Of a DNA stretch of 64,000 nucleotides, positions 1 to 64,000 are shown piece after piece (positions within the stretch are counted from its first letter, which is position 1; each line of letters starts with the position of its first letter). The DNA comes from a virus. The stretch spans positions 44,413 to 108,412 of IMG/VR virus record IMGVR_UViG_3300034072_000578. One strand, written 5' to 3'. The position numbers were made by a program, and so were the translations under genes. The notes below the pieces were generated by a model that did no database searches, was not told where the DNA came from, and saw nothing but the letters and a program-made list of their open reading frames with translations.

Positions 1-168
1 AGAGACTTCCCCGGCTACGTCTTTCAGGTAATTAGCAATAGAGCCATTGATACAGGTAATTCCTTCGATGACTTCTATAAAGGCCGGAACGATGGTATCA
101 TCATCAACGATGGTAGCTTAGATGACCTAAGAGACACCGTTGAAAGAGCGATTAGAAGATATCTTTAA
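1..168 (+). CDS. C-terminal end of an unidentified protein (5' partial)
   Basis: An open frame enters from the left edge and stops with TAA at 166-168, giving the last 55 residues of a protein. The tail is rich in Asp and Asn and ends with the basic residues RRYL. I do not recognise it. The next gene starts 12 bases later behind an AGAAGGG ribosome binding site, so the two are probably co-transcribed. Confidence 0.6.
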   Translation, partial: RDFPGYVFQVISNRAIDTGNSFDDFYKGRNDGIIINDGSLDDLRDTVERAIRRYL

Positions 169-179
169 GAAGGGTTTAC

Positions 180-461
180 ATGGGCGACGAAACTGATAAA
201 AAGCAACCACCAGAACGCAGCGCGGTCTTTTCCACGACTGACGGGAAGAAAGTAAGAATTGAGTTTGACAAGGTTTTCTCTTACGTAGGTAAGACCAAAA
301 ATCATAGCACAACTATTGAATATGGTTATAGTTACGAAAAAGAAAGTCGCGAGACATTCATTTTAGATATTGACTTTGATGAATTCGATGATAAACTCAC
401 AACTTATCAAAAAGAATTAAGAGATTATTACAGAGAGTTTGAAACAAGCTCTTCGTATTGA
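180..461 (+). CDS. Hypothetical protein, 93 aa
   Basis: ATG preceded by AAGAAGGG at good spacing. The protein is charged, with a Lys/Glu-rich N-terminus and a C-terminal half rich in Asp, Glu and Tyr. No family is recognised. Its TGA stop (459-461) directly abuts the first base of the following tRNA, so the mRNA 3' end is presumably made by tRNA processing. Confidence 0.6.
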   Translation: MGDETDKKQPPERSAVFSTTDGKKVRIEFDKVFSYVGKTKNHSTTIEYGYSYEKESRETFILDIDFDEFDDKLTTYQKELRDYYREFETSSSY

Positions 462-539
462 TGCGGGATAGTAGCAGTCTGGTAGCTCGCCACTCTCATA
501 AGGTGGAGGTCGAGGGTTCAAATCCCTCTCCCGCATCCA
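462..539 (+). tRNA. tRNA-Met(CAT), initiator-like
   Basis: TGCGGGA pairs with TCCCGCA, then T and CCA. The anticodon loop is CTCATAA and the T-loop TTCAAAT. The D-arm (AGCAG.CTGGTAGCTCG) is that of bacterial initiator tRNA. However, the 1-72 pair is T-A rather than the unpaired C-A of fMet, and the GGG/CCC pairs of the initiator anticodon stem are absent, so the role in initiation is uncertain. Confidence 0.85.
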
Positions 540-546
540 GATTTTC

Positions 547-622
547 GGGGAAGTAGCTCAGTTGGATAGAGCAAAGCCACTTTAGGGCTTGTGCGTTGGT
601 TCGAGTCCAACCTTCCCCACCA
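547..622 (+). tRNA. tRNA, anticodon unclear (TTT, Lys, at standard spacing)
   Basis: The acceptor GGGGAAG/CTTCCCC is perfect, followed by A and CCA. The D-arm GCTC/GAGC is normal and the T-arm is GTTGG-TTCGAGT-CCAAC. The anticodon stem AAGCC/GGCTT encloses ACTTTAG, which puts C at position 33 where U is nearly universal. At standard spacing the anticodon is TTT (Lys). The unusual position 33 means the decoding is not certain. Confidence 0.7.
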
Positions 623-857
623 CAGTTAAACAACTTAGTAACGACTAAAGTATATGCCCGTCTTGCTAAGGTATCTATGGACAACTGCTGATGCACGTTA
701 AATCCCTGAGGCAAGGGTTTGCAGAGGTCATAGGTTTATTTGTTTGTGACGGGAGATTACCACTCAGAAGCTACGGCTTGCTGCGGTAATGATACCACCG
801 GGTTTACGGTCATCCTGCTTATAGCAAAAACCGGCAAGTTTTAGCCTTAAAGGCTTT
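623..857 (+). ncRNA. Structured inter-tRNA spacer, possible small RNA
   Basis: There is no credible gene in these 235 bases, but several helices can be drawn: CCCGTC (657-662) with GACGGG (748-753); ATTACC (756-761) with GGTAAT (785-790); and inside the latter AAGC-TACG-GCTT (768-779), a UNCG tetraloop hairpin. A CCCT/AGGG hairpin lies near 703-716. It may be a processed stable RNA or only spacer structure guiding tRNA maturation. Confidence 0.45.
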
Positions 858-935
858 CGGGAATTAGCGCAGTCTGGTCAGCGTGTGCCCTTTGGAGGGG
901 TGAGGTCGTAGGTTCGAATCCTACATTCCCGACCA
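858..935 (+). tRNA. tRNA-Pro(TGG)
   Basis: Acceptor CGGGAAT/ATTCCCG with A73 and CCA. C1-G72 is typical of proline tRNA. The anticodon stem TGCCC/GGGTG encloses TTTGGAG, giving anticodon TGG for CCN codons. The T-loop is TTCGAAT. Confidence 0.93.
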
Positions 936-951
936 TTTACAGCTACGGCTG
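936..951 (+). other. UNCG hairpin four bases after a tRNA CCA end
   Basis: After the CCA of tRNA-Pro comes TTTA and then CAGC-TACG-GCTG, a perfect 4-bp hairpin with a very stable cUNCGg-type tetraloop. The same arrangement (CCA, TTTA, hairpin) recurs after tRNA-Phe at 3326-3341, which suggests an RNA-processing or stability element. Confidence 0.5.
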
Positions 952-1006
952 CTTGGGTGAGCAAAACAAATACCTTGGAACTTTGGCTAGTTCCTAAAAG
1001 CTCAAT

Positions 1007-1092
1007 GCGGGATTGGTGGAACTGGATATACACATATGCCTTAGAAGCATACGCCGAAAGGATTGAGAGTTCGAGTCTCTCATCCCGCACCA
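1007..1092 (+). tRNA. tRNA-Leu(TAG)
   Basis: Acceptor GCGGGAT/ATCCCGC, A73, CCA. The anticodon loop CTTAGAA in stem TATGC/GCATA gives anticodon TAG (CUA codons). A long variable arm (class II) is present, as expected for leucine tRNA. Confidence 0.93.
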
Positions 1093-1143
1093 GTTTATTT
1101 TAATAAGAAACTATGTTATTATCCTCACAAACGAGGTAATAAC

Positions 1144-1698
1144 ATGGACAGATCAAAATTCTATTCTACGGTAAGAGCTAAACTAGGCTCTCTTACACAA
1201 TCACAAATCAATGGCTTTGAGACAGTGCTAGATGCGCTAGAGGGTCAACCTCTTTCGCACAGAGCGTATTCGCTCGCAACTGCTTGGCATGAAACCAATA
1301 AAACTATGCTCCCTGTTGTCGAAGCCTATTGGCTTTCGGAAGCATGGCGTAAGAAGAACTTAAGATACTATCCTTGGCATGGTCGCGGTTATGTTCAATT
1401 AACATGGGAATATAACTACAAGAGAGCAGATAAAGAACTTGGTCTAAAAGGGACTTTACTTGCTAATCCTGATCGTGCTATGGAACCTAAGATTGCTGCT
1501 AAGGTTATGCGCCTAGGTATGGATGAGGGATGGTTTACTAACGTAAAGCTATCTGACTGCCTACCAATGAGAGGCGTAGCTACTAGAGCGCAATACATGA
1601 AAGCAAGAACAATCATCAATGGATCGGATAAAGCCGACCTAATTGAAGATTATGCGCAGGTGTTCGAAAGAGCGCTTCGTGATGGAGGTTTAGTATAA
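1144..1698 (+). CDS. GH19-type endolysin (chitinase-like lysozyme)
   Basis: A 184-residue lysin of the glycoside hydrolase 19 / lysozyme-like fold, expected to cut peptidoglycan glycan strands at lysis. The HET triad at 49-51 carries the likely catalytic Glu50. GRGYVQLTW at 80-88 is the conserved substrate-groove segment of this family. There is no signal peptide, so a holin would be needed for access to the wall. The ATG at 1144 was chosen because it follows GAGGTAATAAC. An in-frame upstream ATG at 1063 lies inside the preceding tRNA and is not plausible. The lysin sits alone in the tRNA region. The only nearby membrane protein of suitable size is the - strand gene ending at 7982. Confidence 0.85.
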   Translation: MDRSKFYSTVRAKLGSLTQSQINGFETVLDALEGQPLSHRAYSLATAWHETNKTMLPVVEAYWLSEAWRKKNLRYYPWHGRGYVQLTWEYNYKRADKELGLKGTLLANPDRAMEPKIAAKVMRLGMDEGWFTNVKLSDCLPMRGVATRAQYMKARTIINGSDKADLIEDYAQVFERALRDGGLV

Positions 1699-1748
1699 TG
1701 AGTAGTTGTAGAACAAGAGATATTCCAGACCAGCAATGGGGTGGATAA
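1698..1748 (+). CDS. Possible 16-aa microprotein after the endolysin
   Basis: The ATG overlaps the endolysin stop (TAATG) and 16 codons follow to TAA. The peptide begins MSSCRTRD. The overlap is the only support. It may be an untranslated stretch before the next tRNA. Confidence 0.2.
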   Translation: MSSCRTRDIPDQQWGG

Positions 1749-1755
1749 TCTATAT

Positions 1756-1837
1756 CCCCTAGTAACAACGGCGGCTACGAACCGCTAGTAACGTAACTGG
1801 ATTGAAAATGCAGGTTCGAATCCTGTCTAGGGGTCCA
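1756..1837 (+). tRNA. tRNA-like, Arg(ACG) anticodon arm, D-arm missing
   Basis: Acceptor CCCCTAG/CTAGGGG is perfect (1756-1762 with 1827-1833), followed by T and CCA, and the T-arm GCAGG-TTCGAAT-CCTGT is normal. GGCGG-CTACGAA-CCGCT (1770-1786) is a classical Arg(ACG) anticodon arm. But only five bases (ACAAC) stand where the D-arm should be, and the region between the anticodon and T arms is 23 nt long. The gene is either decayed, chimeric, or a genuinely D-armless tRNA. Confidence 0.45.
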
Positions 1838-1846
1838 TTTTAATAA

Positions 1847-1921
1847 CGGCGTGTAGCATAACGGTTAGTGCATCCCACTGATAATGGGCAGATGGAAGTT
1901 CGATTCTTCCCTCGCCGACCA
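1847..1921 (+). tRNA. tRNA-Ile(GAT)
   Basis: Acceptor CGGCGTG/CTCGCCG pairs except for a T-T mismatch at 6-67, then A73 and CCA. The anticodon stem TCCCA/TGGGC encloses CTGATAA, giving anticodon GAT. The T-arm is GGAAG-TTCGATT-CTTCC. Confidence 0.88.
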
Positions 1922-1981
1922 ATTTAAACTGTCCTCATTTGGCCAGTTATGACGAATTACGGGACTTAATTGTCCATATAT

Positions 1982-2055
1982 GGCCGGTTACGTTAATAGT
2001 AAACTACCCTCCTTACAAGTGGGGATCAGCGGGGCAGAACCGCTACTGGCTACCA
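1982..2055 (+). tRNA. tRNA-Val(TAC), atypical D- and T-loops
   Basis: All arm lengths fit a 74-nt tRNA: acceptor GGCCGGT/ACTGGCT (two G-T pairs), 8-9 TA, anticodon arm CCCTC-CTTACAA-GTGGG (one T-T mismatch), T stem AGCGG/CCGCT, A73, CCA. The loop CTTACAA is that of valine tRNA, anticodon TAC. The T-loop is GGCAGAA instead of TTCRANN and the D-loop AATAGTA lacks GG, although G19-C56 could still pair. A second acceptor-like copy (GGCCAGT, 1941-1947) upstream pairs equally well with the same 3' strand. Confidence 0.55.
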
Positions 2056-2061
2056 TTTATT

Positions 2062-2469
2062 ATGACATACAAAATAACAAACTGTAATTATTGCAATGTA
2101 GAATTCAGATATTGTGATTCGAAAAGAACTGGTAAGTTTTGTTCTAACCAGTGTTTTCAAGATCATAGATATGAATTCGTTACTAGGCCGAATATTCTTT
2201 TAGGTTTGACGGACGCCAAACAATTAAGAGATAGACTTCTAAAAGATACTCCTTATTGCTCAGAGTGTGGAGTAGGAGAGTTTTGGGAAGGTAAGAAGTT
2301 ATCATTACAGATCGATCATTTTGATGGCGATAGTGATAACAACGCCCCTTATAACTTAAGAGTTTTGTGTCCTAATTGTCATTCTCAGACTGATAATTAT
2401 GGGATTAAAAATAAAGGATCGTCATCTAGACGTTCTAAATATCTAAAAGAATATAAATCTAATTACTAA
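2062..2469 (+). CDS. HNH endonuclease with zinc-binding cysteines
   Basis: A 135-residue HNH protein. The N-terminus has CNYC and a later cysteine cluster. The C-terminal half has CSECG, then IDHFDGDSDNN, then NLRVLCPNCHSQT, which is the beta-beta-alpha metal finger of HNH nucleases with zinc-ribbon cysteines. The start was placed at the ATG six bases after a tRNA CCA. A TTG-initiated longer frame from 1939 would read through that tRNA. It is a typical free-standing homing-type gene lodged between tRNA genes. The Shine-Dalgarno sequence is weak. Confidence 0.75.
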   Translation: MTYKITNCNYCNVEFRYCDSKRTGKFCSNQCFQDHRYEFVTRPNILLGLTDAKQLRDRLLKDTPYCSECGVGEFWEGKKLSLQIDHFDGDSDNNAPYNLRVLCPNCHSQTDNYGIKNKGSSSRRSKYLKEYKSNY

Positions 2470-2474
2470 TTTCA

Positions 2475-2530
2475 GGGTGACTAGCTTAGGTTGGTTATAA
2501 AGAAGGCTAGTTTTAAAGTTCGCCTCCACC
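2475..2530 (+). other. Decayed tRNA-like remnant
   Basis: The stretch starts GGGTGACTAGCTTAGG, with a D-arm-like segment containing GG and a T-arm-like AGTTCGCCT, and it ends CACC. It is only about 56 nt long, lacks a recognisable anticodon arm and has no CCA. I read it as a broken tRNA between the HNH gene and tRNA-Ser. Confidence 0.3.
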
Positions 2531-2542
2531 GATTAATTCATT

Positions 2543-2632
2543 GGATCATTGGGCGAGTGGTTTATGCCGTGTCCCTGCTAAGGACATGCACCTTAACCGG
2601 TGCCGTTGGTTCGAATCCAACATGATCCGCCA
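2543..2632 (+). tRNA. tRNA-Ser(GCT)
   Basis: Acceptor GGATCAT/ATGATCC, G73, CCA. The anticodon stem TGTCC/GGACA encloses CTGCTAA, anticodon GCT. A long variable arm (GCACC...GGTGC) marks class II. G73 is the serine discriminator. Confidence 0.93.
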
Positions 2633-2659
2633 GTTTAACACTAATAAGAGTATCTAATA

Positions 2660-2911
2660 ATGCGTATCTATTTTGCCGCTAGCAACAATGGTGATGGTTC
2701 TTCAAGCGTCCATTTCTTCGAAAGTAAGAAGTGTATCGACCTTTTAGAAGAGCATGACCTAGAAGGATATGGCGGTTGCGAAGGTGGCGACTGGATGGAT
2801 ATTGACGGTTCTGTTACTGGAATTAATATCGAAACTTTAGAAGAAGTAGTTGACTACCTAGTTGACTACGGCTATATAGATGAAGAAGACGCAGAGCGTC
2901 TAAAAGCTTAA
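2660..2911 (+). CDS. Hypothetical acidic protein, 83 aa
   Basis: A strongly acidic small protein with Glu/Asp runs in its second half, preceded by TAAGAG. No family is recognised. It sits between tRNA-Ser and tRNA-Thr, which start 8 bases after its stop. Confidence 0.6.
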   Translation: MRIYFAASNNGDGSSSVHFFESKKCIDLLEEHDLEGYGGCEGGDWMDIDGSVTGINIETLEEVVDYLVDYGYIDEEDAERLKA

Positions 2912-2918
2912 AAGACAT

Positions 2919-3001
2919 GCTAGTGTCGCATAGTGGTCCATTGCACCGATCTTGTAAGTCGGAATTCCAGATCGTGGGTTCGAATCCCACCACTAGCTCC
3001 A
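2919..3001 (+). tRNA. tRNA-Thr(TGT)
   Basis: Acceptor GCTAGTG/CACTAGC, T73, CCA. The anticodon stem CCGAT/GTCGG encloses CTTGTAA, anticodon TGT. The T-loop is TTCGAAT. The variable region is 11 nt, longer than usual for threonine tRNA. Confidence 0.87.
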
Positions 3002-3008
3002 TTAATAA

Positions 3009-3057
3009 TTAAGGCCGGAACACTACGGTAAAGAGCTTCGATAGAAGCTTGCCTTAA
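3009..3057 (+). other. Three-way-junction-like structured spacer
   Basis: TTAAGGC (3009-3015) pairs with GCCTTAA (3051-3057) and encloses a CCG/CGG hairpin and the perfect hairpin AGCTTC-GATA-GAAGCT (3034-3049). It fills the gap between tRNA-Thr and tRNA-Ala. Confidence 0.4.
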
Positions 3058-3058
3058 T

Positions 3059-3135
3059 GGGGAATTAGCTCATTTGGGTAGAGCGTCGCACTTGCACTGC
3101 GAAGGCAAAGAGTTCGAACCTCTTATTCTCCACCA
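3059..3135 (+). tRNA. tRNA-Ala(TGC)
   Basis: Acceptor GGGGAAT/ATTCTCC with a G-T pair at 3-70, the alanine identity element, then A73 and CCA. The anticodon stem TCGCA/TGCGA encloses CTTGCAC, anticodon TGC. Confidence 0.92.
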
Positions 3136-3146
3136 GATTAAATAAC

Positions 3147-3243
3147 GGAAGTATGGCAGAGTCTGGTTTATCGCGCTCGCCTTGAAAGCGAGAGTGGGCC
3201 TTAAACAAGTCCACCGTGGGTTCGAATCCTACTGCTTCCTCCA
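3147..3243 (+). tRNA. tRNA-Ser(TGA)
   Basis: Acceptor GGAAGTA/TGCTTCC, T73, CCA. The anticodon stem CTCGC/GCGAG encloses CTTGAAA, anticodon TGA. A long variable arm marks class II. The discriminator is T instead of the usual G. Confidence 0.9.
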
Positions 3244-3249
3244 GAATAC

Positions 3250-3325
3250 GGGTCGGTAGCTCAGTTGGTAGAGCATGGGGCTGAAAATCTCAGTGTCGAG
3301 AGTTCAATTCTCTCCCCTCCCACCA
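3250..3325 (+). tRNA. tRNA-Phe(GAA) with two acceptor mismatches
   Basis: Loop CTGAAAA in stem TGGGG/TCTCA gives anticodon GAA, and the D-arm TAGCTCAGTTGGTAGAGC and T-arm GAGAG-TTCAATT-CTCTC are normal. The acceptor strands GGGTCGG and CCCTCCC pair at five of seven positions, with T-T and C-C mismatches at 4-69 and 5-68. The gene may be decaying. Confidence 0.82.
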
Positions 3326-3341
3326 TTTACAACTTCGGTTG
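3326..3341 (+). other. UUCG hairpin four bases after a tRNA CCA end
   Basis: After the CCA of tRNA-Phe comes TTTA and then CAAC-TTCG-GTTG, a perfect hairpin with a UUCG tetraloop. This is the same layout as at 936-951 with a different stem sequence, so structure rather than sequence is shared. Confidence 0.5.
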
Positions 3342-3376
3342 CTCGGACTTGCCACAGTCCTTTCAAAATTCCTAAC

Positions 3377-3450
3377 GCGGGCTTGGCGTAGTGTTAGCGT
3401 GTCTGGCTTCCAACCAGAAGGCAAGAGTTAGATTCTCTTAGTCCGCACCA
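3377..3450 (+). tRNA. tRNA-Gly(TCC) with T-loop TTAGATT
   Basis: Acceptor GCGGGCT/AGTCCGC, A73, CCA. The anticodon stem TCTGG/CCAGA encloses CTTCCAA, anticodon TCC. The T-loop has A56 in place of C56, and the D-loop AGTGTTA has T in place of G19, so the 19-56 tertiary pair would be U-A instead of G-C. Confidence 0.88.
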
Positions 3451-3468
3451 TAATTAAATACGGCACTT

Positions 3469-3960
3469 ATGACAGAATTAGATAGGTTTTTATCTTATAT
3501 TTTAGTTTCTGAAACAAACTGTTGGGAATGGCAAGGCGCTTTAAGTGAAAAGGGCTATGGCGTTTTCAACATGGGTTCTAGAAAAGAAGGTAATAAAAGA
3601 ACTATAAGAGCGCACCGATATTCTTATATGAAATATAAAGGCGAATTGGGCGAACTTCTAGTCTGTCATAAGTGCGACAACAGAAAGTGTTGCAATCCAG
3701 ATCATCTTTTTTTAGGAACTGATGAGGATAACATTAGGGATATGTGGGCTAAGGGTAGGCAACCTCCACCTTTAGTCCAACTAGGGTCAGCAAATAATAA
3801 TGCCATCTTGGATGATGTTAAAGTCGCTAAAATCAAATCTCTACTAGATACTTTTAACAATAAAGAATTAGGCGCTATGTTTGGCGTCAAGCATTCAACT
3901 ATATCCAAAATAAGAACGGGTAGAACTTGGGTGCATGTTCAGGGATCGTCTAATGGGTAG
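3469..3960 (+). CDS. HNH_3-type homing endonuclease with C-terminal HTH
   Basis: A 163-residue protein. The N-terminal half shows the HNH_3 pattern: CWEWQGA, AHRYSY, then CHKCDNRKCCNPDHLFLGT. The C-terminal 50 residues resemble a resolvase-type helix-turn-helix (NKELGAMFGVKHSTISKIRTG), a DNA-targeting domain shared with the HNH genes ending at 23300 and 49842. It starts 18 bases after tRNA-Gly, and its stop codon lies inside the D-arm region of tRNA-Gln (22-base overlap). It is a free-standing homing-type gene inside the tRNA region. Confidence 0.8.
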   Translation: MTELDRFLSYILVSETNCWEWQGALSEKGYGVFNMGSRKEGNKRTIRAHRYSYMKYKGELGELLVCHKCDNRKCCNPDHLFLGTDEDNIRDMWAKGRQPPPLVQLGSANNNAILDDVKVAKIKSLLDTFNNKELGAMFGVKHSTISKIRTGRTWVHVQGSSNG

Positions 3961-4013
3961 GACAACTGGTTTTGATCCAGTTAATAGGGGTTCGAGTCCC
4001 TTTCCCTGATCCA
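3939..4013 (+). tRNA. tRNA-Gln(TTG)
   Basis: Acceptor TCAGGGA/TCCCTGA is perfect, T73, CCA. The anticodon stem ACTGG/CCAGT encloses TTTTGAT, anticodon TTG. Its first 22 bases encode the last residues of the upstream HNH gene. Confidence 0.9.
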
Positions 4014-4023
4014 ATTCAAATAC

Positions 4024-4097
4024 GGGCTATTCGTTTAATGGTAGGACGCTGGATTGTCTATCCGGCAGCAGGGGTTCGATTCCCCTATAGCTCGCCA
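4024..4097 (+). tRNA. tRNA-Asp(GTC)
   Basis: Acceptor GGGCTAT/ATAGCTC, G73 (aspartate discriminator), CCA. The anticodon stem CTGGA/TCCGG encloses TTGTCTA, anticodon GTC. The T-loop is TTCGATT. Confidence 0.9.
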
Positions 4098-4218
4098 TTT
4101 GTCAGAAGGGGCGCTAATCCCTTCGCCGCTCCCTAACCGGTTATTAGGTGTTAGGGTGAGCTAGTGGAGTGAGTGGCGCTAGCAATAACTAAAGGAAGAC
4201 GTTCCTACCACAAACTAT
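4098..4218 (+). other. Structured inter-tRNA spacer
   Basis: There is no gene. Hairpins can be drawn: GAAGGG/CCCTTC, CCCTAAC/GTTAGGG around an inner ACC/GGT, and AGGAA-GACG-TTCCT just upstream of tRNA-His. It could be spacer structure or a small RNA. Confidence 0.35.
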
Positions 4219-4295
4219 CGATGGCGTAGTGTAAACGGTGAACATGGCGGATTGTGATTCCGCAGTTGAGGGTTCGAATCCCTCCGTCACGACCA
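4219..4295 (+). tRNA. tRNA-His(GTG)
   Basis: The anticodon stem GCGGA/TCCGC encloses TTGTGAT, anticodon GTG. D stem GTGT/ACAT with GG in the loop, T-arm GAGGG-TTCGAAT-CCCTC, A73, CCA. The 5' acceptor strand CGATGGCG pairs with CGTCACG only if one A is bulged, so the exact 5' end (and any G-1) is uncertain. Confidence 0.85.
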
Positions 4296-4310
4296 AATAC
4301 AGGATTAATT

Positions 4311-4718
4311 ATGAAGAGTTTTGACGAACTAAAGCAAGAACGTAACGAGCAACGATTAACAGGCTTACTAAACCAGCTTGTTTATTTCGATGAACGATTA
4401 GATGGTGCCATTAAAGCCCACGAAAAGAAGATGGATGAGCTTTATTTTCTCGAAGAAGAACTAAAGCAACTAACAGCTAACCCTTCTCTCCTAACGCAGG
4501 AGCAGGTCTCAGCTATTATTGAGAAGCTTAATAAGTTAATCTATGCCACAGGCGGGATCGTTTCTGGTAATCATATTATAGGTGGCTCTATTACCGCAGA
4601 CAAGATTGTAGCCCATTCTATTTGTGCAACGAATTTGTCGGATTGGCGTAACGCATCAAGCTCAGTAACAATTGCTGGCGGACAGGTAGCAAGTAACACT
4701 ATTTCAACTACTAGATAA
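4311..4718 (+). CDS. Hypothetical protein with coiled coil and tail-fibre-like repeat
   Basis: The 135-residue frame starts at ATG 4311 behind AGGA. The longer upstream frame runs through tRNA-His and was not used. Residues 1-60 are rich in Lys, Glu and Leu and look helical. Residues 80-130 contain the short hydrophobic repeat GGIVSGNHIIGGSITADKIVA, which resembles ADKI repeats of phage tail and host-specificity proteins. The function is unknown. A link to virion structure is only a suggestion from this motif. Confidence 0.6.
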   Translation: MKSFDELKQERNEQRLTGLLNQLVYFDERLDGAIKAHEKKMDELYFLEEELKQLTANPSLLTQEQVSAIIEKLNKLIYATGGIVSGNHIIGGSITADKIVAHSICATNLSDWRNASSSVTIAGGQVASNTISTTR

Positions 4719-4725
4719 TCAACTT

Positions 4726-4800
4726 AGGGGTGTAGTATAATGGCTATTACAGTCGACTCCAAATCCTCAGATCAGGGTTCGATTCCCTGCTCCCCTGCCA
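4726..4800 (+). tRNA. tRNA-Trp(CCA)
   Basis: Acceptor AGGGGTG/CTCCCCT (A1-T72, T-T at 6-67), G73 and CCA are tryptophan-like. Loop CTCCAAA gives anticodon CCA. The anticodon stem GTCGA/TCCTC has two mismatches (28-42 and 29-41), so stability is questionable. Confidence 0.82.
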
Positions 4801-4817
4801 TTTATAAGAGAATTTAA

Positions 4818-5123
4818 ATGAGCTTAGAAAAAGTATTAGAAATTTACAATGAAGACAGTTGGGGTCTAGAAGACTATATTGTCGATAAGACTGACTCCGA
4901 TTGGGTTCAGGATCATAAATACCAGTATCGTTCCTACATTATCAAGTATGAGGACGGCAAGTTTTACCAGATCAACGAAAGCCGTTCCGGCTCTTATCAT
5001 TCGGATTGGTATTACAACCCAGCAGAGATTTTCGAAGTCGAAAGACAAGAAAAAGTAGTTACTAAGACAGAAATCACTTGGCATATGGTCGGTGATCGTG
5101 TAGAGAGTAAAGATCGCTGGTAA
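4818..5123 (+). CDS. Hypothetical protein, 101 aa
   Basis: A small acidic protein rich in Tyr, Trp and Ser, preceded by AAGAGA. No family or motif is recognised. It lies alone between tRNA-Trp and tRNA-Asn. Confidence 0.6.
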   Translation: MSLEKVLEIYNEDSWGLEDYIVDKTDSDWVQDHKYQYRSYIIKYEDGKFYQINESRSGSYHSDWYYNPAEIFEVERQEKVVTKTEITWHMVGDRVESKDRW

Positions 5124-5133
5124 TAAGAATTTT

Positions 5134-5209
5134 TGGCTAGTAGCTTAACCGGTAAAGCCACTCACTGTTAATGAGTCAGATGCAGGTTCGACCCCTGCCT
5201 AGTCAGCCA
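5134..5209 (+). tRNA. tRNA-Asn(GTT)
   Basis: Acceptor TGGCTAG/CTAGTCA, G73, CCA. The anticodon stem ACTCA/TGAGT encloses CTGTTAA, anticodon GTT. The T-arm is GCAGG-TTCGACC-CCTGC. Confidence 0.92.
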
Positions 5210-5211
5210 GA

Positions 5212-5436
5212 ATTAGTAAGCGAAGAAGTAAACGCTAGTAGAAAGCATGTGACCTACAGCATGTTAGTAGATAGCGCGGGGCAACAGCCTTAGAGTTTAA
5301 TTAGTCAGTTCCTGAACCAAGAGCGTCGGAACTAAGTGGAAAGAAGCCTGTAGGAGGCGCATCGCCGCAATGCTAATTAAGACCCGTTGAACAGCCGACT
5401 ATATCGATTAGGCTTCGGCATTCTTCGCTTACTAAT
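5212..5436 (+). ncRNA. Structured RNA closed by a 16-bp helix
   Basis: The 16 bases at 5212-5227 and 5421-5436 are perfect reverse complements and enclose 193 nt without a gene. Nested helices include CGCTA/TAGCG, TTAATTAG (5297-5304) with CTAATTAA (5373-5380), AGTTCC (5307-5312) with GGAACT (5328-5333), GGCG/CGCC and a GCCG/CGGC hairpin near the 3' end. It starts three bases after the CCA of tRNA-Asn, so it is probably co-transcribed and cut out. I do not recognise its class. It shows no tmRNA tag frame and no CCA end. Confidence 0.65.
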
Positions 5437-5465
5437 AACAATCCCTAATAAGGGTTTATTTAATC

Positions 5466-5542
5466 GGGGCCATCGTCTATGTGGCTAGGATAGTTGGTTT
5501 TCACCCAGCAGAACCGGGGTTCGATGCCCGGTGGCCCCACCA
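5466..5542 (+). tRNA. tRNA-Glu(TTC)
   Basis: Acceptor GGGGCCA/TGGCCCC, A73, CCA. The anticodon stem GTTGG/CCAGC encloses TTTTCAC, anticodon TTC. The T-loop is TTCGATG. Confidence 0.92.
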
Positions 5543-5571
5543 TTCCCCACTAACAACATTGAGTAGCAAAC

Positions 5572-5745
5572 ATGGATACGAAGGCTTGCGATTACTGCGG
5601 ACGCCCTGTAGAGGATGGCGCGTTGCGTTACGGTCCCGCGATTCCCGGCCCCCGGCATTGGGAATGTAACAATGTCAAAAACGGTAAACCGTCAACCATC
5701 GAAGATATCATAGCTACTTTAATGAAGGATATGAAAAATGCGTAA
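5572..5745 (+). CDS. Small protein with an N-terminal CxxC, 57 aa
   Basis: ATG preceded by GAGTAG. CDYCG near the N-terminus and HWECN in the middle could form a small zinc site. The gene overlaps the next start (5738) by eight bases, which supports translation. Function unknown. Confidence 0.55.
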   Translation: MDTKACDYCGRPVEDGALRYGPAIPGPRHWECNNVKNGKPSTIEDIIATLMKDMKNA

Positions 5746-6115
5746 ATCATTTGTTCTTTTTAGCGCAGCGCTCGCAACCCTAGTTGCTGGCTGCTCTTGC
5801 GCCCCATCCAATCAACCCCAACAGCAGGCGTATTACGATCAGCCTGTCCAGCAGCAGCAATACGCCCCTGCCCCTGTCCAGCAGGCACAGCCCGGTTTCC
5901 TTGATCGTCATGGCGATGCGATCCTAGCTGGCGGCGTCGGCTATCTCGCCGGTAAGGCCGCTTCCAAGCGGGAATACCGCAATGACCGGAACTATTCGCG
6001 TCCCCGCTATTACAGCCGTCCTTCCCGCCCAGCGGCGACCCGCTATTACTCTTCCTCGCCCTCGCGGTCAACCTTCCGTAGTTCAAGCCGTGGTTCCTTC
6101 CGAAGCCGCCGCTGA
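5738..6115 (+). CDS. Putative lipoprotein with glycine-rich segment
   Basis: 125 residues. A basic N-terminus and hydrophobic stretch end in the lipobox LVAGC, so Cys19 should be lipidated. After a Gln/Pro/Tyr-rich linker comes FLDRHGDAILAGGVGYLAGKAAS, cited here only as a glycine-zipper-like helix around residues 53-77, then an Arg/Ser/Tyr-rich tail. Base composition is clearly more G+C-rich than its neighbours. Its role could be in superinfection exclusion or lysis. That is inference from its type alone. Confidence 0.65.
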   Translation: MRKSFVLFSAALATLVAGCSCAPSNQPQQQAYYDQPVQQQQYAPAPVQQAQPGFLDRHGDAILAGGVGYLAGKAASKREYRNDRNYSRPRYYSRPSRPAATRYYSSSPSRSTFRSSSRGSFRSRR

Positions 6116-6131
6116 TTACAGCCATTTGAAA

Positions 6132-6284
6132 ATGGAGGGTTCCTTTACTAACGCTAAAGGTCAAGTGACCAAGTGGAAAAGGAATCCCGAAAAGCCATGG
6201 CTAGTTGAAGTCCTAGTAGATGATGAGCCTATCGACTGGCTCAAACTAGGTCAAGAAGCTCTAGAAGGTGGTAACAAGAAATGA
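6132..6284 (+). CDS. Hypothetical protein, 50 aa
   Basis: A short frame starting MEGSFTN and ending GGNKK. It overlaps the next start by four bases (ATGA). The Shine-Dalgarno sequence is poor. A longer frame starting at 5982 overlaps the lipoprotein gene heavily and was not used. Confidence 0.5.
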   Translation: MEGSFTNAKGQVTKWKRNPEKPWLVEVLVDDEPIDWLKLGQEALEGGNKK

Positions 6285-6610
6285 ATATTTTCGCCAGCGA
6301 ACGCATTAAGCCCGCTAACATTAAGTTCCCTAAGGGAATGGATAAGTTGGAATGGGAGCATGTTGAAACTACTTCTAGTTTCGATGCTAATTTCGCTGCT
6401 ACCAAGGTTGGTCACGTAGTTATTGACTGCTTTCATGGCGAAAATATCAACGGTCTTAGAGTAGCTAAAGCCATTGTGGAACTTAGCATCGATAAGCACC
6501 AACCTCTTCCGACTCTTCTACTGGTAGGCCCAGATCAGAACATGCGGAAAGAGATAGAAACCTATATCTCCAACTCCAAAAGATGGATAGATATCGCAAC
6601 AGGTAAGTGA
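6281..6610 (+). CDS. Hypothetical protein, 109 aa
   Basis: ATGA overlap with the upstream gene. Mixed alpha/beta composition with hydrophobic strands (HVVIDCF, TLLLVGPD). No family recognised. It directly precedes the methyltransferase gene. Confidence 0.6.
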   Translation: MNIFASERIKPANIKFPKGMDKLEWEHVETTSSFDANFAATKVGHVVIDCFHGENINGLRVAKAIVELSIDKHQPLPTLLLVGPDQNMRKEIETYISNSKRWIDIATGK

Positions 6611-6614
6611 TTGT

Positions 6615-7175
6615 TTGTTAGATAAGTTAATTGAGGAAGGCCGAAAGTTCCCGGTCATCTACGCCGATCCGGCTTGGACATTCAAAACATACAGTGCCAA
6701 GGGTGAAGATAAATCCCCTTCGAAGCATTATAAAACAATGTCTATCGCAGACATTTGTGCGCTACCTGTTAAAGAGGTAGCTGCTAAAGACTCTATTCTT
6801 TTAATGTGGGTTTATCAGCCCCTTCTTCCAGAAGCGTTCGAAGTAATGGACGCTTGGGGCTTTGATTATAAGTCAATTGCTTTCGTTTGGGATAAGCTAA
6901 CCAAGCATGGCAAGAAACACATGTCCACCGGCTACTACACTAGGGCCGGTATGGAAATGGTTCTACTAGGGCGTCGAGGTAATCCGCCTAGAGTTAAAGA
7001 CCGTGGCGTTAGGCAGGTCTTCCAATCAACAGTAAGAGAGCATAGTCGTAAGCCTGATGAAGTCTATGACTTTATCGAGCGGCTTTATGACGGCCCTTAC
7101 CTAGAAATGTTCGCCCGCAATACCTACCGCAAGGATTGGACTAAGGTTGGCGACGAGGTAGGGAAGCTTGGCTAG
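6615..7175 (+). CDS. MT-A70-type adenine-N6 methyltransferase
   Basis: 186 residues. YADPAWTF near residue 16 is the DPPW-type catalytic motif, with A in place of the second P. The segments YKTMSIADICALPV and MEMVLLGRRGNP are typical of the phage branch of the MT-A70 family, which methylates adenine in DNA. The only start in frame is TTG at 6615, just after the upstream stop. Expected roles are protecting phage DNA from restriction or marking regulatory sites. The target sequence cannot be read from the gene. Confidence 0.8.
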   Translation: MLDKLIEEGRKFPVIYADPAWTFKTYSAKGEDKSPSKHYKTMSIADICALPVKEVAAKDSILLMWVYQPLLPEAFEVMDAWGFDYKSIAFVWDKLTKHGKKHMSTGYYTRAGMEMVLLGRRGNPPRVKDRGVRQVFQSTVREHSRKPDEVYDFIERLYDGPYLEMFARNTYRKDWTKVGDEVGKLG

Positions 7176-7602
7176 CGCTCCAGTTCTGGAAGACCTTTGT
7201 AGGGAGCTTGCTAGAGAACTGCACCTTAAAGTCGACTCTTATGAAGATAAGCTAAACCAAGAAATCAACATAAGAGTTGTCGAGCAATACGCCTCTAGCA
7301 ACACCTACGGGTATCGCATCGATATGATGCGTGTAATGTTAAATGGTAGGGAGGAATATGAGCATTTCTTCCACCATATGCGTTCGGTAATTCTGGAAGC
7401 TCGAAAGAAAAGTGATCGATGCCTAGAGACAGGCAGAGTCGTATATCGATTTGAGCCAGAAAAGATTATCCCGGTATCATCCAGACCGGTCGATTGGGGT
7501 CAACGCCCACCGCCTAAGGCAGATAAGCTACCCGAACCACCACCCGACCCCAAATTAATTATGATGGAAAGAAAGCAACTCCATGAATACGGACGTTACT
7601 AA
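7168..7602 (+). CDS. Hypothetical protein, 144 aa
   Basis: TTG start overlapping the methyltransferase end by eight bases. The N-terminal two thirds look helical. The C-terminus is Pro-rich (RPPPKADKLPEPPPDPK), and the stop overlaps the next gene. Unrecognised. Confidence 0.55.
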   Translation: MASAPVLEDLCRELARELHLKVDSYEDKLNQEINIRVVEQYASSNTYGYRIDMMRVMLNGREEYEHFFHHMRSVILEARKKSDRCLETGRVVYRFEPEKIIPVSSRPVDWGQRPPPKADKLPEPPPDPKLIMMERKQLHEYGRY

Positions 7603-7981
7603 ACCGATCTTTGTTTTCGGTAGCAATTTAGCAGGAAGGCATGGCAAAGGTGCCGCTTCTATAGCTAGGCTTCAATATGGGGCGATTTACGGGCAGGGAG
7701 AGGGTCTACAGGGCCAATCCTACGCTGTCCCTACCAAGGATGCAGCTTTAAAGGTTTTGCCCCTCAGGACCATTAAAATGCACGTAGATAAGTTTCTCAA
7801 ATTCGCAGAGCGGAATTCTGATATAACTTTTAAAGTTACTGCGCTAGGAACTGGCCTAGCTGGTTACTCGCATGATGACATAGGGCCAATGTTCGCCTTG
7901 GCTAGCATGAACTGTGTTCTACCTATGGCTTGGAAGCCCTATGCCATGGATTGCGGTTATAGACAATGGTGGTGGAGTTAA
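7583..7981 (+). CDS. Phage macro-domain-like protein
   Basis: 132 residues. It opens IFVFGSNLAGRHGKGAA and continues with an SYAVPTKD motif, a pattern found in a widespread phage family whose fold resembles macro domains, which bind ADP-ribose. The Trp-rich C-terminus (QWWWS) is unusual. If it does bind or cleave ADP-ribose derivatives it would fit the NAD-salvage genes further right. The fold assignment is from memory of the motif and is not verified. Confidence 0.5.
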   Translation: MNTDVTKPIFVFGSNLAGRHGKGAASIARLQYGAIYGQGEGLQGQSYAVPTKDAALKVLPLRTIKMHVDKFLKFAERNSDITFKVTALGTGLAGYSHDDIGPMFALASMNCVLPMAWKPYAMDCGYRQWWWS

Positions 7982-8428
7982 TTACTCCGCTACCTTCACT
8001 TTAGTAGGCGTAACGGCCTCAAGTGCCCTAAGGCGATCAGAATACTTAGATAGTCTTCCATCAACTTCATTAAACTTGGAGGTTGTCTGCGTTTTGAAGT
8101 CATCTTGGCGATCCTTAACAGTCTGTAACGTAATACGCTGTTCGGTAGAAGCGACGGCAAGAGCTTGTGTAGCTTCCGTCATTGCTTTGAGGTTGGAGTC
8201 GGTTGCATTCATTCGCGTGGTGTAGATAGTCCCAAAAGAACCTACTACAGTCATGAAAATAGTAATGCCGATACCAATGGGTGTCCAGTTAATCTTCGAC
8301 TCGGTATCTAACTTGTTTTGAATCTTATCTAGAGTAGATGAAATGCTATCAATGATAGTCTCTAATCTAGAAAGCCTTGTGTCAACGTTCGTTCCGTGGT
8401 CATATCTAGGCTGTCTTTGGCTGCTCAT
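7982..8428 (-). CDS. Membrane protein with coiled coils, possible holin
   Basis: 148 residues. An N-terminal coiled-coil segment (about 15-45) is followed by a single membrane span (about 50-70, GIGITIFMTVVGSFGTIY) and a second long coiled coil. It is the only - strand gene in the first 19 kb. It converges tail to tail with the gene ending at 7981 and diverges from the HD gene. Single-span coiled-coil proteins of this size include holins and spanin-like proteins, but nothing here proves a lysis role. Confidence 0.6.
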   Translation of the reverse strand: MSSQRQPRYDHGTNVDTRLSRLETIIDSISSTLDKIQNKLDTESKINWTPIGIGITIFMTVVGSFGTIYTTRMNATDSNLKAMTEATQALAVASTEQRITLQTVKDRQDDFKTQTTSKFNEVDGRLSKYSDRLRALEAVTPTKVKVAE

Positions 8429-8482
8429 AGTTATTCCTTACTTTGTTGCGCCGAAGTATAACACAATTACAAAGGATTGCTA

Positions 8483-9052
8483 ATGATAACTCTATTAACA
8501 ACACCTGCAACACCTAGATTAGAAGGTTATATAGAAGACTTCCGCTCTTTTGCTATTAGACTTCATGGCGATCAGCGTTATGGTGACTTCCCTTATCCTT
8601 TCCACCTAGCCCATGTAGAAGAAACTCTAGTAGCAAATGGCTACGATGACTTTAAATATCGAGCTAGCGGATGGCTTCACGATGTCCTAGAAGACTGCGA
8701 TATGTCTATTAACAGGCTGGCCGAATGCTTCGGCTCTGAGATTGCTGCTATGGTGTTCGCTTGCACTGGCGAAGGGGCCAATCGTAAGGAACGCAATGCT
8801 AGCGTCTACAAAAAACTAGCAGCACTTCCCGCAGCAGCGCCGGTTAAAGTAGCTGATCGTATTGTTAATATGAAGTTCAGTGTAATCAATAAGAGCAAGC
8901 AACTAGGAATGTATATTAGAGAGTTCGGGGATTTTTCTAATAATGTCCGCCCTCTTATGACAAACACAACGAAAGACGCTCTTCTGTGGAATCGACTAGA
9001 AGACGTAGTAGGACTAGCGGTTAAAAGAATGTCAGAAACAAAGGTTGCGTGA
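8483..9052 (+). CDS. HD-domain small alarmone hydrolase-like protein
   Basis: 189 residues from ATG 8483, preceded by AAAGGA at seven bases. Histidines at 41 and 44, then WLHDVLED with His66-Asp67 and Glu70-Asp71, match the RelA/SpoT-type (p)ppGpp hydrolase HD signature, and KVADRIVNM is a later conserved block. The length fits single-domain alarmone hydrolases. It would lower (p)ppGpp in the starved or infected cell and keep stable RNA and dNTP synthesis running. Other HD substrates cannot be excluded. Confidence 0.72.
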   Translation: MITLLTTPATPRLEGYIEDFRSFAIRLHGDQRYGDFPYPFHLAHVEETLVANGYDDFKYRASGWLHDVLEDCDMSINRLAECFGSEIAAMVFACTGEGANRKERNASVYKKLAALPAAAPVKVADRIVNMKFSVINKSKQLGMYIREFGDFSNNVRPLMTNTTKDALLWNRLEDVVGLAVKRMSETKVA

Positions 9053-9072
9053 CGTTCCCGAATCGGCTATAG
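9045..9072 (+). promoter_or_regulatory. Promoter-like site with GANTC in the spacer
   Basis: TTGCGT (9045-9050), 16-bp spacer, CTATAG (9067-9072). The spacer contains CGAATC at 9059-9064, immediately before the -10 element. It lies 14 bp upstream of the tRNA at 9086. Confidence 0.45.
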
Positions 9073-9085
9073 CCCTGAAAATCAA

Positions 9086-9162
9086 GCGCGTTTAGCTCAG
9101 TTGGTAGAGCAGTCGGCCCCTAATCCGACAGGCCACGGGTTCGATCCCTGTAACGCGCACCA
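9086..9162 (+). tRNA. tRNA with an 8-nt anticodon loop (CCT-like, Arg?)
   Basis: Acceptor GCGCGTT/AACGCGC, D-arm GCTC/GAGC with GG, T-arm CACGG/CCCTG-type, A73 and CCA are all normal. The anticodon stem GTCGG (9112-9116) and CCGAC (9125-9129) is perfect but encloses eight bases, CCCCTAAT, with no U at position 33. Reading from the 5' side gives CCT (Arg AGG). An expanded loop of this kind is known from +1 frameshift-suppressor tRNAs. Confidence 0.8.
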
Positions 9163-9296
9163 GTTTCTAAGGTGAGTATCCCTCTTAAAGCGAAGTTACG
9201 CCTACTCGGTCATAGTAGCCTTCCGCCTTATTAAGTAAGGAATTAAATATGAACTATATGGAGCATGATATTTCCCGAATATGAAGGGAGATATTC

Positions 9297-9635
9297 ATGA
9301 AGAAACAACACTACGAAATTAACAAAGTTCAAAACCGCCTTTGGGGACTTTCGGGCGTCCTCGCCTCTTATGGCCCTAGAGATATTGGCTGGTGGCGACG
9401 TAATTTTTACGCCCTCGAAAACTTCGGTGATCGTCACCGGGTTATGAACGAGAAGCGTCAAAATCGTAACGCTCGCAAAGACGAAGAAATCCAGCACTAC
9501 AAGGTCAAGCTTCGCAGCAGACGTATGAACGTCCCCACTAAATGGGACGATGAACATATCTCTAAGTGGGGCGGCAAGTCTTGGAAGCTTGGGACTAAGG
9601 CCCGCAAACAGTGGGCTAAGAACGTTCGCCACTAA
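9297..9635 (+). CDS. Hypothetical basic protein, 112 aa
   Basis: Preceded by GGGAGATATTC. Strongly basic and aromatic, especially the C-terminal half (KLRSRRMN, KARKQWAKNVRH), so it may bind nucleic acid. No family recognised. Confidence 0.6.
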   Translation: MKKQHYEINKVQNRLWGLSGVLASYGPRDIGWWRRNFYALENFGDRHRVMNEKRQNRNARKDEEIQHYKVKLRSRRMNVPTKWDDEHISKWGGKSWKLGTKARKQWAKNVRH

Positions 9636-9712
9636 CTATAACTAGTGGCAAGGGTAATGTAGCATTGAAGGTCGCTTGTTTCGTGCCATTTCCGGGGTAG
9701 CAACCGGCCCGC

Positions 9713-9740
9713 TTGACAACTTAGAATTACGTGTTATATT
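9713..9740 (+). promoter_or_regulatory. Sigma70-like promoter
   Basis: TTGACA (9713-9718), 16-bp spacer, TATATT (9735-9740): the best consensus-like promoter in the window. It drives the minigene at 9768 and the genes at 9860 and 10186. Confidence 0.7.
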
Positions 9741-9767
9741 GAAAGCTCACTACAGAAGGAAAGTAGA

Positions 9768-9776
9768 ATGCACTAG
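9768..9776 (+). other. Two-codon minigene (ATG CAC TAG)
   Basis: AAGGA at 9756-9760 stands seven bases before an ATG that is followed by one His codon and a TAG. It is placed about 20 bases after the likely transcription start. Such minigenes (for example lambda bar) cause peptidyl-tRNA drop-off. The gene at 10186 in the same unit looks like peptidyl-tRNA hydrolase 2. Confidence 0.4.
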
Positions 9777-9859
9777 CTGCCCCATCGTCCTCCTTAAAGT
9801 AGTCAGTATCTAACCCAAAGCGATTTACTGATTTATTTTAAGATTAAAGGACAATACAC

Positions 9860-10186
9860 ATGACTAAGAACTATTTCGACCATTACAATACCCTAGCCAA
9901 CAACAAAGACGTTTCAAGAGCAGACGTTTATACTCGCTGCATCATCAAGGCCATTCGTGCTAAGAGCGAGGACAAGGTTGGCGTTGCAATCGCCCTACTA
10001 AAGAAGGCTTTCACTAAGCCCACAAACCCTACTAAGGTCGCCAACGGCGCTCTACAGTATTGGGGCATCAATCACGCTCGCTATGAAGCCAGCCTGAAAT
10101 ATCGTTATCTAACGAAAGAATATCTAACAGAAGCCGAACAAGGCGCTTGGGAAGTAATTTTCCAAGCCACCAAAGGCGTAGCATAA
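9860..10186 (+). CDS. Hypothetical protein, 108 aa
   Basis: Preceded by AAAGGACAATACAC. Helical, Lys/Ala/Tyr-rich composition. The stop overlaps the next ATG (TAATG), so it is translationally coupled to the PTH2-like gene. No family recognised. Confidence 0.6.
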   Translation: MTKNYFDHYNTLANNKDVSRADVYTRCIIKAIRAKSEDKVGVAIALLKKAFTKPTNPTKVANGALQYWGINHARYEASLKYRYLTKEYLTEAEQGAWEVIFQATKGVA

Positions 10187-10509
10187 TGACTCCATATTAT
10201 TGCTATATCTTTGTGCGCCAAGATATAACACCGGAGCAGCAACTAATCCAATTTGGGCATGTTGCTGCTAAGGCAGGCGCTAAGAGTCCCGATAAGCTTT
10301 GGGAGTATGTTCATTTCGTTGGGATCGGAGTTAGAAACGAAAGGGAGCTTCACAAAGCTGCGCTCCTAATGGCTGACAATGACATTCCTTATTCTACCTT
10401 TAATGAAGGGGCCATGGACGATGAGCTAACAGCCGTCGCCTCAGTCCCGGTAAGAGGTCCGACTAGGGAAGTGTTCAAGAATTATAAGACGTTACGCTTC
10501 GGAAATTGA
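10186..10509 (+). CDS. PTH2-like peptidyl-tRNA hydrolase candidate
   Basis: 107 residues from ATG 10186. The order of elements resembles the Pth2 fold: a first strand YIFVRQDI, a helix with QFGHVAAKAG (compare QCAHAA in Pth2), a strand HFVGIGV, a helix with ALLMADNDIPYSTF and a final VASVPVRGPTREVF. The length fits. Pth2 frees tRNA from stalled peptidyl-tRNA, which would suit a phage with many tRNAs. The match is moderate and the family's catalytic residues are not all obvious. Confidence 0.5.
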   Translation: MTPYYCYIFVRQDITPEQQLIQFGHVAAKAGAKSPDKLWEYVHFVGIGVRNERELHKAALLMADNDIPYSTFNEGAMDDELTAVASVPVRGPTREVFKNYKTLRFGN

Positions 10510-10529
10510 AATTTTCCTCTTTCCTACAC

Positions 10530-10577
10530 GGGCGGGAATCGCTATCTGTTTCAATACAGGGCGATTCCCGCCCTTTT
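10530..10577 (+). terminator. Rho-independent terminator
   Basis: GGGCGGGAATCGC (10530-10542) pairs perfectly with GCGATTCCCGCCC (10561-10573), followed by TTTT. The loop contains a further CTGT/ACAG pairing. Confidence 0.9.
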
Positions 10578-10599
10578 CGTTTCTGGGGAGTTATGAGCG

Positions 10600-10773
10600 G
10601 TGGAAGTTTACGTAATTTTGTATGGGTGTGCTGCTAAGCCCGAATTATCCGATGAAGTGAAGGGCTACCTTTACAACCGGATCGACGCCCAAGAATATTG
10701 CGACCAGCAGAATGAAGAAGCGGAAGAAGGCTATGCTTACTGGTTTGAGACAGCCCCGCAACTGATGGTATGA
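10600..10773 (+). CDS. Hypothetical protein, 57 aa
   Basis: GTG start ten bases after GGGGAG. The frame ends in an ATGA overlap with the DUF3307 gene, which supports it. Acidic (NEEAEEGY) with a YVILYGCAA N-terminus. Unrecognised. Confidence 0.5.
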   Translation: MEVYVILYGCAAKPELSDEVKGYLYNRIDAQEYCDQQNEEAEEGYAYWFETAPQLMV

Positions 10774-11141
10774 TAATAACCTTGCTAGTATGCTTGGTAA
10801 TTAAGCATTTCATCTTCGATTTCGTTTATCAACCAGCCTATCAATGGCAGAACAAAGGAAGATACGGGCATTGGGGCGGACTAGTTCATTCCGCTCAACA
10901 TGGGATAGCTTCTGCCGTAATATTGCCATTCTTTATTGATGATAAGTCAGTAATAGCCTATCTGGTAGCGTTCGAATTCATCGTTCACTACCATATGGAC
11001 TACTTCAAGATGAAGTTGAATGCACATATGGGGTGGAAGTGTAACACCCATTATGAGTTTTGGGTTTGGACAGGTTTCGACCAACTAATCCATTCACTAA
11101 CTTACCTAGTAATGGCGGAAGTAGTTTACCGTTACAGCTAA
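10770..11141 (+). CDS. DUF3307-type membrane protein
   Basis: 123 residues with three or four hydrophobic segments. KHFIFDFVYQ near the N-terminus, GGLVHSAQHG in the middle and FDQLIHSLTY at the C-terminus are the His-containing blocks of DUF3307, a small inner-membrane family common in phages and bacteria, function unknown. Confidence 0.75.
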   Translation: MIITLLVCLVIKHFIFDFVYQPAYQWQNKGRYGHWGGLVHSAQHGIASAVILPFFIDDKSVIAYLVAFEFIVHYHMDYFKMKLNAHMGWKCNTHYEFWVWTGFDQLIHSLTYLVMAEVVYRYS

Positions 11142-11175
11142 GGTAAGAAAAAGTTTCTCTCGCCAAACTTTTCTG

Positions 11176-11203
11176 TTGACGGGCGAATCTCAGGTCGCTA
11201 GAC
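11176..11203 (+). promoter_or_regulatory. Promoter-like site with GANTC in the spacer
   Basis: TTGACG (11176-11181), 16-bp spacer, CTAGAC (11198-11203), with CGAATC in the spacer. It lies about 75 bp upstream of the VWA gene and belongs to the same motif family as the sites near 13154, 22507, 22864 and 25547. Confidence 0.6.
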
Positions 11204-11278
11204 CGAAATCATCTACTGGCTATCGGGTGGTTTAGTTAGTAGGTTCCTTTTTTAACCGCTCTGGTAAGAGGTATTACC

Positions 11279-11878
11279 ATGACTCAGTTGAACGCCGAAA
11301 CGGCATCTGAATTCGATTTCGTTGCCCTGATCGACGCTTCGGGTTCGATGGGCAATCCGTCCGTCAAGATGCCGGGGAAGACCCGCTGGCAGGAAATGCA
11401 AGAGTCGCTGCTGGGCTTCATCCGCGCCATCGAACCGTTCGACGCTGACGGCATCGATGTCGGTGTGTTCGGCCCGAACTTCGAAGTCGAAGAAGGCGTT
11501 ACGTCCGCCACCATCGACAAGCTGTTCGCTTCGCGTGGTCCGCGTGGTTCGACCCCGCTGCATGATGCCATCGCGTGGACCATCGACAAGCAGAAGAAGA
11601 CCGGCAAGAAGACCTTCGCCGTCATCTTCACCGATGGCGAGCCGAACGATCAGGCGCTGGTCGCCAAGCTCATCACCGATGCTTCGAACAACATCGCGAA
11701 GGATGAAGACCTGACGTTCCTCTTCATCCAGATCGGCGACGACAAGGCGGCGCGGAACTATCTCGATCATCTGGACGACCAGTTGACCGGCAAGTTCGAC
11801 ATCGTGGACGTTGTGAGCGTCACCGAAGCGGACTCGATGGAACCGCTGGCCCTCATCAACAAGGCCATTGCCGACTAA
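11279..11878 (+). CDS. VWA-domain protein, TerY-like
   Basis: 199 residues forming one von Willebrand A domain. The MIDAS motif is DASGS at 19-23, the Thr is in GSTPLHDA, and the Asp in FTDGEPND. Such stand-alone VWA proteins accompany TerB and TerC in tellurite-resistance/stress gene clusters, where they are thought to assemble membrane-associated complexes. Third codon positions are almost all G or C, unlike neighbouring phage genes, which points to recent acquisition together with terB and terC downstream. Confidence 0.8.
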   Translation: MTQLNAETASEFDFVALIDASGSMGNPSVKMPGKTRWQEMQESLLGFIRAIEPFDADGIDVGVFGPNFEVEEGVTSATIDKLFASRGPRGSTPLHDAIAWTIDKQKKTGKKTFAVIFTDGEPNDQALVAKLITDASNNIAKDEDLTFLFIQIGDDKAARNYLDHLDDQLTGKFDIVDVVSVTEADSMEPLALINKAIAD

Positions 11879-11931
11879 TCGCCGGCAATACATCACCAAC
11901 CTAGTTAGTTGGTATCGTTCTGAATAACCTT

Positions 11932-11973
11932 GGGGTAGTAGAAGTAGGAAGAAATGCTTCTACTACCCCTTTT
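11932..11973 (+). terminator. Terminator or attenuator between VWA and terB
   Basis: GGGGTAGTAGAAG (11932-11944) pairs perfectly over 13 bp with CTTCTACTACCCC (11957-11969), followed by TTTT. It lies between VWA and terB and would reduce read-through within the cassette. Confidence 0.85.
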
Positions 11974-11989
11974 AGTAGCGGGGTTTAAT

Positions 11990-12436
11990 ATGGGTTTCCT
12001 CGATAGCCTCAAAGGCATCGCCTCCAACTTCATGGCTGATGCTGAAAAGGCTCTTAGCCGCATGTCCGACAAGGCGACTTTCATTCGCACCGTCCAAGCT
12101 TCCTATCTGGTCGCTGCCGCTGATGGCAACGTATCGGATGAAGAGAAGGTGGTTCTTGGCCGCGTCATCGCCAAGAAACTTCCTTCCTTCAAGTCGTCGG
12201 AGGTTGCTAAGGCAATCGATGACTGCGCCGAAGAAATGTCCCTCTCTGCCGTAGCTGGTAAGGTTGCTCTTATGGAGAGCATCGAAAAGGCTGCTGGCAC
12301 TGATGGTGCAAAGGTCATCATGCTTGGCATGTTGGCCGTGGCCAATGCCGACAATGAGTTCCAACCCTCCGAACAGCAGGTGGCGCGGGCCATTTGCGTC
12401 AAGCTCGGTCTTCGCCCGCAGGAGTATGCGCTATAA
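11990..12436 (+). CDS. terB: TerB-family tellurite-resistance protein
   Basis: 148 residues from ATG 11990. An all-helical protein with the paired acidic motifs of TerB: AAADGNVSDEEK in the first half and ANADNEFQPSEQQ in the second, both metal-binding in the family. The longer upstream frame has no better start. The stop overlaps terC (TAATG). In bacteria TerB works with TerC and TerD in a membrane-associated stress/defence complex. Confidence 0.85.
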   Translation: MGFLDSLKGIASNFMADAEKALSRMSDKATFIRTVQASYLVAAADGNVSDEEKVVLGRVIAKKLPSFKSSEVAKAIDDCAEEMSLSAVAGKVALMESIEKAAGTDGAKVIMLGMLAVANADNEFQPSEQQVARAICVKLGLRPQEYAL

Positions 12437-13035
12437 TGGAATGGTTACTTGCTAACCTGATGACGTTCGGTAGTATCGTTCTGCTGGACATCGTTCTCTC
12501 CGGTGATAACGCCGTTATTATCGGGGCAAAAGCCGCCAGCCTTCCCGCCGAACAGCGTAAGAAGGTCATCAAATACGGCATGTTCATGGCCGCAGGTTTC
12601 CGCATCGTTCTGCTGTTCCTCGCGACCTACCTGCTACAGATTCCCGGTATCCGACTCGCCGGTGGTCTTGCCCTGCTCTATGTGGCGTGGGGTATGTTCA
12701 AGGATATCAGGGACAATGGTATCGTTGATGGTAGCACGGAGAACGTAACGGCTGCTGCGAACTATCGTTCCGCACTCTTCGCCGTTGCTCTTGCCGATCT
12801 TTCGATGTCCATCGATAACATTCTTGCCGTTGCTGGTGCTGCCGGGGATCATTACTTCGCGCTCATCTTCGGTATCGTGTTGTCGATCTTCATCATGATC
12901 TTTGCTGCCAATGCGGTAGCGAGACTCATTGAGAAGTATCGTTGGCTGGCTTGGTTCGGCTTGCTGCTGGTCCTCTATATCGCGGGTCATCTGATCTATC
13001 AGGACGTTCCAGTCATCGTGTCTTGGACTTCCTAA
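12436..13035 (+). CDS. terC: TerC/YjbE-family integral membrane protein
   Basis: 199 residues with six or seven membrane spans. DIVLSGDNAVIIG at the N-terminus and DLSMSIDNILAVAG in the middle are the two conserved acidic intramembrane motifs of TerC. The family is tied to tellurite resistance and to manganese or other metal export. Translationally coupled to terB and followed by a strong terminator. No TerD or TerZ gene is present, so the cassette is minimal. Confidence 0.88.
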   Translation: MEWLLANLMTFGSIVLLDIVLSGDNAVIIGAKAASLPAEQRKKVIKYGMFMAAGFRIVLLFLATYLLQIPGIRLAGGLALLYVAWGMFKDIRDNGIVDGSTENVTAAANYRSALFAVALADLSMSIDNILAVAGAAGDHYFALIFGIVLSIFIMIFAANAVARLIEKYRWLAWFGLLLVLYIAGHLIYQDVPVIVSWTS

Positions 13036-13047
13036 TAAGCTAATAGA

Positions 13048-13072
13048 AACGGGGCTTAACGGCCCCGTTTTT
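13048..13072 (+). terminator. Rho-independent terminator after terC
   Basis: AACGGGGC (13048-13055) pairs with GCCCCGTT (13062-13069) and runs into TTTTT. Confidence 0.9.
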
Positions 13073-13153
13073 ATTTGACCTTAATCAAATAATACTAGAT
13101 TAAATATAAGATCAGGGCCAAGAAAAAAAGTTTGGGCTTGGTGCATTTTTCTC

Positions 13154-13181
13154 TTGCACCGAATCGATTCGTCGCCTAGAT
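13154..13181 (+). promoter_or_regulatory. Promoter of the large structured RNA
   Basis: TTGCAC (13154-13159), 16-bp spacer, CTAGAT (13176-13181). The spacer holds the perfect palindrome CGAATCGATTCG. The sequence after the -10 element (AGATCACCGG) resembles that at 22893 (GGAGTCACCGG). Confidence 0.65.
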
Positions 13182-13187
13182 AGAGAT

Positions 13188-14065
13188 CACCGGCAAGGAA
13201 ACGAACCGGTCGCTGCTTGAAGCGGATAAGCTAGAGTAATCTGGTGAAAGGTTAGGAGCCAAACCAAGCCGCCTAGTAATAGGTCAACTTAAGCAACATG
13301 GAACTGACCGAAAGGTTCCTCTATACAAGTAGGGGATAGATTGAAGGATAAGGGTTTTAGGTCCGAAAGGATAACTAGCAGAGCTAATCGGTGAGCTAGT
13401 GAAGTCGCAAACACCTGCACCAAGCAAAACTTATTCGAAGTCGATAGTGAACCATAAGGGTAATAGTTCGACCATTAGCGTGGAAGAGCATTAGCCAGTT
13501 ACCAAAGGTGGAGACACTTTACGTAACCGTTGAGTAGCCCGCAAGGCGAAAGACATGAGGCGTGTGGCATGTTGTTCCCCAAAAGGGAATGATACCATTG
13601 GACAAGCACGTCTTAACTGGAAACAACTTAGCATAACGGTAATGCGATGGACTCTTAATCCATTGATTGTTGGTTCAAATCCAGCAGTTGATTCATCAAC
13701 GCAAAGCCTTGTCCAGCTATAAGTGAAAGGCACCTAAGCCCTACCTAGAGTGGGGGCATGAAGTCTCGCAAGGATGGATTGTTTGTAGTGGAAGAACTCA
13801 TTGCTCTTTAGCGGGAGCTTAATGGAGGTAAAACTTCAATGGGATTAAGATACTATGAGTAGCTTGTAGTGATATCGCAAATGCCAGCGATTAATAAAAT
13901 GGCGGTGTTGGTAGTTACTATGATACCTTGACCGGGTTATAGTGGAAAAGGCCCTAAACAATAAGGGGTTTAAGACTGCCCTTAGTAAGTGTATTCTCAG
14001 CTTGCTAATTACATATGGGGATAATCGCGTAAAGTCATTGGTCTGACCGCTCGGTTTCCCCACCA
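13188..14065 (+). ncRNA. Large structured RNA with embedded tRNA-like domain (GOLLD/ROOL-like?)
   Basis: About 880 nt with no plausible gene on either strand, between its own promoter and a tRNA group. Local helices include ACCGG/CCGGT, CGCT/AGCG, GGAAC/GTTCC, TCC-GAAA-GGA, CTAGC/GCTAG, GTCGA/TCGAC, GTTAC/GTAAC around AAAGGTG-GAGA-CACTTT, TTCCC-CAAAA-GGGAA and ATCGC/GCGAT, whose loop can pair with a downstream TGGC (pseudoknot). GGACAAG (13600-13606) with CTTGTCC (13708-13714) encloses a tRNA-Lys(CTT)-like fold. The 3' end reads TTTCCCCACCA. Size, phage origin, tRNA neighbours and tRNA insert recall the GOLLD and ROOL classes, but membership needs a covariance search. Confidence 0.7.
13622..13693 (+). 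tRNA. tRNA-Lys(CTT)-like domain inside the large RNA
   Basis: Acceptor AACAACT/AGTTGAT pairs at six of seven positions, D-arm GCAT/ATGC with GG, anticodon stem ATGGA/TCCAT around CTCTTAA (anticodon CTT), T-arm GTTGG-TTCAAAT-CCAGC. No CCA is encoded (T then CAT). It is framed by the 7-bp helix GGACAAG/CTTGTCC, so it may be a structural domain, a released tRNA, or both. Confidence 0.65.
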
Positions 14066-14066
14066 T

Positions 14067-14144
14067 GGCCTATGTAGCTCAGTCCGGTTAGAGCGTCCGA
14101 TAAATAAGGAAGGTCGTTGGTTCGAATCCAACCCTAAGGCCCCA
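14067..14144 (+). tRNA. tRNA-like, anticodon arm shortened, probably decayed
   Basis: D-arm GCTC/GAGC, T-arm GTTGG-TTCGAAT-CCAAC and an encoded CCA are clear. The acceptor strands GGCCTATG and CTAAGGCC contain two mismatches. The anticodon arm is two bases short (TCC and GGA around GATAAATAA), so no anticodon can be assigned. Confidence 0.45.
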
Positions 14145-14145
14145 T

Positions 14146-14242
14146 AGCGCGGTAGTTTGAGTGTGCTTCTGGACAGAAGTATGCAGACAAAACAGCTTTC
14201 GGAGGATTGAAGACGGGGGTTTGAATCCCTCTCGCGCTTCCA
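14146..14242 (+). tRNA. tRNA-like, class II, identity unclear
   Basis: Acceptor AGCGCGG/TCGCGCT, T73, CCA, and T-arm GGGGG-TTTGAAT-CCCTC are present, with a long variable region containing a TTCG turn. The anticodon arm is ambiguous: CTTCT/AGAAG leaves a four-base loop, while a CTGGACA loop would give GGA (Ser). It follows the previous tRNA-like unit by one base. Confidence 0.4.
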
Positions 14243-14244
14243 AC

Positions 14245-14354
14245 GGGACGGTAATTCAGCGGTAGAAGACGAAACCTTGTCTAAGCCCTTTGAGGGTGAT
14301 GGACCCCAAGACAAGGCCAGATAGTCGGAGGTTCGATCCCTCCCCGTCCCGCCA
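14245..14354 (+). tRNA. tRNA-like with an enlarged anticodon region
   Basis: Acceptor GGGACGG/CCGTCCC, G73, CCA, T-arm GGAGG-TTCGATC-CCTCC and a D-loop with GG are intact. Between the D and T arms lie about 57 nt in which CCTTGTCT pairs with AGACAAGG over 8 bp around two small hairpins. TTGTCTA inside this region equals the Asp(GTC) loop at 4024 and G73 fits aspartate, so an insertion in a tRNA-Asp is possible. Confidence 0.45.
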
Positions 14355-14562
14355 CTTAATAACATTGAAACATGATGGTCTGCACATTGTCATGTTTCAA
14401 CCTTGTTAAGTTTCACATTATCGGTGGGCTGAAATCCAGCGATAGAGGCAAGCCCCTAAGCAAGGCTCCTACGTGAACCTAATCCATAGTGTTAGGAGCG
14501 ATGATTTACGCTAGCTATGATTAGGGGAAGCTAGAAAGGTTATAGACCTGATAAACTTCCCC
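14355..14562 (+). ncRNA. Second structured RNA region between tRNAs
   Basis: It starts right after a CCA. A long hairpin has CTTAATAA/TTGTTAAG (14355-14362 with 14403-14410) continuing into TTGAAACATGA/TCATGTTTCAA (14365-14375 with 14390-14400). Further helices: TATCG/CGATA, GCTCCTA/TAGGAGC, and GGGGAAG (14524-14530) with CTTCCCC (14556-14562) enclosing AGGT-TATAG-ACCT. No gene is present. It ends eight bases before tRNA-Lys. Confidence 0.55.
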
Positions 14563-14570
14563 TTCTTAGT

Positions 14571-14647
14571 GGACCCTTAGCTCATTTGGTTAGAGCGACG
14601 GACTTTTAATCTGTAGGTGCTGGGTTCGAATCCCAGAGGGTCCACCA
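14571..14647 (+). tRNA. tRNA-Lys(TTT)
   Basis: Acceptor GGACCCT/AGGGTCC, A73, CCA. The anticodon stem ACGGA/TCTGT encloses CTTTTAA, anticodon TTT. D-arm and T-arm CTGGG-TTCGAAT-CCCAG are normal. Confidence 0.93.
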
Positions 14648-14663
14648 CTTACTTAGTAGTGAT

Positions 14664-14724
14664 AGAATACGGGTTGGTTCTTCAATTTGCTTTTGCCCAA
14701 AAGCTGTCGATCCGTATTCTTTCT
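14664..14724 (+). terminator. Hairpin with T-rich tail between tRNAs
   Basis: AGAATACGG (14664-14672) pairs with CCGTATTCT (14712-14720) and is followed by TTCTTT. The loop is long (39 nt), so termination strength is uncertain. It may be a processing hairpin. Confidence 0.45.
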
Positions 14725-14770
14725 TTATTAAGTGGGGTGTTATGTATTTTCTTACGTTATGACCTACCAA

Positions 14771-14854
14771 GCCCTCTTGGCGTAATTGGTAGGCGCAGCA
14801 GACTTAAAATCTGCCGGTTGATCCGTCTCGGTTCGAGTCCGAGAGAGGGCACCA
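14771..14854 (+). tRNA. tRNA-Leu(TAA)
   Basis: Acceptor GCCCTCT/AGAGGGC, A73, CCA. The anticodon stem GCAGA/TCTGC encloses CTTAAAA, anticodon TAA. Class II variable arm present. Confidence 0.93.
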
Positions 14855-15013
14855 AGTTTCAGAGCCAACTTCGCGGGCGTCTCCATCCGCGAGAAAACAC
14901 CTAGACATACCCTCTTGCATGTGGGTAGTTAATGGACGGTGGGGTAAAAGCCCTCAATATGCAGCGTTATATGACTGGCCTTCGGTGTCGCAACCTAGCC
15001 TTTCGACTAACCT

Positions 15014-15035
15014 AGGCCCTTCGGGGCCTTTTTTT
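15014..15035 (+). terminator. Terminator of the tRNA/structured RNA unit
   Basis: AGGCCC-TTCG-GGGCCT followed by seven T: a hairpin with a UUCG tetraloop and a strong T-run, closing the tRNA block 14 bases before the next gene. The 160 bases upstream of it (14855-15013) hold no gene that I can see. Confidence 0.9.
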
Positions 15036-15048
15036 GGAGTCTTACTAA

Positions 15049-15588
15049 ATGGGTCTTTTGGGTAAGAAGAAGCAAGAGCTTCCCGTCAATGCCGGTGTCG
15101 AACTTGGCGACTACGTTAAGGACGTAGTTACCGGTTTTGAGGGCATTGCTTATGCTCGCGACTATCACCTTCACGGTTGCGACCGTATCGAGGTATCTCC
15201 GACCAGCTTGGATGATAACGGCAACCCCAAGGATGCTTTCGTTTTCGATATCCTGCGCCTGACGGTGATCGAAAAGGGGCGTATGGCTTGTATCGAGCCT
15301 AACGCCCACTTTAGCGCGTTCACCATGGGCGCGAAGGTCAAGGACACCATCACCGGCTTTGAAGGCATTATCGGCACCCGCACCGAAATCGTCACCGGCC
15401 TTACCCTCATCGGGATCATGCCGACTGTCCTTTCCAAGGAAGGCGCTCTCAAGGACGCTAAGGTCTTCCCGGCTGGCCGGGTGGAACTGATCGCGGAACA
15501 GCCTGTCCCGGTCGCTCCTGAGGCTCCAAAGGGCAAACCGGGCGGTCCTACCGAACGTCGCAGCGCTGCCAAGGCTCCGCCCCGCTAA
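15049..15588 (+). CDS. Phage protein with two repeated GFEG domains
   Basis: 179 residues. Two copies of one domain: VKDVVTGFEGIA at about 24 and VKDTITGFEGII at about 96, each followed by a segment ending near KDAFVF or KDAKVF. The C-terminus is Pro/Ala-rich. This small beta-type repeat is frequent in phage genomes without assigned function. G+C-rich codon use. GGAG precedes the ATG. Confidence 0.7.
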   Translation: MGLLGKKKQELPVNAGVELGDYVKDVVTGFEGIAYARDYHLHGCDRIEVSPTSLDDNGNPKDAFVFDILRLTVIEKGRMACIEPNAHFSAFTMGAKVKDTITGFEGIIGTRTEIVTGLTLIGIMPTVLSKEGALKDAKVFPAGRVELIAEQPVPVAPEAPKGKPGGPTERRSAAKAPPR

Positions 15589-15614
15589 CAGCTATATTAC
15601 TAGCCGTTTTAATT

Positions 15615-15654
15615 ACTCCCGTTCTTGCTATAAAGGCTCGAACGGGAGTTTTTT
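15615..15654 (+). terminator. Terminator that contains the next gene's ribosome binding site
   Basis: ACTCCCGTTC (15615-15624) pairs with GAACGGGAGT (15640-15649), followed by TTTTT and directly by the ATG at 15655. The only Shine-Dalgarno candidate, GGGAG, is in the 3' arm of the hairpin, so translation of the next gene would depend on this stem being open. Confidence 0.8.
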
Positions 15655-16185
15655 ATGCGATTAAGAGAACATTTAATACTACGTGGAATGAATCCTAGCC
15701 TATACCGACACGCTAAATGTTATTCCACTAACAAAATCACCTTCTATTTATACAATTTAAGTGGTCAGATGGTAGGTTATCAACACTACCGACCATTAAT
15801 AGAAGAAAAAGGGGTTAAAAATAACCCTAAATTAGGTCGATACTTCACTAAATTACCTAAGAACACTATTGGAGTGTTCGGATTAGACGTTTTAGATGAA
15901 ACTAGACCAGAATTATTCGTAGTTGAAGGCATTTTTAAAGCCGCCAAGCTCCATCGGCTAGGCTACAACGCCATCGCGGTCCTAGGGCCGACCCCCAAGC
16001 CCATGGCAGCATGGTTTCGCGCTCTACGAGGCTCCTACAAGCTCCTAGCGATCGGTGACAATGACCGGGCCGGTCAATATCTGGTCGATATTGTTGGCGC
16101 TGGCACCCTTTCCCCTGTAGATTTGGACGAAATGGACGACTCAGCGGTGGTGGAATTGGCAAATGAGCAAATACAGCGGTATTAA
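15655..16185 (+). CDS. TOPRIM-domain protein (primase-like)
   Basis: 176 residues. LFVVEGIFKA (Glu91) followed by GDNDRAG at 134-140 (Asp135, Asp137) is the TOPRIM signature of DnaG-type primases and topoisomerases. The N-terminal 80 residues contain no zinc finger, and no helicase part follows, so it is a short, stand-alone TOPRIM protein. It could act in priming, RNA maturation (RNase M5-like) or repair. The second half is more G+C-rich than the first. Confidence 0.7.
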   Translation: MRLREHLILRGMNPSLYRHAKCYSTNKITFYLYNLSGQMVGYQHYRPLIEEKGVKNNPKLGRYFTKLPKNTIGVFGLDVLDETRPELFVVEGIFKAAKLHRLGYNAIAVLGPTPKPMAAWFRALRGSYKLLAIGDNDRAGQYLVDIVGAGTLSPVDLDEMDDSAVVELANEQIQRY

Positions 16186-16294
16186 ATGGAAGATTAAAGC
16201 TTACTTGATAGCTAAGTTTTGGAATCCCAAAAGAAATAGCAAAGAATATTGGGGTTTTATTAAGAACGCCAGCAAAAGGAAGATTAAGAAATGA
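16163..16294 (+). CDS. Hypothetical basic protein, 43 aa
   Basis: Overlaps the TOPRIM gene end by 23 bases and the next start by four (ATGA). Lys-rich with several Trp. Unrecognised. Confidence 0.45.
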   Translation: MSKYSGIKWKIKAYLIAKFWNPKRNSKEYWGFIKNASKRKIKK

Positions 16295-16608
16295 CTAATA
16301 TTATAGTGTCAAACCAAGTAGAGTGCCTGTCATGTGGTGATAGGCCCTATTCCGCTCATAGACATGACTTTAAATACTGCAAATGCGGTAATGTAGCTGT
16401 CGATGGTGGCCAAGCTTACCTTCGCAGGGTGTATAATAACACTAACTGGAAGGAAATTTCGATAAAAATACCGGAAGAAGCCGTTAATAAGGCCATCGAA
16501 GAGGTCGAAGAAGCGATCAAGACAGGTCGCAACGCAAGAGGGCTGGTATATGCCGCCCTGCGTGGCCTAAGAGACGGTGGTTTCACCTTCCCCGACAACA
16601 ATATCTAA
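16291..16608 (+). CDS. Phage zinc-ribbon protein (DUF7695-like)
   Basis: 105 residues. CLSCGD, HRHDF, CKCGN and VDGGQAYLRR at the N-terminus are a pattern seen in many phages: a small zinc ribbon with a conserved RHDF. The C-terminal half is helical. Function unknown. Confidence 0.65.
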   Translation: MTNIIVSNQVECLSCGDRPYSAHRHDFKYCKCGNVAVDGGQAYLRRVYNNTNWKEISIKIPEEAVNKAIEEVEEAIKTGRNARGLVYAALRGLRDGGFTFPDNNI

Positions 16609-16626
16609 GAAGGGTTGTTTTCTATC

Positions 16627-16707
16627 ATGGGCTGTCTTAAAGCATTGCTCAACGGGATCGGTCTTCTGATCGCTCTTTCCTTCCTCATTATCTTTTGGAA
16701 CGTATGA
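16627..16707 (+). CDS. Single-span membrane peptide, 26 aa
   Basis: Nearly the whole peptide is one hydrophobic helix (GIGLLIALSFLIIFW). The stop overlaps the next ATG (ATGA). Confidence 0.4.
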   Translation: MGCLKALLNGIGLLIALSFLIIFWNV

Positions 16708-16910
16708 AACAGTTTATCATTCACAAAGTTACCAACGCACCCGACCATGTTAATGGGACTCCTAAGGGTCCGATTTGGAAGCGGGCTAAGAGCCTCCATA
16801 AATATAAGAAGTTCTATACGAACAAGATGGAGGCTCTTCTTATCGCCTTTTATCTCAACCAGTTTAGCAAGTTCGGCTTCGAAGTAAGCGAACGGATTGT
16901 GGAGGAATAA
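16704..16910 (+). CDS. Hypothetical basic protein, 68 aa
   Basis: ATG 16704 with GGAA upstream and an ATGA overlap. An earlier TTG (16695) is possible but less likely. Basic N-terminal part, helical C-terminal part. Unrecognised. Confidence 0.55.
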   Translation: MKQFIIHKVTNAPDHVNGTPKGPIWKRAKSLHKYKKFYTNKMEALLIAFYLNQFSKFGFEVSERIVEE

Positions 16911-16914
16911 TCCC

Positions 16915-17268
16915 ATGGCTAATAAAGAGAACATGTTGAAGCTCGCGGAAGCCCTAGAGTCGGGCACCTATCCCCAAGCAAGAGGTAGCTGGGGCGCTGG
17001 AAGCTTCGAAGGCCACCAGACGCCAGCCCTTTATGGCCAAGAGGAAAAGGGCTTTTGCTGTATGCACGTTGCTCTAGCTCTCGCTACCAACACGGCTAGC
17101 TTGTCAGGTAATATGTTCACCCGCAGTCGCAACGCACGGGCTGATGCGACATCATGGCTGGGAATCGACGAAGGAGGCTTTGCTGATTTCGTCACGTTGA
17201 ACGACAAGGAAGGCAAGACCTTCCCCGAAATCGCCCAATATATCCGCGATACATATTTAGCCGACTAA
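16915..17268 (+). CDS. Phage protein, paralogue of the gene at 35667
   Basis: 117 residues from ATG 16915, preceded by GGAGG at nine bases. AEALESGTYPQARGSWG, GFCCMHVALA and FPEIAQYIRD are shared with the - strand gene 35667-36059 (AEALESGKFPQARHTWG, GFCCLHVMIA, FPEIAAEMRK). The Cys-Cys-His cluster is the most conserved part and may bind a metal or be catalytic. The function of the family is not known to me. Confidence 0.65.
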   Translation: MANKENMLKLAEALESGTYPQARGSWGAGSFEGHQTPALYGQEEKGFCCMHVALALATNTASLSGNMFTRSRNARADATSWLGIDEGGFADFVTLNDKEGKTFPEIAQYIRDTYLAD

Positions 17269-17282
17269 TCTCCGGGGGAATA

Positions 17283-17690
17283 ATGGAACTGCTATTAATT
17301 AACAAGCTAAGCCCATTAATCACTAAAAGAGATAAAAATAGAAAACCGGGTAGATACCGTTCCCTAGAATATAAATATATGATCGGGGAGAAGTCCAATC
17401 ACCGCTGCGTTCATTGCGGCGTTGATATGGTCTATGAAGGCCCACAAGTCCCTACCAGCTTCACCTATGAGCATGTCATTCCCATCTGCTACGGCTCTAC
17501 GTGGGAACTAGACAACCTTTATGGGGCCTGTCTGGAATGTAACCATCGCGGCGGCACACAAAGCGGTCAAGAGGCAACCCGACGCCTTTTGCTGGAACAC
17601 GGCATCTGCCTGTGCTACAACGAGGAATCGGATATCGCAAGAGCAGACGCGATGTATCGGCTTCATTTCGAGGACAGAATCGCGGCGTAG
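17283..17690 (+). CDS. HNH endonuclease
   Basis: 135 residues. CVHCGVDM (two zinc Cys), FTYEHVIPICYG (first HNH His), LDNLYGACLECNHRGGT (Asn and second Cys pair) form a complete Cys-bracketed HNH finger. It differs from the HNH_3 genes of this window and could be a homing enzyme or, less likely, a packaging nuclease. Confidence 0.78.
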   Translation: MELLLINKLSPLITKRDKNRKPGRYRSLEYKYMIGEKSNHRCVHCGVDMVYEGPQVPTSFTYEHVIPICYGSTWELDNLYGACLECNHRGGTQSGQEATRRLLLEHGICLCYNEESDIARADAMYRLHFEDRIAA

Positions 17691-17699
17691 TGAGGTTTT

Positions 17700-17900
17700 A
17701 TGGTTGTTATCGAGATTATTGTAGTATTCTTTTGGATACTTAGTGCCTTCACTTTCGTATGGAGCTTGCTGGACCTGTTTCTTGGCAGCTACTACGACAA
17801 AGAGAAAGCCCTTCCTAGGGTGATAGTATCTAGCATCCTGCTAGTTATCCTCTACAACCTCCCCTATGAATATTGGGGTCTAGCGGAGACGATGAACTAA
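17700..17900 (+). CDS. Two-span membrane protein, 66 aa
   Basis: Hydrophobic helices at about 2-27 and 40-56. Behind TGAGG. The stop overlaps the next start (TAATG). Unrecognised. Confidence 0.5.
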   Translation: MVVIEIIVVFFWILSAFTFVWSLLDLFLGSYYDKEKALPRVIVSSILLVILYNLPYEYWGLAETMN

Positions 17901-18100
17901 TGTGGTCTTTCATAGGCTTCTTTCTAGTCCTCGCTCTTGGGACGTATCTCACGGTAGCGGGTGGACTGTTGGTATGGGTAAACCATGCTTTTGGAGGAAG
18001 GTTTGAGAAAGCCGTCCTGATACCCCCAGCAATAGGATTTGTGATGCTAGCTTTTTGCTGGTATTTTAATCCTGTGAGCCTTGATGTAAATATAAGGTAA
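17900..18100 (+). CDS. Two-span membrane protein, 66 aa
   Basis: Starts at ATG 17900, coupled to the gene before it. Hydrophobic helices at about 3-26 and 40-58. The pair 17700/17900 resembles other phage couples of tiny membrane proteins, function unknown. Confidence 0.5.
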   Translation: MWSFIGFFLVLALGTYLTVAGGLLVWVNHAFGGRFEKAVLIPPAIGFVMLAFCWYFNPVSLDVNIR

Positions 18101-18106
18101 TAATAT

Positions 18107-18289
18107 ATGCAAGTAGGTGATTTAGTAACCCGCGTTAACCCATCCGTAACCTGTGCGGTAGGCAAGGTAACTGCCATCCTAGAAGATGGTAAGTTCCTAA
18201 TTAATTTCGGGCGTAAAAATAGTCTTCGGATGGTGGAAGACTATGTGCCTTTCGTTCCATGGCATAAGCGGAAGAGGGGGCTGGGATGA
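18107..18289 (+). CDS. Hypothetical small beta-rich protein, 60 aa
   Basis: The pattern VGDLVTR..AVGKVTAILEDGKFLINF suggests a small SH3/KOW-like barrel, with a basic tail. It overlaps the next start by four bases. Confidence 0.5.
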   Translation: MQVGDLVTRVNPSVTCAVGKVTAILEDGKFLINFGRKNSLRMVEDYVPFVPWHKRKRGLG

Positions 18290-18495
18290 CAAGACGTATT
18301 GAAAACCTAGATTGGCTTCCTATAGAGCTTGCTAGCAGGGATTTGAAGGTTGGTAGCGGGCAAGTGGTGGTTCTTTACCGACCACATGTTCATGGTAGCT
18401 GTTTGCTGGAATATACTACCAGCAACCCCGACTATGCTATGACCAATGCGGCTAAGCATGGCTACACTGAGTTTGCTTTGTTGGTGGATGGGTGA
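18286..18495 (+). CDS. Hypothetical protein, 69 aa
   Basis: ATGA overlap with the upstream gene and TGATG overlap with the downstream one. No motif recognised. Confidence 0.5.
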   Translation: MTRRIENLDWLPIELASRDLKVGSGQVVVLYRPHVHGSCLLEYTTSNPDYAMTNAAKHGYTEFALLVDG

Positions 18496-18857
18496 TGTCT
18501 TATTCTAGGAAAGTTTTCTACAGGGCTAGTGTTAAGGGTATTAACCGCCTTGGGAAAGAGCAAACCTTCTGGCTTAATAGCCTGCCGGTGTCTGGTTGCG
18601 ATCCTGTCACTTGGGCGGATTGGTCGGGTCAATGGGCCGACCTAGAAGAGTTCAAGGCTGACGTTAAGCGTCTGTCGGTGGAAGGTTTTAGCAACTGGTC
18701 TATCCGGTCAATTGACCTTAGCACCTTGCAGTGTTTGGAAGTTGTGGTAGTAACCACGACTGATACGAGCTACAGGGTTATTGGACTTGAGCCTACTATT
18801 ACCGACGAGGATCATCCTTGCGGTTGTGGGCAAAGATTGTGTTCTAGCTGTAACTAG
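18495..18857 (+). CDS. Hypothetical protein with C-terminal cysteine cluster
   Basis: 120 residues from ATG 18495. The last 15 residues (HPCGCGQRLCSSCN) contain four Cys and a His suited to a zinc site. Last gene of the rightward block. Confidence 0.55.
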   Translation: MSYSRKVFYRASVKGINRLGKEQTFWLNSLPVSGCDPVTWADWSGQWADLEEFKADVKRLSVEGFSNWSIRSIDLSTLQCLEVVVVTTTDTSYRVIGLEPTITDEDHPCGCGQRLCSSCN

Positions 18858-19212
18858 TTTGGGGCTTAAGGGGGTTGTGAGGTTTAGGTAATTTTGGGGT
18901 TAAATTTGTGAATGGTATGGAGCGGCCAAAGCCGTAACTTTCTAGGACATCCTACCCCCTCGACTCGCAACAGGTCAATAGGGCGAATCACTCTTTTTCA
19001 CATTCTTTTTTAATGCGCTTCCAAAAAACAAAACAAACAATGTCAACACATATAATCACATCACATAGTAATGTGATATAGTAGGGCCTACTCATATAGC
19101 CCCATATAAGCCCCATACAGTAGGGCCAGCCCTGCTAGGCTACCCTAGTAGCGCAAGCCCCTAGAAAGGCGCTCTAAGGGGCTTCCTAGGGGCTTGTATG
19201 GGGTAATGCATA
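18858..19212. other. Convergent intergenic region with inverted repeats
   Basis: No gene. CAAGCCCCTAG (19154-19164) pairs with CTAGGGGCTTG (19186-19196), and CCCCATAC (19111-19118) pairs with GTATGGGG (19196-19203), so a large foldback stands between the two converging gene blocks and probably stops transcription from both sides. G+C-rich blocks of the AAGGGGCTT kind recur in other spacers of this window. Confidence 0.55.
19060..19077. promoter_or_regulatory. Operator-like inverted repeat
   Basis: ATCACAT-AGTA-ATGTGAT, a perfect 7-bp dyad just after TATAAT (19051-19056). It could bind a dimeric repressor. No regulator is assigned. Confidence 0.35.
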
Positions 19213-19422
19213 TCAGCAAGGGCCTACCCTGTAACGCGGTTCATTATCCGGCCCCTTATAGAGGTTCATGCATTCATCACTAGTAGCAGGGTCCGCTACA
19301 GTAATGGGCTTAGCCTCCATAGTAGGGGCGGGTTGTATGTAAGTATTAACCGCCACCATAGCAGACAGTGCAATACAGGCCATGCTAATGGCGATGACAA
19401 ACAGAAGACAATTCTTAAACAT
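19213..19422 (-). CDS. Small membrane-anchored or exported protein, 69 aa
   Basis: An N-terminal hydrophobic helix (about 4-27) follows a basic MFKN start. The rest is Pro/Ala-rich with two Cys. It overlaps the gene upstream by eight bases. Confidence 0.5.
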   Translation of the reverse strand: MFKNCLLFVIAISMACIALSAMVAVNTYIQPAPTMEAKPITVADPATSDECMNLYKGPDNEPRYRVGPC

Positions 19423-20092
19423 TGCTCAAACCCCATGTTTCATTGAGAAAGATAATAAGCGGATTAGTAAGGTCAATATGAACCCCTAGGGAGTAATCAT
19501 CTTCCCCTACCTCTTCCCTGCTATAGGTATAAAGCCCCATATTGGCATAGGTAGTGCGCCATTCACAGGAATGCGGCCTTGATCCCCCCTCTATAGTCAT
19601 GCGCTTAGACTGGAATTCATGAATAGTCTTAGCAATGTCTTTAGGAAGCGAATTAATGCTTTCCGAAGAAAGGATAAATTCTTGTTCGCTACTGCTAATC
19701 CATTCAATCCCTTTATTAGCCGCAATAATAGTTGCGGCAAATAGGGCGGTTGAGTCCATGTCTAGGGTTGGTTTGTTCCCCATCACGTAATCAACCAAAC
19801 GGCGGACCTTTTGAAGCCCCTTAAGGTTAGTCCGCCATCCATTCTTGCGGACCTTATTAAACATGATCCAAGGATCAACATTAAGGGCAATGAAGAAAGC
19901 CGCAACATTACGGCTATCGGCGAATTGAGCCGCTACCCTACGCAATTCAACATGGCTTTTATGAGGGGCCTTTTCCCGCTCAAAGTTAGCGCGTTCCAGT
20001 AGGGCGGAATTGATACGCTTTACCATTGAGTCGACTTCGCGACTCTCACTGGCTTTGATATCTAGTATCAGGTCCAAAAGGGCGGACTGCAT
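19415..20092 (-). CDS. Hypothetical protein, 225 aa
   Basis: Mostly helical, with a charged N-terminal half (KRINSALLERANFEREK) and an aromatic C-terminal part. No family recognised. First of the leftward genes before the convergent region. Confidence 0.6.
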   Translation of the reverse strand: MQSALLDLILDIKASESREVDSMVKRINSALLERANFEREKAPHKSHVELRRVAAQFADSRNVAAFFIALNVDPWIMFNKVRKNGWRTNLKGLQKVRRLVDYVMGNKPTLDMDSTALFAATIIAANKGIEWISSSEQEFILSSESINSLPKDIAKTIHEFQSKRMTIEGGSRPHSCEWRTTYANMGLYTYSREEVGEDDYSLGVHIDLTNPLIIFLNETWGLSNV

Positions 20093-20102
20093 AGTCTGAC
20101 TC

Positions 20103-20315
20103 CTAGTTGTAAATCCGTTGGATTAGCTTTCGCTTCCCATCGGCGCGGATTCCCCATTTGGAACCCCTCCAAACGTTAATGCAGCTAATGTGAAACCAGT
20201 TAGGGGAAGTAATGCGAAAGCGCTTTCCGTTGCGGTCGACTCCCGTCGCCACAAAAGAAACGTAATCGACTCCGTTAACATTTTGCATGGCTGTTACTCC
20301 ATCGGCTTGTATCAT
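20103..20315 (-). CDS. Hypothetical protein, 70 aa
   Basis: Overlaps the upstream gene by four bases (ATGA). Basic, beta-rich composition with WFHISCINVW. Unrecognised. Confidence 0.5.
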   Translation of the reverse strand: MIQADGVTAMQNVNGVDYVSFVATGVDRNGKRFRITSPNWFHISCINVWRGSKWGIRADGKRKLIQRIYN

Positions 20316-20668
20316 TGTTCGTTCTCCATATATTCCAGATACTCAGCGCGGGATGAATGAGCTATCATAATCCCATAGGGCCGATAACTACCCCGACTCA
20401 TCCCGTAGGGAACGACAAAAGGATAAGGCGATTTAACCTTAGCCTTTAGATTGCGCCAAGCATCGGTGACAGTCGCCGTCACTTCACGCTTGTTAGCGCC
20501 ATAAAAACCAGCGTCACGAATGGACTCCGCTTCGCTTTCAATAATGGCTTTCAATTCGCGCCGACTATCAACCTTAACAATATAGCTATTGTCAGGCATA
20601 TATGCGCCGCGCATTCCCGTTGCTATGTGGAAATATTCAGCCATCTTTTTTACTCCATCTAAATTCAT
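20312..20668 (-). CDS. Hypothetical protein, 118 aa
   Basis: Mixed alpha/beta with Arg/Tyr/Ser-rich C-terminal half. No motif recognised. Coupled to the gene ending at 20103. Confidence 0.55.
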   Translation of the reverse strand: MNLDGVKKMAEYFHIATGMRGAYMPDNSYIVKVDSRRELKAIIESEAESIRDAGFYGANKREVTATVTDAWRNLKAKVKSPYPFVVPYGMSRGSYRPYGIMIAHSSRAEYLEYMENEQ

Positions 20669-20707
20669 AGTAAGGGCGGACTATTGCTAGCCCGCCCCTA
20701 TTAGAAG

Positions 20708-21757
20708 TTAGAGCATTTCAAGCGCCAGCGACATTGCCGCATCTTTCGCCCGATTGCCGTTGCCGATAGTGGCGCTTTCCCACCGCTTGCCTTCCTTAGT
20801 GCGGGCAACGTGATCCTGATAGAAGGTGACGGCATTAAGAGCGCCCCAAAGCGTGCCATCTGCTGCTGCCTTATCCGCACCCGGACTATCGGTGAAAAGG
20901 CGGACCATTTGCGCAACGTTATTGCGCTGGTTACTTGTCACGCCTTCCCGATCAAAATCGAGTTCAGTGCGAAGCCAATCGGAGTCATCCTTAAGGGCTT
21001 TCGGACTGTAAAGCTTCGCGAAGAAACGCGAAAGCTTGTCATCAGTCATACGGACCTTGCTCATTGCCTTTACGGCTTGAACATATTCCGCGAAAGCCGA
21101 GTCGAATTCGCCCAATTGAGTAAACAGCTTATCAGCGTCGAATTCGCCGCTATTGCGTTGTTTCGCCGTTGTTTGGGCGTTCATCACCGCCGAAAGACTG
21201 ACAGTGTTTTGACAAACAACCCGCACCGACGTTGCACGGGCAGTCCGCGCATAGGTTCCGTCGTAGGAAGTCAGCAGCAGGATATAGGGAAGGATGATAT
21301 CGCCAGCGATGTCGCCTTGCCCCTCTTCACGCTTGGCAAGCCCCCATACAACGCGACCGCCCTTTAGAGCGCCCGCAACGTCCATCTTAAAGCCGTTACC
21401 CTTAACAAGGCTCATAAGCCCCTCTAGCAGGTCAAGGGGTTGCGCGGGGTCATAGTGCGACTCCGACATCACCGAAAGGGGATCGCCGGTGTCAGTGCGA
21501 TACATGACTGCGCGGTTTTCATAGGAACGAGTCAGCATGGCCAGCGATTCATCATCCCCTTCCTTGAAATTGGGGTTAGGGATCGAATAGAAGGCAGGGG
21601 CCTTTGCGACCTGATAGTCAAGGCCAGCAACCTGCGCGATTTGTGCGGCGTCCATATCATCGGTGATATGATTGCCAAAGCCATGCCATGGCTTACCCTC
21701 CGAAGCGCGGTAAGCGATAGCGGCCTTGCCAAGGGTGAAGTCAAGTGCGTGGGACAT
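20708..21757 (-). CDS. DUF932 / phage-plasmid protein family (TIGR03299-like)
   Basis: 349 residues from ATG at 21757, which follows AAAGGC. A longer frame to 21913 has no ribosome binding site. KPWHGFG near residue 22, the VWGLAKR and ILPYILLLTSYDGT blocks and RVVCQNTVSLS are typical of the DUF932 family, found next to replication and accessory genes in phages and plasmids. Biochemical function unknown. The codons are G+C-rich. Confidence 0.75.
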   Translation of the reverse strand: MSHALDFTLGKAAIAYRASEGKPWHGFGNHITDDMDAAQIAQVAGLDYQVAKAPAFYSIPNPNFKEGDDESLAMLTRSYENRAVMYRTDTGDPLSVMSESHYDPAQPLDLLEGLMSLVKGNGFKMDVAGALKGGRVVWGLAKREEGQGDIAGDIILPYILLLTSYDGTYARTARATSVRVVCQNTVSLSAVMNAQTTAKQRNSGEFDADKLFTQLGEFDSAFAEYVQAVKAMSKVRMTDDKLSRFFAKLYSPKALKDDSDWLRTELDFDREGVTSNQRNNVAQMVRLFTDSPGADKAAADGTLWGALNAVTFYQDHVARTKEGKRWESATIGNGNRAKDAAMSLALEML

Positions 21758-21816
21758 AAATAAAGCCTTTCTAAATGTTGCGGAGTCTTTCGCTCCCAAA
21801 GCTAGTGGCGCATTAA

Positions 21817-22017
21817 TTAATATCCGAATATTTCCGTATGCCGTTCGGCCCATGCAAGGGCAATTTCCCGCATCTGGTCGGGAGTATAGAGCCGCGTCAC
21901 ATTGGACGCCCACAAACTACCGTAGGCAGTAGCGTAAAAGTTATCTTTATTAACGGCGATATCCTCAATGCCCTTAATTGCCTGTTTCATTGTTTCATCG
22001 CTAATAAATTGTTTCAT
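21817..22017 (-). CDS. Hypothetical protein, 66 aa
   Basis: Helical, ending WAERHTEIFGY. It overlaps the gene upstream by four bases. Unrecognised. Confidence 0.5.
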   Translation of the reverse strand: MKQFISDETMKQAIKGIEDIAVNKDNFYATAYGSLWASNVTRLYTPDQMREIALAWAERHTEIFGY

Positions 22018-22163
22018 GCGTAAATCGCCTTTCTTGTCGTGATATATGCACCATAGGCGTTATCCGCCTTATCCATGGCGCGGCTTGCACCAGCGCTTGT
22101 CTTATAGCGCTTTGTTTTTCCGGTGACTTTGTTAGTCACTTCATAGCGAATTGGCTTATTCAC
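22014..22163 (-). CDS. Hypothetical basic protein, 49 aa
   Basis: The GTG start at 22163 overlaps the stop of the membrane peptide upstream. A longer TTG-started frame to 22220 is possible. Starts VNKPIRYEVTN, with a Lys/Arg-rich middle. Confidence 0.45.
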   Translation of the reverse strand: MNKPIRYEVTNKVTGKTKRYKTSAGASRAMDKADNAYGAYITTRKAIYA

Positions 22164-22257
22164 TTGTGACAAACCCAAAGAGGAAAGCCGCGATAACAGC
22201 CAAGAAAAGAAGATTGGCAATTACCAAAGCGATATCGAGATAAAGATTATTCGTCAT
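22156..22257 (-). CDS. Single-span membrane peptide, 33 aa
   Basis: ATG at 22257. One hydrophobic helix (ALVIANLLFLAVIAAFLFGF). It overlaps the following gene. Probably the first gene of the leftward unit served by the promoter at 22507-22535. Confidence 0.45.
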   Translation of the reverse strand: MTNNLYLDIALVIANLLFLAVIAAFLFGFVTSE

Positions 22258-22506
22258 GGTTCCGACTCCAGATTGGTTAGTTTATTCCACTAGCTTTAGG
22301 AACGGCGGTTAATTGCTTAACCGCTTTCCTAATGGCTCAATCGTTAGTGTCTGATTGAGTAAGCCCCATTGTGGGTTGCTAGGTAAAGCGGATGACATAA
22401 CGGCCCAACCTAGCCCCTAAGGGGAACGCCTAACCATTAGGCGATTAACCTAGGGGCTTACCGTCATCGGGCCTAGGTGGCGGGGCTTGTTCCCGCCGAT
22501 GTCCCT

Positions 22507-22535
22507 ATCTAGGGGCGGATTCGTGATTCGGTCAA
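22507..22535 (-). promoter_or_regulatory. Leftward promoter with two GANTC sites
   Basis: On the - strand TTGACC (22535-22530), 17-bp spacer with CGAATC twice, CTAGAT (22512-22507). The -35 and spacer are almost identical to the site at 25547-25575. Confidence 0.7.
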
Positions 22536-22561
22536 GCGCTAAAATGAAATTATTTTTGCCC

Positions 22562-22597
22562 CTAATCTAAGCTCATCGGACGGCTAGCTTAGATTAG
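22562..22597. repeat. 12-bp inverted repeat
   Basis: CTAATCTAAGCT (22562-22573) and AGCTTAGATTAG (22586-22597) are perfect complements with a 12-nt loop. The TTAGATTAG core recurs next to the parS-like site (25657-25665) and, inverted, near 26568. Confidence 0.6.
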
Positions 22598-22863
22598 CGG
22601 ATTCCTTGCTCTAATACCAAACAGACACCCGTGCGCGTATGTTGCAAGAGCCATGCCAAACCTAATAGCCCCTATAAGGCGTTTTAAGCCCCTTACAGGG
22701 CCTTTAGGGGGCCTAAGCTACCCTAACACCTAAAAGAGGTGATTCGGCCCTGTATGAGCGTTTCAAGAGTGCGACTCGTAAGAAGGTCGGAAATAAGCAA
22801 ATAAAGTTATTTCAAGTGAAAAGTGATTTTTTTAATCTCATTCCAGAAAAGTGATTTTTAGGT

Positions 22864-22892
22864 TTGACATTAAATGCCGAATCGCCCTAAGA
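22864..22892 (+). promoter_or_regulatory. Rightward promoter with GANTC in the spacer
   Basis: TTGACA (22864-22869), 17-bp spacer containing CGAATC, CTAAGA (22887-22892). It points to the gene at 23094, with a leader of about 190 nt. Confidence 0.65.
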
Positions 22893-23093
22893 GGGAGTCA
22901 CCGGACGGGGCAACCCAGACGGTCCAGCCTCCCCTAGAGGCAACTGGCTCTTTCTCATTGTTGGACTAATGCCCTTCGCTAGGCGGCACAAAAACCTAGG
23001 AAGGAAATTAAATAGAACCCCATTAAAAAAGGGGCTTGCGAATCACTAAATAATTCGCCATTAAATAATCACACCGAACGAAAGGAACCTACC

Positions 23094-23246
23094 ATGAAAA
23101 AATTCTGGATCGAATGGCTTGACGGTAGCTTGATTGGGGAAGTAGAAGCGGAAAGCGAAAGACAAGCCCGCAACATATGCGAGAACCACGCTACGGGGTG
23201 GGGGCTGGAGCCGGGAACCTACCAGCTACGGGAGAAGCCGGAGTGA
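23094..23246 (+). CDS. Hypothetical protein, 50 aa
   Basis: ATG behind AAAGGAA. Acidic, with two Trp in the first nine residues (MKKFWIEWLDG). The only + strand gene between 18857 and the right end. Unrecognised. Confidence 0.55.
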   Translation: MKKFWIEWLDGSLIGEVEAESERQARNICENHATGWGLEPGTYQLREKPE

Positions 23247-23299
23247 CCGGGAGGGGGCCGCGAGGCTCCCACCCCACCCCAAGGGGCTTCTGGCTAGTC

Positions 23300-23824
23300 C
23301 TATGGTGAAAGTTGGCCGGTTCCCGGTTTCAAAGTTGATTTCCAGCCAGTTCCCAATTTTATCTTTGATATTTGGGATTTATGCACACCAAATAGTTTAG
23401 CTATATCTTTATGATACATTCCGGTATCCAATAGCTTTCTAATTTCTTCTACTTTTGTTTCTGTCAATTTAGAATTAGGCTTTTCAGAGCCTTTTAATGC
23501 TTTGGAATAATCTATCTTACCATTCCTAACCGCATCATCCGCATTATCTTGGTAAGTTCCCCAAGCTAAATTAGTCCAAACATTATTAGACTTATCATCA
23601 TCTAAGTGCCTACAGACAAATTTACCGTCTGTGGGCTTAGGTCCGTTAAATAAAGTGCATACCCATATATGGATATTATAATCTTTGCCACCACTTATAA
23701 TATTTAGATAACCGGGTGTGGTAACTTGCGGCTTCCTAAATCTATTAGTAGTCGGATTAAATACCCTACCTAAGTTGGATATTAATAAGGGTGTTTCTGG
23801 TATGGGGAGGAATGTTTCTTTCAT
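23300..23824 (-). CDS. HNH_3-type homing endonuclease with C-terminal HTH
   Basis: 174 residues from ATG 23824, preceded by GGGAGAA. An N-terminal segment (LLISNLGRVFN) resembles NUMOD4, HLDDDKSNNVWTNLAWGTYQDN is the HNH_3 core, and KVEEIRKLLDTGMYHKDIAKLFGV is a DNA-binding HTH nearly the same as in the gene ending at 49842. The C-terminal codons overlap a dispersed repeat also found near 30373. Confidence 0.78.
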   Translation of the reverse strand: MKETFLPIPETPLLISNLGRVFNPTTNRFRKPQVTTPGYLNIISGGKDYNIHIWVCTLFNGPKPTDGKFVCRHLDDDKSNNVWTNLAWGTYQDNADDAVRNGKIDYSKALKGSEKPNSKLTETKVEEIRKLLDTGMYHKDIAKLFGVHKSQISKIKLGTGWKSTLKPGTGQLSP

Positions 23825-24113
23825 TTCTCCCGCGTAAGATACAAAATGCCAAAAATCAATAGACAGTAGTATCCCAAAATGCCAATTAATGAGAAACCTA
23901 AAATGCCCATATCTCATTAACTCCATAATGCCAGAATATAAGAAACCCCATTAGAAACGAAAATAGGAGAGGTTGACCCGAAGCCAACGCTCTCCTACTG
24001 ATTCGCTGTCGCTTCACGAATCATGCTCCCTATTTACGGGCATAAGGGAGATTGCCCTATCATAATAAACTGTTGGTCATTACCTATACCTCCAATTAGA
24101 GTGGAAATAAGTG
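23825..24113. other. Gene-free spacer with repeats
   Basis: No gene. Several AAAATGCC repeats, the sequence ATAATGCCAGAATAT (also near 30968), and an inverted pair TGATTCG (23999-24005) / CGAATCA (24017-24023). Confidence 0.45.
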
Positions 24114-24347
24114 TTAAGCTGCCCTTGCCGTCTCAATCTTGATCTTCCTTCCCTGATGGTGGAAGGTCAAGGAGTCAAAGCCAAGTCGCTTCAATGACTG
24201 GAAGCCCTTAAGGGCCTTGGCGGAAGCCTCTTCATCGACCAATTGGCCCAGCTTCCGCACTCCCTGCTGCGGGGTGACGCCTAGAACCGTAAAGTCAGCC
24301 TTTTTGGAATGAGGCTTAAAAACCTTTATGACGTTCTGTTTCGGCAT
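24114..24347 (-). CDS. Hypothetical basic protein, 77 aa
   Basis: Lys/Arg-rich with KKADFTVLGVTPQQGVRKLGQL. No family recognised. Served by the promoter-like site about 110 bases upstream. Confidence 0.55.
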   Translation of the reverse strand: MPKQNVIKVFKPHSKKADFTVLGVTPQQGVRKLGQLVDEEASAKALKGFQSLKRLGFDSLTFHHQGRKIKIETARAA

Positions 24348-24459
24348 TTGATGTTACTCCAAGGATAGCAGGTTCATAGTTAAAACCGCAGACCCTTAAT
24401 TTGGTTCCAACAATCACCTTTCGTTTCTGCGTTCTCAGGCTTTCTCACCTGTTCCCGGT

Positions 24460-24485
24460 CTATAGACGATTCGGGGGTTTGGCAA
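24460..24485 (-). promoter_or_regulatory. Leftward promoter-like site with GANTC
   Basis: On the - strand TTGCCA (24485-24480) and CTATAG (24465-24460), with CGAATC between them. The spacer of 14 is short, so this is the weakest member of the family. Confidence 0.35.
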
Positions 24486-24487
24486 GC

Positions 24488-24515
24488 AAAAAAAAGGCAG
24501 GGCGTCAACCCTGCC
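24488..24515 (-). terminator. Terminator after the gene 24552-25166
   Basis: On the - strand GGCAGGG, a short loop, CCCTGCC, then eight T (the A-run at 24488-24495 of the + strand). Confidence 0.88.
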
Positions 24516-24551
24516 TTAAGTTGTTTAGAAAGGTGGTAAGAGGCACTTTTA

Positions 24552-25166
24552 TTAGTGCGTCAAAACCGTTGCCTCTTCGCTCGCTTCGCCGCCTTCCTGC
24601 TGGCCCTCTTCCTTGTTTTCTTCGGAGTTGCCCGAAAGATGCTGACGGGCACCAGCCAGCGCTTCGGCGAGATTGTTGCTGGAATTCGCCGCAGCCGCAC
24701 CAGACCGCGAGGTCGGAGTCTTGCGAACATGAGGCTCACCATCCGGCAGACGGGTGATATAGGCGAATTCGCCATCCTCATCCGAAAGCGTGTCGAACTT
24801 GCGTCCTGCCCATTCCCGGCCTGCCTGCGTCACGTTGTTGAGCTTCGTAACCACGCCCATCATGAACGAACGGAGGGGGTTCTTGCCGCCCTCGGCAGTC
24901 TTGGGGATCGCCACCTTGGCGGTCATGCCGACGTTCAGCAGAGCGATATCGGGGCTGATGGCGTTGAGGGCTTCCACAAGGCTCTTGCCACCCTGTGCGG
25001 CCTTATTGACCTTCTTACGGCGGAGTTCGTTGGGATCGAAGTTGGCGATGATGCCACCACGGGCAGCAGCTTCTGCCACTTCTGCCTTCACCAGCTTGCC
25101 ACCGACACGGACCTTGCCGGCCTGATCGACGGTGAAACCGGCCTGTTCGATTGCTTCCTTGTTCAT
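24552..25166 (-). CDS. Hypothetical protein, 204 aa
   Basis: The N-terminal third is basic (NELRRKKVNKAAQGG), the middle has MTAKVAIPKTAEGG, and the last 30 residues are Glu/Gln-rich and acidic, a layout seen in single-strand-binding and other nucleic-acid proteins with acidic tails. No specific family is recognised. G+C-rich codons. Strong terminator downstream. Confidence 0.6.
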   Translation of the reverse strand: MNKEAIEQAGFTVDQAGKVRVGGKLVKAEVAEAAARGGIIANFDPNELRRKKVNKAAQGGKSLVEALNAISPDIALLNVGMTAKVAIPKTAEGGKNPLRSFMMGVVTKLNNVTQAGREWAGRKFDTLSDEDGEFAYITRLPDGEPHVRKTPTSRSGAAAANSSNNLAEALAGARQHLSGNSEENKEEGQQEGGEASEEATVLTH

Positions 25167-25546
25167 GTTGTCTTCCTTCCGACTGATGTTTGTGTTTTCG
25201 CCTTCTCAGTGGCGATGACTATTAGCTAATGGCCTTAGATGATTCGTGCAAGAGCTTTTTTCACTCTTACCAACTTTTTTTGTCGAAACTTGTTCTCAGG
25301 GCTTCCCACCAGCATTTAATCTTAGATTATATCCTAGAATGCGTTTTAAGCCCTTCTCAGAGCTTTTTAAGGGCTTTAGGGTAGTTGGGTAGCCTAGAAC
25401 GCACAAAAGCCCTCTAAGGGGCTTTAAATCGGCTAATAATGAAAGATGGGTGTTGACCGGGCAGCTAGGTTTTCGGGTGGGGGTGGATAACCCAGCTATG
25501 AGGGGGCTTCATTGCGTCGGAAGGACACACCCGGTCAACGCTTATG

Positions 25547-25575
25547 TCTATGGGGTGATTCGCTGATTCGGTCAA
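25547..25575 (-). promoter_or_regulatory. Leftward promoter with two GANTC sites
   Basis: On the - strand TTGACC (25575-25570), 17-bp spacer carrying CGAATC twice, CATAGA (25552-25547). It reads towards the gene starting at 25166. The intervening 380 bases hold G+C-rich foldbacks and no gene. Confidence 0.65.
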
Positions 25576-25632
25576 GCGATATCTTTGAACCAGAATAAAA
25601 CGAAACCAGAAAGCCCGCTAACCTTATCTAAA

Positions 25633-25648
25633 TGTTTCACGTGGAACA
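25633..25648. other. parS-like site
   Basis: TGTTTCACGTGGAACA matches the bacterial parS consensus TGTTTCACGTGAAACA at 15 of 16 positions. It is flanked by CTAACCTTA (25618-25626) and its complement TAAGGTTAG (25652-25660). No parA or parB gene is visible in the window, so host ParB would be the likely binder. Confidence 0.6.
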
Positions 25649-25681
25649 CTCTAAGGTTAGATTAGGGAACCTTTAGAAGGC

Positions 25682-25714
25682 AAAATAAAAGCCCCGCATC
25701 CTTAGACGCGGGGC
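25682..25714 (-). terminator. Terminator after the DUF2786 gene
   Basis: On the - strand GCCCCGC, ten-base loop, GCGGGGC, then TTTTATTTT. Dyad at 25691-25697 and 25708-25714. Confidence 0.88.
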
Positions 25715-25765
25715 AACCTAATAACCATTCCTTAAGCTTCTTGATGATCCGCTTTAGCTTGCGCT

Positions 25766-26464
25766 TCATTCCAGATATCCTTTCACTTCCGACTCAACCC
25801 CCTTGCTGAGCTTCACCTTAGAACCTTCTTCATAGCCATGTCCAGCTATTTCTTGGCTTCCGGTGTAAAGGGCAATATCTTTCTTGCTGGTCTTTTGCCC
25901 TTTGGCTTTGGGCATTTCCCTAAGAATGATATCTTGTTTCAGCACAATAAGAGCGTTACCAGCTACTTCCTTTTCTGCAATCATTTTAACTAGGGATTCA
26001 TGAACCGCCACAAGGAACCCCAATTTAAAGTTATGCTTGATTTCATCACCCTTAACCCCATTGTTAATGAGCCGGTGATAAGCAACAGTCATGGGAAGCT
26101 TATGATAGCCGGTGATAAGGCTATCTGAAATGAGGTCATAAAGCCAGTTGGCATATTGAAGGTCTACGGGAAGACCGTAAAAGATGATGTTTTTATTGTC
26201 TTCGCTTTTAACCGCATATGTATCGGTAAGCTTAGCAATGGCCTTACAGATAAGCTCCATCTTATCCGTCTCTTTGCGGGGCTTCTTAGTAAAGCTTTCA
26301 ACCTTACTGGACTTAACTTCTAGGTCAGTCTCAGTGAGGCGATACTTTGCCATCATCTTTTCGAAAGCATTAGCAAACGCCATTGCCTCTTCGGGAGTTC
26401 CAGCGTTATTAGCCTTCGCTTTAATTGCGTTCAGCTTGCGGATGATGTCGTCCCGGTTGGTCAT
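25766..26464 (-). CDS. DUF2786-family protein
   Basis: 232 residues. The N-terminal 45 residues (IIRKLNAIKAKANNAGTPEEAMAF...MAKY) match the helical DUF2786 domain. The remainder resembles the C-terminal region usually fused to it. The family is common in phages and mobile elements, function unknown. It is read from the right and followed by a terminator. Confidence 0.75.
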   Translation of the reverse strand: MTNRDDIIRKLNAIKAKANNAGTPEEAMAFANAFEKMMAKYRLTETDLEVKSSKVESFTKKPRKETDKMELICKAIAKLTDTYAVKSEDNKNIIFYGLPVDLQYANWLYDLISDSLITGYHKLPMTVAYHRLINNGVKGDEIKHNFKLGFLVAVHESLVKMIAEKEVAGNALIVLKQDIILREMPKAKGQKTSKKDIALYTGSQEIAGHGYEEGSKVKLSKGVESEVKGYLE

Positions 26465-26802
26465 GTTTGCTTCCTAGGTGATTCGTTGCTGTTGAGACTG
26501 GTTTAGGGGGTTATTGGGGTTAGTGCAAGTTTTTTCTTTTTGGTGTTGGATTGTGTGTGTCGCTAATCTAACCTAAGTGAGCTTTAAATTTTTTAATCTT
26601 AACTTATAAAATCCTGCCGATCCAACCAACTCAAAAAACAAACTCAACTCTCCCTATCTATCCCTTTCCCTATATACAACCAAACCAAATCAACTACCCT
26701 CAACTACCAAAACCCTCCCCTCTTCCCCTACCTTCTCCCTTTCCCTTTCTCTCCCCTATATACAACCCTTCCTTATGCTCTTCACGTATGTAAAGCTTTA
26801 TC
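26465..26802. other. Spacer with a 157-nt G-free tract
   Basis: From 26620 to 26776 the + strand contains no G at all: it is a run of C, T and A with CCCTATATACAACC present twice. Read from the - strand it is a C-free, purine-rich leader or tail downstream of the gene ending at 26803. No gene is present. Possible roles are an R-loop or replication site or an unstructured RNA. Confidence 0.7.
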
Positions 26803-26958
26803 CTATCGGCTCCTTACTTCCTTCACTATATCGACGGATACAAACCGGACCTTATTAGGTTGACCGTCTATATATCTGTCTATTGCTTCTATTAGTTCCT
26901 TTCTTGCTTCTTCCCTTGTTTCGGCTTTCATCGTTACCGTGAATTTATGTTCGTTCAT
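26803..26958 (-). CDS. Hypothetical protein, 51 aa
   Basis: TAATG overlap with the gene upstream. Charged and helical (KAETREEARKELIEAIDRY). Unrecognised. Confidence 0.55.
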   Translation of the reverse strand: MNEHKFTVTMKAETREEARKELIEAIDRYIDGQPNKVRFVSVDIVKEVRSR

Positions 26959-27128
26959 TAGAAAGGCCCTTCCTCAATGAGTTTCTTAATCTTATACCTA
27001 TGCAGTCTTGTTCGTGCTGCATTATGTTTTGCTTGGGCGATTTCGTTATCCCTATGTGTAACAACGACTCCGGCAATAAGTTTGCTTTCTTCGTTGTTCA
27101 TATGTTTTGGGATTATTGGCATTGTCAT
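26958..27128 (-). CDS. Hypothetical protein, 56 aa
   Basis: ATG directly after the upstream TAA. Basic C-terminal half (HNAARTRLHRYKIKKL). Unrecognised. Confidence 0.5.
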   Translation of the reverse strand: MTMPIIPKHMNNEESKLIAGVVVTHRDNEIAQAKHNAARTRLHRYKIKKLIEEGPF

Positions 27129-27350
27129 TTAATCTTGTCCTATTTGTTCATAGGGGATTTGGTTATCCGTAAAGAACTGTTTTATATATTCCCTTGCTTC
27201 TTCGTCTTTCATGTGGAAGAGTTCGCTGGGGCTTTTGAAATAGTCAGGATAGCGATTGACGATTGCCTGCCCTAGCCTTTCATGGGGGCGGTTAGCAGGG
27301 TTAGCAAGCGCATAGATATCCTTGCGATACATTTGCTTTCTTATTGTCAT
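27129..27350 (-). CDS. Hypothetical protein, 73 aa
   Basis: Basic N-terminus (MTIRKQMYRK) and acidic C-terminus. Overlaps the upstream gene by four bases. Unrecognised. Confidence 0.55.
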   Translation of the reverse strand: MTIRKQMYRKDIYALANPANRPHERLGQAIVNRYPDYFKSPSELFHMKDEEAREYIKQFFTDNQIPYEQIGQD

Positions 27351-27598
27351 TTGTTTTGCCCTGCTGCTACGGCTTCTTTTGCTACGGACTTACATGCTTC
27401 GATGTTCCAGATTTCTTCCCTGCATATCTGGAACGCTTTCATATAATCATCATAGCCGGGTTTTCTGGCTTCGATGATTTTGTGTTCGATGATCCGGTTG
27501 ACGGTGATTTCCCTTTCGGAGGGGATGACAGAGCCGACCAGCGAGCCAAAGACAGCCGATAGACCTACGCAGCTAACAAAGAGGGTCTTTTCCTTCAT
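27347..27598 (-). CDS. Hypothetical exported or membrane protein, 83 aa
   Basis: ATG 27598 with GAGGTAG upstream. An earlier GTG at 27613 is possible. The first 28 residues are a hydrophobic signal or anchor (LFVSCVGLSAVFGSLVGSVI), followed by a charged helical domain with two Cys. Confidence 0.55.
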   Translation of the reverse strand: MKEKTLFVSCVGLSAVFGSLVGSVIPSEREITVNRIIEHKIIEARKPGYDDYMKAFQICREEIWNIEACKSVAKEAVAAGQNK

Positions 27599-27640
27599 GT
27601 CTACCTCACTCACAACGTTCTCTTGCTATTAGAACCAGCA

Positions 27641-27847
27641 TTATTTATCTTCCGGCTGGAGGAATTCCAAAAACTCTTCTTCGTAATCGTTCCCTACATT
27701 CTCCGCCGTTAGGAACCAATCGTCATAAGCTTTGACGATATCCTCATCCGCATAGTTGCTCAGTTGCGGGAACTTAAAGCGAAGGTTATTTACTAGGGCT
27801 TTATCCCTCACCTTCCGCTGTTCTTCCGTCAAAATACCGTCTACCAT
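27641..27847 (-). CDS. Hypothetical acidic protein, 68 aa
   Basis: Acidic C-terminal tail (DYEEEFLEFLQPEDK). Starts behind a GGGAGTAGC-type site. Unrecognised. Confidence 0.55.
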   Translation of the reverse strand: MVDGILTEEQRKVRDKALVNNLRFKFPQLSNYADEDIVKAYDDWFLTAENVGNDYEEEFLEFLQPEDK

Positions 27848-27852
27848 AGCTG

Positions 27853-28170
27853 CTACTCCCTAAAGAGCTTCTTAAAGAAACTATAAAAGAACGGGTAATT
27901 GATTGCTTGCGTTACCCCTTCATCTTTTAGTTTCTTATCTAGGATTTTCTGTTCGATGGCTTCATATCTGTTATGGGCTTTCCTACGCCAGATATCCGCA
28001 TGATCCCTATCAATCTTACCCTCTTTTAGAAGCAATTCTATTGACTGGATATCTTCGCGGTAATCTCTTAGGTGCTTTGTGTCAGCATCATAACGCGACT
28101 CAAGCCTAGCAGCTATGCGCTCTAGGCTCTTGTCTGATCTGACATTATTGGGGATGATACTACGGGCCAT
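27853..28170 (-). CDS. Hypothetical protein, 105 aa
   Basis: Highly charged helical protein (long Arg/Asp/Glu/Lys stretches from 15 to 85), likely coiled coil, with an aromatic C-terminus (YPFFYSFFKKLF). Confidence 0.55.
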   Translation of the reverse strand: MARSIIPNNVRSDKSLERIAARLESRYDADTKHLRDYREDIQSIELLLKEGKIDRDHADIWRRKAHNRYEAIEQKILDKKLKDEGVTQAINYPFFYSFFKKLFRE

Positions 28171-28171
28171 C

Positions 28172-28360
28172 TTATTTCCGGTAGCGTTCCTTGATCTGGT
28201 CGATAAGCTCAGGGTGATTGAGCCTAAAGTCTAGAACCTTCTGGATCAAGGCATTGTTCCGGCTTTGATGGAAAATGGGCTTTTCCGGGATGGGTGGGAA
28301 CATGTTAGCCCGAACCCTCTTGCTGTTGTCGATGCGCAACGCTGGACCTGCATTAGCCAT
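28172..28360 (-). CDS. Hypothetical protein, 62 aa
   Basis: Basic, Asn/Arg-rich, ending in a charged helix (LIDQIKERYRK). Unrecognised. Confidence 0.5.
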   Translation of the reverse strand: MANAGPALRIDNSKRVRANMFPPIPEKPIFHQSRNNALIQKVLDFRLNHPELIDQIKERYRK

Positions 28361-28364
28361 GACT

Positions 28365-28520
28365 TTAACCCTTCTTCTTTTTGATTATGTTGTCAAATAC
28401 GTGGTCGAATATTATCCAACCAATACAGGCAACAAATACAATGCTAACAATGTCGTCGGCATTGTAACCGATAACCTTAAGCAATAGGATAAGACCTATT
28501 ATCTCGAAATACTGTTTCAT
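28365..28520 (-). CDS. Small membrane protein, 51 aa
   Basis: Two hydrophobic segments (EIIGLILLLKVIG and IVSIVFVACIGWIIF) and a Lys-rich end. Its ATG overlaps the stop of the gene upstream (ATGA). Confidence 0.5.
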   Translation of the reverse strand: MKQYFEIIGLILLLKVIGYNADDIVSIVFVACIGWIIFDHVFDNIIKKKKG

Positions 28521-28879
28521 ACCACAAGTGTCTTAGCGGTAAGGAACATGCTTTCGATTGCTTCCCTTTTTGGAAGGGTATTAAAGAAATCCACTACCGA
28601 AGCGTTGCGGCTGTCAGAACCCAAAGCAATGGCGGAAGCTTCTGCCATGGCATTATATGCCTTGTTATTAGCTTCGCTAATGACGTAATCATTAACGACC
28701 ATTCCCTTCTGGTAATAGTCCTTAGCGACTCCCAAAGCATAGATGCCACAGCATCCAACCAGCTTGTCGCCCTCGAAAACACAAAAGCGAGTCGATGGGC
28801 GGACATTATCAAAGACCTTATTTGCCTGTTCAAGCAATGTCTTTGCGATAGCGCTGGTAAGGTTGCTAATATCGTCCAT
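28517..28879 (-). CDS. Hypothetical protein, 120 aa
   Basis: ATG 28879 behind AGGAACGG. A longer frame was not used. Ala-rich helical middle, and FCVFEGDKLVGCCGIYALG suggests a small alpha/beta domain. Unrecognised. Confidence 0.55.
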   Translation of the reverse strand: MDDISNLTSAIAKTLLEQANKVFDNVRPSTRFCVFEGDKLVGCCGIYALGVAKDYYQKGMVVNDYVISEANNKAYNAMAEASAIALGSDSRNASVVDFFNTLPKREAIESMFLTAKTLVV

Positions 28880-28880
28880 G

Positions 28881-29069
28881 TTAACCGTTCCTCTTACGCA
28901 TGATGAATCGGGCTTCCACATAGGAAGCGAAGCGCTGGACAATGAAAGGGCGTTCCCCTTCCAGTTCCAAAGCCAGACAGTAAGGCTTGTTGTTAGCCTC
29001 TTCCGTCGTCACCGGATAAGCTGCGTAGCCGCTAATGTCGGTTACTTCGCTGTCTACTACGTGGAACAT
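28881..29069 (-). CDS. Hypothetical protein, 62 aa
   Basis: Starts MFHVVDSEVT and ends with basic residues (RFIMRKRNG). Unrecognised. Confidence 0.5.
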   Translation of the reverse strand: MFHVVDSEVTDISGYAAYPVTTEEANNKPYCLALELEGERPFIVQRFASYVEARFIMRKRNG

Positions 29070-29070
29070 A

Positions 29071-29529
29071 TTAGCCTTCCTTTAGAATTAGCCCGATTCG
29101 ATCGCCCTTTGCGTGGGCTTCGCTGATCCTTCTAAGCTTTTCCTGCAACCTGTCAAGCTCCTTACAAGCTCTTTCTACCGCTTCTAGTGATAGAATGTTG
29201 TGCGGGTTGTTCCTGTCAAAGCCCCTAAATATGTTATTAATATATGCCGGATGCTTTAGGCGCTTGCATCCTTTAATGAAGTTCCTAGGATCAGGCGGCA
29301 TGGAATGAGTGCCAGTAACCCGGCCTACGTCATATTCCCCTTCCGGCCTGTCATAGCGCCAGATACCATCATCCCCTTTGACGCACTCATAATAAGGCGT
29401 CCTGTTTTCTGCGATGATAGTAACTAGGTTTCCTTCTATCGTATGATAGGATTCGCCGACAATAAACATCGGCTCATATTTGCGTTCTTCTGTCACAGGC
29501 GAACCTTCACTAGAGTTATAATAAGCCAC
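29071..29529 (-). CDS. Hypothetical protein, 152 aa
   Basis: An N-terminal beta-rich part with YHTIEGNLVTII is followed by a C-terminal charged helix (ERACKELDRLQEKLRRI). Unrecognised. Confidence 0.55.
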   Translation of the reverse strand: MAYYNSSEGSPVTEERKYEPMFIVGESYHTIEGNLVTIIAENRTPYYECVKGDDGIWRYDRPEGEYDVGRVTGTHSMPPDPRNFIKGCKRLKHPAYINNIFRGFDRNNPHNILSLEAVERACKELDRLQEKLRRISEAHAKGDRIGLILKEG

Positions 29530-29554
29530 CCTTTATTAGATGGCTTATCGAATT

Positions 29555-30001
29555 CTAGATTTGGTAATATTGGGTCTTAAGTTCTTCCGGCACTTCGCCC
29601 TTTAGAAGTGCTTCCAATTGTTGTTGAGTTATCTTAGTGGGGCCACCATCCCAATCGTTTTTAAGATTAAGAACTACCACGCCGCCGCCAGTGGAAACAA
29701 TATAGTCACCCCTAGTAATGTGATACGTCATCCCGTTCCAAACAGTCTGATCGCTGTAAGTCGAGAAATGATAATAAGGGAACCGTTCTTTAAGTTCCTT
29801 ATATTTATCGATGGTCGCTTGAGTTTGTTTCACCTCAATTCGAACGGTGCCCTCATTCTTCCATTCGACTCGCCACTCCCATTCTTTCTTGACGGTAGCG
29901 TAAGCTTCTTTCGCCGCTGCGGTTTCTTCTGCCTCAGCGCGGGCAAGCTCCAGCTTCAAGACGCTGATTTGATTTTTGATCTGTTCGCTAGACTTGGGCA
30001 T
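29555..30001 (-). CDS. Hypothetical protein with N-terminal coiled coil, 148 aa
   Basis: Residues 5-35 form a coiled coil rich in Leu, Glu and Ala. A Trp/Tyr-rich domain follows with a TGGGVVVLNLK segment. Unrecognised. Confidence 0.55.
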   Translation of the reverse strand: MPKSSEQIKNQISVLKLELARAEAEETAAAKEAYATVKKEWEWRVEWKNEGTVRIEVKQTQATIDKYKELKERFPYYHFSTYSDQTVWNGMTYHITRGDYIVSTGGGVVVLNLKNDWDGGPTKITQQQLEALLKGEVPEELKTQYYQI

Positions 30002-30003
30002 TT

Positions 30004-30189
30004 TTACTTCCTTATTCCCGCTTTAGAAAATGGGTTAAGCTGGATGGGGCAATTACCATGCTTCCATATGATGTTGCGCCATTGCTTACCGGCTTTCAGC
30101 CATTGTTCGTAGGGGATATAACTAGCGTAGTCAATCCACAACTTACCGCCAATTAGCAGATAAGTTATTCCGCCATGAAATACCAGCAT
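30004..30189 (-). CDS. Hypothetical protein, 61 aa
   Basis: Aromatic small protein (many Trp, Tyr, Ile). Three bases separate it from the next gene. Unrecognised. Confidence 0.45.
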   Translation of the reverse strand: MLVFHGGITYLLIGGKLWIDYASYIPYEQWLKAGKQWRNIIWKHGNCPIQLNPFSKAGIRK

Positions 30190-30213
30190 CTATTTAACCC
30201 CACATTAAATAAC

Positions 30214-30232
30214 GCGAATCACCCCGATTCGC
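30214..30232. promoter_or_regulatory. Inverted GANTC pair
   Basis: GCGAATC-ACCCC-GATTCGC, a perfect 7-bp dyad in the spacer between the genes starting at 30189 and ending at 30313. It may be an operator or methylation-sensitive site. Confidence 0.35.
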
Positions 30233-30312
30233 TGCCCTTACGGGGTAACATAATCAGGGCCATATCGCGAACTATTTATTTTCTAGGAACGGGATTAAAT
30301 AGGGCACTAACC

Positions 30313-30675
30313 TTATCTGCCGACCCTCCCCGCCATGAACAGGGTCAGTTCACCCGGCTTGAAAAGTCTATATTGATTTCCAGCCGGTTCCCAAAATTGG
30401 AAGTCAGCCGGTTCCCAAAAGTAGCGGTTCTCAAGTCCCAATTTCCAGCGATCCAAAGTCACAACCTTGCCGGTTCTAAAGTGATGATACTGGAATGCTA
30501 GGACATAGCCTATCCGTTCGGGTAGAGCTTGCCGGATAACGCTACAACCCGCTGCTACTACGCTGTAGGGGAGAGTGATGATTTCACAGCCAAACCCACA
30601 TGCCACTTGATCTTGGAAGATAATGTTGCAGTAGACGGTTCTTTCAGCTTGGCTATTGCTTCTTCTATCTTCCAT
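30313..30675 (-). CDS. Hypothetical protein, 120 aa (uncertain)
   Basis: ATG start inside the gene that begins at 30950, a 118-base overlap that makes the start doubtful. Near the C-terminus FWEPADFQFWEPAGNQ is a short tandem repeat created by a DNA repeat (CCGGTTCCCAAAA) also present near 23336. Confidence 0.35.
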   Translation of the reverse strand: MEDRRSNSQAERTVYCNIIFQDQVACGFGCEIITLPYSVVAAGCSVIRQALPERIGYVLAFQYHHFRTGKVVTLDRWKLGLENRYFWEPADFQFWEPAGNQYRLFKPGELTLFMAGRVGR

Positions 30676-30950
30676 TGTTCTACCTCGTCAGCATGGGTAT
30701 AACTGCTGTCATGGCCTTTGTCGTAGAAAGCTACACTGCCGATCTTGTGGCGGTTTTTACTGTCTCTATAGAAAGTGTATTCGGCACCGGGCCATTTATT
30801 TACGTCATCTTCGTATATCTTAAAGGCCATGAAATCATCGCCTCTAAGAAAGTCTATCACCTTATATAGTTCACGGTTAGTTGGCACCCATGACTTGCCT
30901 TCCGCTATTAGCCTAATTAATGCTAAATTATGTAGATCGTGCGAAACCAA
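30558..30950 (-). CDS. Hypothetical protein, 130 aa
   Basis: The TTG start at 30950 is the longest. ATG at 30830 (MAFKIYEDD) is an alternative. Charged, with YEDDVNKWPGAEYTFYRD. It overlaps the gene ending at 30313, and only one of the two may be real over the shared part. Confidence 0.45.
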   Translation of the reverse strand: MVSHDLHNLALIRLIAEGKSWVPTNRELYKVIDFLRGDDFMAFKIYEDDVNKWPGAEYTFYRDSKNRHKIGSVAFYDKGHDSSYTHADEVEQWKIEEAIAKLKEPSTATLSSKIKWHVGLAVKSSLSPTA

Positions 30951-30995
30951 AATGCCAACTTTCCATTAACTATAATGCCAGAATATCATTGACTA

Positions 30996-31436
30996 TCAGT
31001 CAAAGAACAGGTGCTGGTTATTGTCTGGTGATGTAGGGGGCGACCAACCGTGTCTTACTTCTACAGGACTCATCGTGATAGTTGGCTGCGGACCATCGAA
31101 GGTTACGACGGCATTGGCGATCTGCTCTGCCTCATTAAGGGCTGCTCTTGTGGCCTTGCTCTTATAATCATCTTCTAGCTCTGGCTTGTAGAAACCCTCA
31201 CCGGTCATTTCTTCTAGAAGCTGGTTTGAGAAGGGGTCTTTGTAGATTTCGCCTTCCCGTGAGTTCTCTAGATTTTTGTAATAGGTGGCAGCAGTGCGAA
31301 TCAGCCTGATTTGTTTGTCGATCAAGGTTTCGCCGCTACTAAAAATGACCATAGATGCGGGGTTGAAGCCGAAACTATGGTCATAACGCTTTGCCATGCT
31401 GATTAATAATCCAGCAGTTAACGGTAAAATATTCAT
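30996..31436 (-). CDS. Hypothetical protein, 146 aa
   Basis: ATG 31436 preceded by AAAGG. An upstream ATG at 31454 lacks a site. Helical, with a Pro-rich C-terminus (GWSPPTSPDN). Unrecognised. Confidence 0.55.
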   Translation of the reverse strand: MNILPLTAGLLISMAKRYDHSFGFNPASMVIFSSGETLIDKQIRLIRTAATYYKNLENSREGEIYKDPFSNQLLEEMTGEGFYKPELEDDYKSKATRAALNEAEQIANAVVTFDGPQPTITMSPVEVRHGWSPPTSPDNNQHLFFD

Positions 31437-31517
31437 ATTCCATAAACCTTTCATATATTTAACTTAACATTATATCGCTAAGTGTTTGTTTTATAACGAT
31501 TTTATTATGTTAAGAAG

Positions 31518-32096
31518 TTAAGCCTTCTTCTTGGCCCACTTCTTATGAAGTTTACCGTCAGGCTTATACCATTCCACCTGAACGATAATGCCACGGTTTA
31601 CCATACTCACCCCGCGCTGATATTGGAACGTAGCGGCGGACAATGTCTGCCGCGCTTCGATGAAAGTCTTGTTGGGGTTCTCATGGATGAACTTGACATG
31701 GTGAAGGCGCTCCTGCGCTTCCAGATGCTCCATAGCGTAGGCTTCAAGGCACATAGTTCGTTTTCCTTTCGTGTCTTTGTAGGCTGCAACTTTGTCGGGA
31801 TTAGCATCGCGCCATTCCTTGGACTTATCGCGAGAAGTTGCTACGTCTTTATGATAATAACGCATTCTCGCTTTACCCCTATTCTTCTTACCATTAGGGG
31901 TTTTATAGTAATCCTTAGCGTATTTTGCGATCTTATCTTTATTGCGTTGCCTATAAGCTCGGTCAACCTCTGCCTTATTCTTACGCTTTATTAGTTGTTC
32001 TACTCTATCAAGCTCTTCTTTTGTTAGCGCCCTAGTTTTGTTGATGACATTATATACTTCTATCATGCCATCATAATCTATAGCTTTACCTGCCAT
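31518..32096 (-). CDS. Hypothetical basic protein, 192 aa
   Basis: Very rich in Lys, Arg and Tyr from residue 30 to 110 (KRKNKAEVDRAYRQRNKDK), suggestive of nucleic-acid binding. The pattern of regularly spaced YRxxNK/YYKTP resembles the basic spacer of some HNH proteins, but no HNH core is seen. Confidence 0.55.
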   Translation of the reverse strand: MAGKAIDYDGMIEVYNVINKTRALTKEELDRVEQLIKRKNKAEVDRAYRQRNKDKIAKYAKDYYKTPNGKKNRGKARMRYYHKDVATSRDKSKEWRDANPDKVAAYKDTKGKRTMCLEAYAMEHLEAQERLHHVKFIHENPNKTFIEARQTLSAATFQYQRGVSMVNRGIIVQVEWYKPDGKLHKKWAKKKA

Positions 32097-32157
32097 TCAC
32101 TCCGAACCCCATCGTGGATATCAGCGATCATATGCAGATGGACGTGGAAATCAAGGG

Positions 32158-32604
32158 TTAATCTTCGATTCGCAGCAGCTTCACCCCAGATTCGGCGAAA
32201 AGCTGTTCCGAAAGGGCAATCTCATCCGCCCATCGCGTCAAAAGATCGTCAGATGCCGGGATTGTATAGACCGTCTTGATGCCATTAGATATGATCTTTA
32301 ATGCACACTTAGAACAAGGTGGATGCGTTACAACCATTCCATATCCGAAAGTGCATTCTCTCTTATGGTCTAATGCGTTGGCTTCTGCGTGGACGATACG
32401 GTCATATTTCCACTGGCGATCAGCTATCATTCTCTCTAGGTTATCTGGGATGCCCCTAGGAAGCCCGTTAAAGCCGCATGAGACGATGCTTTTGTCTGGG
32501 CGGTATATGATAGCACCGACTTTCGTAGAAGGGTCTAGGGAGCCTCTGGCGACCGCCAAGGCCACATTTGCGAAATAGTTCTGCCATTTACTATTCAACA
32601 ACAT
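32158..32604 (-). CDS. dCMP deaminase
   Basis: 148 residues. HAEAN (zinc His and catalytic Glu) and PPCSKCAL (two zinc Cys) form the deoxycytidylate deaminase signature, and the N-terminal DPSTKVGAII block is typical. It makes dUMP for the ThyX enzyme encoded at 45295. A common phage gene. Confidence 0.88.
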   Translation of the reverse strand: MLLNSKWQNYFANVALAVARGSLDPSTKVGAIIYRPDKSIVSCGFNGLPRGIPDNLERMIADRQWKYDRIVHAEANALDHKRECTFGYGMVVTHPPCSKCALKIISNGIKTVYTIPASDDLLTRWADEIALSEQLFAESGVKLLRIED

Positions 32605-33049
32605 TTAATACCGCGAATTCTCCATGATGCTCTATGGCTGCAAGGTTGTATGCTTTTGCTGCATCCTTTGGGTCCGAATAATAACCCAGATGCTTTGTTT
32701 TCTTGTTATAAGTGATTTTAGCGCACCATCTATTGCGCTTCTTATCGAAATGGACACCCTTAAAGCCGCTAGTGTTCCTACTCGTTATCCTAGTATTGTA
32801 GGCATTTTGGCCTATACTTGCGTTTCTAAGATTGGATAATCTATTATCTAGTCGGTTTCCGTTCTTATGGTCCGCCACACCCTTGTCTAAATTCAGAATG
32901 AAACGCTGCATCGTGATACGGCGTCCACATATTGTAGTCTGTGCGTAGCCATTCTCATCTATCCACCAAGAATAATAGGATAATAACGGATATAGCTCTT
33001 CATCAATTAGAATCGGTGTCCCATTAGTTGCCAGAATCTCATTCGTCAT
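32591..33049 (-). CDS. HNH endonuclease with AP2 DNA-binding domain
   Basis: 152 residues. DHKNGNRLDNRLSNLR is the HNH core at 60-75. SGFKGVHFDKKRNRWCAKI and LGYYSDPKDAAKAYN from about 92 form an AP2 domain. HNH-AP2 proteins are mobile homing endonucleases. The end overlaps the dCMP deaminase start by 14 bases. Confidence 0.85.
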   Translation of the reverse strand: MTNEILATNGTPILIDEELYPLLSYYSWWIDENGYAQTTICGRRITMQRFILNLDKGVADHKNGNRLDNRLSNLRNASIGQNAYNTRITSRNTSGFKGVHFDKKRNRWCAKITYNKKTKHLGYYSDPKDAAKAYNLAAIEHHGEFAVLNVVE

Positions 33050-33155
33050 AGGAGGGTTTCTCTTCTTTCTTCTTATTAGGGATAACTTGCTTCCTTTTGA
33101 AGCGGACTTCTACCGCAAAGGGATTACGGGTCTTTCTTTTTGGTTCTTTCTTCAT
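33039..33155 (-). CDS. Very basic peptide, 38 aa
   Basis: Mostly Lys and Arg in the first 30 residues (MKKEPKRKTRNPFAVEVRFKR). It overlaps genes on both sides. May bind RNA or DNA. Confidence 0.4.
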   Translation of the reverse strand: MKKEPKRKTRNPFAVEVRFKRKQVIPNKKKEEKPSYDE

Positions 33156-33414
33156 TGTAAACTCTTAGTCTTTCCATTCCTGCGGGTGCAATGAGCATGG
33201 AACCCCGGATATATACTTCCTTGTCCCAAACTCTTTCCGATCCAGATATCATTCTGATGTTCTCCACGCCGATGATTTCGGTTAGTAGCTTGTTCCATAG
33301 ATCGCTACGGGTCCAAGTGATGTCCCTATAGACCCAACCGGGAGCTTCTAGTTGCTCTTGCATGGCTTCTTCGATGGCATTGTGCATACTCATCATTAGT
33401 TCTTTATCATTCAT
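33124..33414 (-). CDS. Hypothetical protein, 96 aa
   Basis: ATG 33414 with AGGTG upstream. Acidic helical N-terminus, basic C-terminus. Unrecognised. Confidence 0.5.
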   Translation of the reverse strand: MNDKELMMSMHNAIEEAMQEQLEAPGWVYRDITWTRSDLWNKLLTEIIGVENIRMISGSERVWDKEVYIRGSMLIAPAGMERLRVYNEERTKKKDP

Positions 33415-33482
33415 TCTACACCTGTGAGGCTGATAGTTTCGACAAGAGTTTTTAGCGACTCTGAAATTTAGAGCCATTTCTT

Positions 33483-33552
33483 AAAAACAGCCCAAATTAC
33501 CCTTATTTAGCGTTTATTTGTAAACATTTATAAGGACGTTTGGGCTGTTTTT
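33483..33552. terminator. Large inverted repeat acting as terminator
   Basis: AAAAACAGCCCAAA (33483-33496) and TTTGGGCTGTTTTT (33539-33552) are perfect 14-bp arms with T-runs on both strands. It lies downstream of the - strand gene block ending near 33586. Confidence 0.75.
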
Positions 33553-33585
33553 ATTATAGTTGTATAAATGCGTTTTTAACGGATA

Positions 33586-33669
33586 TTAACTTTCTTCCTC
33601 GTCTTCGGGAAGCCAATCAACCCATTCTTCCGGCCATTTATAGGACGGTGACGTTAGATAACTTGCCAT
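33586..33669 (-). CDS. Possible 27-aa acidic peptide
   Basis: ATG 33669 overlapping the end of the gene 33638-34054. The tail is acidic (WLPEDEEES). Supported only by the overlap and its position before the terminator. Confidence 0.3.
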   Translation of the reverse strand: MASYLTSPSYKWPEEWVDWLPEDEEES

Positions 33670-34054
33670 TTACAAAGTCTACCTTGATTAAGCCAGCGTG
33701 ATTATCTTTACCGGCGTTTCTTTTGGCATCCTCTGGAGTGTCATAATATGCCCCGGTAATATCGGTGTAAACGTTGGTATATTTGCTCATCATCACCGGT
33801 GGTTCTACTAGGTCTAGCGGATGCTGCGAATGTTCATACTTGCCGGTAGTGGCGTTGTAGGCGGTAATAGCACCGCAATAATGACCTTCGTTATTGTAAG
33901 AGTAAGCAATCTCTTCATGGGCTTCATCACTGCCCCACTTCTTGCCGCTTTCTACTAGAGCGACAATTGGATAATCGCCTTTCTTAGTAGTGCAGATGAT
34001 GCGGGCATTATGGCCGCTTACAGTTACATATTTCTTAGATGGATCAATCTTCAT
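33638..34054 (-). CDS. Hypothetical protein, 138 aa
   Basis: Tyr/Asp/Asn-rich alpha/beta protein ending in KVDFVNGKLSNVTVL. The layout and this ending resemble the gene 43741-44178 (KVVVLKNGDLSTLTVM), so the two may be distant paralogues. Function unknown. Confidence 0.55.
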   Translation of the reverse strand: MKIDPSKKYVTVSGHNARIICTTKKGDYPIVALVESGKKWGSDEAHEEIAYSYNNEGHYCGAITAYNATTGKYEHSQHPLDLVEPPVMMSKYTNVYTDITGAYYDTPEDAKRNAGKDNHAGLIKVDFVNGKLSNVTVL

Positions 34055-34057
34055 ATA

Positions 34058-34543
34058 TTACCTTTCGTAAACGCGAAACTTCTGTGAAGCGAAATCCCAA
34101 GCAATGATCCGGCCCCCGCATGACAGATGGCTCTTACAAGCCTCGCGGACGGCCTCTACAGCCTCAACGCCGTTGTTTAGGTAGTGCTGGGCTATGTGCT
34201 GGCCCGATCCCCACGCAGCAGGCTCTGTGACCGTCGCAAACAGGCCGGTAGTCTCTAGCTCGATGCACCTGCCAGCTTTGTTAACCAGAATAGCGGTGGT
34301 GTCATACATACCCGGATAGTTGCTATCGTCGGGCGTTTCAAACGGCTCAAAACCGTTCTGCTCGATATGGGCGATCCATGGTTCGATAACCATTACTGCC
34401 CCGCAAAATGCCCCTATGAACTTCCCTAGGGTTGGGTGGTTTACTTCTCTTAGTTTCCATTCCTTATCTGAAACTAAATTATCACCGATAGTAGACCGAC
34501 CATCGGCTACTAATAAGGTCTTATCCCAAGCAATTACTGTCAT
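34058..34543 (-). CDS. Ntn-hydrolase / proteasome-subunit-like phage protein
   Basis: 161 residues. MTVIAWDKTLLVADGRS is the start typical of phage proteins related to HslV and proteasome beta subunits, where the residue after Met (Thr) would be the nucleophile. LGKFIGAFCGA and the AWGSGQHIAQHY block fit this fold. Activity is unproven. It may be a peptidase or an inactive relative. Confidence 0.6.
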   Translation of the reverse strand: MTVIAWDKTLLVADGRSTIGDNLVSDKEWKLREVNHPTLGKFIGAFCGAVMVIEPWIAHIEQNGFEPFETPDDSNYPGMYDTTAILVNKAGRCIELETTGLFATVTEPAAWGSGQHIAQHYLNNGVEAVEAVREACKSHLSCGGRIIAWDFASQKFRVYER

Positions 34544-34911
34544 TAATTCATTCCGTGTTTATCTGTAGTCCAAAAGGCTTGGCTAATTCCATATGCCTTT
34601 AAAGCCTTTCTACAACCATCACACGGTTTAGCAAGCGCTGGTGCCCCGTTTCTTGCCACTCTTGCTACAAAGATTGTCGATCCTCTTAGCTCATGTCTTT
34701 TCTTCGCTTTAAGAGCATTCTTAATAGCGTCTATTTCCGCATGTTTGCAGATGGCTAAAGGATGCGGGGAAAAGCGAGACTGTAAAGGATCGGTCTTAAA
34801 CGAATTTAGCCCGACGCTTATTACCTTTTTGCGTCGGGCTATAACCGCTGCCATTTTAGGCAGGTTTTCTACAGGATTAGCTCTGGCGACCGCCAAGGCC
34901 ATGTCGATCAT
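34543..34911 (-). CDS. Cytidine/deoxycytidylate deaminase-like protein
   Basis: 122 residues. HAEIDAI and KPCDGCRKAL form the zinc-binding deaminase signature. Shorter than dCMP deaminase and different from the gene at 32158, so the substrate is open: free nucleoside, nucleotide or a nucleic acid. Overlaps the next gene (TAATG). Confidence 0.75.
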   Translation of the reverse strand: MIDMALAVARANPVENLPKMAAVIARRKKVISVGLNSFKTDPLQSRFSPHPLAICKHAEIDAIKNALKAKKRHELRGSTIFVARVARNGAPALAKPCDGCRKALKAYGISQAFWTTDKHGMN

Positions 34912-35098
34912 GAACGCCCTCGTAAATGTCTGGGATATCGAAGGGAGCCAGCTTTACAGCGGCCCGATAAATCCAGTCATACAGCGCCCATGAACGAATA
35001 TAAATAGCTTGTGGCAATAGTCTTACCAAGATTACTTCCAGAAGGAAGTAAGTATTAAGCAGCAAGCTTGCTACCGCCATCATTATTAAGTCTGTCAT
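34877..35098 (-). CDS. Membrane protein, 73 aa
   Basis: An N-terminal hydrophobic segment of about 30 residues (MMAVASLLLNTYFLLEVILVRLL) and a charged C-terminus. It overlaps the deaminase start by 35 bases. Confidence 0.5.
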   Translation of the reverse strand: MTDLIMMAVASLLLNTYFLLEVILVRLLPQAIYIRSWALYDWIYRAAVKLAPFDIPDIYEGVHDRHGLGGRQS

Positions 35099-35372
35099 TC
35101 ACTCTAGTTACCCGTCCGTTTCTTGCCGTCCAGCTAGAGATAAACACTTGCTGGCTTTCGGTCTTTATTTCCCACATTACTTCCGGGTGTTGTTTACTAA
35201 GTCTCTCTAGTCTCAGCGCCAGATTGTGCTTGTTTACGTATTTCATATGATCGTCGGTAATATTACCGCTGCTATCGACATATGGTAGTTCCGCACGAAA
35301 CATAAGATGGTAATATCTGTCCATCGTGGTAACGCTAGCAGGAACTGTTAATTTGTATTCTAGCAAACGCAT
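35055..35372 (-). CDS. Hypothetical protein, 105 aa
   Basis: Alpha/beta, with charged middle helix (LALRLERLSKQHPEV). Unrecognised. First gene after the tRNA terminator. Confidence 0.55.
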   Translation of the reverse strand: MRLLEYKLTVPASVTTMDRYYHLMFRAELPYVDSSGNITDDHMKYVNKHNLALRLERLSKQHPEVMWEIKTESQQVFISSWTARNGRVTRVNDRLNNDGGSKLAA

Positions 35373-35385
35373 TGTAAAACCTCAA

Positions 35386-35411
35386 TAAAAAAGCCCGCCA
35401 TTGAGGCGGGC
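35386..35411 (-). terminator. Terminator after tRNA-Met
   Basis: On the - strand GCCCGCC-TCAAT-GGCGGGC followed by TTTTTTATT. Confidence 0.9.
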
Positions 35412-35418
35412 TTATTGT

Positions 35419-35494
35419 TGGTGGGCGTGGTAGGGATCGAACCTACGACCTAGCCGTTATGAGCGACCAGCTACTACCACTGAGCTACACGCCC
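35419..35494 (-). tRNA. tRNA with anticodon CAT (elongator Met or Ile2)
   Basis: Acceptor GGGCGTG/CACGCCC, A73, CCA. Anticodon stem GGTCG/CGGCT around CTCATAA. Unlike the gene at 462 it is not initiator-like. Whether C34 is converted to lysidine (Ile) cannot be told from sequence alone. Confidence 0.88.
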
Positions 35495-35499
35495 ACTAA

Positions 35500-35670
35500 T
35501 TAATAAGCCGCTACGCCGTAATTGGCTTCACCGGGACGGTTCGCACTGCGGTTGACCTGCTGGACGATGCAGTTATCACCGGAGCCTGCGACCTCATAAT
35601 AGAGGTTGGGGTTGCCACGAACAAGGTTGTTCAGCCCATTTGCCCGCTTACGTGCCTTCTCTTCGGTCAT
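35500..35670 (-). CDS. Hypothetical protein, 56 aa
   Basis: ATGA overlap with the upstream gene and good codon composition. Starts MTEEKARKRANG and is Asn-rich. Unrecognised. Confidence 0.55.
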   Translation of the reverse strand: MTEEKARKRANGLNNLVRGNPNLYYEVAGSGDNCIVQQVNRSANRPGEANYGVAAY

Positions 35671-36059
35671 GCTTCCGTTGCCTCTTCTGTGGTTGCTAGT
35701 TTGCGCATTTCTGCTGCGATTTCGGGGAAGCTTTTGTAGCCGCCATCGTTCATGGAAACGAATTCGCTGATCTGCGGATGACTTAGGCCGGATATGCCAG
35801 CGACATATAACGACCGATCAAAGATGCCACCGCTATCCCCATGATACCGGTCATCGGCTTGGATGATGCGGGACATTGCGTCCTGTTCCCGATCTGTGGT
35901 TTCCGTATGAACCGCGATCATCACATGAAGGCAACAAAAGCCACCTTTCTGGACGTGGGGGCTGAATTCTCCACCGCCCCAAGTATGTCGCGCTTGTGGG
36001 AACTTACCGCTTTCAAGGGCTTCTGCGGTCTTAAGAAGCAACTCTTTATTAAGAGCCAT
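35667..36059 (-). CDS. Phage protein, paralogue of the gene at 16915
   Basis: 130 residues sharing AEALESGKFPQARHTWG, a GFCCLHV core and SFPEIAAEMRK with the + strand gene 16915-17268. The middle parts differ (HTETTDREQD here). The two copies lie in separate transcription units. Confidence 0.65.
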   Translation of the reverse strand: MALNKELLLKTAEALESGKFPQARHTWGGGEFSPHVQKGGFCCLHVMIAVHTETTDREQDAMSRIIQADDRYHGDSGGIFDRSLYVAGISGLSHPQISEFVSMNDGGYKSFPEIAAEMRKLATTEEATEA

Positions 36060-36074
36060 ATTAAATACCTTGTT

Positions 36075-36150
36075 TGGAACCCCGGACGGGAATCGAACCC
36101 GCGCTATACCTCTTTTGCAGGGAGGCGCATTTCCACTTTGCTACCGGGAT
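36075..36150 (-). tRNA. tRNA-Cys(GCA)
   Basis: Acceptor ATCCCGG/CCGGGGT, T73 (a cysteine identity element), CCA. The loop CTGCAAA in stem CCTCC/AGAGG (one C-A mismatch) gives anticodon GCA. Confidence 0.88.
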
Positions 36151-36156
36151 TACAGG

Positions 36157-36297
36157 TTAGCGAAGAAGCTCTTTACCGGCGAGGTAGGGAGCGCGAAGGA
36201 CAGCAATGAAGCTATCGAAGTTGAAGCCGGTTAGATCGCCTTCGCTATTGGCGAGGAAGTAACCGAGGGTAAGATAAGCGATAAGAAAGTATAACAT
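36157..36297 (-). CDS. Small membrane protein, 46 aa
   Basis: N-terminal hydrophobic helix (MLYFLIAYLTLGYFLAN) and a soluble tail ending APYLAGKELLR. It sits between two tRNA genes. Confidence 0.5.
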   Translation of the reverse strand: MLYFLIAYLTLGYFLANSEGDLTGFNFDSFIAVLRAPYLAGKELLR

Positions 36298-36316
36298 AAA
36301 AGCTTTCTGTGAAAGA

Positions 36317-36394
36317 TGGTGATCCCGGTTGGACTCGAACCAACAACCTGTCGCTTAGAAGGCGACCGCTCTTTTCCAGTTGAGCTACGGGACC
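36317..36394 (-). tRNA. tRNA-Arg(TCT)
   Basis: Acceptor GGTCCCG/CGGGATC, A73, CCA. The anticodon stem GTCGC/GCGAC encloses CTTCTAA, anticodon TCT for AGA codons. Confidence 0.92.
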
Positions 36395-36436
36395 ATGTGG
36401 GGTAGCTTTTACACTACCCCGTTGAAATGTCAACCG

Positions 36437-37180
36437 TTATTTGCGGGCGACGGCGGGAGTGAAATAGCACTTGATGCTGTCGATGATGTCCTTGGAATGG
36501 ATCACCGGCAACGTTACCGTCCGACCAGCAAGGAAGTTGGTGATGGCGGTTGCCGTTCCCTTCTTCTTGTTGAAGTTATCGGAGGGGTGACATACCGAGG
36601 TTGCTACCTCGAAAGTCTGGGCATCCCGTTCATTCCCGTTGAAGCCTTCCGGCGTCTTGTAAACGACGGTCAAACCGACATTGGGAATATCTTGGGAATA
36701 AATATGGACCACCTTGAGTCCATGATGCTGGAGAATGACGCCGTTGTCCTGCGTCTCGAAAGGCTTCATGGCCTTCTTATGGGCGTCCAGCATCGGGGCG
36801 ACGATATCGGAAAGGGTTTCACCTTCCGGCTTCTCCGAAGCTTCCTTGGCCAGCGCTTCGACCGCGCCGATGATCGCATCGCCGATCACATCACCGAGCG
36901 TCAAAGGCTGCTCGCTACCTTTCTCGCGAAGACCGGTGAGAATGTCACTGAGCGTCTTGCCAGCGGGAGGAACATGATTGCGAAGATGGTCCTTCGCCGA
37001 CTCTTTCAGTTCGGCGAGCTTTTCGGCCGGAACACCGGGCTTGGGCGAATAGAGAACGCCGCCCATTTCGAACGAACCATCTTCATATTCGGTGAAGGAA
37101 TGCCCGTTAATGATTTCGGTCTTCCCCTCACCAGTAATTGCGCCCAAGATCAGCGGAAGAATATCACTAAGACCGTTCAT
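36437..37180 (-). CDS. Hypothetical protein, 247 aa
   Basis: Contains the twice-repeated motif TLSDI with LTG/VAP (near 76 and 123) and a C-terminal alpha/beta domain. G+C-rich codons. A 7-bp hairpin (36399-36420) lies just downstream. Function unknown. Confidence 0.6.
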   Translation of the reverse strand: MNGLSDILPLILGAITGEGKTEIINGHSFTEYEDGSFEMGGVLYSPKPGVPAEKLAELKESAKDHLRNHVPPAGKTLSDILTGLREKGSEQPLTLGDVIGDAIIGAVEALAKEASEKPEGETLSDIVAPMLDAHKKAMKPFETQDNGVILQHHGLKVVHIYSQDIPNVGLTVVYKTPEGFNGNERDAQTFEVATSVCHPSDNFNKKKGTATAITNFLAGRTVTLPVIHSKDIIDSIKCYFTPAVARK

Positions 37181-37198
37181 AAAGAATGCTTTCTAATA

Positions 37199-37286
37199 TG
37201 GTGGGGAAGGTGGGATTCGAACCCACTCAAGGTTTCCCTAGCAGATTTACAGTCTGCCCCAAGCTCTCCAACTCTGGCGCTTCCCC
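37199..37286 (-). tRNA. tRNA-Tyr(GTA)
   Basis: Acceptor GGGGAAG/CTTCCCC, A73, CCA. The anticodon stem GCAGA/TCTGC encloses CTGTAAA, anticodon GTA. Class II variable arm. Confidence 0.93.
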
Positions 37287-37327
37287 ACGATTGGACGGGA
37301 GCCGATTCCCCCGTCCGTGATGCCCTT

Positions 37328-38353
37328 TTACACGGTCGCAAGAGTGCCGTCAACTGGCCAACCTTGCGAAAGAGCAAATCTTTCTAGCTCTGACTTCTTA
37401 AGCGACTGACACCCCATTCTTACGCCACCCTTGTTATCGAGTCCTACATCATATCCACGAATAGAACCTACGTTAACGTGGTAGCCTTCGTTATACCGAT
37501 TACGGTAATAATCGTTAGCCATTTCCTGATTACCGAACGCATAAGGTGCAAGCTTATTGAAGCCTTGGCGGATCAGGTTCAGGCTAGTGCGCTGACCGTC
37601 CGAACCAATAACATCATCGCGGGAACCTGACCGAATTACGCGGAGTCGCTGGCCACCGCCCTGACCTTTGACATATCGAATGTCTTTGTCGGTCATCTTT
37701 TCGCCGTTATCCCATTTTTCAATGGCTTCTCTGGTAGTGGCGTCAAGTGCTGCAAGTTCTAGCTTCTTCCTTGCATCCTGTTCTTCCCGGCGCTTTTCAT
37801 CGAAGAAAGTAACAATTTCGGTTTCGGTTTCATCGATTTCATCCCTGATCGGATCAAGGGTAAGCCGCCATGTGGAACGTAGAGTGCCAAGCTCTGCCTC
37901 ATGCTGCTCGCGAAGCGCTCTTTCAGCATCAGCGAAGCGCTTGTTAACCACATCGATCTGAGCGTTATATTCCGATTCGGCTTTATCCTTCTTAGCGATC
38001 AGATTATATGCCGCCAGCGAAAAAGTCTTGCCGAAAGTCTTGCCGATTTCGATTAGCTTATCCAGCCGACCTTGACGGAAATCTTCGAGTCTTTTGGTGG
38101 GACTTAGAAGATCACTGAAACTCCCTACTCGAAGGAAGTTCTTACCTTCCTTGACGGTCGAAACCAAGAGCGCATCATTGACTTCATCCGTCAGGTTATT
38201 AGCTACCAGAATAGCAGCATCGGACTTCTTAGCGATTAGTCGCTTGTCCATGTAAAGATTTTCATCTTTGAAAGATAAAGAACCGTATAAACCTTCTTCT
38301 TCGCCATTGAGATATGCGGCGACGATATTCGAAACGTTATCATAGGTCTTCAT
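37328..38353 (-). CDS. Hypothetical protein with long coiled coil, 341 aa
   Basis: ATG 38353 chosen (MKTYDN). A longer frame starts within the intergenic hairpin. Residues about 115-235 are a charged coiled coil (ERALREQHEAELGTLRS). The C-terminal 100 residues are Gly/Asn/Tyr-rich. The size and layout could suit a structural or scaffold protein, but none is recognised. Confidence 0.6.
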   Translation of the reverse strand: MKTYDNVSNIVAAYLNGEEEGLYGSLSFKDENLYMDKRLIAKKSDAAILVANNLTDEVNDALLVSTVKEGKNFLRVGSFSDLLSPTKRLEDFRQGRLDKLIEIGKTFGKTFSLAAYNLIAKKDKAESEYNAQIDVVNKRFADAERALREQHEAELGTLRSTWRLTLDPIRDEIDETETEIVTFFDEKRREEQDARKKLELAALDATTREAIEKWDNGEKMTDKDIRYVKGQGGGQRLRVIRSGSRDDVIGSDGQRTSLNLIRQGFNKLAPYAFGNQEMANDYYRNRYNEGYHVNVGSIRGYDVGLDNKGGVRMGCQSLKKSELERFALSQGWPVDGTLATV

Positions 38354-38391
38354 ATATAATATGCTTTCTAATGGAGAAATGGACGCACGAA

Positions 38392-38438
38392 CCCTAGGGA
38401 AGCGTTCTGAATTGAACATGGGGGATGCTTCCCTAGGG
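38392..38438. repeat. 12-bp inverted repeat
   Basis: CCCTAGGGAAGC (38392-38403) and GCTTCCCTAGGG (38427-38438), perfect arms around 23 bases, between two - strand genes. No T-run, so it is more likely an RNA stability or processing hairpin than a terminator. Confidence 0.6.
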
Positions 38439-38444
38439 AAACTG

Positions 38445-38681
38445 TTAGGAAAGGAGGTTGGCTAGGTTGCCACCGATACGACGGGCTTTATCAGCTTCCG
38501 TCTCTGCTGCCTCAGCAGCCTTCGCAGCAGCTTCTGCTACGGCCTTGGCCTTCTCTGCCTTGTTGACCTGATGGACAACTGCCTTGTCTAGCTTGGCAAC
38601 GGCCTTATTGATCGACTTGACCGCCTTAGCGGCATTTGGTTCACCGAAAATGATGTAGAAAATACGTAATAAGCTATTCAT
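38445..38681 (-). CDS. Ala/Lys-rich coiled-coil protein, 78 aa
   Basis: After a short hydrophobic start (LLRIFYIIFG) the protein is almost entirely a heptad-like Ala/Lys/Glu helix (KAEKAKAVAEAAAKAAEAAE). Function unknown. Confidence 0.55.
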   Translation of the reverse strand: MNSLLRIFYIIFGEPNAAKAVKSINKAVAKLDKAVVHQVNKAEKAKAVAEAAAKAAEAAETEADKARRIGGNLANLLS

Positions 38682-38698
38682 GTCTTACTTTCCGTTGT

Positions 38699-38785
38699 TG
38701 GTAGGGGTAATGGGACTCGAACCCATACGGCCTTTCGGCCACTGCATTTTGAGTGCAGCGCGTCTACCAGTTCCGCCATACCCCC
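38699..38785 (-). tRNA. tRNA-Leu(CAA)
   Basis: Acceptor GGGGGTA/TACCCCT (G-T at 1-72), A73, CCA. The loop CTCAAAA gives anticodon CAA. Class II variable arm GGCC-GAAA-GGCC. Confidence 0.93.
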
Positions 38786-38791
38786 GTGGTG

Positions 38792-39130
38792 TTAGGGCAA
38801 AAGCCCCGAACGTCTTAGCCGATAGTCCCGGTTAATGGACTCGACATCGTTATTGAAATCTTCTCTGGCCTTCCACTTATCGAATTGATACTGCTGCCAG
38901 ATAGGATCATCTTCATAAGAGGGCTTCGTGCGGGGCATATCCTTGTAGGGCTGTCCCGAAGCCTTCTCATAGCAGTAAGCTACCGCCTGCTGCTGTTGCT
39001 GGTAGGTGGCCCTCTTGTTGTTCAGGGTCGGCTCATAGCATTCCCTGAAAATATCCCCGCCAGACTTCTGGGCCATGGCCGGAGCGGAAACCGAGAGCAA
39101 AGCGGCAACGATAGCTAGATTGATTCGCAT
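38792..39130 (-). CDS. Secreted/periplasmic protein, 112 aa
   Basis: A classical signal peptide: basic MRIN, hydrophobic core, SAPAMA-Q cleavage at about residue 21. The mature part is Gln/Tyr/Arg-rich with two Cys that may form a disulphide. A role in lysis or superinfection exclusion is possible but unproven. Confidence 0.65.
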   Translation of the reverse strand: MRINLAIVAALLSVSAPAMAQKSGGDIFRECYEPTLNNKRATYQQQQQAVAYCYEKASGQPYKDMPRTKPSYEDDPIWQQYQFDKWKAREDFNNDVESINRDYRLRRSGLLP

Positions 39131-39183
39131 GATTCATTCCTCCTATCGTCCCACTTTACAGCGGTTTACCGCCCAATCAAGCC

Positions 39184-39435
39184 TTAATCGATGGGGACCA
39201 GCTTAAAACCCTGCGATGCGAAATAAGATAGCATTGCAAAAGCGGCGCTATAAAGAGAGCCACGAAATTCATGGGGAAGGTCTTGGAAGGACACGTTAGA
39301 ATGCAAGCTTTTTACTTCCTGCATAAAGGCGTTGTCTACCCCGTTAAACTTACGGCGAGCGTTGACCACATCGACATAAGAGCGAAAGATAGCTTCCTGT
39401 AGGAGGCTAACTGAGCCGTGCTGTTTCTGGATCAT
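39184..39435 (-). CDS. Hypothetical protein, 83 aa
   Basis: Helical, adjacent to the next gene (stop and start abut at 39435/39436). Unrecognised. Confidence 0.5.
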   Translation of the reverse strand: MIQKQHGSVSLLQEAIFRSYVDVVNARRKFNGVDNAFMQEVKSLHSNVSFQDLPHEFRGSLYSAAFAMLSYFASQGFKLVPID

Positions 39436-39792
39436 TTAGCCGTGCCTTTCTGCCAGTTCGTTAAACTCTTCCGGCGAAAGCATCTGTTCCCCTTCGGTCG
39501 GTTCTACCACGACTTCTTCGTTGTCGTTGGTAGGAAAATAAATTGGTATCAGTTCTTCGATACGGGCGATAACCTGCTGGAGGTTATAAAGCCGTTCCAT
39601 ATGAAACGGCGTCTTGGTTTTCAGCAGTAGCGACTTCATATGAGCCGCTTTAAGCGCTGTCAAGATGGTTTCGTGATTGTCAGCCCCTAGTTCGATGAGC
39701 AATCCCCGGTTCTTGTAGGTGATTTTAGCCTTGGTAAGAACCGCTTCATAATGAGGGAATTGCTCGGCGGTTAAACGCATTTCGATAGGCAT
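39436..39792 (-). CDS. Hypothetical protein, 118 aa
   Basis: Alpha/beta protein with acidic C-terminus (NDNEEVVVEPTEGEQ). Unrecognised. Confidence 0.5.
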   Translation of the reverse strand: MPIEMRLTAEQFPHYEAVLTKAKITYKNRGLLIELGADNHETILTALKAAHMKSLLLKTKTPFHMERLYNLQQVIARIEELIPIYFPTNDNEEVVVEPTEGEQMLSPEEFNELAERHG

Positions 39793-39813
39793 ATGTGATA
39801 ACTCCGGTAATAA

Positions 39814-40365
39814 TTAGACGATGAACCAGCCGTGACGAACACCCTTGAAGAATGCCTGTGCGTTCACTTCCGTATCGTAGTCCCCCTTATGGGCGAGTCG
39901 CGAATCATAATCAACGTCTAGTGCAAAGCATAGTTCTTCAAGTCTTGGCGACTTTCCTAAGTCGGTTGCGAACGTTCCTTCTACCATAGTATCGAACCAC
40001 TTAGTGTCAGGTAGTTCGAAACCGTTTCTTTCTGCTTCCATTTTAAGGAACGGGTAGTCAAACCCGCCCTCATAATCTGGACCGCCGCCGTTGTGGGCCA
40101 CGATTAAATGGCTTTCTTTCAGCACCTTAATGATTTGAGGGAAGCATTTCGCAATGACCGGCTTCGTCTTCAATTCATCGAGGGCGATGCCATGCACGGC
40201 AAAAGCCTTGGCGTCAATGTTACGCTCTGGGTTAAAACGTAGTAGTAAGTTCCTCTTCTCTTCCTCGGTATCTAAATCGAACTGCCGTAAAGACAGTTCG
40301 ATAATACGATGGTCAGGATGGAGCTTACCAGTGGTTTCTTCGTCTAAGAATGTTACTAAGCGCAT
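39814..40365 (-). CDS. DnaQ-like 3'-5' exonuclease
   Basis: 183 residues. FLDEETTG (Asp8, Glu10; motif I), IVAHNGG...FDYPFL (motif II Asp) and DVDYDSRLAHKGDYDTEV (motif III His and Asp) give the DEDDh nuclease signature of DNA polymerase III epsilon and related enzymes. Likely roles are proofreading, DNA or RNA trimming. No polymerase gene is in the window. Confidence 0.8.
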   Translation of the reverse strand: MRLVTFLDEETTGKLHPDHRIIELSLRQFDLDTEEEKRNLLLRFNPERNIDAKAFAVHGIALDELKTKPVIAKCFPQIIKVLKESHLIVAHNGGGPDYEGGFDYPFLKMEAERNGFELPDTKWFDTMVEGTFATDLGKSPRLEELCFALDVDYDSRLAHKGDYDTEVNAQAFFKGVRHGWFIV

Positions 40366-40372
40366 TGTTCAC

Positions 40373-40432
40373 TTATAGGATAATAATTAAAATAATAAAG
40401 AGCATTAGATAGAAAAATGCTAGGTCGCCCAT
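40373..40432 (-). CDS. Single-span membrane peptide, 19 aa
   Basis: MGDLAFFYLMLFIILIIIL, one hydrophobic helix behind AAAGG. It overlaps the gene 40420-40512. Confidence 0.3.
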   Translation of the reverse strand: MGDLAFFYLMLFIILIIIL

Positions 40433-40512
40433 TTGATGGCCTTTCTAATAATGGTGGTTAGACCGTAAATTGCTAGCAATTCTACGATGCAAAATAAACC
40501 TATAGGGTGCAT
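40420..40512 (-). CDS. Small membrane peptide, 30 aa
   Basis: Hydrophobic start (IGLFCIVELLAIYGLTTII) and basic end. It overlaps the RNA ligase end and the peptide after it. Confidence 0.35.
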   Translation of the reverse strand: MHPIGLFCIVELLAIYGLTTIIRKAIKWAT

Positions 40513-41543
40513 GTCGTTGATACCTTCTGTTTATACCAGATAGCAGCACGGGCGGCGACTACCTTGCTAAGTTCGTTCCAAGGAGTTTCATTCTCGGCCC
40601 GCTCAGTTTCGGACTCCTTAAATACGTCGGAGCATACCCACTTGATAAAGTTGGGCGTTTCCTTCATGCTGCGGATGGTCGATTCGTCTGCGAACGCCTG
40701 CCAGCCCTGTTCCATGCGCTGTTCAGTGCAGAATGCATCGGCGAAACGGTTCTTGTTCGCGAACTTCTCTGGATCGAAGTTAACAGCAGCCTTTGTCTTG
40801 TTGACTCGGTGATGCTCTGACTTCGCTTTGAAGTTGAAATGGCTGAAATGCTCTATCTCATTGCCAAGATATGCCACACCCGGTTTCGATCCTAGGAACG
40901 GGTAGCAAACGAATCCTTCGCCATGGCCTTCTACGTCGAAAAGCTCTTTGATGAAAGGGTCTACTAGACCGACTTCTTCGGTTGCTTTGTTAAGCGCACT
41001 TAGAGTCTTTTCAGTCTCAGTCTTGCTAACAAAGTCAATGGTGACGGTATCGTGCCATGGAATAACGATAACAGTGTCAGGAGCTTCTAGTCCTAGAACT
41101 GCCTCGATATGATCTGGACAAATAAGACGACAATATTCGCCGTTGTCCTTATGGCTGTCTAGAGCGAAAACAAAGAAGTGCTTGGTAGGAATGGAGCTAA
41201 CAGCTACATTCGATTGGACACCGGGACCAGCCCACTCGCCATAGACGATAATAGTAGCGTCCGACTTCGATAAGCCGCTGAAATAGCTCTCATTGGCTTC
41301 AACCCAAGCGCGGAAGCCTGCGTTATCGCTGTTACCGGGAATGTCGCTGGAGCGCTTCTGCGCTGTTACACGCCCATCGGGGTCTACCCTTACGGCAGCA
41401 TTTGTTCCGTGAAGTTTAATCTTTAAACCATATTTGATACGGTAATCGTTGGCTACAATTACCTGATGTAATCGGTTGTGACCTAACGACTTTACCACTT
41501 CATGGAAGGAATTGAGGTCATTCCATTTAACAAACTTACTCAT
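40500..41543 (-). CDS. RNA ligase, Rnl2 type
   Basis: 347 residues. KIKLHGTNAA carries the adenylated lysine (about Lys43) in the Rnl2 motif I form KxHGTN. VYGEWAGPGVQ (motif III), EGFVCYPFLG (motif IV) and FKAKSEHHRVNK (motif V) follow. Rnl2 enzymes seal nicks in duplex RNA. Together with the Pnkp at 62196 and the Rnl1 at 54777 it can restore tRNAs cut by host anticodon nucleases. Confidence 0.85.
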   Translation of the reverse strand: MSKFVKWNDLNSFHEVVKSLGHNRLHQVIVANDYRIKYGLKIKLHGTNAAVRVDPDGRVTAQKRSSDIPGNSDNAGFRAWVEANESYFSGLSKSDATIIVYGEWAGPGVQSNVAVSSIPTKHFFVFALDSHKDNGEYCRLICPDHIEAVLGLEAPDTVIVIPWHDTVTIDFVSKTETEKTLSALNKATEEVGLVDPFIKELFDVEGHGEGFVCYPFLGSKPGVAYLGNEIEHFSHFNFKAKSEHHRVNKTKAAVNFDPEKFANKNRFADAFCTEQRMEQGWQAFADESTIRSMKETPNFIKWVCSDVFKESETERAENETPWNELSKVVAARAAIWYKQKVSTTCTL

Positions 41544-41941
41544 TTCGAATGTTTCACTTTCGCTAGTGCTTCATCTATAGTATAGCCAACTCTCAACCTA
41601 CTACGCAGGGTTTCTACGTGTATTCCTGATCGTCTAGCTATTTCGGAAATTGTTAACTCTTCACCTTCGTATAGGAATTTCCTATTACGTCTTGTGTTTG
41701 AAGAATTTTCTTTAGGAGAAACCCAACGGCAATTATCCTTGTAATAGCCGTCTTCGTTATTGATCCTATCTAATTGATACTCAGGGAATGGCGGATCGCC
41801 CATATCTGCTAGAAACCTAGCATATGAGTTCATCCACTCTGGGCAAACCCATATTCCTCTGCCGCCATAAAACCCATAATTGTCAGCGTTAACATTATAA
41901 CACCTTTGTTTCATGGCGTTATAACTGTTATACGCCGTCAC
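41540..41941 (-). CDS. HNH-like homing-type protein with HTH
   Basis: 133 residues. MKQRCYN, FYGGRGIWVCPEW, DRINNEDGYYKDNCRW and a basic RRN stretch form a pattern common in phage mobile HNH-type proteins, followed by an HTH (TISEIARRSGIHVETLRSRL). It overlaps the RNA ligase start by four bases. Confidence 0.65.
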   Translation of the reverse strand: MTAYNSYNAMKQRCYNVNADNYGFYGGRGIWVCPEWMNSYARFLADMGDPPFPEYQLDRINNEDGYYKDNCRWVSPKENSSNTRRNRKFLYEGEELTISEIARRSGIHVETLRSRLRVGYTIDEALAKVKHSK

Positions 41942-41943
41942 TT

Positions 41944-42144
41944 TTAACGTTCCTTCGGTAATTCTAAATTGTTGATGAGGTTTGCTAGCGCTAGGCCAGC
42001 TTTGATAGAATAGATTGAACGGTAGACGGTGCCGTTATTAGCTTGATCGCTAATAACAATACACTTAATACCGCCATGTTCTTCTATTGATGCGTCTAGT
42101 TTTACCGTGCCTAGACGCGGGCACTTAATGATGGCACTAGCCAT
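41944..42144 (-). CDS. Hypothetical protein, 66 aa
   Basis: Alpha/beta small protein with ISDQANNGTVYRSIY. Start and upstream stop abut. Unrecognised. Confidence 0.5.
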   Translation of the reverse strand: MASAIIKCPRLGTVKLDASIEEHGGIKCIVISDQANNGTVYRSIYSIKAGLALANLINNLELPKER

Positions 42145-42548
42145 TAATTATCATTTCCTGTTATGGGTAGTAGGCCCATGAATTCCCTTACTTCGTTTCT
42201 GGTGCGTTTTAAGGGCGCTGGAAGCGTATCTGGGAAAGGATGGGTAAAGGCTAGGGAAAGACCGTTTAGGCGCTCTAGGAGGGTCGCCCGTTCGATTTTG
42301 GCCTTCTGTAGTGCGATAGCTCGCCCAAAGCCTGCCGGTTCAGGTGGAGCTAGGAACTGATCTTCGGTTCCTTCTTCTCTACCTACCCTAATACGGCGTC
42401 TTATAGCGTCTTCTGCATCATACTTCTGACGATACATATCGATTTGCTTGGAAAGGTCATGAATACGATTCATGATTTCTTCCTGCGTATCGTAGTCTTT
42501 GCTCTCTACTTCGGTGTTTTCACCAGTTAAGTCGCTTCCAGCGCTCAT
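42144..42548 (-). CDS. Hypothetical protein, 134 aa
   Basis: Charged helical N-terminal half (IMNRIHDLSKQIDMYRQKYDAED) and a Pro-containing C-terminal half. Coupled to the kinase-like gene upstream. Confidence 0.5.
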   Translation of the reverse strand: MSAGSDLTGENTEVESKDYDTQEEIMNRIHDLSKQIDMYRQKYDAEDAIRRRIRVGREEGTEDQFLAPPEPAGFGRAIALQKAKIERATLLERLNGLSLAFTHPFPDTLPAPLKRTRNEVREFMGLLPITGNDN

Positions 42549-43108
42549 TATATCCTCTTTAAGATATAGTTGACCCGTTCATCATACTGATATTCCTTAG
42601 GAACATCGATGACCTTTACTTTGTTCGAATGGAGTTGACTTACATAGTAGTCAATTCGATGGTCGAACGCCTCTCTGTCATAGGCTTTTGGCCTATTGTA
42701 TTTATCTTCCATCTGTTCCGTTAAATCGGCTTCTGGATAGATTAGAATGTCGCAATATTCGCGGGTTGCTAGGATGCAACGTTTAGCGAAGTCTGCTACT
42801 CTTTCCGAATACCGCCAGTGAGGTAGACCCATTGCCATATAGGCCGCTAGGTCGATTGGGGATCGGTCATAGATAGTGTCTACACTTGCAGTCATCTTGT
42901 AGGATTCTAGAAAGACTTCTAAAACCCTTTCTTGATATTCGATTAGCTGTTCTGGCGTATGGGGCTTGTTTAGATCGAACCCCATACGCTTAGCAACCGG
43001 GCCTGCAAATGAAGGAATATACAGATAATGAGGACGGGCCTTGTTTAACTTCATGCAAGTTTGTGACTTGCCGATACCGTGAGGGCCTGTAAACATTACC
43101 CGCGTCAT
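42548..43108 (-). CDS. P-loop kinase/ATPase (nucleotide kinase-like)
   Basis: 186 residues. GPHGIGKSQT near residue 8 is a Walker A loop and YDRSPIDLAAYM matches the DRSP-type LID/substrate block of deoxynucleoside and thymidylate kinases (AAA_28-like). The phage setting suggests a dNMP or deoxynucleoside kinase supporting dNTP synthesis. Substrate not determinable. Confidence 0.7.
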   Translation of the reverse strand: MTRVMFTGPHGIGKSQTCMKLNKARPHYLYIPSFAGPVAKRMGFDLNKPHTPEQLIEYQERVLEVFLESYKMTASVDTIYDRSPIDLAAYMAMGLPHWRYSERVADFAKRCILATREYCDILIYPEADLTEQMEDKYNRPKAYDREAFDHRIDYYVSQLHSNKVKVIDVPKEYQYDERVNYILKRI

Positions 43109-43110
43109 TA

Positions 43111-43353
43111 TTAGCTTCCTTTTGACTTATTGAATTCTGCTGGTTCTTCCAGTAGATATTTGGTGTTGAGGGTAGTAGCGAGCTTCCTACCATCTTCTAG
43201 GTCTTCAATGGTCTGGACCAAAGAAGTGCGGACTCTTGCGCCATCCCACCAGCGTTGCTTTTTGTCTTCGTGGATGGTGCCGATAATAACCGACCGCCCC
43301 TTACCCATACCGACAATCATGTAACCGCGAATGATGGCATCAAAATCAGGCAT
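43111..43353 (-). CDS. Hypothetical protein, 80 aa
   Basis: Small alpha/beta protein with a KKQRWWDGARVRTS segment. Unrecognised. Confidence 0.5.
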   Translation of the reverse strand: MPDFDAIIRGYMIVGMGKGRSVIIGTIHEDKKQRWWDGARVRTSLVQTIEDLEDGRKLATTLNTKYLLEEPAEFNKSKGS

Positions 43354-43757
43354 TAAAGTTCCTTTATAGCGCTAACTTCTTTGAAGATACGAACTTCACC
43401 AAGGATCGCTTCGATTTCGCAGCCGTCCTCCGTGTCCTCGATTGCATAACCACGATTCGCTAGCTCGGTAAAGAGGCTCTTAAATCGTGCAGCACTAACC
43501 CTTAGTTGCTTGGCTAGCTGTTCGTCTGTTAGCTTATCTACTGGACGGATATTGGTAACGTAGAAGTTGTGCTTGAAGTTAGCATCATCCTTCTTATAAA
43601 CGCCACCACTGCAAAGCCAGACGGTTTCGTTAAATTCGCTACCTTTCACCGGCTTTAGAGTGTGGTATTCTGCCCTTGGATTATAAGGGTGAAGTAGTTC
43701 CCATTCCTTGCCGTTCTTGTCGTATAAGGGTAGCTCCCAATCAACGCTGTTTTTCAT
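43353..43757 (-). CDS. Hypothetical protein with C-terminal HTH-like region
   Basis: 134 residues. The last third (LTDEQLAKQLRVSAARFKSLFTEL) looks like a winged-helix or HTH segment. It overlaps the next gene by 17 bases. Confidence 0.5.
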   Translation of the reverse strand: MKNSVDWELPLYDKNGKEWELLHPYNPRAEYHTLKPVKGSEFNETVWLCSGGVYKKDDANFKHNFYVTNIRPVDKLTDEQLAKQLRVSAARFKSLFTELANRGYAIEDTEDGCEIEAILGEVRIFKEVSAIKEL

Positions 43758-44178
43758 CTAGCTTCCGTGCCTCTTCAATTGACATTACAGTTAGGGTTGA
43801 TAAATCGCCGTTCTTAAGGACGACTACCTTAGAACCCGGCTTGGCATGGTCATGGGCCTTTAGGCTGTCATACCAGCTATCATCATAATGCCCTGTCTGA
43901 GGATAATCCTCAGCTTTATAGTGGACCATGAACTTGTAAGCGTCCTTCGGCTTATTCTTGAAGTTAATACCTTCGCTAGGGCTAGTCCCCGCTAGGTGCA
44001 TTGGATGGTTGGTAGCAAGGAAGATACCGTTCTTACCATAAACCCACTTATATGGGGCGTCATTGTAAGAACAGATATACATGGTGGTCAAAACATCGAC
44101 CACTTTCATGTTTACATATTTCATTTCGGTTTCTACTACGTCACCGACCTTGTAGTTTGCATGTTCGCTCTCTGACAT
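43741..44178 (-). CDS. Hypothetical protein, 145 aa
   Basis: Tyr/Lys-rich beta-type protein. NYKVGDVVETEMKYVNMKVVDV at the N-terminus suggests a small barrel. Resembles 33638-34054 at the C-terminus. Unrecognised. Confidence 0.5.
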   Translation of the reverse strand: MSESEHANYKVGDVVETEMKYVNMKVVDVLTTMYICSYNDAPYKWVYGKNGIFLATNHPMHLAGTSPSEGINFKNKPKDAYKFMVHYKAEDYPQTGHYDDSWYDSLKAHDHAKPGSKVVVLKNGDLSTLTVMSIEEARKLDEKQR

Positions 44179-44519
44179 TATAGCGAAACTCCCTTTTCAT
44201 AGGTTTCCTGTAGTGATAGCCAGTAATCGCTACCATTGCCGTAGAAGTCGCCTAGGCTCTTAGCCATCTTGGCATCGATCCGGTCTTCCCCGCGAATTAG
44301 AAGCTGGAGGCGGCGGAAAGGAATACGTGCCCGCTTGGAAAGGTCCGAAAGCTGCGCAGGGAAGTAAGGAACTAGGAATTCCTCTACTAGAACGTGGCCG
44401 GGGTTACGGCGGTAGTTCTTAATCGACGCAAGAGTCTTTAGCTCTGCCGCTGCGGTGATTTCGAAGGCGATCTGTTCGGGGGTTGCTGCACCTGACTGGA
44501 TGCGATCATACTGTGTCAT
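44178..44519 (-). CDS. HigA-like HTH antitoxin/repressor without a toxin
   Basis: 113 residues. NPGHVLVEEFLVPY, then an XRE HTH (LSDLSKRARIPFRRLQLLIRGEDRI) and DYWLSLQETYE are the blocks of HigA-family antitoxins in their usual order. No HigB-type toxin gene is adjacent: both neighbours are larger or membrane proteins. It could neutralise a host HigB or act as a phage repressor. Confidence 0.75.
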   Translation of the reverse strand: MTQYDRIQSGAATPEQIAFEITAAAELKTLASIKNYRRNPGHVLVEEFLVPYFPAQLSDLSKRARIPFRRLQLLIRGEDRIDAKMAKSLGDFYGNGSDYWLSLQETYEKGVSL

Positions 44520-44543
44520 ATTTAATATACCAATTATTAGGGG

Positions 44544-44744
44544 TTAGTCGAAAGAGATATCGCCAATTGCTTCTGCGATACCAGCGAGGGCTTCGCCGCC
44601 ACCAGCGGCGATAACCCAACCTGAGAGATAAAGTAGCGTTGGGGTTAGGAACCACCAAGACCAACTAAAGACACCTATAGCAGCCAGCGTAATTAAAACA
44701 ACCGTTAGTGCGTTAGGTAGTATGTGGATTAGTTTTTCAGTCAC
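44544..44744 (-). CDS. Membrane protein, 66 aa
   Basis: GTG start. Two hydrophobic segments (TVVLITLAAIGVFSWSWWFL and LLYLSGWVIAAGGG) and an acidic tail. Confidence 0.5.
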   Translation of the reverse strand: MTEKLIHILPNALTVVLITLAAIGVFSWSWWFLTPTLLYLSGWVIAAGGGEALAGIAEAIGDISFD

Positions 44745-44814
44745 GATATCCGATTACAAATTCCTTAAAGAGCATCATTAGTCCGAGACTTGCTACCATA
44801 ATTATCTCAGCCAT
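44737..44814 (-). CDS. Small membrane peptide, 25 aa
   Basis: MAEIIMVASLGLMMLFKEFV..., hydrophobic. It overlaps genes on both sides by eight bases. Confidence 0.35.
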   Translation of the reverse strand: MAEIIMVASLGLMMLFKEFVIGYRD

Positions 44815-45295
44815 ACATTTGTCTTTTTACCTCAGCTTCTAGTAGCGGCTCTGGAGCCTGCCAGCCTTCCGGCTTCTTAGTTTTGCCGTCTGGATGATAT
44901 AAAGGCTTTCCATCTGGCCCAAGCTTCGCCATATTAGCGCCTTGAACGATTTCCCATAGCTTGCCGGGACGAATGCCTAGCTCTACTAAAGTGCCTACAG
45001 CGAAGTAAATCTGGTCGATACAAGCGTCCGCCTGATCCACAATCGTCTTAGCGTCCCGCATTTCCTGTGTCTCTTCATCGATCCACTTGGCCCGCTTGTT
45101 AATGCGGTCTTCCGTTAGAAGGACAGGTGAGTCAGGAGCGGCGTGGCCGAAAGCCTTATGGAACTTGCGAACGTCCTCGAATAGGGCGTCTAGCGGCTTA
45201 ATATCTTCCCGCTTATAGATTGCTCCAGCTACCGTCCAGTTCTCTGGTAAGTAGCTGTAACGTGCTTCAATCTTCATTGGTAATTCAGTCTTCAT
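44807..45295 (-). CDS. MazG-like NTP pyrophosphohydrolase
   Basis: 162 residues. DVRKFHKAFGH, KWIDEETQEMRDA (the acidic ExxE-type metal site), DACIDQIYFAVGTLVELG and NMAKLGPDGKP followed by KKPEGW are the conserved blocks of the phage MazG/HisE-like pyrophosphatase group. It hydrolyses nucleoside triphosphates, possibly dUTP or an alarmone precursor. Coupled to thyX (TAATG). Confidence 0.78.
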   Translation of the reverse strand: MKTELPMKIEARYSYLPENWTVAGAIYKREDIKPLDALFEDVRKFHKAFGHAAPDSPVLLTEDRINKRAKWIDEETQEMRDAKTIVDQADACIDQIYFAVGTLVELGIRPGKLWEIVQGANMAKLGPDGKPLYHPDGKTKKPEGWQAPEPLLEAEVKRQMYG

Positions 45296-46215
45296 TATCT
45301 ATCCTCGATAGTGTTGTAAGGGATTTGTTTGCGGAATTGACGCCAACCGTAGAAGTTGCCATGTTCTTTAGGATTGGCCCAACCAATATCTTCTTTATAT
45401 TCTACGCCACCGACACCGCTATCGTGATACTCGTATTTCTTAGTATCTGGCGTAGCAACATGTTCTGCCGGTGAAGCATGAACGGGACGGCTTACCATTA
45501 GTAGTTCGTAGCGCTTTAATTCCTTTTCAAAAGAACCATCGCCGTCGAACGGCTTAATTGTTAGCCGTGCGCAACGTGCTACCGAAATCTTCTTAAGAAT
45601 ATCAATAGTTTCTAGCTCGGTAGGCTGGACGCCATTCTTATCAAGAAAGTATTGCCAAGCTAGAGTAGTATCGCCGGAAGCAATATAGGGCATATGCCAG
45701 TCACCGGGCTTGATGGCTTCTGGTGTGCTATTATCCATAGCTAGCTTCATTTGCTTAGCTAGTTCGTCAATCTCTGGCTGCGCCCCTACTTCATCGCGTA
45801 GTTCGAAGAAGTTTGCCCAATCGGTAGAGCTTACTAGAACGTCAATATAACCAAACCATTCTAGCGGACGGTTAGCCCATTGCTTATGAACTTTTAGGTT
45901 ATTAAGCTGTCTTACAGCGCCCTTAGTAAAGTCCACAAGAGATAGCCAAATATCTTCGGCTGTTTTGCGATCCTCATCGCTCATTTCCTGCGAAGCAACC
46001 ATTCCGGGTTGGTTCATCATGAAATGTGGAACATAGGGAGCTTCTTCTAGAAGCGTTGCTACGGGAACTGCTCTAGAGCTTCTACCGTTGCGACTGAATA
46101 CCCGGTGTGTCATGAACTCTGAGTGGATCATGCGGGGGTATCGTAGGTGGAGGGTGGTTAATCGAACGCCCTCTGGTGAAATACTATCACAAATAACTTT
46201 AGCTGTTATAGCCAT
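45295..46215 (-). CDS. thyX: Flavin-dependent thymidylate synthase
   Basis: 306 residues. THRVFSRNGRSSR at 36-48 is the ThyX signature (RHRxxSxNxxSxR type), preceded by LRYPRMIHSEF. ThyX uses FADH2, NADPH and methylene-tetrahydrofolate to turn dUMP into dTMP. dUMP comes from the dCMP deaminase at 32158. It sits with RNR and MazG in one dNTP operon. Confidence 0.92.
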   Translation of the reverse strand: MAITAKVICDSISPEGVRLTTLHLRYPRMIHSEFMTHRVFSRNGRSSRAVPVATLLEEAPYVPHFMMNQPGMVASQEMSDEDRKTAEDIWLSLVDFTKGAVRQLNNLKVHKQWANRPLEWFGYIDVLVSSTDWANFFELRDEVGAQPEIDELAKQMKLAMDNSTPEAIKPGDWHMPYIASGDTTLAWQYFLDKNGVQPTELETIDILKKISVARCARLTIKPFDGDGSFEKELKRYELLMVSRPVHASPAEHVATPDTKKYEYHDSGVGGVEYKEDIGWANPKEHGNFYGWRQFRKQIPYNTIEDR

Positions 46216-46460
46216 ATTAACTTTCGTTCTTTATGGTTCCAGTTAGGAACTAGTTTCTTAGGCTCTTCTGCTAGAATTGCCTTATGGATTTCGTGGACTG
46301 CTGCCGCTACTAGAGTATCTTTATTGCGGTGAGACAGAACGAACTCTGCCCCACCTTCACCCATAGCTCTTACAGCATAATACAAGCTACCATCGGTAAA
46401 CAGCGAGAAGTCATCACTTACCTGTTCCGTTTCTGGTAGCGCTTTGAATTTAGAAATCAT
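46206..46460 (-). CDS. Hypothetical protein, 84 aa
   Basis: ATG 46460, overlapping nrdB by 11 bases. A longer start at 46502 was not used. Basic C-terminus (PNWNHKERKLIWL). Unrecognised. Confidence 0.5.
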   Translation of the reverse strand: MISKFKALPETEQVSDDFSLFTDGSLYYAVRAMGEGGAEFVLSHRNKDTLVAAAVHEIHKAILAEEPKKLVPNWNHKERKLIWL

Positions 46461-47418
46461 ATGCGTTATCGTCCCATTCGCCTTCCGTAGAGGCTTTAGC
46501 ATACTCTGTTACGCGGGTTTCGAAGAAGTTGCCATGTTCCGCAGCATTAAGCATACCCGGAATCCAAGGTAGCGGCATGACATCGATTTCGAAGAGCTTA
46601 CCGTCAAAGCCTAGCTGATTAAACCGCAGGTTGGCGATCCACATCATATAATCTTTAACCTCTTGCGCCTCAAGCCCTTCTACCGGTCCCATTTCAAACA
46701 CTAGGTCAATGAACTTGAATTCATTTGTTACCGCTTGTCTGATGACCTTTTCTACTTTGGGTCTTAAGATACGCTTATCTAGGTTCTTTTCCGCTACAAA
46801 GGTCTGGAATAGCTTGGCCATTCCTTCGCAGTGCATGGATTCGTCACGAACCGACCAAGCGATAATATCGCCCATTCCCTTAAGCTTGTTATGGCGGGGG
46901 AAGTTTAGTAGGATCGCGAAGGAAGCAAACAGGCTGATGCCTTCGGTTGCTGCGCTGAAAGCTGCGATAGCTTCGGCTAGCTCCATGTCCGTTTCGGGAT
47001 CGAAGCTATGGATGAAGTCAAGCTTAGCTTGCATTTCCTCATACTGCTGGAATGCGCTAAATTCAACCTCTGGTAGCCCAAGTGTTTGAAGTAAATGTGC
47101 ATAAGCTACTAAGTGAACTGTTTCCATGTTCTCAAATGCTGTTAGCATCATACTTACTTCGGTTCTTTTGAAGAACTTCTTATACTTTTCTGCGTAGCAG
47201 TTCTTAATCTCTTCGTCTGACTTAGTAAAGAGGCGGAATACCTGCGTTACTACGTTCTTCTCAGGAATGGTTAGTTTGTTCTCCCAATCCTTTACATCGT
47301 CACCCATTGTTGCCTCTTTAGGCATCCAATGGTTATTTTGTTGCTTTTCCCAATAATCAAAAGCCCATGGGTAGGCTAGCGGATATAACGCACCGCCGCT
47401 TTCTGTTACTGATACCAT
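46450..47418 (-). CDS. nrdB: Ribonucleotide reductase beta subunit
   Basis: 322 residues. YPWAFDYWEKQQNNHWMPKE is the class I N-terminal block. Metal ligands are seen in TAFENMETVH and DESMHCEG, and the Tyr in LVAYAHLL aligns with the radical tyrosine position of class Ia enzymes. The C-terminal peptide ends DDNAYDF with the expected Tyr for radical transfer. It partners NrdA at 47834. Confidence 0.93.
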   Translation of the reverse strand: MVSVTESGGALYPLAYPWAFDYWEKQQNNHWMPKEATMGDDVKDWENKLTIPEKNVVTQVFRLFTKSDEEIKNCYAEKYKKFFKRTEVSMMLTAFENMETVHLVAYAHLLQTLGLPEVEFSAFQQYEEMQAKLDFIHSFDPETDMELAEAIAAFSAATEGISLFASFAILLNFPRHNKLKGMGDIIAWSVRDESMHCEGMAKLFQTFVAEKNLDKRILRPKVEKVIRQAVTNEFKFIDLVFEMGPVEGLEAQEVKDYMMWIANLRFNQLGFDGKLFEIDVMPLPWIPGMLNAAEHGNFFETRVTEYAKASTEGEWDDNAYDF

Positions 47419-47419
47419 A

Positions 47420-47716
47420 TTACCTATCTAGTTTATCGTTGATCTGTAGGAGAATTCTTGCTGCTGCTGCTCTACCAGATTCACCAGTGAACGCAACCGG
47501 TAGTAGTTTACCTTGTGGGTTGCCTCTATATAGAGCGTTAGCCCTATGATGGTCTATCCCCGATCTTAGTAGGCTCTCTACATTAGAACCTTCTATAATA
47601 ATGGTGCAAGCAGGCTTATTTTTAGTTGCTGCTACTGGAATGGTGGTCCACGGTGCATTTCCATACACCGTAAACTCTTGACCATCAATCTCAATCCGTC
47701 TTGTTAATACTGGCAA
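47420..47716 (-). CDS. Hypothetical protein, 98 aa
   Basis: Lies between nrdB and nrdA, so it may belong to RNR function. Alpha/beta with GKLLPVAFTGESGRAAAARI. Not a glutaredoxin (no CxxC). Unrecognised. Confidence 0.55.
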   Translation of the reverse strand: MPVLTRRIEIDGQEFTVYGNAPWTTIPVAATKNKPACTIIIEGSNVESLLRSGIDHHRANALYRGNPQGKLLPVAFTGESGRAAAARILLQINDKLDR

Positions 47717-47825
47717 TGTATTTCCGTTTCTCGATTTCGCTAAATGCTTCGTTGAATTTATCTAAAGCCCCAACAGCAAGCTTACGTAGATATTCTACGT
47801 AAGCTTCTAGATGGGCATCACTCAT
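47691..47825 (-). CDS. Hypothetical protein, 44 aa
   Basis: ATG 47825. Helical (DAHLEAYVEYLRKLAVGALD). The codons for EAYVEYLRKL form a 13-bp inverted repeat, so either the DNA dyad or the peptide may be the selected feature. Confidence 0.4.
   Translation of the reverse strand: MSDAHLEAYVEYLRKLAVGALDKFNEAFSEIEKRKYIASINKTD
47778..47806. repeat. Perfect 13-bp inverted repeat downstream of nrdA
   Basis: AAGCTTACGTAGA (47778-47790), three bases, TCTACGTAAGCTT (47794-47806). It falls 28 bases past the nrdA stop in the mRNA and could form a very stable hairpin, or bind a regulator. The arms lie inside a short frame. Confidence 0.65.
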
Positions 47826-47833
47826 ATTCTCAA

Positions 47834-49774
47834 TTACTGACATGCCATGCAACCTTCATCTTCTTCAAAGTCCATATCAGCTACCGGCTCTTCAAGGTGC
47901 GTTACTTCCTTTAGAACTAGATCAGGCTGTTTGATCGCTTGTGGCATTTCGCCTACTACGTTCGTTGCTACTAGGGTAGAGCGGCTACGATTGTAGTAAA
48001 GTCCCTTAAGACCTAGTGACCATGCCTTAAAGTGTAGCTTGTTAATATCGCTCTTCTTAGCCGTAGCATAAACAAAGATATTAACTGACTGACCCTGACA
48101 GATATATTCCTGTCTGTCGGCGGCATGTTCGATGATCCAATTCTGATCGATTTCAAAGGCGGTCTTAAATACTTCCTTTTCTAATTCGTCCAGATATGGA
48201 AGGCCCTGCACCGATCCCTTACCATGTTCGTTGTCCATGATATAGGCCCACTGCGCTTCAACCCAAGCCTTTTGCTTCTTATCATAGTCAGGGTCCATAT
48301 CGTCATAGCCGTGAAGCTTTACGTATTTAACCTGTAGACAAGCGTTTAACCACTTGTTACGGACAATGAACTGACCGCTTAGTGTCTTCTGTTTGAAGAT
48401 ATTAGCGGTAAATGGCTCGATGCCGGGGCTTGCTTCGCCGCAAATGATGCTGATCGATGCTGTAGGAGCTACGGCAAACATATGGCTGAAACGGACGTTT
48501 AGGCCCACTCTAGCGGCATCTGGGCAAGGGCCACGCTCGGTAGCTAGCTTGTCGTTTACCTCGTCGGCGGTTTCCTTTAGCCATTTGTGGATTTTCTTAT
48601 TCCACACCTTAGCCATAACGCCTTCAAACGGAATCTTGTTCTTCTGTAGGAAGCTATGGAAGCCCATAACGCCTAGACCAATAGAACGCTCCATTCTAGC
48701 TGAGTAGTTAGGACGCTCGAAACCGGGAACACCATGCGTATTTTCGATGAAGTTCTGCATGTTGTTATCTAGGAAACGTAATACGTCTTCTAGGAACTGC
48801 TTGTTATCCTGCCACTGGTCATAGGTTTCTAGGTTAACACTTGAAAGGCAACATACAGCGGTTCTACGGCGACCATTGTAATCGATACCAGTTGTTAAAG
48901 TAATCTCACTGCAAAGATTGCTAGTGCTATTTAATAGACCGTTCTTCTTATAGACTAGAGGGCGCTTTTCATTAACGGTATCTACGAACCATAGATAAGG
49001 CTCACCAGTATTAATACGACGTTCTAGAATCTGTTCCCAAAGCTTACGCGCTTTAATTGTCTTAATAACTGCCTTAGTCTTAGGTGATACTAAGTCCCAA
49101 TCGGCATTTACTTTAACAGCTTCCATGAAAGCATTGGTAATAACAACACCGTGATGAGCATGGAGAGCCTTACGCTCTGGCGCTCCCTTGTGCGGGTTAC
49201 GTAGCTCTACGAACTCTTCGATTTCAGGGTGGTTTACGTCCAGATAGAAGGCCGCTGAGCCTCTACGTAGGTTCCCTTGGCTGATCGCTAGGCAATCTGC
49301 TGCTGTTGATACGACGAAAGGAATTGCGCCGCTGGTTTCGCCGACTCTGCCGGTTTCATCTTCGCCACCTACAGGCTCGCCAATTGAGCGGATTTCGGAT
49401 AGGTTAGTGCCGATCCCACCGCCACGGCTTGCTAGCCATTTATTTTCTAATTGGGTTTCAAAGATTTCAGATAGGGAGTCGCCCATCTGATTAAGGAAGC
49501 AGCTAATTGTTAGGTTTTTCTTGCTACCGGAGTTGCTTAGAACCGGAGTAGCTGGCATGAACCATAGGTTGCTGATGTAATCGTATAGACGCTGGGCGTG
49601 TGCGTCATCATCACTGTTTACGGCTGCTACACGGGCGAACATTTGCTGGAATGTTTCGTCGGTCCATAAGTAGCGGTCTTTTAGGGTTTGCTTAGCAAAG
49701 CGAGTTAGTTTGCGATCCCGCTCATTATCAATTGTGATTGTTCTATTAAAATTATTATAAATTTCTGTTGTCAT
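47834..49774 (-). CDS. nrdA: Ribonucleotide reductase alpha subunit
   Basis: 646 residues, no N-terminal ATP cone visible, so allosteric activity control is probably absent. FMPATPVLSNSG and LTISCFLNQM hold the first active-site Cys. NLCSEITL contains the catalytic NxCxE. PTASISIICGEASPGIEP and GLYYNRSRS are the usual class I blocks, and the C-terminal CMACQ provides the redox Cys pair. GAGGTAAGA precedes the ATG. Confidence 0.95.
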   Translation of the reverse strand: MTTEIYNNFNRTITIDNERDRKLTRFAKQTLKDRYLWTDETFQQMFARVAAVNSDDDAHAQRLYDYISNLWFMPATPVLSNSGSKKNLTISCFLNQMGDSLSEIFETQLENKWLASRGGGIGTNLSEIRSIGEPVGGEDETGRVGETSGAIPFVVSTAADCLAISQGNLRRGSAAFYLDVNHPEIEEFVELRNPHKGAPERKALHAHHGVVITNAFMEAVKVNADWDLVSPKTKAVIKTIKARKLWEQILERRINTGEPYLWFVDTVNEKRPLVYKKNGLLNSTSNLCSEITLTTGIDYNGRRRTAVCCLSSVNLETYDQWQDNKQFLEDVLRFLDNNMQNFIENTHGVPGFERPNYSARMERSIGLGVMGFHSFLQKNKIPFEGVMAKVWNKKIHKWLKETADEVNDKLATERGPCPDAARVGLNVRFSHMFAVAPTASISIICGEASPGIEPFTANIFKQKTLSGQFIVRNKWLNACLQVKYVKLHGYDDMDPDYDKKQKAWVEAQWAYIMDNEHGKGSVQGLPYLDELEKEVFKTAFEIDQNWIIEHAADRQEYICQGQSVNIFVYATAKKSDINKLHFKAWSLGLKGLYYNRSRSTLVATNVVGEMPQAIKQPDLVLKEVTHLEEPVADMDFEEDEGCMACQ

Positions 49775-49841
49775 TCTTACCTCTAAAACTTGGCTGGCTA
49801 TTATACATTCATCTTTATTTTAAACGAGTCCTTGACAGCCA

Positions 49842-50372
49842 TTATCGCCAAGTATTATTCAAATTAATTTGCGTGATCGTTGTCCTATTAACACCGAAAA
49901 GTTTAGCTATGTCTTTGTGGTATATACCATCATTCAGCATAGCCCTTATTCTTACCACTTCTTCTGCGGATAGTTTAGCTAAATGCGATTTCTCACCCCG
50001 GCTATCCGTCCCATGATCGAGCCTATCCGCTTGGTTAGCTTTCTTAGTATCCCATCTTAAGTTCGACAGGATATTGTTAGATTTGTTACCATCGTTATGG
50101 CAGCAATCATGTAAATCACTTGGGCGCTGGCCGATAAAAGATTCTAATACCAATTTATGTATCGAGAATGTCTTAGATAAATCACCTACCGTTAGGTCGC
50201 AGTAAGCATAACCTTTATGCTCCCTAGGCTTAATTGGCTTGCCTTTAAATAGACGCATATGAGGTCTAGAACCACGAACTTGAACGACTCTATCTAAAGA
50301 ACGCACCCTACCTAAATTAGAGACTTCGTAATACAATTCCCAACCTACTACAGGCTTCCATTCTTCTATCAT
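49842..50372 (-). CDS. HNH homing endonuclease (NUMOD4-HNH_3-HTH)
   Basis: 176 residues. EEWKPVVGWELYYEVSNLGRVRSL is NUMOD4, DCCHNDGNKSNNILSNLRWDT the HNH_3 core and YHKDIAKLFGVNRTTITQINL the C-terminal HTH. Inserted directly upstream of nrdA, a frequent target region of phage homing genes. It shares its HTH with the genes ending at 23300 and starting at 3469. Confidence 0.85.
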   Translation of the reverse strand: MIEEWKPVVGWELYYEVSNLGRVRSLDRVVQVRGSRPHMRLFKGKPIKPREHKGYAYCDLTVGDLSKTFSIHKLVLESFIGQRPSDLHDCCHNDGNKSNNILSNLRWDTKKANQADRLDHGTDSRGEKSHLAKLSAEEVVRIRAMLNDGIYHKDIAKLFGVNRTTITQINLNNTWR

Positions 50373-50938
50373 TTAAAAACCATACTTGACTTAAAATATT
50401 TAATACCTGCGAAGCCTACCGCTACAGCATCCGCTAGGTGTTCGTTTTCGTTCTTAAGATATAGACCTTCCTTGGTCTTAATATCCATCTTATTAGAGCG
50501 CTTACTAGTAAGCCATCCCGCATCGGGGAACTTCTTATAGCCCCACTCGATCATATCTTCCTTGTCGGCGTGTTTAAAGCCTGTAGCGGCTTCCTTGACT
50601 TCTAAGGGATATACCGGGATGAATGGGATTGGAAGGCAAGCATACATGGCTGTAACCCCTCCAAAAGCGAACGCTGCTCTAGCGTCCTGCGCCCCGCTTG
50701 GGACTTCTCCGAAAGCAACTTCGCAGTTGAATTCTTCTATCGTATTTCGGAGACAAAGCCAATGGCTCTGAAAACGCGCTAGATCGTCATAGGACTTACG
50801 CATTTTCTTATCGGTCGTAGGGGTGGTTTTATTAAGGTGTAAATTGACAACCCCCGTAATCTTGGGGGTGTCAATATCTAAAGTAACTACAGCTAAACCT
50901 AAATTCTGTAAACTACCGTCTATACAAATTGCTTTCAT
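50369..50938 (-). CDS. RuvC-like Holliday junction resolvase
   Basis: 189 residues with an RNase H fold pattern: CIDGSLQNLGLA (Asp7), FGEVPSGAQ (Glu), VYPLEVKEAATG with ADKEDMI, and NEHLADAVAV (final Asp). This order of acidic residues matches phage RuvC-like resolvases, which trim recombination intermediates before packaging. Confidence 0.78.
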   Translation of the reverse strand: MKAICIDGSLQNLGLAVVTLDIDTPKITGVVNLHLNKTTPTTDKKMRKSYDDLARFQSHWLCLRNTIEEFNCEVAFGEVPSGAQDARAAFAFGGVTAMYACLPIPFIPVYPLEVKEAATGFKHADKEDMIEWGYKKFPDAGWLTSKRSNKMDIKTKEGLYLKNENEHLADAVAVGFAGIKYFKSSMVFK

Positions 50939-51477
50939 TAATAAATGCCGTAACTCTTCAATCTACTGTAAGCGCTTTCTCTTACTTCTTTCTTTTCCGC
51001 TTCTTCTAGGAATGTAGCGCTCTCATTTAGAACAGTTCCTAATGCGGGGTTATTTCGGATCATAGCTTGTAGCGCCTTGATCGAATTAACTTTGGCTTCC
51101 GCGAAGGCTTTGTTGAACTGTTCGTCAATAAGGACGCGGAAGTCTTGCCTTGTTTCCCCTTCGTCAGAAGGGGTATAGACTGTGATTAGTTCCGCATCAT
51201 CTACAAAGAAAATTTTATCTTTCGCCCCATAGACCGTAGTGAAACCGATCTTGGAGGTTCCTTTAACGACTGTAACGCCACTAACTGTAACTAGTTCGTC
51301 TTGTGCGAAGCTATAATGTGTCTTCGCATCAAGAGAGCTTTCAAAGGGAAGGTCTACAATAGCCCTGTCAGCACTATCGCTAACAAATTGTATCCCATCC
51401 CTAAATGCTTCGAATGCAGTTACTATCGCTTTTACATCAATATCTTTATCGATACTTTCTAGTAACTTAGGGTTCAT
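50938..51477 (-). CDS. Hypothetical protein, 179 aa
   Basis: Lies between the RuvC-like and SbcC-like genes and is coupled to both, so it probably serves recombination. Beta-rich first half, helical C-terminus (LEEAEKKEVRESAYSRLKSY). Unrecognised. Confidence 0.55.
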   Translation of the reverse strand: MNPKLLESIDKDIDVKAIVTAFEAFRDGIQFVSDSADRAIVDLPFESSLDAKTHYSFAQDELVTVSGVTVVKGTSKIGFTTVYGAKDKIFFVDDAELITVYTPSDEGETRQDFRVLIDEQFNKAFAEAKVNSIKALQAMIRNNPALGTVLNESATFLEEAEKKEVRESAYSRLKSYGIY

Positions 51478-53290
51478 TTAAATATCCTGTGATAATACTG
51501 TCTCCATTCTCTTTATAAACTTTCGTATAGTTAGGAATCCAACTGCGAAGTTCGTTATGAGAGATAACAAGGATGGTTCCCTTGGAAGCAACCTTTTCGT
51601 GAAGTAGCGACATTAGCCGCTCTAGCCCGCTGCTGTCAAGTGCGTGGTCGATTTCATCCCCACACCATAACTTAATGTCTTTAGTAGCGCGGCTAGCAAT
51701 AAGGTCTTGTAGAGCAAAGAAGCAAGCGAGCTTTACCTTCCTCTTCTCACCGCCACTTAAGCTACCATAACCGTTAATGTTGTCACCCAACACTTCGATT
51801 GAGAACGCTTCCTTATATTCACCCGACTTAAGCTTAGCTACAGTTGACCACTTAGCAGTCAAAGTGCCATCCGTTAGTATCTTGAGATACTTGTTCGTGC
51901 TGTTGTTTAGGTTGGGCGTTACCGTTTCTAGGAAATGATAGCGTAGACCCTTAGGCGAAAGCGTTTCAGCCGTAGCTTTGGCAATCTCTAGGTTGTGCTT
52001 TTCGGTCATTAGATTAGAGTCGATGATGAAAGACAATTCCTCATACCGCTCTGTTTCCTTCGCTAAGCGCTCTAGAGCCTCAATATGAGGGTTTGGCTTA
52101 GTAACTGTCTTATCATGCTCTAGCGCGTCTCTACGGGCCTCTAAACGGGCAATTTGAGGGGCGATAGACTTGTTCTTGCGATCAAGCTGCTGTAGCTGGA
52201 TGAGCTTGTTGTTATTTTCGCTCATTTGTGCCTTAGCTAGTTCGTTCTCATTGAACTTTAGCTTAGCTTCACGATACGCTCTTTCCGCTCCGTCTCGTAT
52301 TCTTGTAAGCTCTCTGAGTAGGCTTTCTTTGTCGCCGATTCCTTGACCGCATTTATCACAAGTGACAAGGTGGTCGATATCGCGTAGCTCAGTAGTTGCT
52401 TTCCTAAGGTTCCGGCTAGCTTCTTCATATTCATGAGTGATCCTTCCTGATAGCGCGTGATCGAACGATTGGACTAGCTTGCTATACTTCTCAATAGCAG
52501 CATCGATCTTATCTTGCGGCTTAATAGATAGTTGTAGTGTTTCGATTTCGTCATTAAGCTGGCAGATATCATTTTCGATTTCATAAAGCATATCTTCCTG
52601 ATCCGTATCCCAACTATCTAGTCGTTCGCGGGTCCGGTAATATTCGGCTCTACTCATTTCCCACTTGACGCGGTTATCGGAAATGTCTTTTTCTAGGTCT
52701 GCTACTGTCTTAGCGATAGCATCACGCTCTTTACAAGCCTGCTGATATTCCGCGCTGATATCTTCGAACGGTAGGACGTTCTCTAGAAGCTCTTTAAGCT
52801 TCGTGTCGGTCATGCCGGGGATATCTGGTGCGTCGTCCTGTCTCGCCAGACAGGCAGCTTCGAAAGTGCCTTGATCCGCACCTAGGATTTCGTTAATCAC
52901 TAGCTGCGATTCCCTGTCGGTGCCTTTTGACAGGTCTACGCCTGTTTCATCGCGGATAACAACACTGTTTTTGTAAGTTTTGTGTTTGCGATAGCGACCT
53001 ACGGAATAGCGCTTATCAGTCTGCTCATCATACCAGATACAGATTACAGCGCAGTCTTTACCAGCCTTCTTGTTGACGACATGATCGACGCTCTTAAGCT
53101 TCTTTCCTGCGTCACCATAGTTACACCATAAAATGGCATTAATTAAGGTGGACTTGCCGGAACCGTTGCTGTCGGCTCCCATGCCGTCTAGGTTCACGCC
53201 TTCAATAGAAGAAAGGCCACGGTCCTTTAGTAGGACAGTAGCCTTAGCAATCGATTGAAAGTTTTCAATGATTAATTCTTCTAAGATCAT
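51467..53290 (-). CDS. SbcC/gp46-like SMC-type ATPase
   Basis: 607 residues. Walker A GADSNGSGKST at 38-48. Long coiled-coil halves flank the zinc hook CDKCGQG. The C-terminal LSGGEKRKVKLACFFAL (signature motif) and LWCGDEID (Walker B) complete the ABC-type head. It forms the Mre11-Rad50-type nuclease complex with the gene 53552-54559 for end resection and recombination-dependent replication. Confidence 0.92.
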   Translation of the reverse strand: MILEELIIENFQSIAKATVLLKDRGLSSIEGVNLDGMGADSNGSGKSTLINAILWCNYGDAGKKLKSVDHVVNKKAGKDCAVICIWYDEQTDKRYSVGRYRKHKTYKNSVVIRDETGVDLSKGTDRESQLVINEILGADQGTFEAACLARQDDAPDIPGMTDTKLKELLENVLPFEDISAEYQQACKERDAIAKTVADLEKDISDNRVKWEMSRAEYYRTRERLDSWDTDQEDMLYEIENDICQLNDEIETLQLSIKPQDKIDAAIEKYSKLVQSFDHALSGRITHEYEEASRNLRKATTELRDIDHLVTCDKCGQGIGDKESLLRELTRIRDGAERAYREAKLKFNENELAKAQMSENNNKLIQLQQLDRKNKSIAPQIARLEARRDALEHDKTVTKPNPHIEALERLAKETERYEELSFIIDSNLMTEKHNLEIAKATAETLSPKGLRYHFLETVTPNLNNSTNKYLKILTDGTLTAKWSTVAKLKSGEYKEAFSIEVLGDNINGYGSLSGGEKRKVKLACFFALQDLIASRATKDIKLWCGDEIDHALDSSGLERLMSLLHEKVASKGTILVISHNELRSWIPNYTKVYKENGDSIITGYLNEP

Positions 53291-53559
53291 TATCTTTGAT
53301 CTACTTTCTTTACATAGTCTGGAATTCTGATAGCGATGTAAATTAGGTCATTGCCTAGCTTCTCTACCGCTTCTGCATCTGCCGGGTTTAGTAGAATATT
53401 ACCTAGCCGCACCATGATACCATTGGGGCCGAAATATTCCATATTGGTGATAACCTGATGAGCAATCGCCCGTCTTAGTTCTTCACCGATCACCGGTAGG
53501 GCGTCTTTAAAACGCCCTTGTTTGACTAAGCTACCGGCAAGCTCGTCTATCTTAAACAT
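53290..53559 (-). CDS. Hypothetical protein, 89 aa
   Basis: Inserted between the sbcC- and sbcD-like genes with overlaps on both sides. Helical. ATG 53559 is preferred over TTG 53565. Unrecognised. Confidence 0.55.
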   Translation of the reverse strand: MFKIDELAGSLVKQGRFKDALPVIGEELRRAIAHQVITNMEYFGPNGIMVRLGNILLNPADAEAVEKLGNDLIYIAIRIPDYVKKVDQR

Positions 53560-54559
53560 TGTCAAGTCGGATTCTCCTGCAATTTGCTAGGACAGCTTCA
53601 TAATTGTCGCCATATTTAAGCTTGGTATAGCTTTCTAGCGCATGATCGAAACTAAGGTCAACCCTTACCGCTGTAGTGGAGTGAGAGGTTTCTTTAAGCG
53701 TTGGTCTAGTGCTTAAATCTTGAACGTATAAAGCCCCTTCCTTTTGAAGGCTTTCTTTAATTTCCTCCGCTTCTTGTTCCGTATACTCGCCTTGGATACG
53801 AACAATGTTACCAGCGATATGTAGAGAAGAATGATTGACGAACTTAGGCGCTTTAGTTTCAACCTGAGTTACCTTATCTTCTTCCACAATGAGGTAGCCT
53901 GCTCTAGAACCAACATCACCGAAACCGTGATGTGTAAGCGCGCCCACTGAATATATCCCATTTCCAAGGGCTTTGTGGTTATGATAGTCGCCAGAAAAAA
54001 CATATTTAAAACCTTTATCTAATACCGCTTTACCTACCTTTCCCGCCACCTGATCTAGGACGCCATCAATACCGATATGGCAGAACACAACCTTATCGGC
54101 GGGGTCTACGATATCATTGATGATTCGGGTAAAATCGTCTTTATGTTCGATCCATGGGATGAAGATGAAGTTATCCACTTGGGATACTTCATCGAATATC
54201 CTAAAGAACGGGATTGCTTCGAACGGATGAATCGCGTTACCAATTGTATCACTTTCTTTCCCTTCTAAATCATGGTTGCCCGGTAAGCACCATACGTTAA
54301 TGCCCGACCTACAAATGGTCTGGAAAGCGTCATAGACCGGGTTGTAGACGCTTGGCTTGATCTTGCCGCGAGTATGGAACAAGTCACCGGTAATGATTAG
54401 GTCTTTACCGCCTAATCTACGCAAGTGACCTACTGCCTCCCATACCGCTTCTATTGTTTCATATAAACGACTGTTGACCTTATCCTCTCTGATGTAGGAA
54501 AACTGGCTCCAGTCGTTCATATGAACGTCACTAATAATTGCGAATGGATACTGGATCAA
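53552..54559 (-). CDS. SbcD/gp47-like nuclease (calcineurin-type phosphoesterase)
   Basis: 335 residues. SDVHMN, GDLFHTRG, PGNHD, CHIGIDG and SGDYHNHK are the metallophosphoesterase motifs in order, binding two Mn ions. Partner of the SbcC-like ATPase next to it. Confidence 0.92.
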   Translation of the reverse strand: MIQYPFAIISDVHMNDWSQFSYIREDKVNSRLYETIEAVWEAVGHLRRLGGKDLIITGDLFHTRGKIKPSVYNPVYDAFQTICRSGINVWCLPGNHDLEGKESDTIGNAIHPFEAIPFFRIFDEVSQVDNFIFIPWIEHKDDFTRIINDIVDPADKVVFCHIGIDGVLDQVAGKVGKAVLDKGFKYVFSGDYHNHKALGNGIYSVGALTHHGFGDVGSRAGYLIVEEDKVTQVETKAPKFVNHSSLHIAGNIVRIQGEYTEQEAEEIKESLQKEGALYVQDLSTRPTLKETSHSTTAVRVDLSFDHALESYTKLKYGDNYEAVLANCRRIRLDNV

Positions 54560-54789
54560 AGGGACTCAACCTCATCCGCGTTAGGGCTTGGTTCTGGGAT
54601 CGGTCGAACGTCGGTAACGTCAATCTCTTCCCATGATAGAACTGCGTAGCAACAGCCGTCAAAGATTTCGTCGGGCATATGCTCTTCGATTATTGCTAGC
54701 TGTTCTCCCCAATTTTCAGGGGCGCGTTCATATAGACCGATCACCCCATCATCACCGCTTTCTGTATTATATGTAATTAACACCGCCAT
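54556..54789 (-). CDS. Hypothetical acidic protein, 77 aa
   Basis: Highly acidic with a Pro/Glu-rich end. It overlaps both neighbours. Unrecognised. Confidence 0.5.
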   Translation of the reverse strand: MAVLITYNTESGDDGVIGLYERAPENWGEQLAIIEEHMPDEIFDGCCYAVLSWEEIDVTDVRPIPEPSPNADEVESL

Positions 54790-55931
54790 ACTGGTAAGCT
54801 CAATTCCTCGAATAAGTTTTCTAAATCTGCTTCCTTATTGTAACGACGCTTTACAGCGTTCTTTAGCTCTTGGAAGCCGTCACCGCTCTTACGGGTAGCG
54901 AATAGAAGTCGCTGCGTTGCTGCGGGATAATGGTCTTGGATATGAAGGGCGAATTCCTTCTGTTCCATGTCTTTAGTTAAAGACAGGATATGACGCAACC
55001 CTTCATGGATCGAACTTAATCGAGTTAGTAGGCCCGCTCTATAATCCTCTAGTGCCTCTTGTAGTGCTGGCTCTACTTGCGGGATTACATCGTCCATCGT
55101 TTCATCGATTACTAGCTGGACTACTCCCTTGAAGCTCTCCGTGATTTCCTTGGATTTGTGCTTAAGGACGTAGATAGCTGACTTCATTTTAACCATTGCG
55201 CCAGTGTCGAAACGGACAATCGCCCCTTCCTTCTCATCGTCATGGCGAATAAGCTCTGCAAGGCCGTCTACAGGGGCGTTCCAAGCCGAATAGGACTGGA
55301 CCACCGGAAGATCATAGCGGCCCGCTAGAGCGGCCATAATGCCCATAGTCGTATATTCGCCAGTGTGGATATCGCGGATACCGGTCATGATAAGCTGTTC
55401 CTCTGCATATGGGATAACGATGCGGTTGTTTGGACCAACATACTCAAAAATGAAAGTCTTAGTAGGGTTGTCAAATACAAGCTCTGCTAACTTATGACCT
55501 AAGCCATTTCCATCAGGGGTCATCCTATCTACAAATGCTTCTGCCTGTAGTGCCTGCGGACTTAACCCCATTCGGGTCATTAACCGTAATTGACCCGATT
55601 CAGGGTCAACGCAAGTATGCACCATGCTACCATCTAGCTTATCTAGAATGACATGGGGATTGTTAAGATCAACATCAGCAGTGAAGTAACCAGCGCACTC
55701 GCCCAGATTGTGAAACTTATGGTAGGGTCGGGCAATGACATTCCCGGTTCTAGCGCAGAACTTAAAACCACGGCATTCCCTACTAAAATCATTAGTAAAA
55801 GTATCGCGGTGCATATAAACATAGTCGATTACCTTATACCACCCCTTATCAACTACGATAAAAGCGGGGTTGCCTTCGATATGAGGTAAGACTTCTTCAA
55901 TGTTGTTGATTAGGGGTGGATTGAACTTCAT
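54777..55931 (-). CDS. RNA ligase, Rnl1 type (T4 gp63-like)
   Basis: 384 residues. ECRGFKF and RPYHKFHNLGE are the Rnl1-specific N-terminal blocks. DKLDGSM at 97-103 holds the AMP-accepting Lys98. FIFEYVGPNNRIV, EKEGAIVRF and MVKMKSAIYVLKH are motifs III-V. T4 Rnl1 rejoins tRNA-Lys cut by the PrrC anticodon nuclease. Confidence 0.88.
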   Translation of the reverse strand: MKFNPPLINNIEEVLPHIEGNPAFIVVDKGWYKVIDYVYMHRDTFTNDFSRECRGFKFCARTGNVIARPYHKFHNLGECAGYFTADVDLNNPHVILDKLDGSMVHTCVDPESGQLRLMTRMGLSPQALQAEAFVDRMTPDGNGLGHKLAELVFDNPTKTFIFEYVGPNNRIVIPYAEEQLIMTGIRDIHTGEYTTMGIMAALAGRYDLPVVQSYSAWNAPVDGLAELIRHDDEKEGAIVRFDTGAMVKMKSAIYVLKHKSKEITESFKGVVQLVIDETMDDVIPQVEPALQEALEDYRAGLLTRLSSIHEGLRHILSLTKDMEQKEFALHIQDHYPAATQRLLFATRKSGDGFQELKNAVKRRYNKEADLENLFEELSLPVWRC

Positions 55932-56233
55932 AATACTTTATCTAACTCCGCGCTAGTTACATTCTTCATGGGTCGGCAAGAGAAAAAGTCGCCATGAGAA
56001 GGGTTGTCTTTGATGAATTTCCGCGAATAAATTGAGATATAGTCGTTGGGAACCTTGTAGGTATCCGTCTTAGTGATTGAAATAAGACTCTCCCAACGAA
56101 TTCTATTAGCGATCAGCCATGGAGAAAGCTTCTTATGCCCAGCTTCTATCGCCTCGTAAGCGTATCTGCTAAACATCACATAGAAATCGGGGTTTTTAGC
56201 GTGATACTTCGACCACTTTTCAATTAATCTCAC
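55928..56233 (-). CDS. Conserved phage protein, 101 aa
   Basis: FSRYAYEAIEAGHKKLSPWLIANRIRWES followed by FKxxN-like and NPSHGDFF/RPMK blocks forms a family that I recall from many phages and bacteria without known function. Given here only as a conserved unknown. The longest motif piece is WLIANRIRWE. Confidence 0.6.
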   Translation of the reverse strand: MRLIEKWSKYHAKNPDFYVMFSRYAYEAIEAGHKKLSPWLIANRIRWESLISITKTDTYKVPNDYISIYSRKFIKDNPSHGDFFSCRPMKNVTSAELDKVL

Positions 56234-56772
56234 TTGAATTCCTCCGTTACATTCTTGATTTCGCCGGGGACTAGGAAGACTTCGAACTTCTCAAAGACCC
56301 GCCAGTAGTCCCCATCGCACCACTTACCTACTAAGTCATAGAGGACATCGTTGAAGAAGTCCCTAAAGTCTTTGTAAGAAACTGGAGCCTTGCCCCATTT
56401 TGGGTTGTCATATTCGTAATACTCTGGGACCGAACCATATTCGGCCTTATGGGCATCAATTACTTCCTTAGCACGTAGAGGAAGCATCATGTCATCCCTA
56501 CGGCGGTATCGTTCGCCGCTACGGTCTGGATAGGGGCCTTCAATAGGGAAGTCCTCGATATCCCAAGTGCGGAAGACATCTGAGTTGCCGAACGCATAAT
56601 TTTCTTTTGCATCACGATTGTTGCAGCTTATGAATAGCTTAGCGACCTTGATGTAGAAGATAGTATCTTCCTTAGTTAAACCGGTCTTGGTAAGCGTATT
56701 GTAATTATCGGCATCATTCTCCCAAGTAGTAATCTTGAGCATGTAGCCGGGTTCAATATTAGCCATCTTCAT
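56230..56772 (-). CDS. Hypothetical protein, 180 aa
   Basis: Acidic and aromatic (many Asp, Tyr, Phe), with an RRRDDMMLPLRAKEVIDAH segment. ATGA overlaps on both sides. Unrecognised. Confidence 0.55.
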   Translation of the reverse strand: MKMANIEPGYMLKITTWENDADNYNTLTKTGLTKEDTIFYIKVAKLFISCNNRDAKENYAFGNSDVFRTWDIEDFPIEGPYPDRSGERYRRRDDMMLPLRAKEVIDAHKAEYGSVPEYYEYDNPKWGKAPVSYKDFRDFFNDVLYDLVGKWCDGDYWRVFEKFEVFLVPGEIKNVTEEFK

Positions 56773-57080
56773 CCTTCGTATAATCGATTTTTGAACTGCC
56801 AGATTTCGTTACCGAAAATGCCAGTCATTAGTGCTTCATAGGCGTAGTGGTTATTGTCACTGTCCCACCATAGATAACCTTTATTCTGGTCGATCCATGC
56901 TGGCTCGCTGGTGAACATGTCGATCAAGCCTTCTGCAAGCTGATCGAAGATCAACACTTTCTCGATGTCCTTCTTAAGATAGACACTTTCTAGGTGCGGT
57001 TTAATTGCTTCGCAGAACTGACGGGAATTAATCTTCCCGTCTTTATAGTCCTGCCTAATATCCATTAGGTGATTATACAT
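56769..57080 (-). CDS. Hypothetical protein, 103 aa
   Basis: Coupled to NAMPT (TAATG). Helical with aromatic C-terminus (YLWWDSDNNHYAYEAL). Unrecognised. Confidence 0.5.
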   Translation of the reverse strand: MYNHLMDIRQDYKDGKINSRQFCEAIKPHLESVYLKKDIEKVLIFDQLAEGLIDMFTSEPAWIDQNKGYLWWDSDNNHYAYEALMTGIFGNEIWQFKNRLYEG

Positions 57081-58486
57081 TAAGCTCTTACTAGCTCCCT
57101 GATTTGTTCCATGGTCTGCTCTCTTGCTAGAACGCCACGCATACGCTGTTTGTCGTAATAATAGACCGTTTCTAGCAGCCTAGTAGGATAGGTAGTTGCT
57201 AGGGTCCAATCTACGGTATGGACTTCGCCATCCTTACCAATTACGGTTTCTAGTTTACCGGCCTTTGACTTCTTGCCCGGATCGGTGATGGGGTCTTTGC
57301 GGATCGGAACCCAGCCATTGCTCTGGACAACGGCAGACGCCTTGAAAGCCCACTTCATGGTATCGCGGTTAACCTTCTGCATTAGACCGCCACCTGATCC
57401 TACGATAAGATTCTCTACCCCGTAACCAAGCCTAGGCATGATCGTAAGCACTTCTAGATAGTTGCTTTCATCGATACCATCACCCCAAAGTAGCTTTAGG
57501 TTATCGAAAACCCATAGCCCCTTATCATTCTTGTGACGGGGGAAGCCTTTCTCTAGAATGGAAATCATCTTAGGAATGACTTCGGTTGGTTCGCCGCTAT
57601 CTGGACGAATTACTAGGCTGACATTCTTCTCTTTCACTCGATCAGCGAGCTTATTCCAATAAGAACAAGCACGATAAATATCCCAAGCATCCGAGACAAC
57701 AGAAAGAACCGAACCATCGGGCGTTTCTTCAAGGATTTTACCAAAGCTTTCTTCTTCCCTTAGTTCCGACCAGCTACACATGACACTGTGTTCGGTTGCC
57801 GCTACTGAATAACCTGTTACCTGACCGCCATAATAATCATAGACGTAAGCGACACCAGCGACAGTATCAGTGCCAAGGAAGCTAGTGAGAAAGCCAGCAG
57901 TCCCGATTTCGCTTGCATCCTGCGATTCAACCCCGCGAGCGCTAAAATCAAGGAAAGAAAAATCTGCGTTAGCGCTACTATCAGCATAGCGAGCGTATAG
58001 AGCATCAATGTTCTTCCTGATCTGATAGACGCGGCTAGCAATCGTGGTAGGGAACCAGACAGCACGTAGAAGGGCGGTTTCGACATAACCTACTAAGCTG
58101 TATAGCCGCTTGTCAGTGCATTCCACCGTTACTACGGCATTCTTGTAAGGAAGCTTAAGCCCTTCCTTGACCGCTTTAATTGTTACTGGAATATAGCCAT
58201 AATATTCATCAACAACAATGTCCCAAGCAGAGCGATCAAACTTGATGCCCATAGCTGAAATGATGAAGTCGGCATAGTCAACGTCCTCTTTAGTAACTGG
58301 AGTTAGTAACTTTTCCTTGATGAAACCCTGTAGTCCAAAAAGGACTACAGTTTCATAGATGCCACCACGACTTTCAGCATAGGAAAAGATGCCGGTAACG
58401 TCGGGCGCATACATACGGGGCTGAGTGGTCTTGTAATAGTCGGTGTCAATAACACGCGACTTACGTAAAGCGGGCTTAATTACCAT
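57080..58486 (-). CDS. Nicotinamide phosphoribosyltransferase
   Basis: 468 residues. DTDYYKTTQPRMY at the N-terminus, FLDFSARGVESQDASEIGT in the middle and VIRPDSGEP, GDGID, and VGSGGGLMQ in the C-terminal half match the NAMPT/NAPRT-like fold and the NAMPT active site. It makes NMN from nicotinamide and PRPP. With the NMNAT-Nudix enzyme two genes downstream (58588) it rebuilds NAD+ in two steps, bypassing host deamidation. Confidence 0.92.
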   Translation of the reverse strand: MVIKPALRKSRVIDTDYYKTTQPRMYAPDVTGIFSYAESRGGIYETVVLFGLQGFIKEKLLTPVTKEDVDYADFIISAMGIKFDRSAWDIVVDEYYGYIPVTIKAVKEGLKLPYKNAVVTVECTDKRLYSLVGYVETALLRAVWFPTTIASRVYQIRKNIDALYARYADSSANADFSFLDFSARGVESQDASEIGTAGFLTSFLGTDTVAGVAYVYDYYGGQVTGYSVAATEHSVMCSWSELREEESFGKILEETPDGSVLSVVSDAWDIYRACSYWNKLADRVKEKNVSLVIRPDSGEPTEVIPKMISILEKGFPRHKNDKGLWVFDNLKLLWGDGIDESNYLEVLTIMPRLGYGVENLIVGSGGGLMQKVNRDTMKWAFKASAVVQSNGWVPIRKDPITDPGKKSKAGKLETVIGKDGEVHTVDWTLATTYPTRLLETVYYYDKQRMRGVLAREQTMEQIRELVRA

Positions 58487-58495
58487 CTTTAATCC

Positions 58496-58588
58496 TTATT
58501 TGCTTTTAACAGCGTCGGCTAACTTATTGATAGCTTCTGCGATGGCTAGAAGCGCTCTTGCGAGTTGGTCTACTTTAAAACCTTCCAT
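58496..58588 (-). CDS. Small helical peptide, 30 aa
   Basis: ATG overlaps the stop of the NMNAT-Nudix gene (TAATG). Amphipathic Ala/Leu helix (ARALLAIAEAINKLADAV). It sits between the two NAD-salvage genes. Confidence 0.45.
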   Translation of the reverse strand: MEGFKVDQLARALLAIAEAINKLADAVKSK

Positions 58589-59748
58589 TAGTGTAACAGT
58601 CCTTCGGCTTCTGGTAGGTTTTCTACCATTGGTAGGATTTTAGCGATGATTGCGTAATGATCGCTAAAGAACAGTTTCTTGTTCTTGGCGATAAGATCAA
58701 TCGGCATCCAGAAAGCTTCGGTCAGGTCATCACCCGCCTTTACCTCTGGCGCTTCGTAGTCGTAGACGTTCCAGTGATGGACATGGGTTATCATGCGGCC
58801 ACGCATCGAACGGTTCGGAGCATCGAATACATACACCTTATCAAGGATGAAACGATCATCAACCTTTAGTGACGTTTCTTCTAGTAGCTCTCTTTTGGCG
58901 CTTTCTAGTAGGGTTTCTTCGACTTCTAGATAACCACCGGGAATTGCTAGTTTGCCTGCGCCTGCTGGACCTTTACGAACACCCACTAGGATATGGGGCC
59001 GCTTCCAACGGTCTTTCCAGACGCAAAGAGCATCTACAGCGACGAAATGAGGCGGGAAAGGTGCGACTTCCCACGACTTCTTATATTCGTCAATGAACTT
59101 CTTTTCTTTTGCTAGCTCTTCATATTCTGGAGTAGCGCGGAACTCAACGAGTCGCTTGAAGGTTGAAGTGGGGACACCAGTTACCCCGATCATTGGACCG
59201 GTGAAGAATTGATTACGGATTTCGGTAGCGTCGATATTCCATACAGCTTTGTGTAGGATTTTATCGTAGCGGACGCCGTTGATATATTCCTTGGTGGATT
59301 TGTCCTTATCGTAGGTATAGTAATAAGGCTTACTACCTACTTCGGCTTGACTCCAAGGGAAGTTCTTAACGATGGTCTTGCCTAATTCAGAATACCACTT
59401 ACCGTCCCGGTAAGTATAGTCTGCTAAACCGTCAATGATGATGCGGCCATTAGCGATATCTTCTGCGAACCAATCTTCGATCATTTGCTTGCGCTGTTCG
59501 TAGGTGAAGGGGTTCTTTAGCGACTGGCCTTCATCTGCGCTGCCAATGATGATGAGAACATTCTCCGCAACCTTTAGAGCGCCCTCGATCATGTCGATAT
59601 GGCCCAAATGGAGGGGCTGGAAGCGTCCTAGGAGGAAGGCCCGCTTATACAGATACTTGGGGGGTGCCCAAGTCGCTACGGAAGCTACAGCGCCCCAACC
59701 GAATGGCTGGGGCGTTGCTGCGATCTTGGGTAGATCAATCATGGTCAT
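58588..59748 (-). CDS. Bifunctional NMN adenylyltransferase and Nudix hydrolase
   Basis: 386 residues. GRFQPLHLGHI at 41-51 is the nucleotidyltransferase HxGH motif of NMNAT/NadM enzymes. DATEIRNQFFTG is the second block. The C-terminal half holds a Nudix box, GGYLEVEETLLESAKRELLEET, of which the key residues are the Glu pair in RELLEE. It converts NMN to NAD+. The Nudix part may cleave ADP-ribose. NadM-Nudix fusions are known from bacteria and phages. Confidence 0.9.
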   Translation of the reverse strand: MTMIDLPKIAATPQPFGWGAVASVATWAPPKYLYKRAFLLGRFQPLHLGHIDMIEGALKVAENVLIIIGSADEGQSLKNPFTYEQRKQMIEDWFAEDIANGRIIIDGLADYTYRDGKWYSELGKTIVKNFPWSQAEVGSKPYYYTYDKDKSTKEYINGVRYDKILHKAVWNIDATEIRNQFFTGPMIGVTGVPTSTFKRLVEFRATPEYEELAKEKKFIDEYKKSWEVAPFPPHFVAVDALCVWKDRWKRPHILVGVRKGPAGAGKLAIPGGYLEVEETLLESAKRELLEETSLKVDDRFILDKVYVFDAPNRSMRGRMITHVHHWNVYDYEAPEVKAGDDLTEAFWMPIDLIAKNKKLFFSDHYAIIAKILPMVENLPEAEGLLH

Positions 59749-60448
59749 ATTCTCTTACTTCCACTCCATCTAGAGTAATAACAACTTTAATGTGGTCGCC
59801 GAAAAGCTGCAAAATAATGTCGTCAGGAATGCGACTAAAGAGTTTCCGAATTTCGCTGAAATCCCGATCCCGTTCGGCCCGTGCCTGTAGCTCTTCTAGA
59901 GACAGGTCCATAACATCGGCATGTTTCGAAAGAAACCACTTCTCATAGCTCTGCTCGCCGAACTTAGTAACATGCTTTCTTAACCCATAATCATACCCCT
60001 GATACGAAACCTGATTATGCCAGTTGTCGTAGGCATCCGTGCCTTCTTTAGGGAGGACGCCAGTTGCTTTATACGCTGCTACATCAGCTAGGGTGCCGTA
60101 ATAGCTGCCGTAGGTTGACTCTTCCGATTCAAAGTAATCTTCCTGTAGGTCTTCTAGGTCTACGCCATTCTCATCCGCTTCTTCCTGCGTTGCTCTAGGA
60201 ATGAGCCAAAGGTCATGGACGTTGTATTCGCAAGGTTCGCCGTCATTAAAATAAGGCGTATAAGCTGAGAAGATAAAGCCGTAAGCATCCTTATGCTTGG
60301 TTAGGAAAGGCTTGAAGATATCCGCGAAAGCTGGTTCTAGCTTTGCTACTAGCTCTTTACGCTTCTCTTCAAATGAAGACATAAGAGCTTCTACTTCTTT
60401 TAGAATGCCGTCTGCTTGATTTAATACTGTGTCTACTTTGTCTGTCAT
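59735..60448 (-). CDS. Hypothetical phage protein, 237 aa
   Basis: N-terminal coiled coil (ILKEVEALMSSFEEKRKEL), then an acidic, Tyr-rich domain. It overlaps the NMNAT-Nudix start by 14 bases. Unrecognised. Confidence 0.55.
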   Translation of the reverse strand: MTDKVDTVLNQADGILKEVEALMSSFEEKRKELVAKLEPAFADIFKPFLTKHKDAYGFIFSAYTPYFNDGEPCEYNVHDLWLIPRATQEEADENGVDLEDLQEDYFESEESTYGSYYGTLADVAAYKATGVLPKEGTDAYDNWHNQVSYQGYDYGLRKHVTKFGEQSYEKWFLSKHADVMDLSLEELQARAERDRDFSEIRKLFSRIPDDIILQLFGDHIKVVITLDGVEVREYDHD

Positions 60449-60903
60449 TAATCACCTGTTACTTTTAAAGATTTTTTGTATTCACTAACCGCGCAATACT
60501 CTTCCACTTCTTTAGTGGCTTCTTGCGACTTTACTATCTGGTAGTGAGGGATTTTAGGGAAGTGCGGGATAACTTTGGTCTTTTTAACCGTTCCGCTCAT
60601 CCACTTACGGATAGGAAGTTCCCCAAGCCAATGTTCGACTGTGGGGATAAATCCTAGATCATCTATAATATGTTCTTCCGCCAAGATTCTGGTAGGAATT
60701 TGCTTACCAGCACTGTTAGTAATCGTATGACCAAATACACGCTCACAAAGAAAAATACCAAAGGTAGAATGTAAAATAGCACGATGACGAACATCGCCAA
60801 GAGACTGCTTAGAAGAGTCAATAAAGTCATATATCTCGTAATAATCCTCAGGAATACCACCATGTTTCTTGGCGGCGATTACAGCATGGTAATGTGTGTT
60901 CAT
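60448..60903 (-). CDS. DUF6915-like protein
   Basis: 151 residues. HYHAVIAAKKHGGIPEDYYEIYDFID, cited in part, with DVRHRAILHSTFGIFLCERVFG: the paired His of HRAxLHS and the GIFL.E..FG block are typical of a small family seen in phages and bacteria, function unknown. Confidence 0.6.
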   Translation of the reverse strand: MNTHYHAVIAAKKHGGIPEDYYEIYDFIDSSKQSLGDVRHRAILHSTFGIFLCERVFGHTITNSAGKQIPTRILAEEHIIDDLGFIPTVEHWLGELPIRKWMSGTVKKTKVIPHFPKIPHYQIVKSQEATKEVEEYCAVSEYKKSLKVTGD

Positions 60904-62033
60904 TATTCGTAATCTCTTACGCCGTGGAAGATTGGAAACAGGGGGACGCCTGCCGCCGTCTCATCGAAGTAGACAACCGTTCCAAGTTTGCCGATAACCT
61001 CGTATCGCTTAGCTAGGAGGGCCGCGCCTTCTTCCTTGGTGCCTTTGAAGCCAGCCCCGAACGTATCGTCGCCCTTGGCTGTTAAAACGCCTGCGGGAAG
61101 CTTTAGGGTGATGATTTTGGCTGCGGTGGACCAATTGCCCTTGCCCGGTTCGATATTGACGATTTCGAACTCCGCGTCCTTGAAATCCTTATATTTCATA
61201 AGGGAGTAAGTGCGCTTGTTCTCGTAGTCCGCATCTAGACGGATCATGGTGCCTTCATAACCTAGCTTTAGGTTACGCTGGTGAAGGCCAATAATGGTCT
61301 TGATATCAGTTGAAGCCCAAGTAGGACTGCGACGGATGATTTTGTTTTCTGGAATTAAGGCTGCGAACTCTTCTTCAAGAGCCTGCCAGCGCTTAGAGAA
61401 TGAAGCATCATATGATGGGTAATCATAGATATGTAACTCTACCACCGATGCCGCTAGAGCAATGGTTTCTTCGGTAGGCTTTTGCTTCTTAATTGAGCTA
61501 ATTAGCTTTTCGAAATCCGACTTGAAATCATGGTTATATAATTCGCCATCTAATATCGCATCTGGATTCTTAGCGAAGAAAGGCTTTAGCTCTTCTTCAA
61601 TATGCGGACAGTTGACGAACTTCTTACCCTTACGTGACCACAAACCATCCTTATTAGCGATACAGCGAACGCCGTTATGTTTGGGCTGGATATAGAAGGT
61701 TTCGCCTGCAATAAGCCGGTCTGGCTCAAACGGCTTTGCTAGCATTGGCTCAAAGAACCCGCGATCATCATCGACTGCTGCTAGCTTCTCAAAGTAGCCT
61801 GACTGTTCAAGCTTCTTCTTATATTTAGCTAGCATTTCTAGCTCTGCCTGTTCTTGGGCAGTAGTCTCGTTGGCTTTACCAACGTTCTTAGGCTTTGCTA
61901 CGGTCCATTCTGAGACGACTAATTTACCGTCTTGTTGGCCGGAAGTGGTGCGGTATTTACCGCCTTCCACTTCCATAAACCAAATCTGAACCGCTCCTGT
62001 TGATGTTCTTTTATAGAGCGTCTTAAACTTCAT
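60903..62033 (-). CDS. ATP-dependent DNA ligase
   Basis: 376 residues. A WGR-like N-terminal domain (about 1-45) precedes the catalytic core. PKHNGVRC has the adenylated Lys118 with H-N replacing the usual Y-D. DGELYNH (motif III), YEGTMIR (motif IV) and LMKYKDFKD (motif V) follow, then an OB fold. It seals DNA nicks in replication and recombination. Confidence 0.88.
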   Translation of the reverse strand: MKFKTLYKRTSTGAVQIWFMEVEGGKYRTTSGQQDGKLVVSEWTVAKPKNVGKANETTAQEQAELEMLAKYKKKLEQSGYFEKLAAVDDDRGFFEPMLAKPFEPDRLIAGETFYIQPKHNGVRCIANKDGLWSRKGKKFVNCPHIEEELKPFFAKNPDAILDGELYNHDFKSDFEKLISSIKKQKPTEETIALAASVVELHIYDYPSYDASFSKRWQALEEEFAALIPENKIIRRSPTWASTDIKTIIGLHQRNLKLGYEGTMIRLDADYENKRTYSLMKYKDFKDAEFEIVNIEPGKGNWSTAAKIITLKLPAGVLTAKGDDTFGAGFKGTKEEGAALLAKRYEVIGKLGTVVYFDETAAGVPLFPIFHGVRDYE

Positions 62034-62194
62034 TAAGCAACTTCTTCCTCGATAATTTCGGCTAACTCGCCTAGATCGAATTCACCCCGGATACGGGCAA
62101 TGCCGTCAGTGTCGATAACTACCGACTGGTTATTGTCACTGGCATAGTTTAGGAACCAGTTGCCGATGATGTCTAGAATGTCGTTATAGCTCAT
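62033..62194 (-). CDS. Hypothetical acidic protein, 53 aa
   Basis: TAATG coupling to the ligase gene. Acidic end (LAEIIEEEVA). Unrecognised. Confidence 0.5.
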   Translation of the reverse strand: MSYNDILDIIGNWFLNYASDNNQSVVIDTDGIARIRGEFDLGELAEIIEEEVA

Positions 62195-62195
62195 G

Positions 62196-63152
62196 TTAAA
62201 TCTCTCTAATGTCGTTTACTGATACGTTCGGAAGACCATCGCCGTTAAGGATGGCTTTTAGGTTCGACTTCATGATGTTGTCGTGATACTCGATTAAGGT
62301 TTTGTCCTTAACGATGGTTTCATTACGCCAACCACCATGCGCAATCTTGGTCTGTAGAGGACGGTCGATTACGACGTAGCGAACCTTATATTCGGGCGGA
62401 AGCAACTTAGCTGCCTTAACCCTGTCCGCTGTCTTAACATGCGTGGCGTCAAGCACAACCGGTAGTCCCAACCTTAGTCTTTCTTTTGCTAGCTGGTGCA
62501 TAGCTTCGAAGACTCTTTCATTCTGCGATTGGTCCCTCATGTCGCCTGTTAGGGTTTCTCTTAGGACATCGCTTGAGATTACCATCTGCCCAAATGCTGG
62601 TAGAGCATTAATGAACTTGTTTAGGTAAGTGGTCTTACCCGCACCTGATGGGCCTACTAGGATGGTTAGTGGATGCTCAACTTCTGGATGGAAGTTATAC
62701 TGGTCTAGGAAAGTTTCTTTTGCGTCGCACTGTAGGACAAATAGCCCTTCCTTGCGCCACATATCGACAACCGACTGCCGGTCATCAAAGACCAACCAAG
62801 GCTCTCTGCCGTCCGCTCGCATCTGGTCGAGCATTTCACGCTTTACAACGTAATCGGCTCTCATATCGCCTGCTGGACGCATATACAGCTTGTCATACTT
62901 GACACCGTATTTAGCCATCCACTCTTCGGTATCTTTACGCTCGTTTTCGGAGCGACCGGAGCTTAGAACGATGTCGAAAGCTTTTGAGTGGGCTAGTAGA
63001 CCATTTAGGAATATGGTCTGTTCGATTGGCAGGTCATCTTTGCAACCTGCTAGAAACTTTTCCCAATTCTTAGGGAAGCTATTAACGTAGTGTAGACGAT
63101 GGTTTAAATCTGCTAACGTGCCGTCAATGTCGAAAATGATTGTTTTCTTCAC
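62196..63152 (-). CDS. Polynucleotide phosphatase-kinase (Pnkp type)
   Basis: 318 residues. HAD phosphatase motif FDIDGTLAD at 7-15 with VFDDRQS later. A P-loop kinase follows with GPSGAGKTT at 167-175 and DATH. It removes 3' phosphates and adds 5' phosphates, preparing cut RNA or DNA for ligation. The order, phosphatase first and kinase second, is the reverse of T4 Pnkp. With the two RNA ligases it completes an RNA repair set. Confidence 0.88.
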   Translation of the reverse strand: MKKTIIFDIDGTLADLNHRLHYVNSFPKNWEKFLAGCKDDLPIEQTIFLNGLLAHSKAFDIVLSSGRSENERKDTEEWMAKYGVKYDKLYMRPAGDMRADYVVKREMLDQMRADGREPWLVFDDRQSVVDMWRKEGLFVLQCDAKETFLDQYNFHPEVEHPLTILVGPSGAGKTTYLNKFINALPAFGQMVISSDVLRETLTGDMRDQSQNERVFEAMHQLAKERLRLGLPVVLDATHVKTADRVKAAKLLPPEYKVRYVVIDRPLQTKIAHGGWRNETIVKDKTLIEYHDNIMKSNLKAILNGDGLPNVSVNDIREI

Positions 63153-63322
63153 TTAAATACCTTTGATAAAATGTATGCCGAAATTGGGAACATCAATAGC
63201 GCCCAACCAACGCTAATGCTGACAAATGGGAGGAAATTAATTAGGAAGACGATAGCTACCGCCGCAAGCGTGATGAAGCTGGCTAGCATTATTGCCACGA
63301 AACCCTCTAGACCTTCAAACAT
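63149..63322 (-). CDS. Membrane protein, 57 aa
   Basis: ATG 63322 follows AGGACTAAT. An earlier ATG at 63334 is possible. Two hydrophobic helices. Overlaps Pnkp by four bases. Confidence 0.5.
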   Translation of the reverse strand: MFEGLEGFVAIMLASFITLAAVAIVFLINFLPFVSISVGWALLMFPISAYILSKVFK

Positions 63323-63323
63323 A

Positions 63324-63434
63324 TTAGTCCTCATCGTAATACCAGTGATTGTGTAGTAGTTCGCGGCGGACTTCCGCTAGCTCTTTCTTAAGCTGCTGTA
63401 ATCGTGCGAACAGGTATTTGAAGCGTTCGTTCAT
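63324..63434 (-). CDS. Small charged helical protein, 36 aa
   Basis: Lys/Arg/Glu/Leu helix (RLQQLKKELAEVRREL), probably coiled coil. It overlaps the gene upstream. Confidence 0.45.
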   Translation of the reverse strand: MNERFKYLFARLQQLKKELAEVRRELLHNHWYYDED

Positions 63435-63637
63435 TCGTCACCTACTGTAATGGTTACTGTGGTCGGCTCTTGACTTACTAGCTGGGTGCTTCCCCAATGG
63501 ATATAACCAGCAAAACCACCCACCATCACCACAACGTAAGCTATCGCAGTTAATTCCCACCCCGCATCAAGAAAGAAAATAAGTGGCATAACTATCAATA
63601 AAAGAACAACAGCGCCTATAATAATTGAACTAACCAT
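63431..63637 (-). CDS. Two-span membrane protein, 68 aa
   Basis: Hydrophobic helices at about 4-24 and 29-47, then a soluble tail with TTVTITVGDE. Overlaps on both sides. Confidence 0.5.
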   Translation of the reverse strand: MVSSIIIGAVVLLLIVMPLIFFLDAGWELTAIAYVVVMVGGFAGYIHWGSTQLVSQEPTTVTITVGDE

Positions 63638-64000
63638 AGGGAACCTCTATAACTCGAATGCCAGCTTTCTTTGATCGCTGGATCATGTCCTTTGTGCCAG
63701 AACCACCGGGAAACGCAATGACTAGTGTAGGTTTGTCTTCATCTAGCATCTGCTGGTTTCTTATTGGCCCTGCTCTGTTACCGTCTCTCTTCCAGTTAGC
63801 GGGCTTAGCTGATACGGTAATGCCTTTGGCTTCTGCCCATTGCCCCGCCAGCCTATCAGCGCCTCTTGCTGCACCATGGATGATACATTCTATTTCATAC
63901 TTCTTAGCGGCAGCGTCTAGAACTTTCTTTAGAAAAGCTGCTTGCTTGGCCGCTAGTAGTTTTGCAGCCTCGTATCCGCTATACGGTGGATCGAAGGGGA
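63630..64000 (-). CDS. SLOG/DUF2493-type protein (5' partial)
   Basis: The C-terminal 122 residues of a protein that continues past the right edge. IIHGAARGADRLAGQWA, PANWKRDGNRAGPIRNQ and VIAFPGGSGTKDM are the Rossmann-like nucleotide-binding blocks of the DUF2493/YspA-type SLOG family, related to DprA and LOG proteins. SLOG proteins bind or process nucleotide-derived ligands. In a phage with NAD salvage, a role in defence signalling is possible but unproven. Confidence 0.72.
   Translation of the reverse strand, partial: PFDPPYSGYEAAKLLAAKQAAFLKKVLDAAAKKYEIECIIHGAARGADRLAGQWAEAKGITVSAKPANWKRDGNRAGPIRNQQMLDEDKPTLVIAFPGGSGTKDMIQRSKKAGIRVIEVPYG

Follow-up and report, generated by a model that had tools for sequence, protein, structure and literature searches.

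A cytosine-free tract of 157 nt in the leader of a DUF2786 gene of a large phage

A non-coding stretch of strict composition, 157 nt without a single C on its sense strand, lies in the window analysed here, the 64,000 nucleotides that span positions 44413-108412 of a virus record 108,412 bp long. The tract looks like a control element just ahead of a gene, and we infer its function. Our preferred but tentative reading, to which we assign a probability of roughly 0.3, is that it serves as an R-loop-prone leader that would open adjacent A+T-rich DNA, working like oriF of phage T4. Control by transcription termination factor Rho and a neutral origin are close rivals of this reading.

Composition, setting and distribution of the tract

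The sequence-only reading of this DNA had reported a G-free run of 157 nt on the + strand, and a run scan returned the same run to the exact coordinates, with a + strand composition of A46 C68 G0 T43. Since the neighbouring genes all lie on the - strand, the sense RNA of the tract is C-free. The - strand is 43% G and 71% purine with zero C, in agreement with the purine-rich, C-free transcript that had been predicted. G is thus enriched while C is wholly missing, which is a stronger property than the absence of G. In the 108,412-bp genome, the longest other G-free run and the longest C-free run are each 57 nt. From genome-fitted Markov models (orders 1-4), the expected number of G-free runs of 157 nt is 5e-14 to 7e-13 (about 1e-13), and the earlier judgement that such a run is essentially impossible by chance is borne out; a chance origin was rejected on these grounds. 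The difference between G and C in 150-bp windows is -67 at the tract against a genome s.d. of 8.6 (7.8 s.d.), the next extreme being 34. The features of the gap and its surroundings are as follows, in the sense direction.

26803-26958, - strand: 51-aa ORF upstream of the gap, without a family match (ORF list, family search)
26620-26776, - strand (sense): C-free, G-rich tract of 157 nt, without G on the + strand (run scan)
26754-26767, - strand: GGTTGTATATAGGG, copy 1, upstream in the sense direction (motif search)
26714-26738, - strand: G-rich core, the top 25-bp G4Hunter window of the genome (absolute score 2.0)
26668-26681, - strand: GGTTGTATATAGGG, copy 2, 86 bp from copy 1 (motif search)
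26578-26612, no strand: A+T-rich block, 5 G/C in 35 bp, directly downstream of the tract in the sense direction
26465-26570, - strand: C-rich, G-poor arm (106 nt) ahead of the start codon (C>G window scan)
26470-26475, - strand: likely Shine-Dalgarno sequence AGGAAG, 5 nt ahead of the ATG, within the end of the C-rich arm (read from the sequence)
25766-26464, - strand: gene of a DUF2786/DUF7168 protein, 232 aa, phrog_421, directly downstream (family match)
25691-25714, - strand: hairpin of 10 pairs with a T-rich tail, resembling an intrinsic terminator and following the DUF2786 gene (terminator scan)

The tract is intergenic and fills half of a 338-nt non-coding gap ahead of the DUF2786/DUF7168 gene. 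In our own ORF set the intergenic gaps have a median of 4 nt, and this gap ranks fourth largest. Three of the four largest (840, 381 and 338 nt) fall between 22.2 and 26.8 kb, the least coding part of the genome. Within the gap the sense order runs from the C-free tract through the A+T-rich block, which is in the lowest 0.2% of genome windows by G/C, to the C-rich arm with its AGGAAG and then the ATG.

The repeated sequence noticed earlier within the tract proved to be CCCTATATACAACC, present at 26668-26681 and 26754-26767; elsewhere in the genome it has no site at one mismatch or fewer and a single site at two. A T7-like promoter was considered, as TATATAGGGGAGA resembles TATAGGGAGA, and was rejected because the motif is confined to this gap: the genome-wide repeats expected of such a promoter did not appear, GGTTGTATATAGGG having no site outside the gap at one mismatch or fewer. 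No gene for a single-subunit (T7-like) polymerase was found among the proteins scanned, which are a part of the proteome. The tract is not coding sequence, as no ORF of at least 50 aa overlaps it on either strand, and the spacing of the 14-mers, which is not a multiple of 3, also counts against coding. Modification of G (7-deazaguanine or other) was rejected as an explanation of the G-free strand, since no such genes occur among the scanned proteins. No intramolecular G-quadruplex of four G3+ runs with N1-7 loops is present in the tract, where the only such motifs have loops of up to 12 nt, and an Rfam search of 25600-27400 gave no family at the gathering score (best E 0.19).

The virus is a large siphophage infecting bacteria. 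Its record carries a 127-bp terminal repeat at the ends, and the genome was therefore taken as complete. At the protein level it is akin to Rhizobium phages, Stenotrophomonas phages and Nickievirus; DnaE-type polymerases with 37-39% identity to its own occur in Rhizobium phage RHph_X66, Stenotrophomonas phage BUCTxx99 and others, whose genomes measure 109-122 kb. Genes for a DnaB helicase, a primase, a CobT-like protein, RNR and a nicotinamide phosphoribosyltransferase are present, and from 19.2 kb of the window onwards the genes run on the - strand. Elsewhere in the window, a GOLLD RNA (RF02032, 183.6 bits) lies on the + strand at 13555-14003 within the tRNA gene cluster and itself contains a tRNA-Lys. 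TerB- and TerC-family genes (11954-13035) adjoin a von Willebrand A-domain gene (11279-11878) and form with it a set resembling tellurite-resistance genes, here carried by a phage. At 9086-9162 ARAGORN called a tRNA whose anticodon has four bases (ccta); it may be a frameshift suppressor and has a good tRNA score in Rfam (57.3 bits).

Counterparts of the tract were sought in other genomes. A DNA polymerase search yielded one close relative (68% amino acid identity), a 63.9-kb fragment without a similar tract, though the fragment ends short of the site. For the relative IMGVR_UViG_3300034069_000130, nucleotide identity is about 70% and half of the genome is missing. A second contig of the phage, 100.000% identical across 72,366 bp, is uninformative about constraint; it is the sole second copy of the gene and the gap, neither of which occurs in the relatives examined. 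Beyond the identical contig, protein searches with the DUF2786, DUF932 and SbcC-like genes had no hits. Eight related or comparison records lack the DUF2786 family, and among phage records tblastn found a relative of the protein in DSS3_MAL1 alone. As the DUF2786 gene is missing from relatives, the site is accessory DNA. No G-free or C-free run of 64 nt was found in the other records searched except in a Klebsiella phage, where the run is a short tandem repeat and hence a different thing. Searching viral contigs with the 14-mer gave 72 stretches, mostly due to chance; a gapped search for two copies gave seven, none recognised as a relative of the phage, and matches to a GGG-spaced C-free pattern were poly-G sequencing artefacts only. 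An AT-rich virus (L059, 28-160; L036, 11302-11434) has a 133-nt C-free, G-rich tract that holds the 14-mer in apparently non-coding DNA directly before a possible gene start. We judged it a coincidence of composition; it is possibly a convergent case.

RNA folding, hybrid energetics and the R-loop reading

The sense RNA of the tract has a predicted minimum free energy (MFE) of -9.3 kcal/mol, compared with a mean of -37.7 for genome windows, and folds more weakly than all 600 windows sampled, as anticipated for an unstructured transcript. Using nearest-neighbour values that are general knowledge, we calculated that the RNA-DNA hybrid of the tract is favoured over the DNA duplex by a ΔΔG of -33.9 kcal/mol (mean -4.3, s.d. 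7.5), which places it second of the separate 157-nt windows when the two strands are taken together. The proposal of a stable hybrid or R-loop is thus consistent with the modelled energetics, but the property is not unique to the tract. The highest predicted R-loop propensity of the genome belongs to a partly coding, GC-rich segment on the + strand at 23131-23290, with a ΔΔG of -42 over 157 nt. Pairing between the G-rich and C-rich arms was also assessed. The predicted duplex (-48.2) is no better than that of arm-wise shuffles (-52.6, s.d. 4.3), and a specific RNA hairpin between the arms was therefore rejected.

We propose that the leader of the DUF2786 gene may contain a non-coding control element on the - strand, of which the tract makes up the upstream half. 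Behind RNA polymerase, the nascent RNA would re-anneal onto the C-rich + strand template, and the resulting R-loop would keep the A+T-rich block open. The phage's own helicase and primase could then enter at the opened DNA, in the manner of the T4 R-loop origins, and the R-loop would later be removed by a UvsW-type helicase of the phage. Such a helicase is encoded (L077:2631-4079) and matches T4 UvsW (2oca) over residues 12-447 with an E value of 4e-12. Further phage proteins include a RecA/UvsX-like recombinase, a gp32-like SSB and a T5-type 5'-exonuclease besides DnaB and primase. The order of the parts and the genes for UvsW-type, RecA/UvsX-like, gp32-like and 5'-exonuclease proteins fit a reading modelled on T4 oriF (PMC3016281). 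The position of the tract within a control region that bears a parS site, described below, fits a replication or maintenance locus.

The idea of a replication origin, raised before, finds favour in the A+T-rich block and in this set of proteins but not in other signs. The GC-skew check across the full genome showed no polarity switch at the tract (71 kb of the genome); skew changes sign near 44 and 63 kb, where it tracks gene direction. The only exact DnaA box lies far from the tract. No similar tract occurs in the annotated relatives X66, BUCTxx99 and nickie, of which X66 and nickie replicate without one. If the R-loop reading is true, the tract would be a phage origin from which C has been purged, leaving its transcript able to re-pair with DNA only, and it would make a clean test object for the causes of R-loop formation.

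Competing readings and the nearby parS site

It is possible, if on balance doubtful, that the tract is a neutral relic, a purine-rich, low-complexity stretch grown by duplication and slippage in a weakly constrained accessory gap. Its presence in one virus only, in a gap adjoining a gene absent from relatives, is consistent with this, as are the duplicated 14-mer and the diverged internal repeats found besides it. GGA, GGG and words resembling the Shine-Dalgarno sequence (AGGA/GGAG/GAGG) are not enriched in the tract over its composition, and searches of it for promoters, terminators, Rfam families and specific folds were negative. However, the tract is not a tandem array, and a tandem microsatellite was rejected. 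A phage with such short gaps would rarely keep such DNA, and 157 nt without C and with enrichment of G is not made by slippage of one simple unit. Because G itself is enriched, deamination of C to T alone is likewise insufficient. If neutral, the tract would be a curiosity of a single virus.

Somewhat less probable, in our view, is control by Rho, which the sequence-only reading had also raised. Here the C-rich arm would be a rut site in the sense RNA, at which transcription is stopped ahead of the DUF2786 gene. Upstream of it, the C-free part would offer Rho no binding and may pair with the arm and so mask it. For transcripts in the antisense direction, the G-free + strand would also act as a very strong rut trap. 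RNA that functions as a rut site is unstructured, rich in C and poor in G (PMC9160355). In its excess of C over G, the + strand at 26691-26768 (40 C and 0 G in 78 nt) tops all windows of the genome, at 40 vs 26 for the next best, and the + strand RNA of the tract has a predicted MFE of 0 and 52 YC dinucleotides. Yet this strongest stretch is antisense to every nearby gene, and no gene or promoter from which the antisense RNA would arise is evident on the + strand. The sense arm is moderate, with 29 C and 5 G in 78 nt at 26485-26562, although this is the second most rut-like window on the - strand. Masking of the arm is not favoured by the pairing, which does not exceed that of the shuffled arms.

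The gap that follows the DUF2786 gene, about 1 kb from the tract, holds an exact bacterial parS site, and repeats link this gap with its neighbours:

25633-25648, no strand: parS, TGTTTCACGTGGAACA (consensus match)
25618-25626 and 25652-25660, no strand: 9-bp inverted repeat flanking parS, CTAACCTTA and TAAGGTTAG (repeat search)
25657-25665, + strand: TTAGATTAG adjoining parS (repeat search)
26563-26571, - strand: TTAGATTAG beside the tract (repeat search)
22562-22597, no strand: inverted pair of TTAGATTAG in the 840-nt gap (repeat search)
22524-22538, + strand: TGATTCGGTCAAGCG, a 15-mer with an exact second copy in another gap at 25564-25578

The site matches the 16-bp consensus TGTTYCACGTGRAACA exactly, and TGTTTCACGTGGAACA is the reverse complement of TGTTCCACGTGAAACA, which we take to be the chromosomal parS consensus of B. 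subtilis and others. Among 16 further records, parS without mismatch was present in the Stenotrophomonas phages BUCTxx99 and ANB28 and, twice, in DSS3_MAL1. All copies in the four phages lie in non-coding gaps; the pattern read backwards is absent from BUCTxx99, ANB28 and DSS3_MAL1, and parS is absent from 1.38 Mb of other sequence. No ParB_N protein was found in DSS3_MAL1, so that host ParB would be the binder there. The one ParB-N-like protein found in the phage is encoded about 28 kb from the site. The parS sites in four phages are a firmer by-product of this analysis than any function of the tract. Chromosomal-type parS in several phages with different hosts raises the testable question of whether host ParB is recruited by phages. 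The 840-nt gap at 22221-23060, the largest non-coding gap of the genome, also holds several G+C-rich inverted repeats of the AAGCCCCT...AGGGGCTT type beside the inverted TTAGATTAG pair.

That a partition or maintenance locus tied to parS includes the tract as a spacer or loading zone, used by host ParB or the phage ParB-like protein for segregation or for silencing of the region, appears unlikely. The exact parS and the TTAGATTAG copies at both parS and the tract speak for it, TTAGATTAG occurring five times in the genome with four of the five in gaps at 22.5-26.6 kb. The parS of BUCTxx99 occupies a gap of 688 nt, next to a stretch that is among the richest in C and poorest in G of that genome, and ANB28 is similar. 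RNA-based prophage origins adjoin parABS in mycobacteriophages (PMC7157519). On the other hand, a gene separates the tract from parS, DSS3_MAL1 has parS without such a tract, and the coupling of parS to skew is weak and suggestive only, 2-6% of random places doing as well. Clustering of all 9-mers is just moderately above that in Markov genomes (15 clusters vs 0-7). Still more of a long shot is a combined scheme in which 22.2-26.8 kb would be a plasmid-like maintenance locus, with the C-free leader transcript priming or opening DNA by way of an R-loop beside parS, a copy of the host chromosome's own centromere, and with host ParB segregating or organising the phage genome. Least probable is an RNA decoy, a G-rich, C-free leader binding host CsrA/RsmA through GGA motifs or ribosomes through Shine-Dalgarno-like motifs: the 157 nt of unstructured RNA hold 10 GGA motifs, but composition predicts 8.1, the nearly foldless RNA has no hairpins to show GGA in loops, and the decoy was rejected since none of these words is enriched.

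Comparison with known systems

ColE1 RNA II and similar primer RNAs resemble the proposed R-loop leader in combining a G-rich RNA with a C-rich template strand and an opened region ahead. They differ in that the tract has no RNA II-like fold, its pairing being no better than shuffles, and no antisense RNA I is known for it. With rut sites the shared traits are richness in C, poverty in G and lack of structure, seen on the antisense strand in the tract and on the sense strand in the arm; here, however, the strand with the strongest bias is antisense to all genes, and the likeness is one of sequence. The origins of cluster A mycobacteriophages (PMC7157519) are likewise phage DNA that is non-coding and close to a centromere-like site, whereas those phages have parA, parB and repeated 8-bp parS motifs and the present phage has a single canonical chromosomal parS.

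The nearest parallel to our preferred reading is with T4 oriF and oriG. Those origins use a middle promoter, whereas the - strand scan of the gap, made for promoters of the sigma-70 type, found none directly upstream of the tract, and the origin role here is predicted. A C-free tract is not described as needed in T4. Alike in both are a transcript with an A+T-rich unwinding element downstream, represented here by 26578-26612, and a phage-encoded set of UvsW, UvsX/RecA, gp32-like SSB, helicase and primase, the UvsW-type member of which is identified by its match to the T4 structure.
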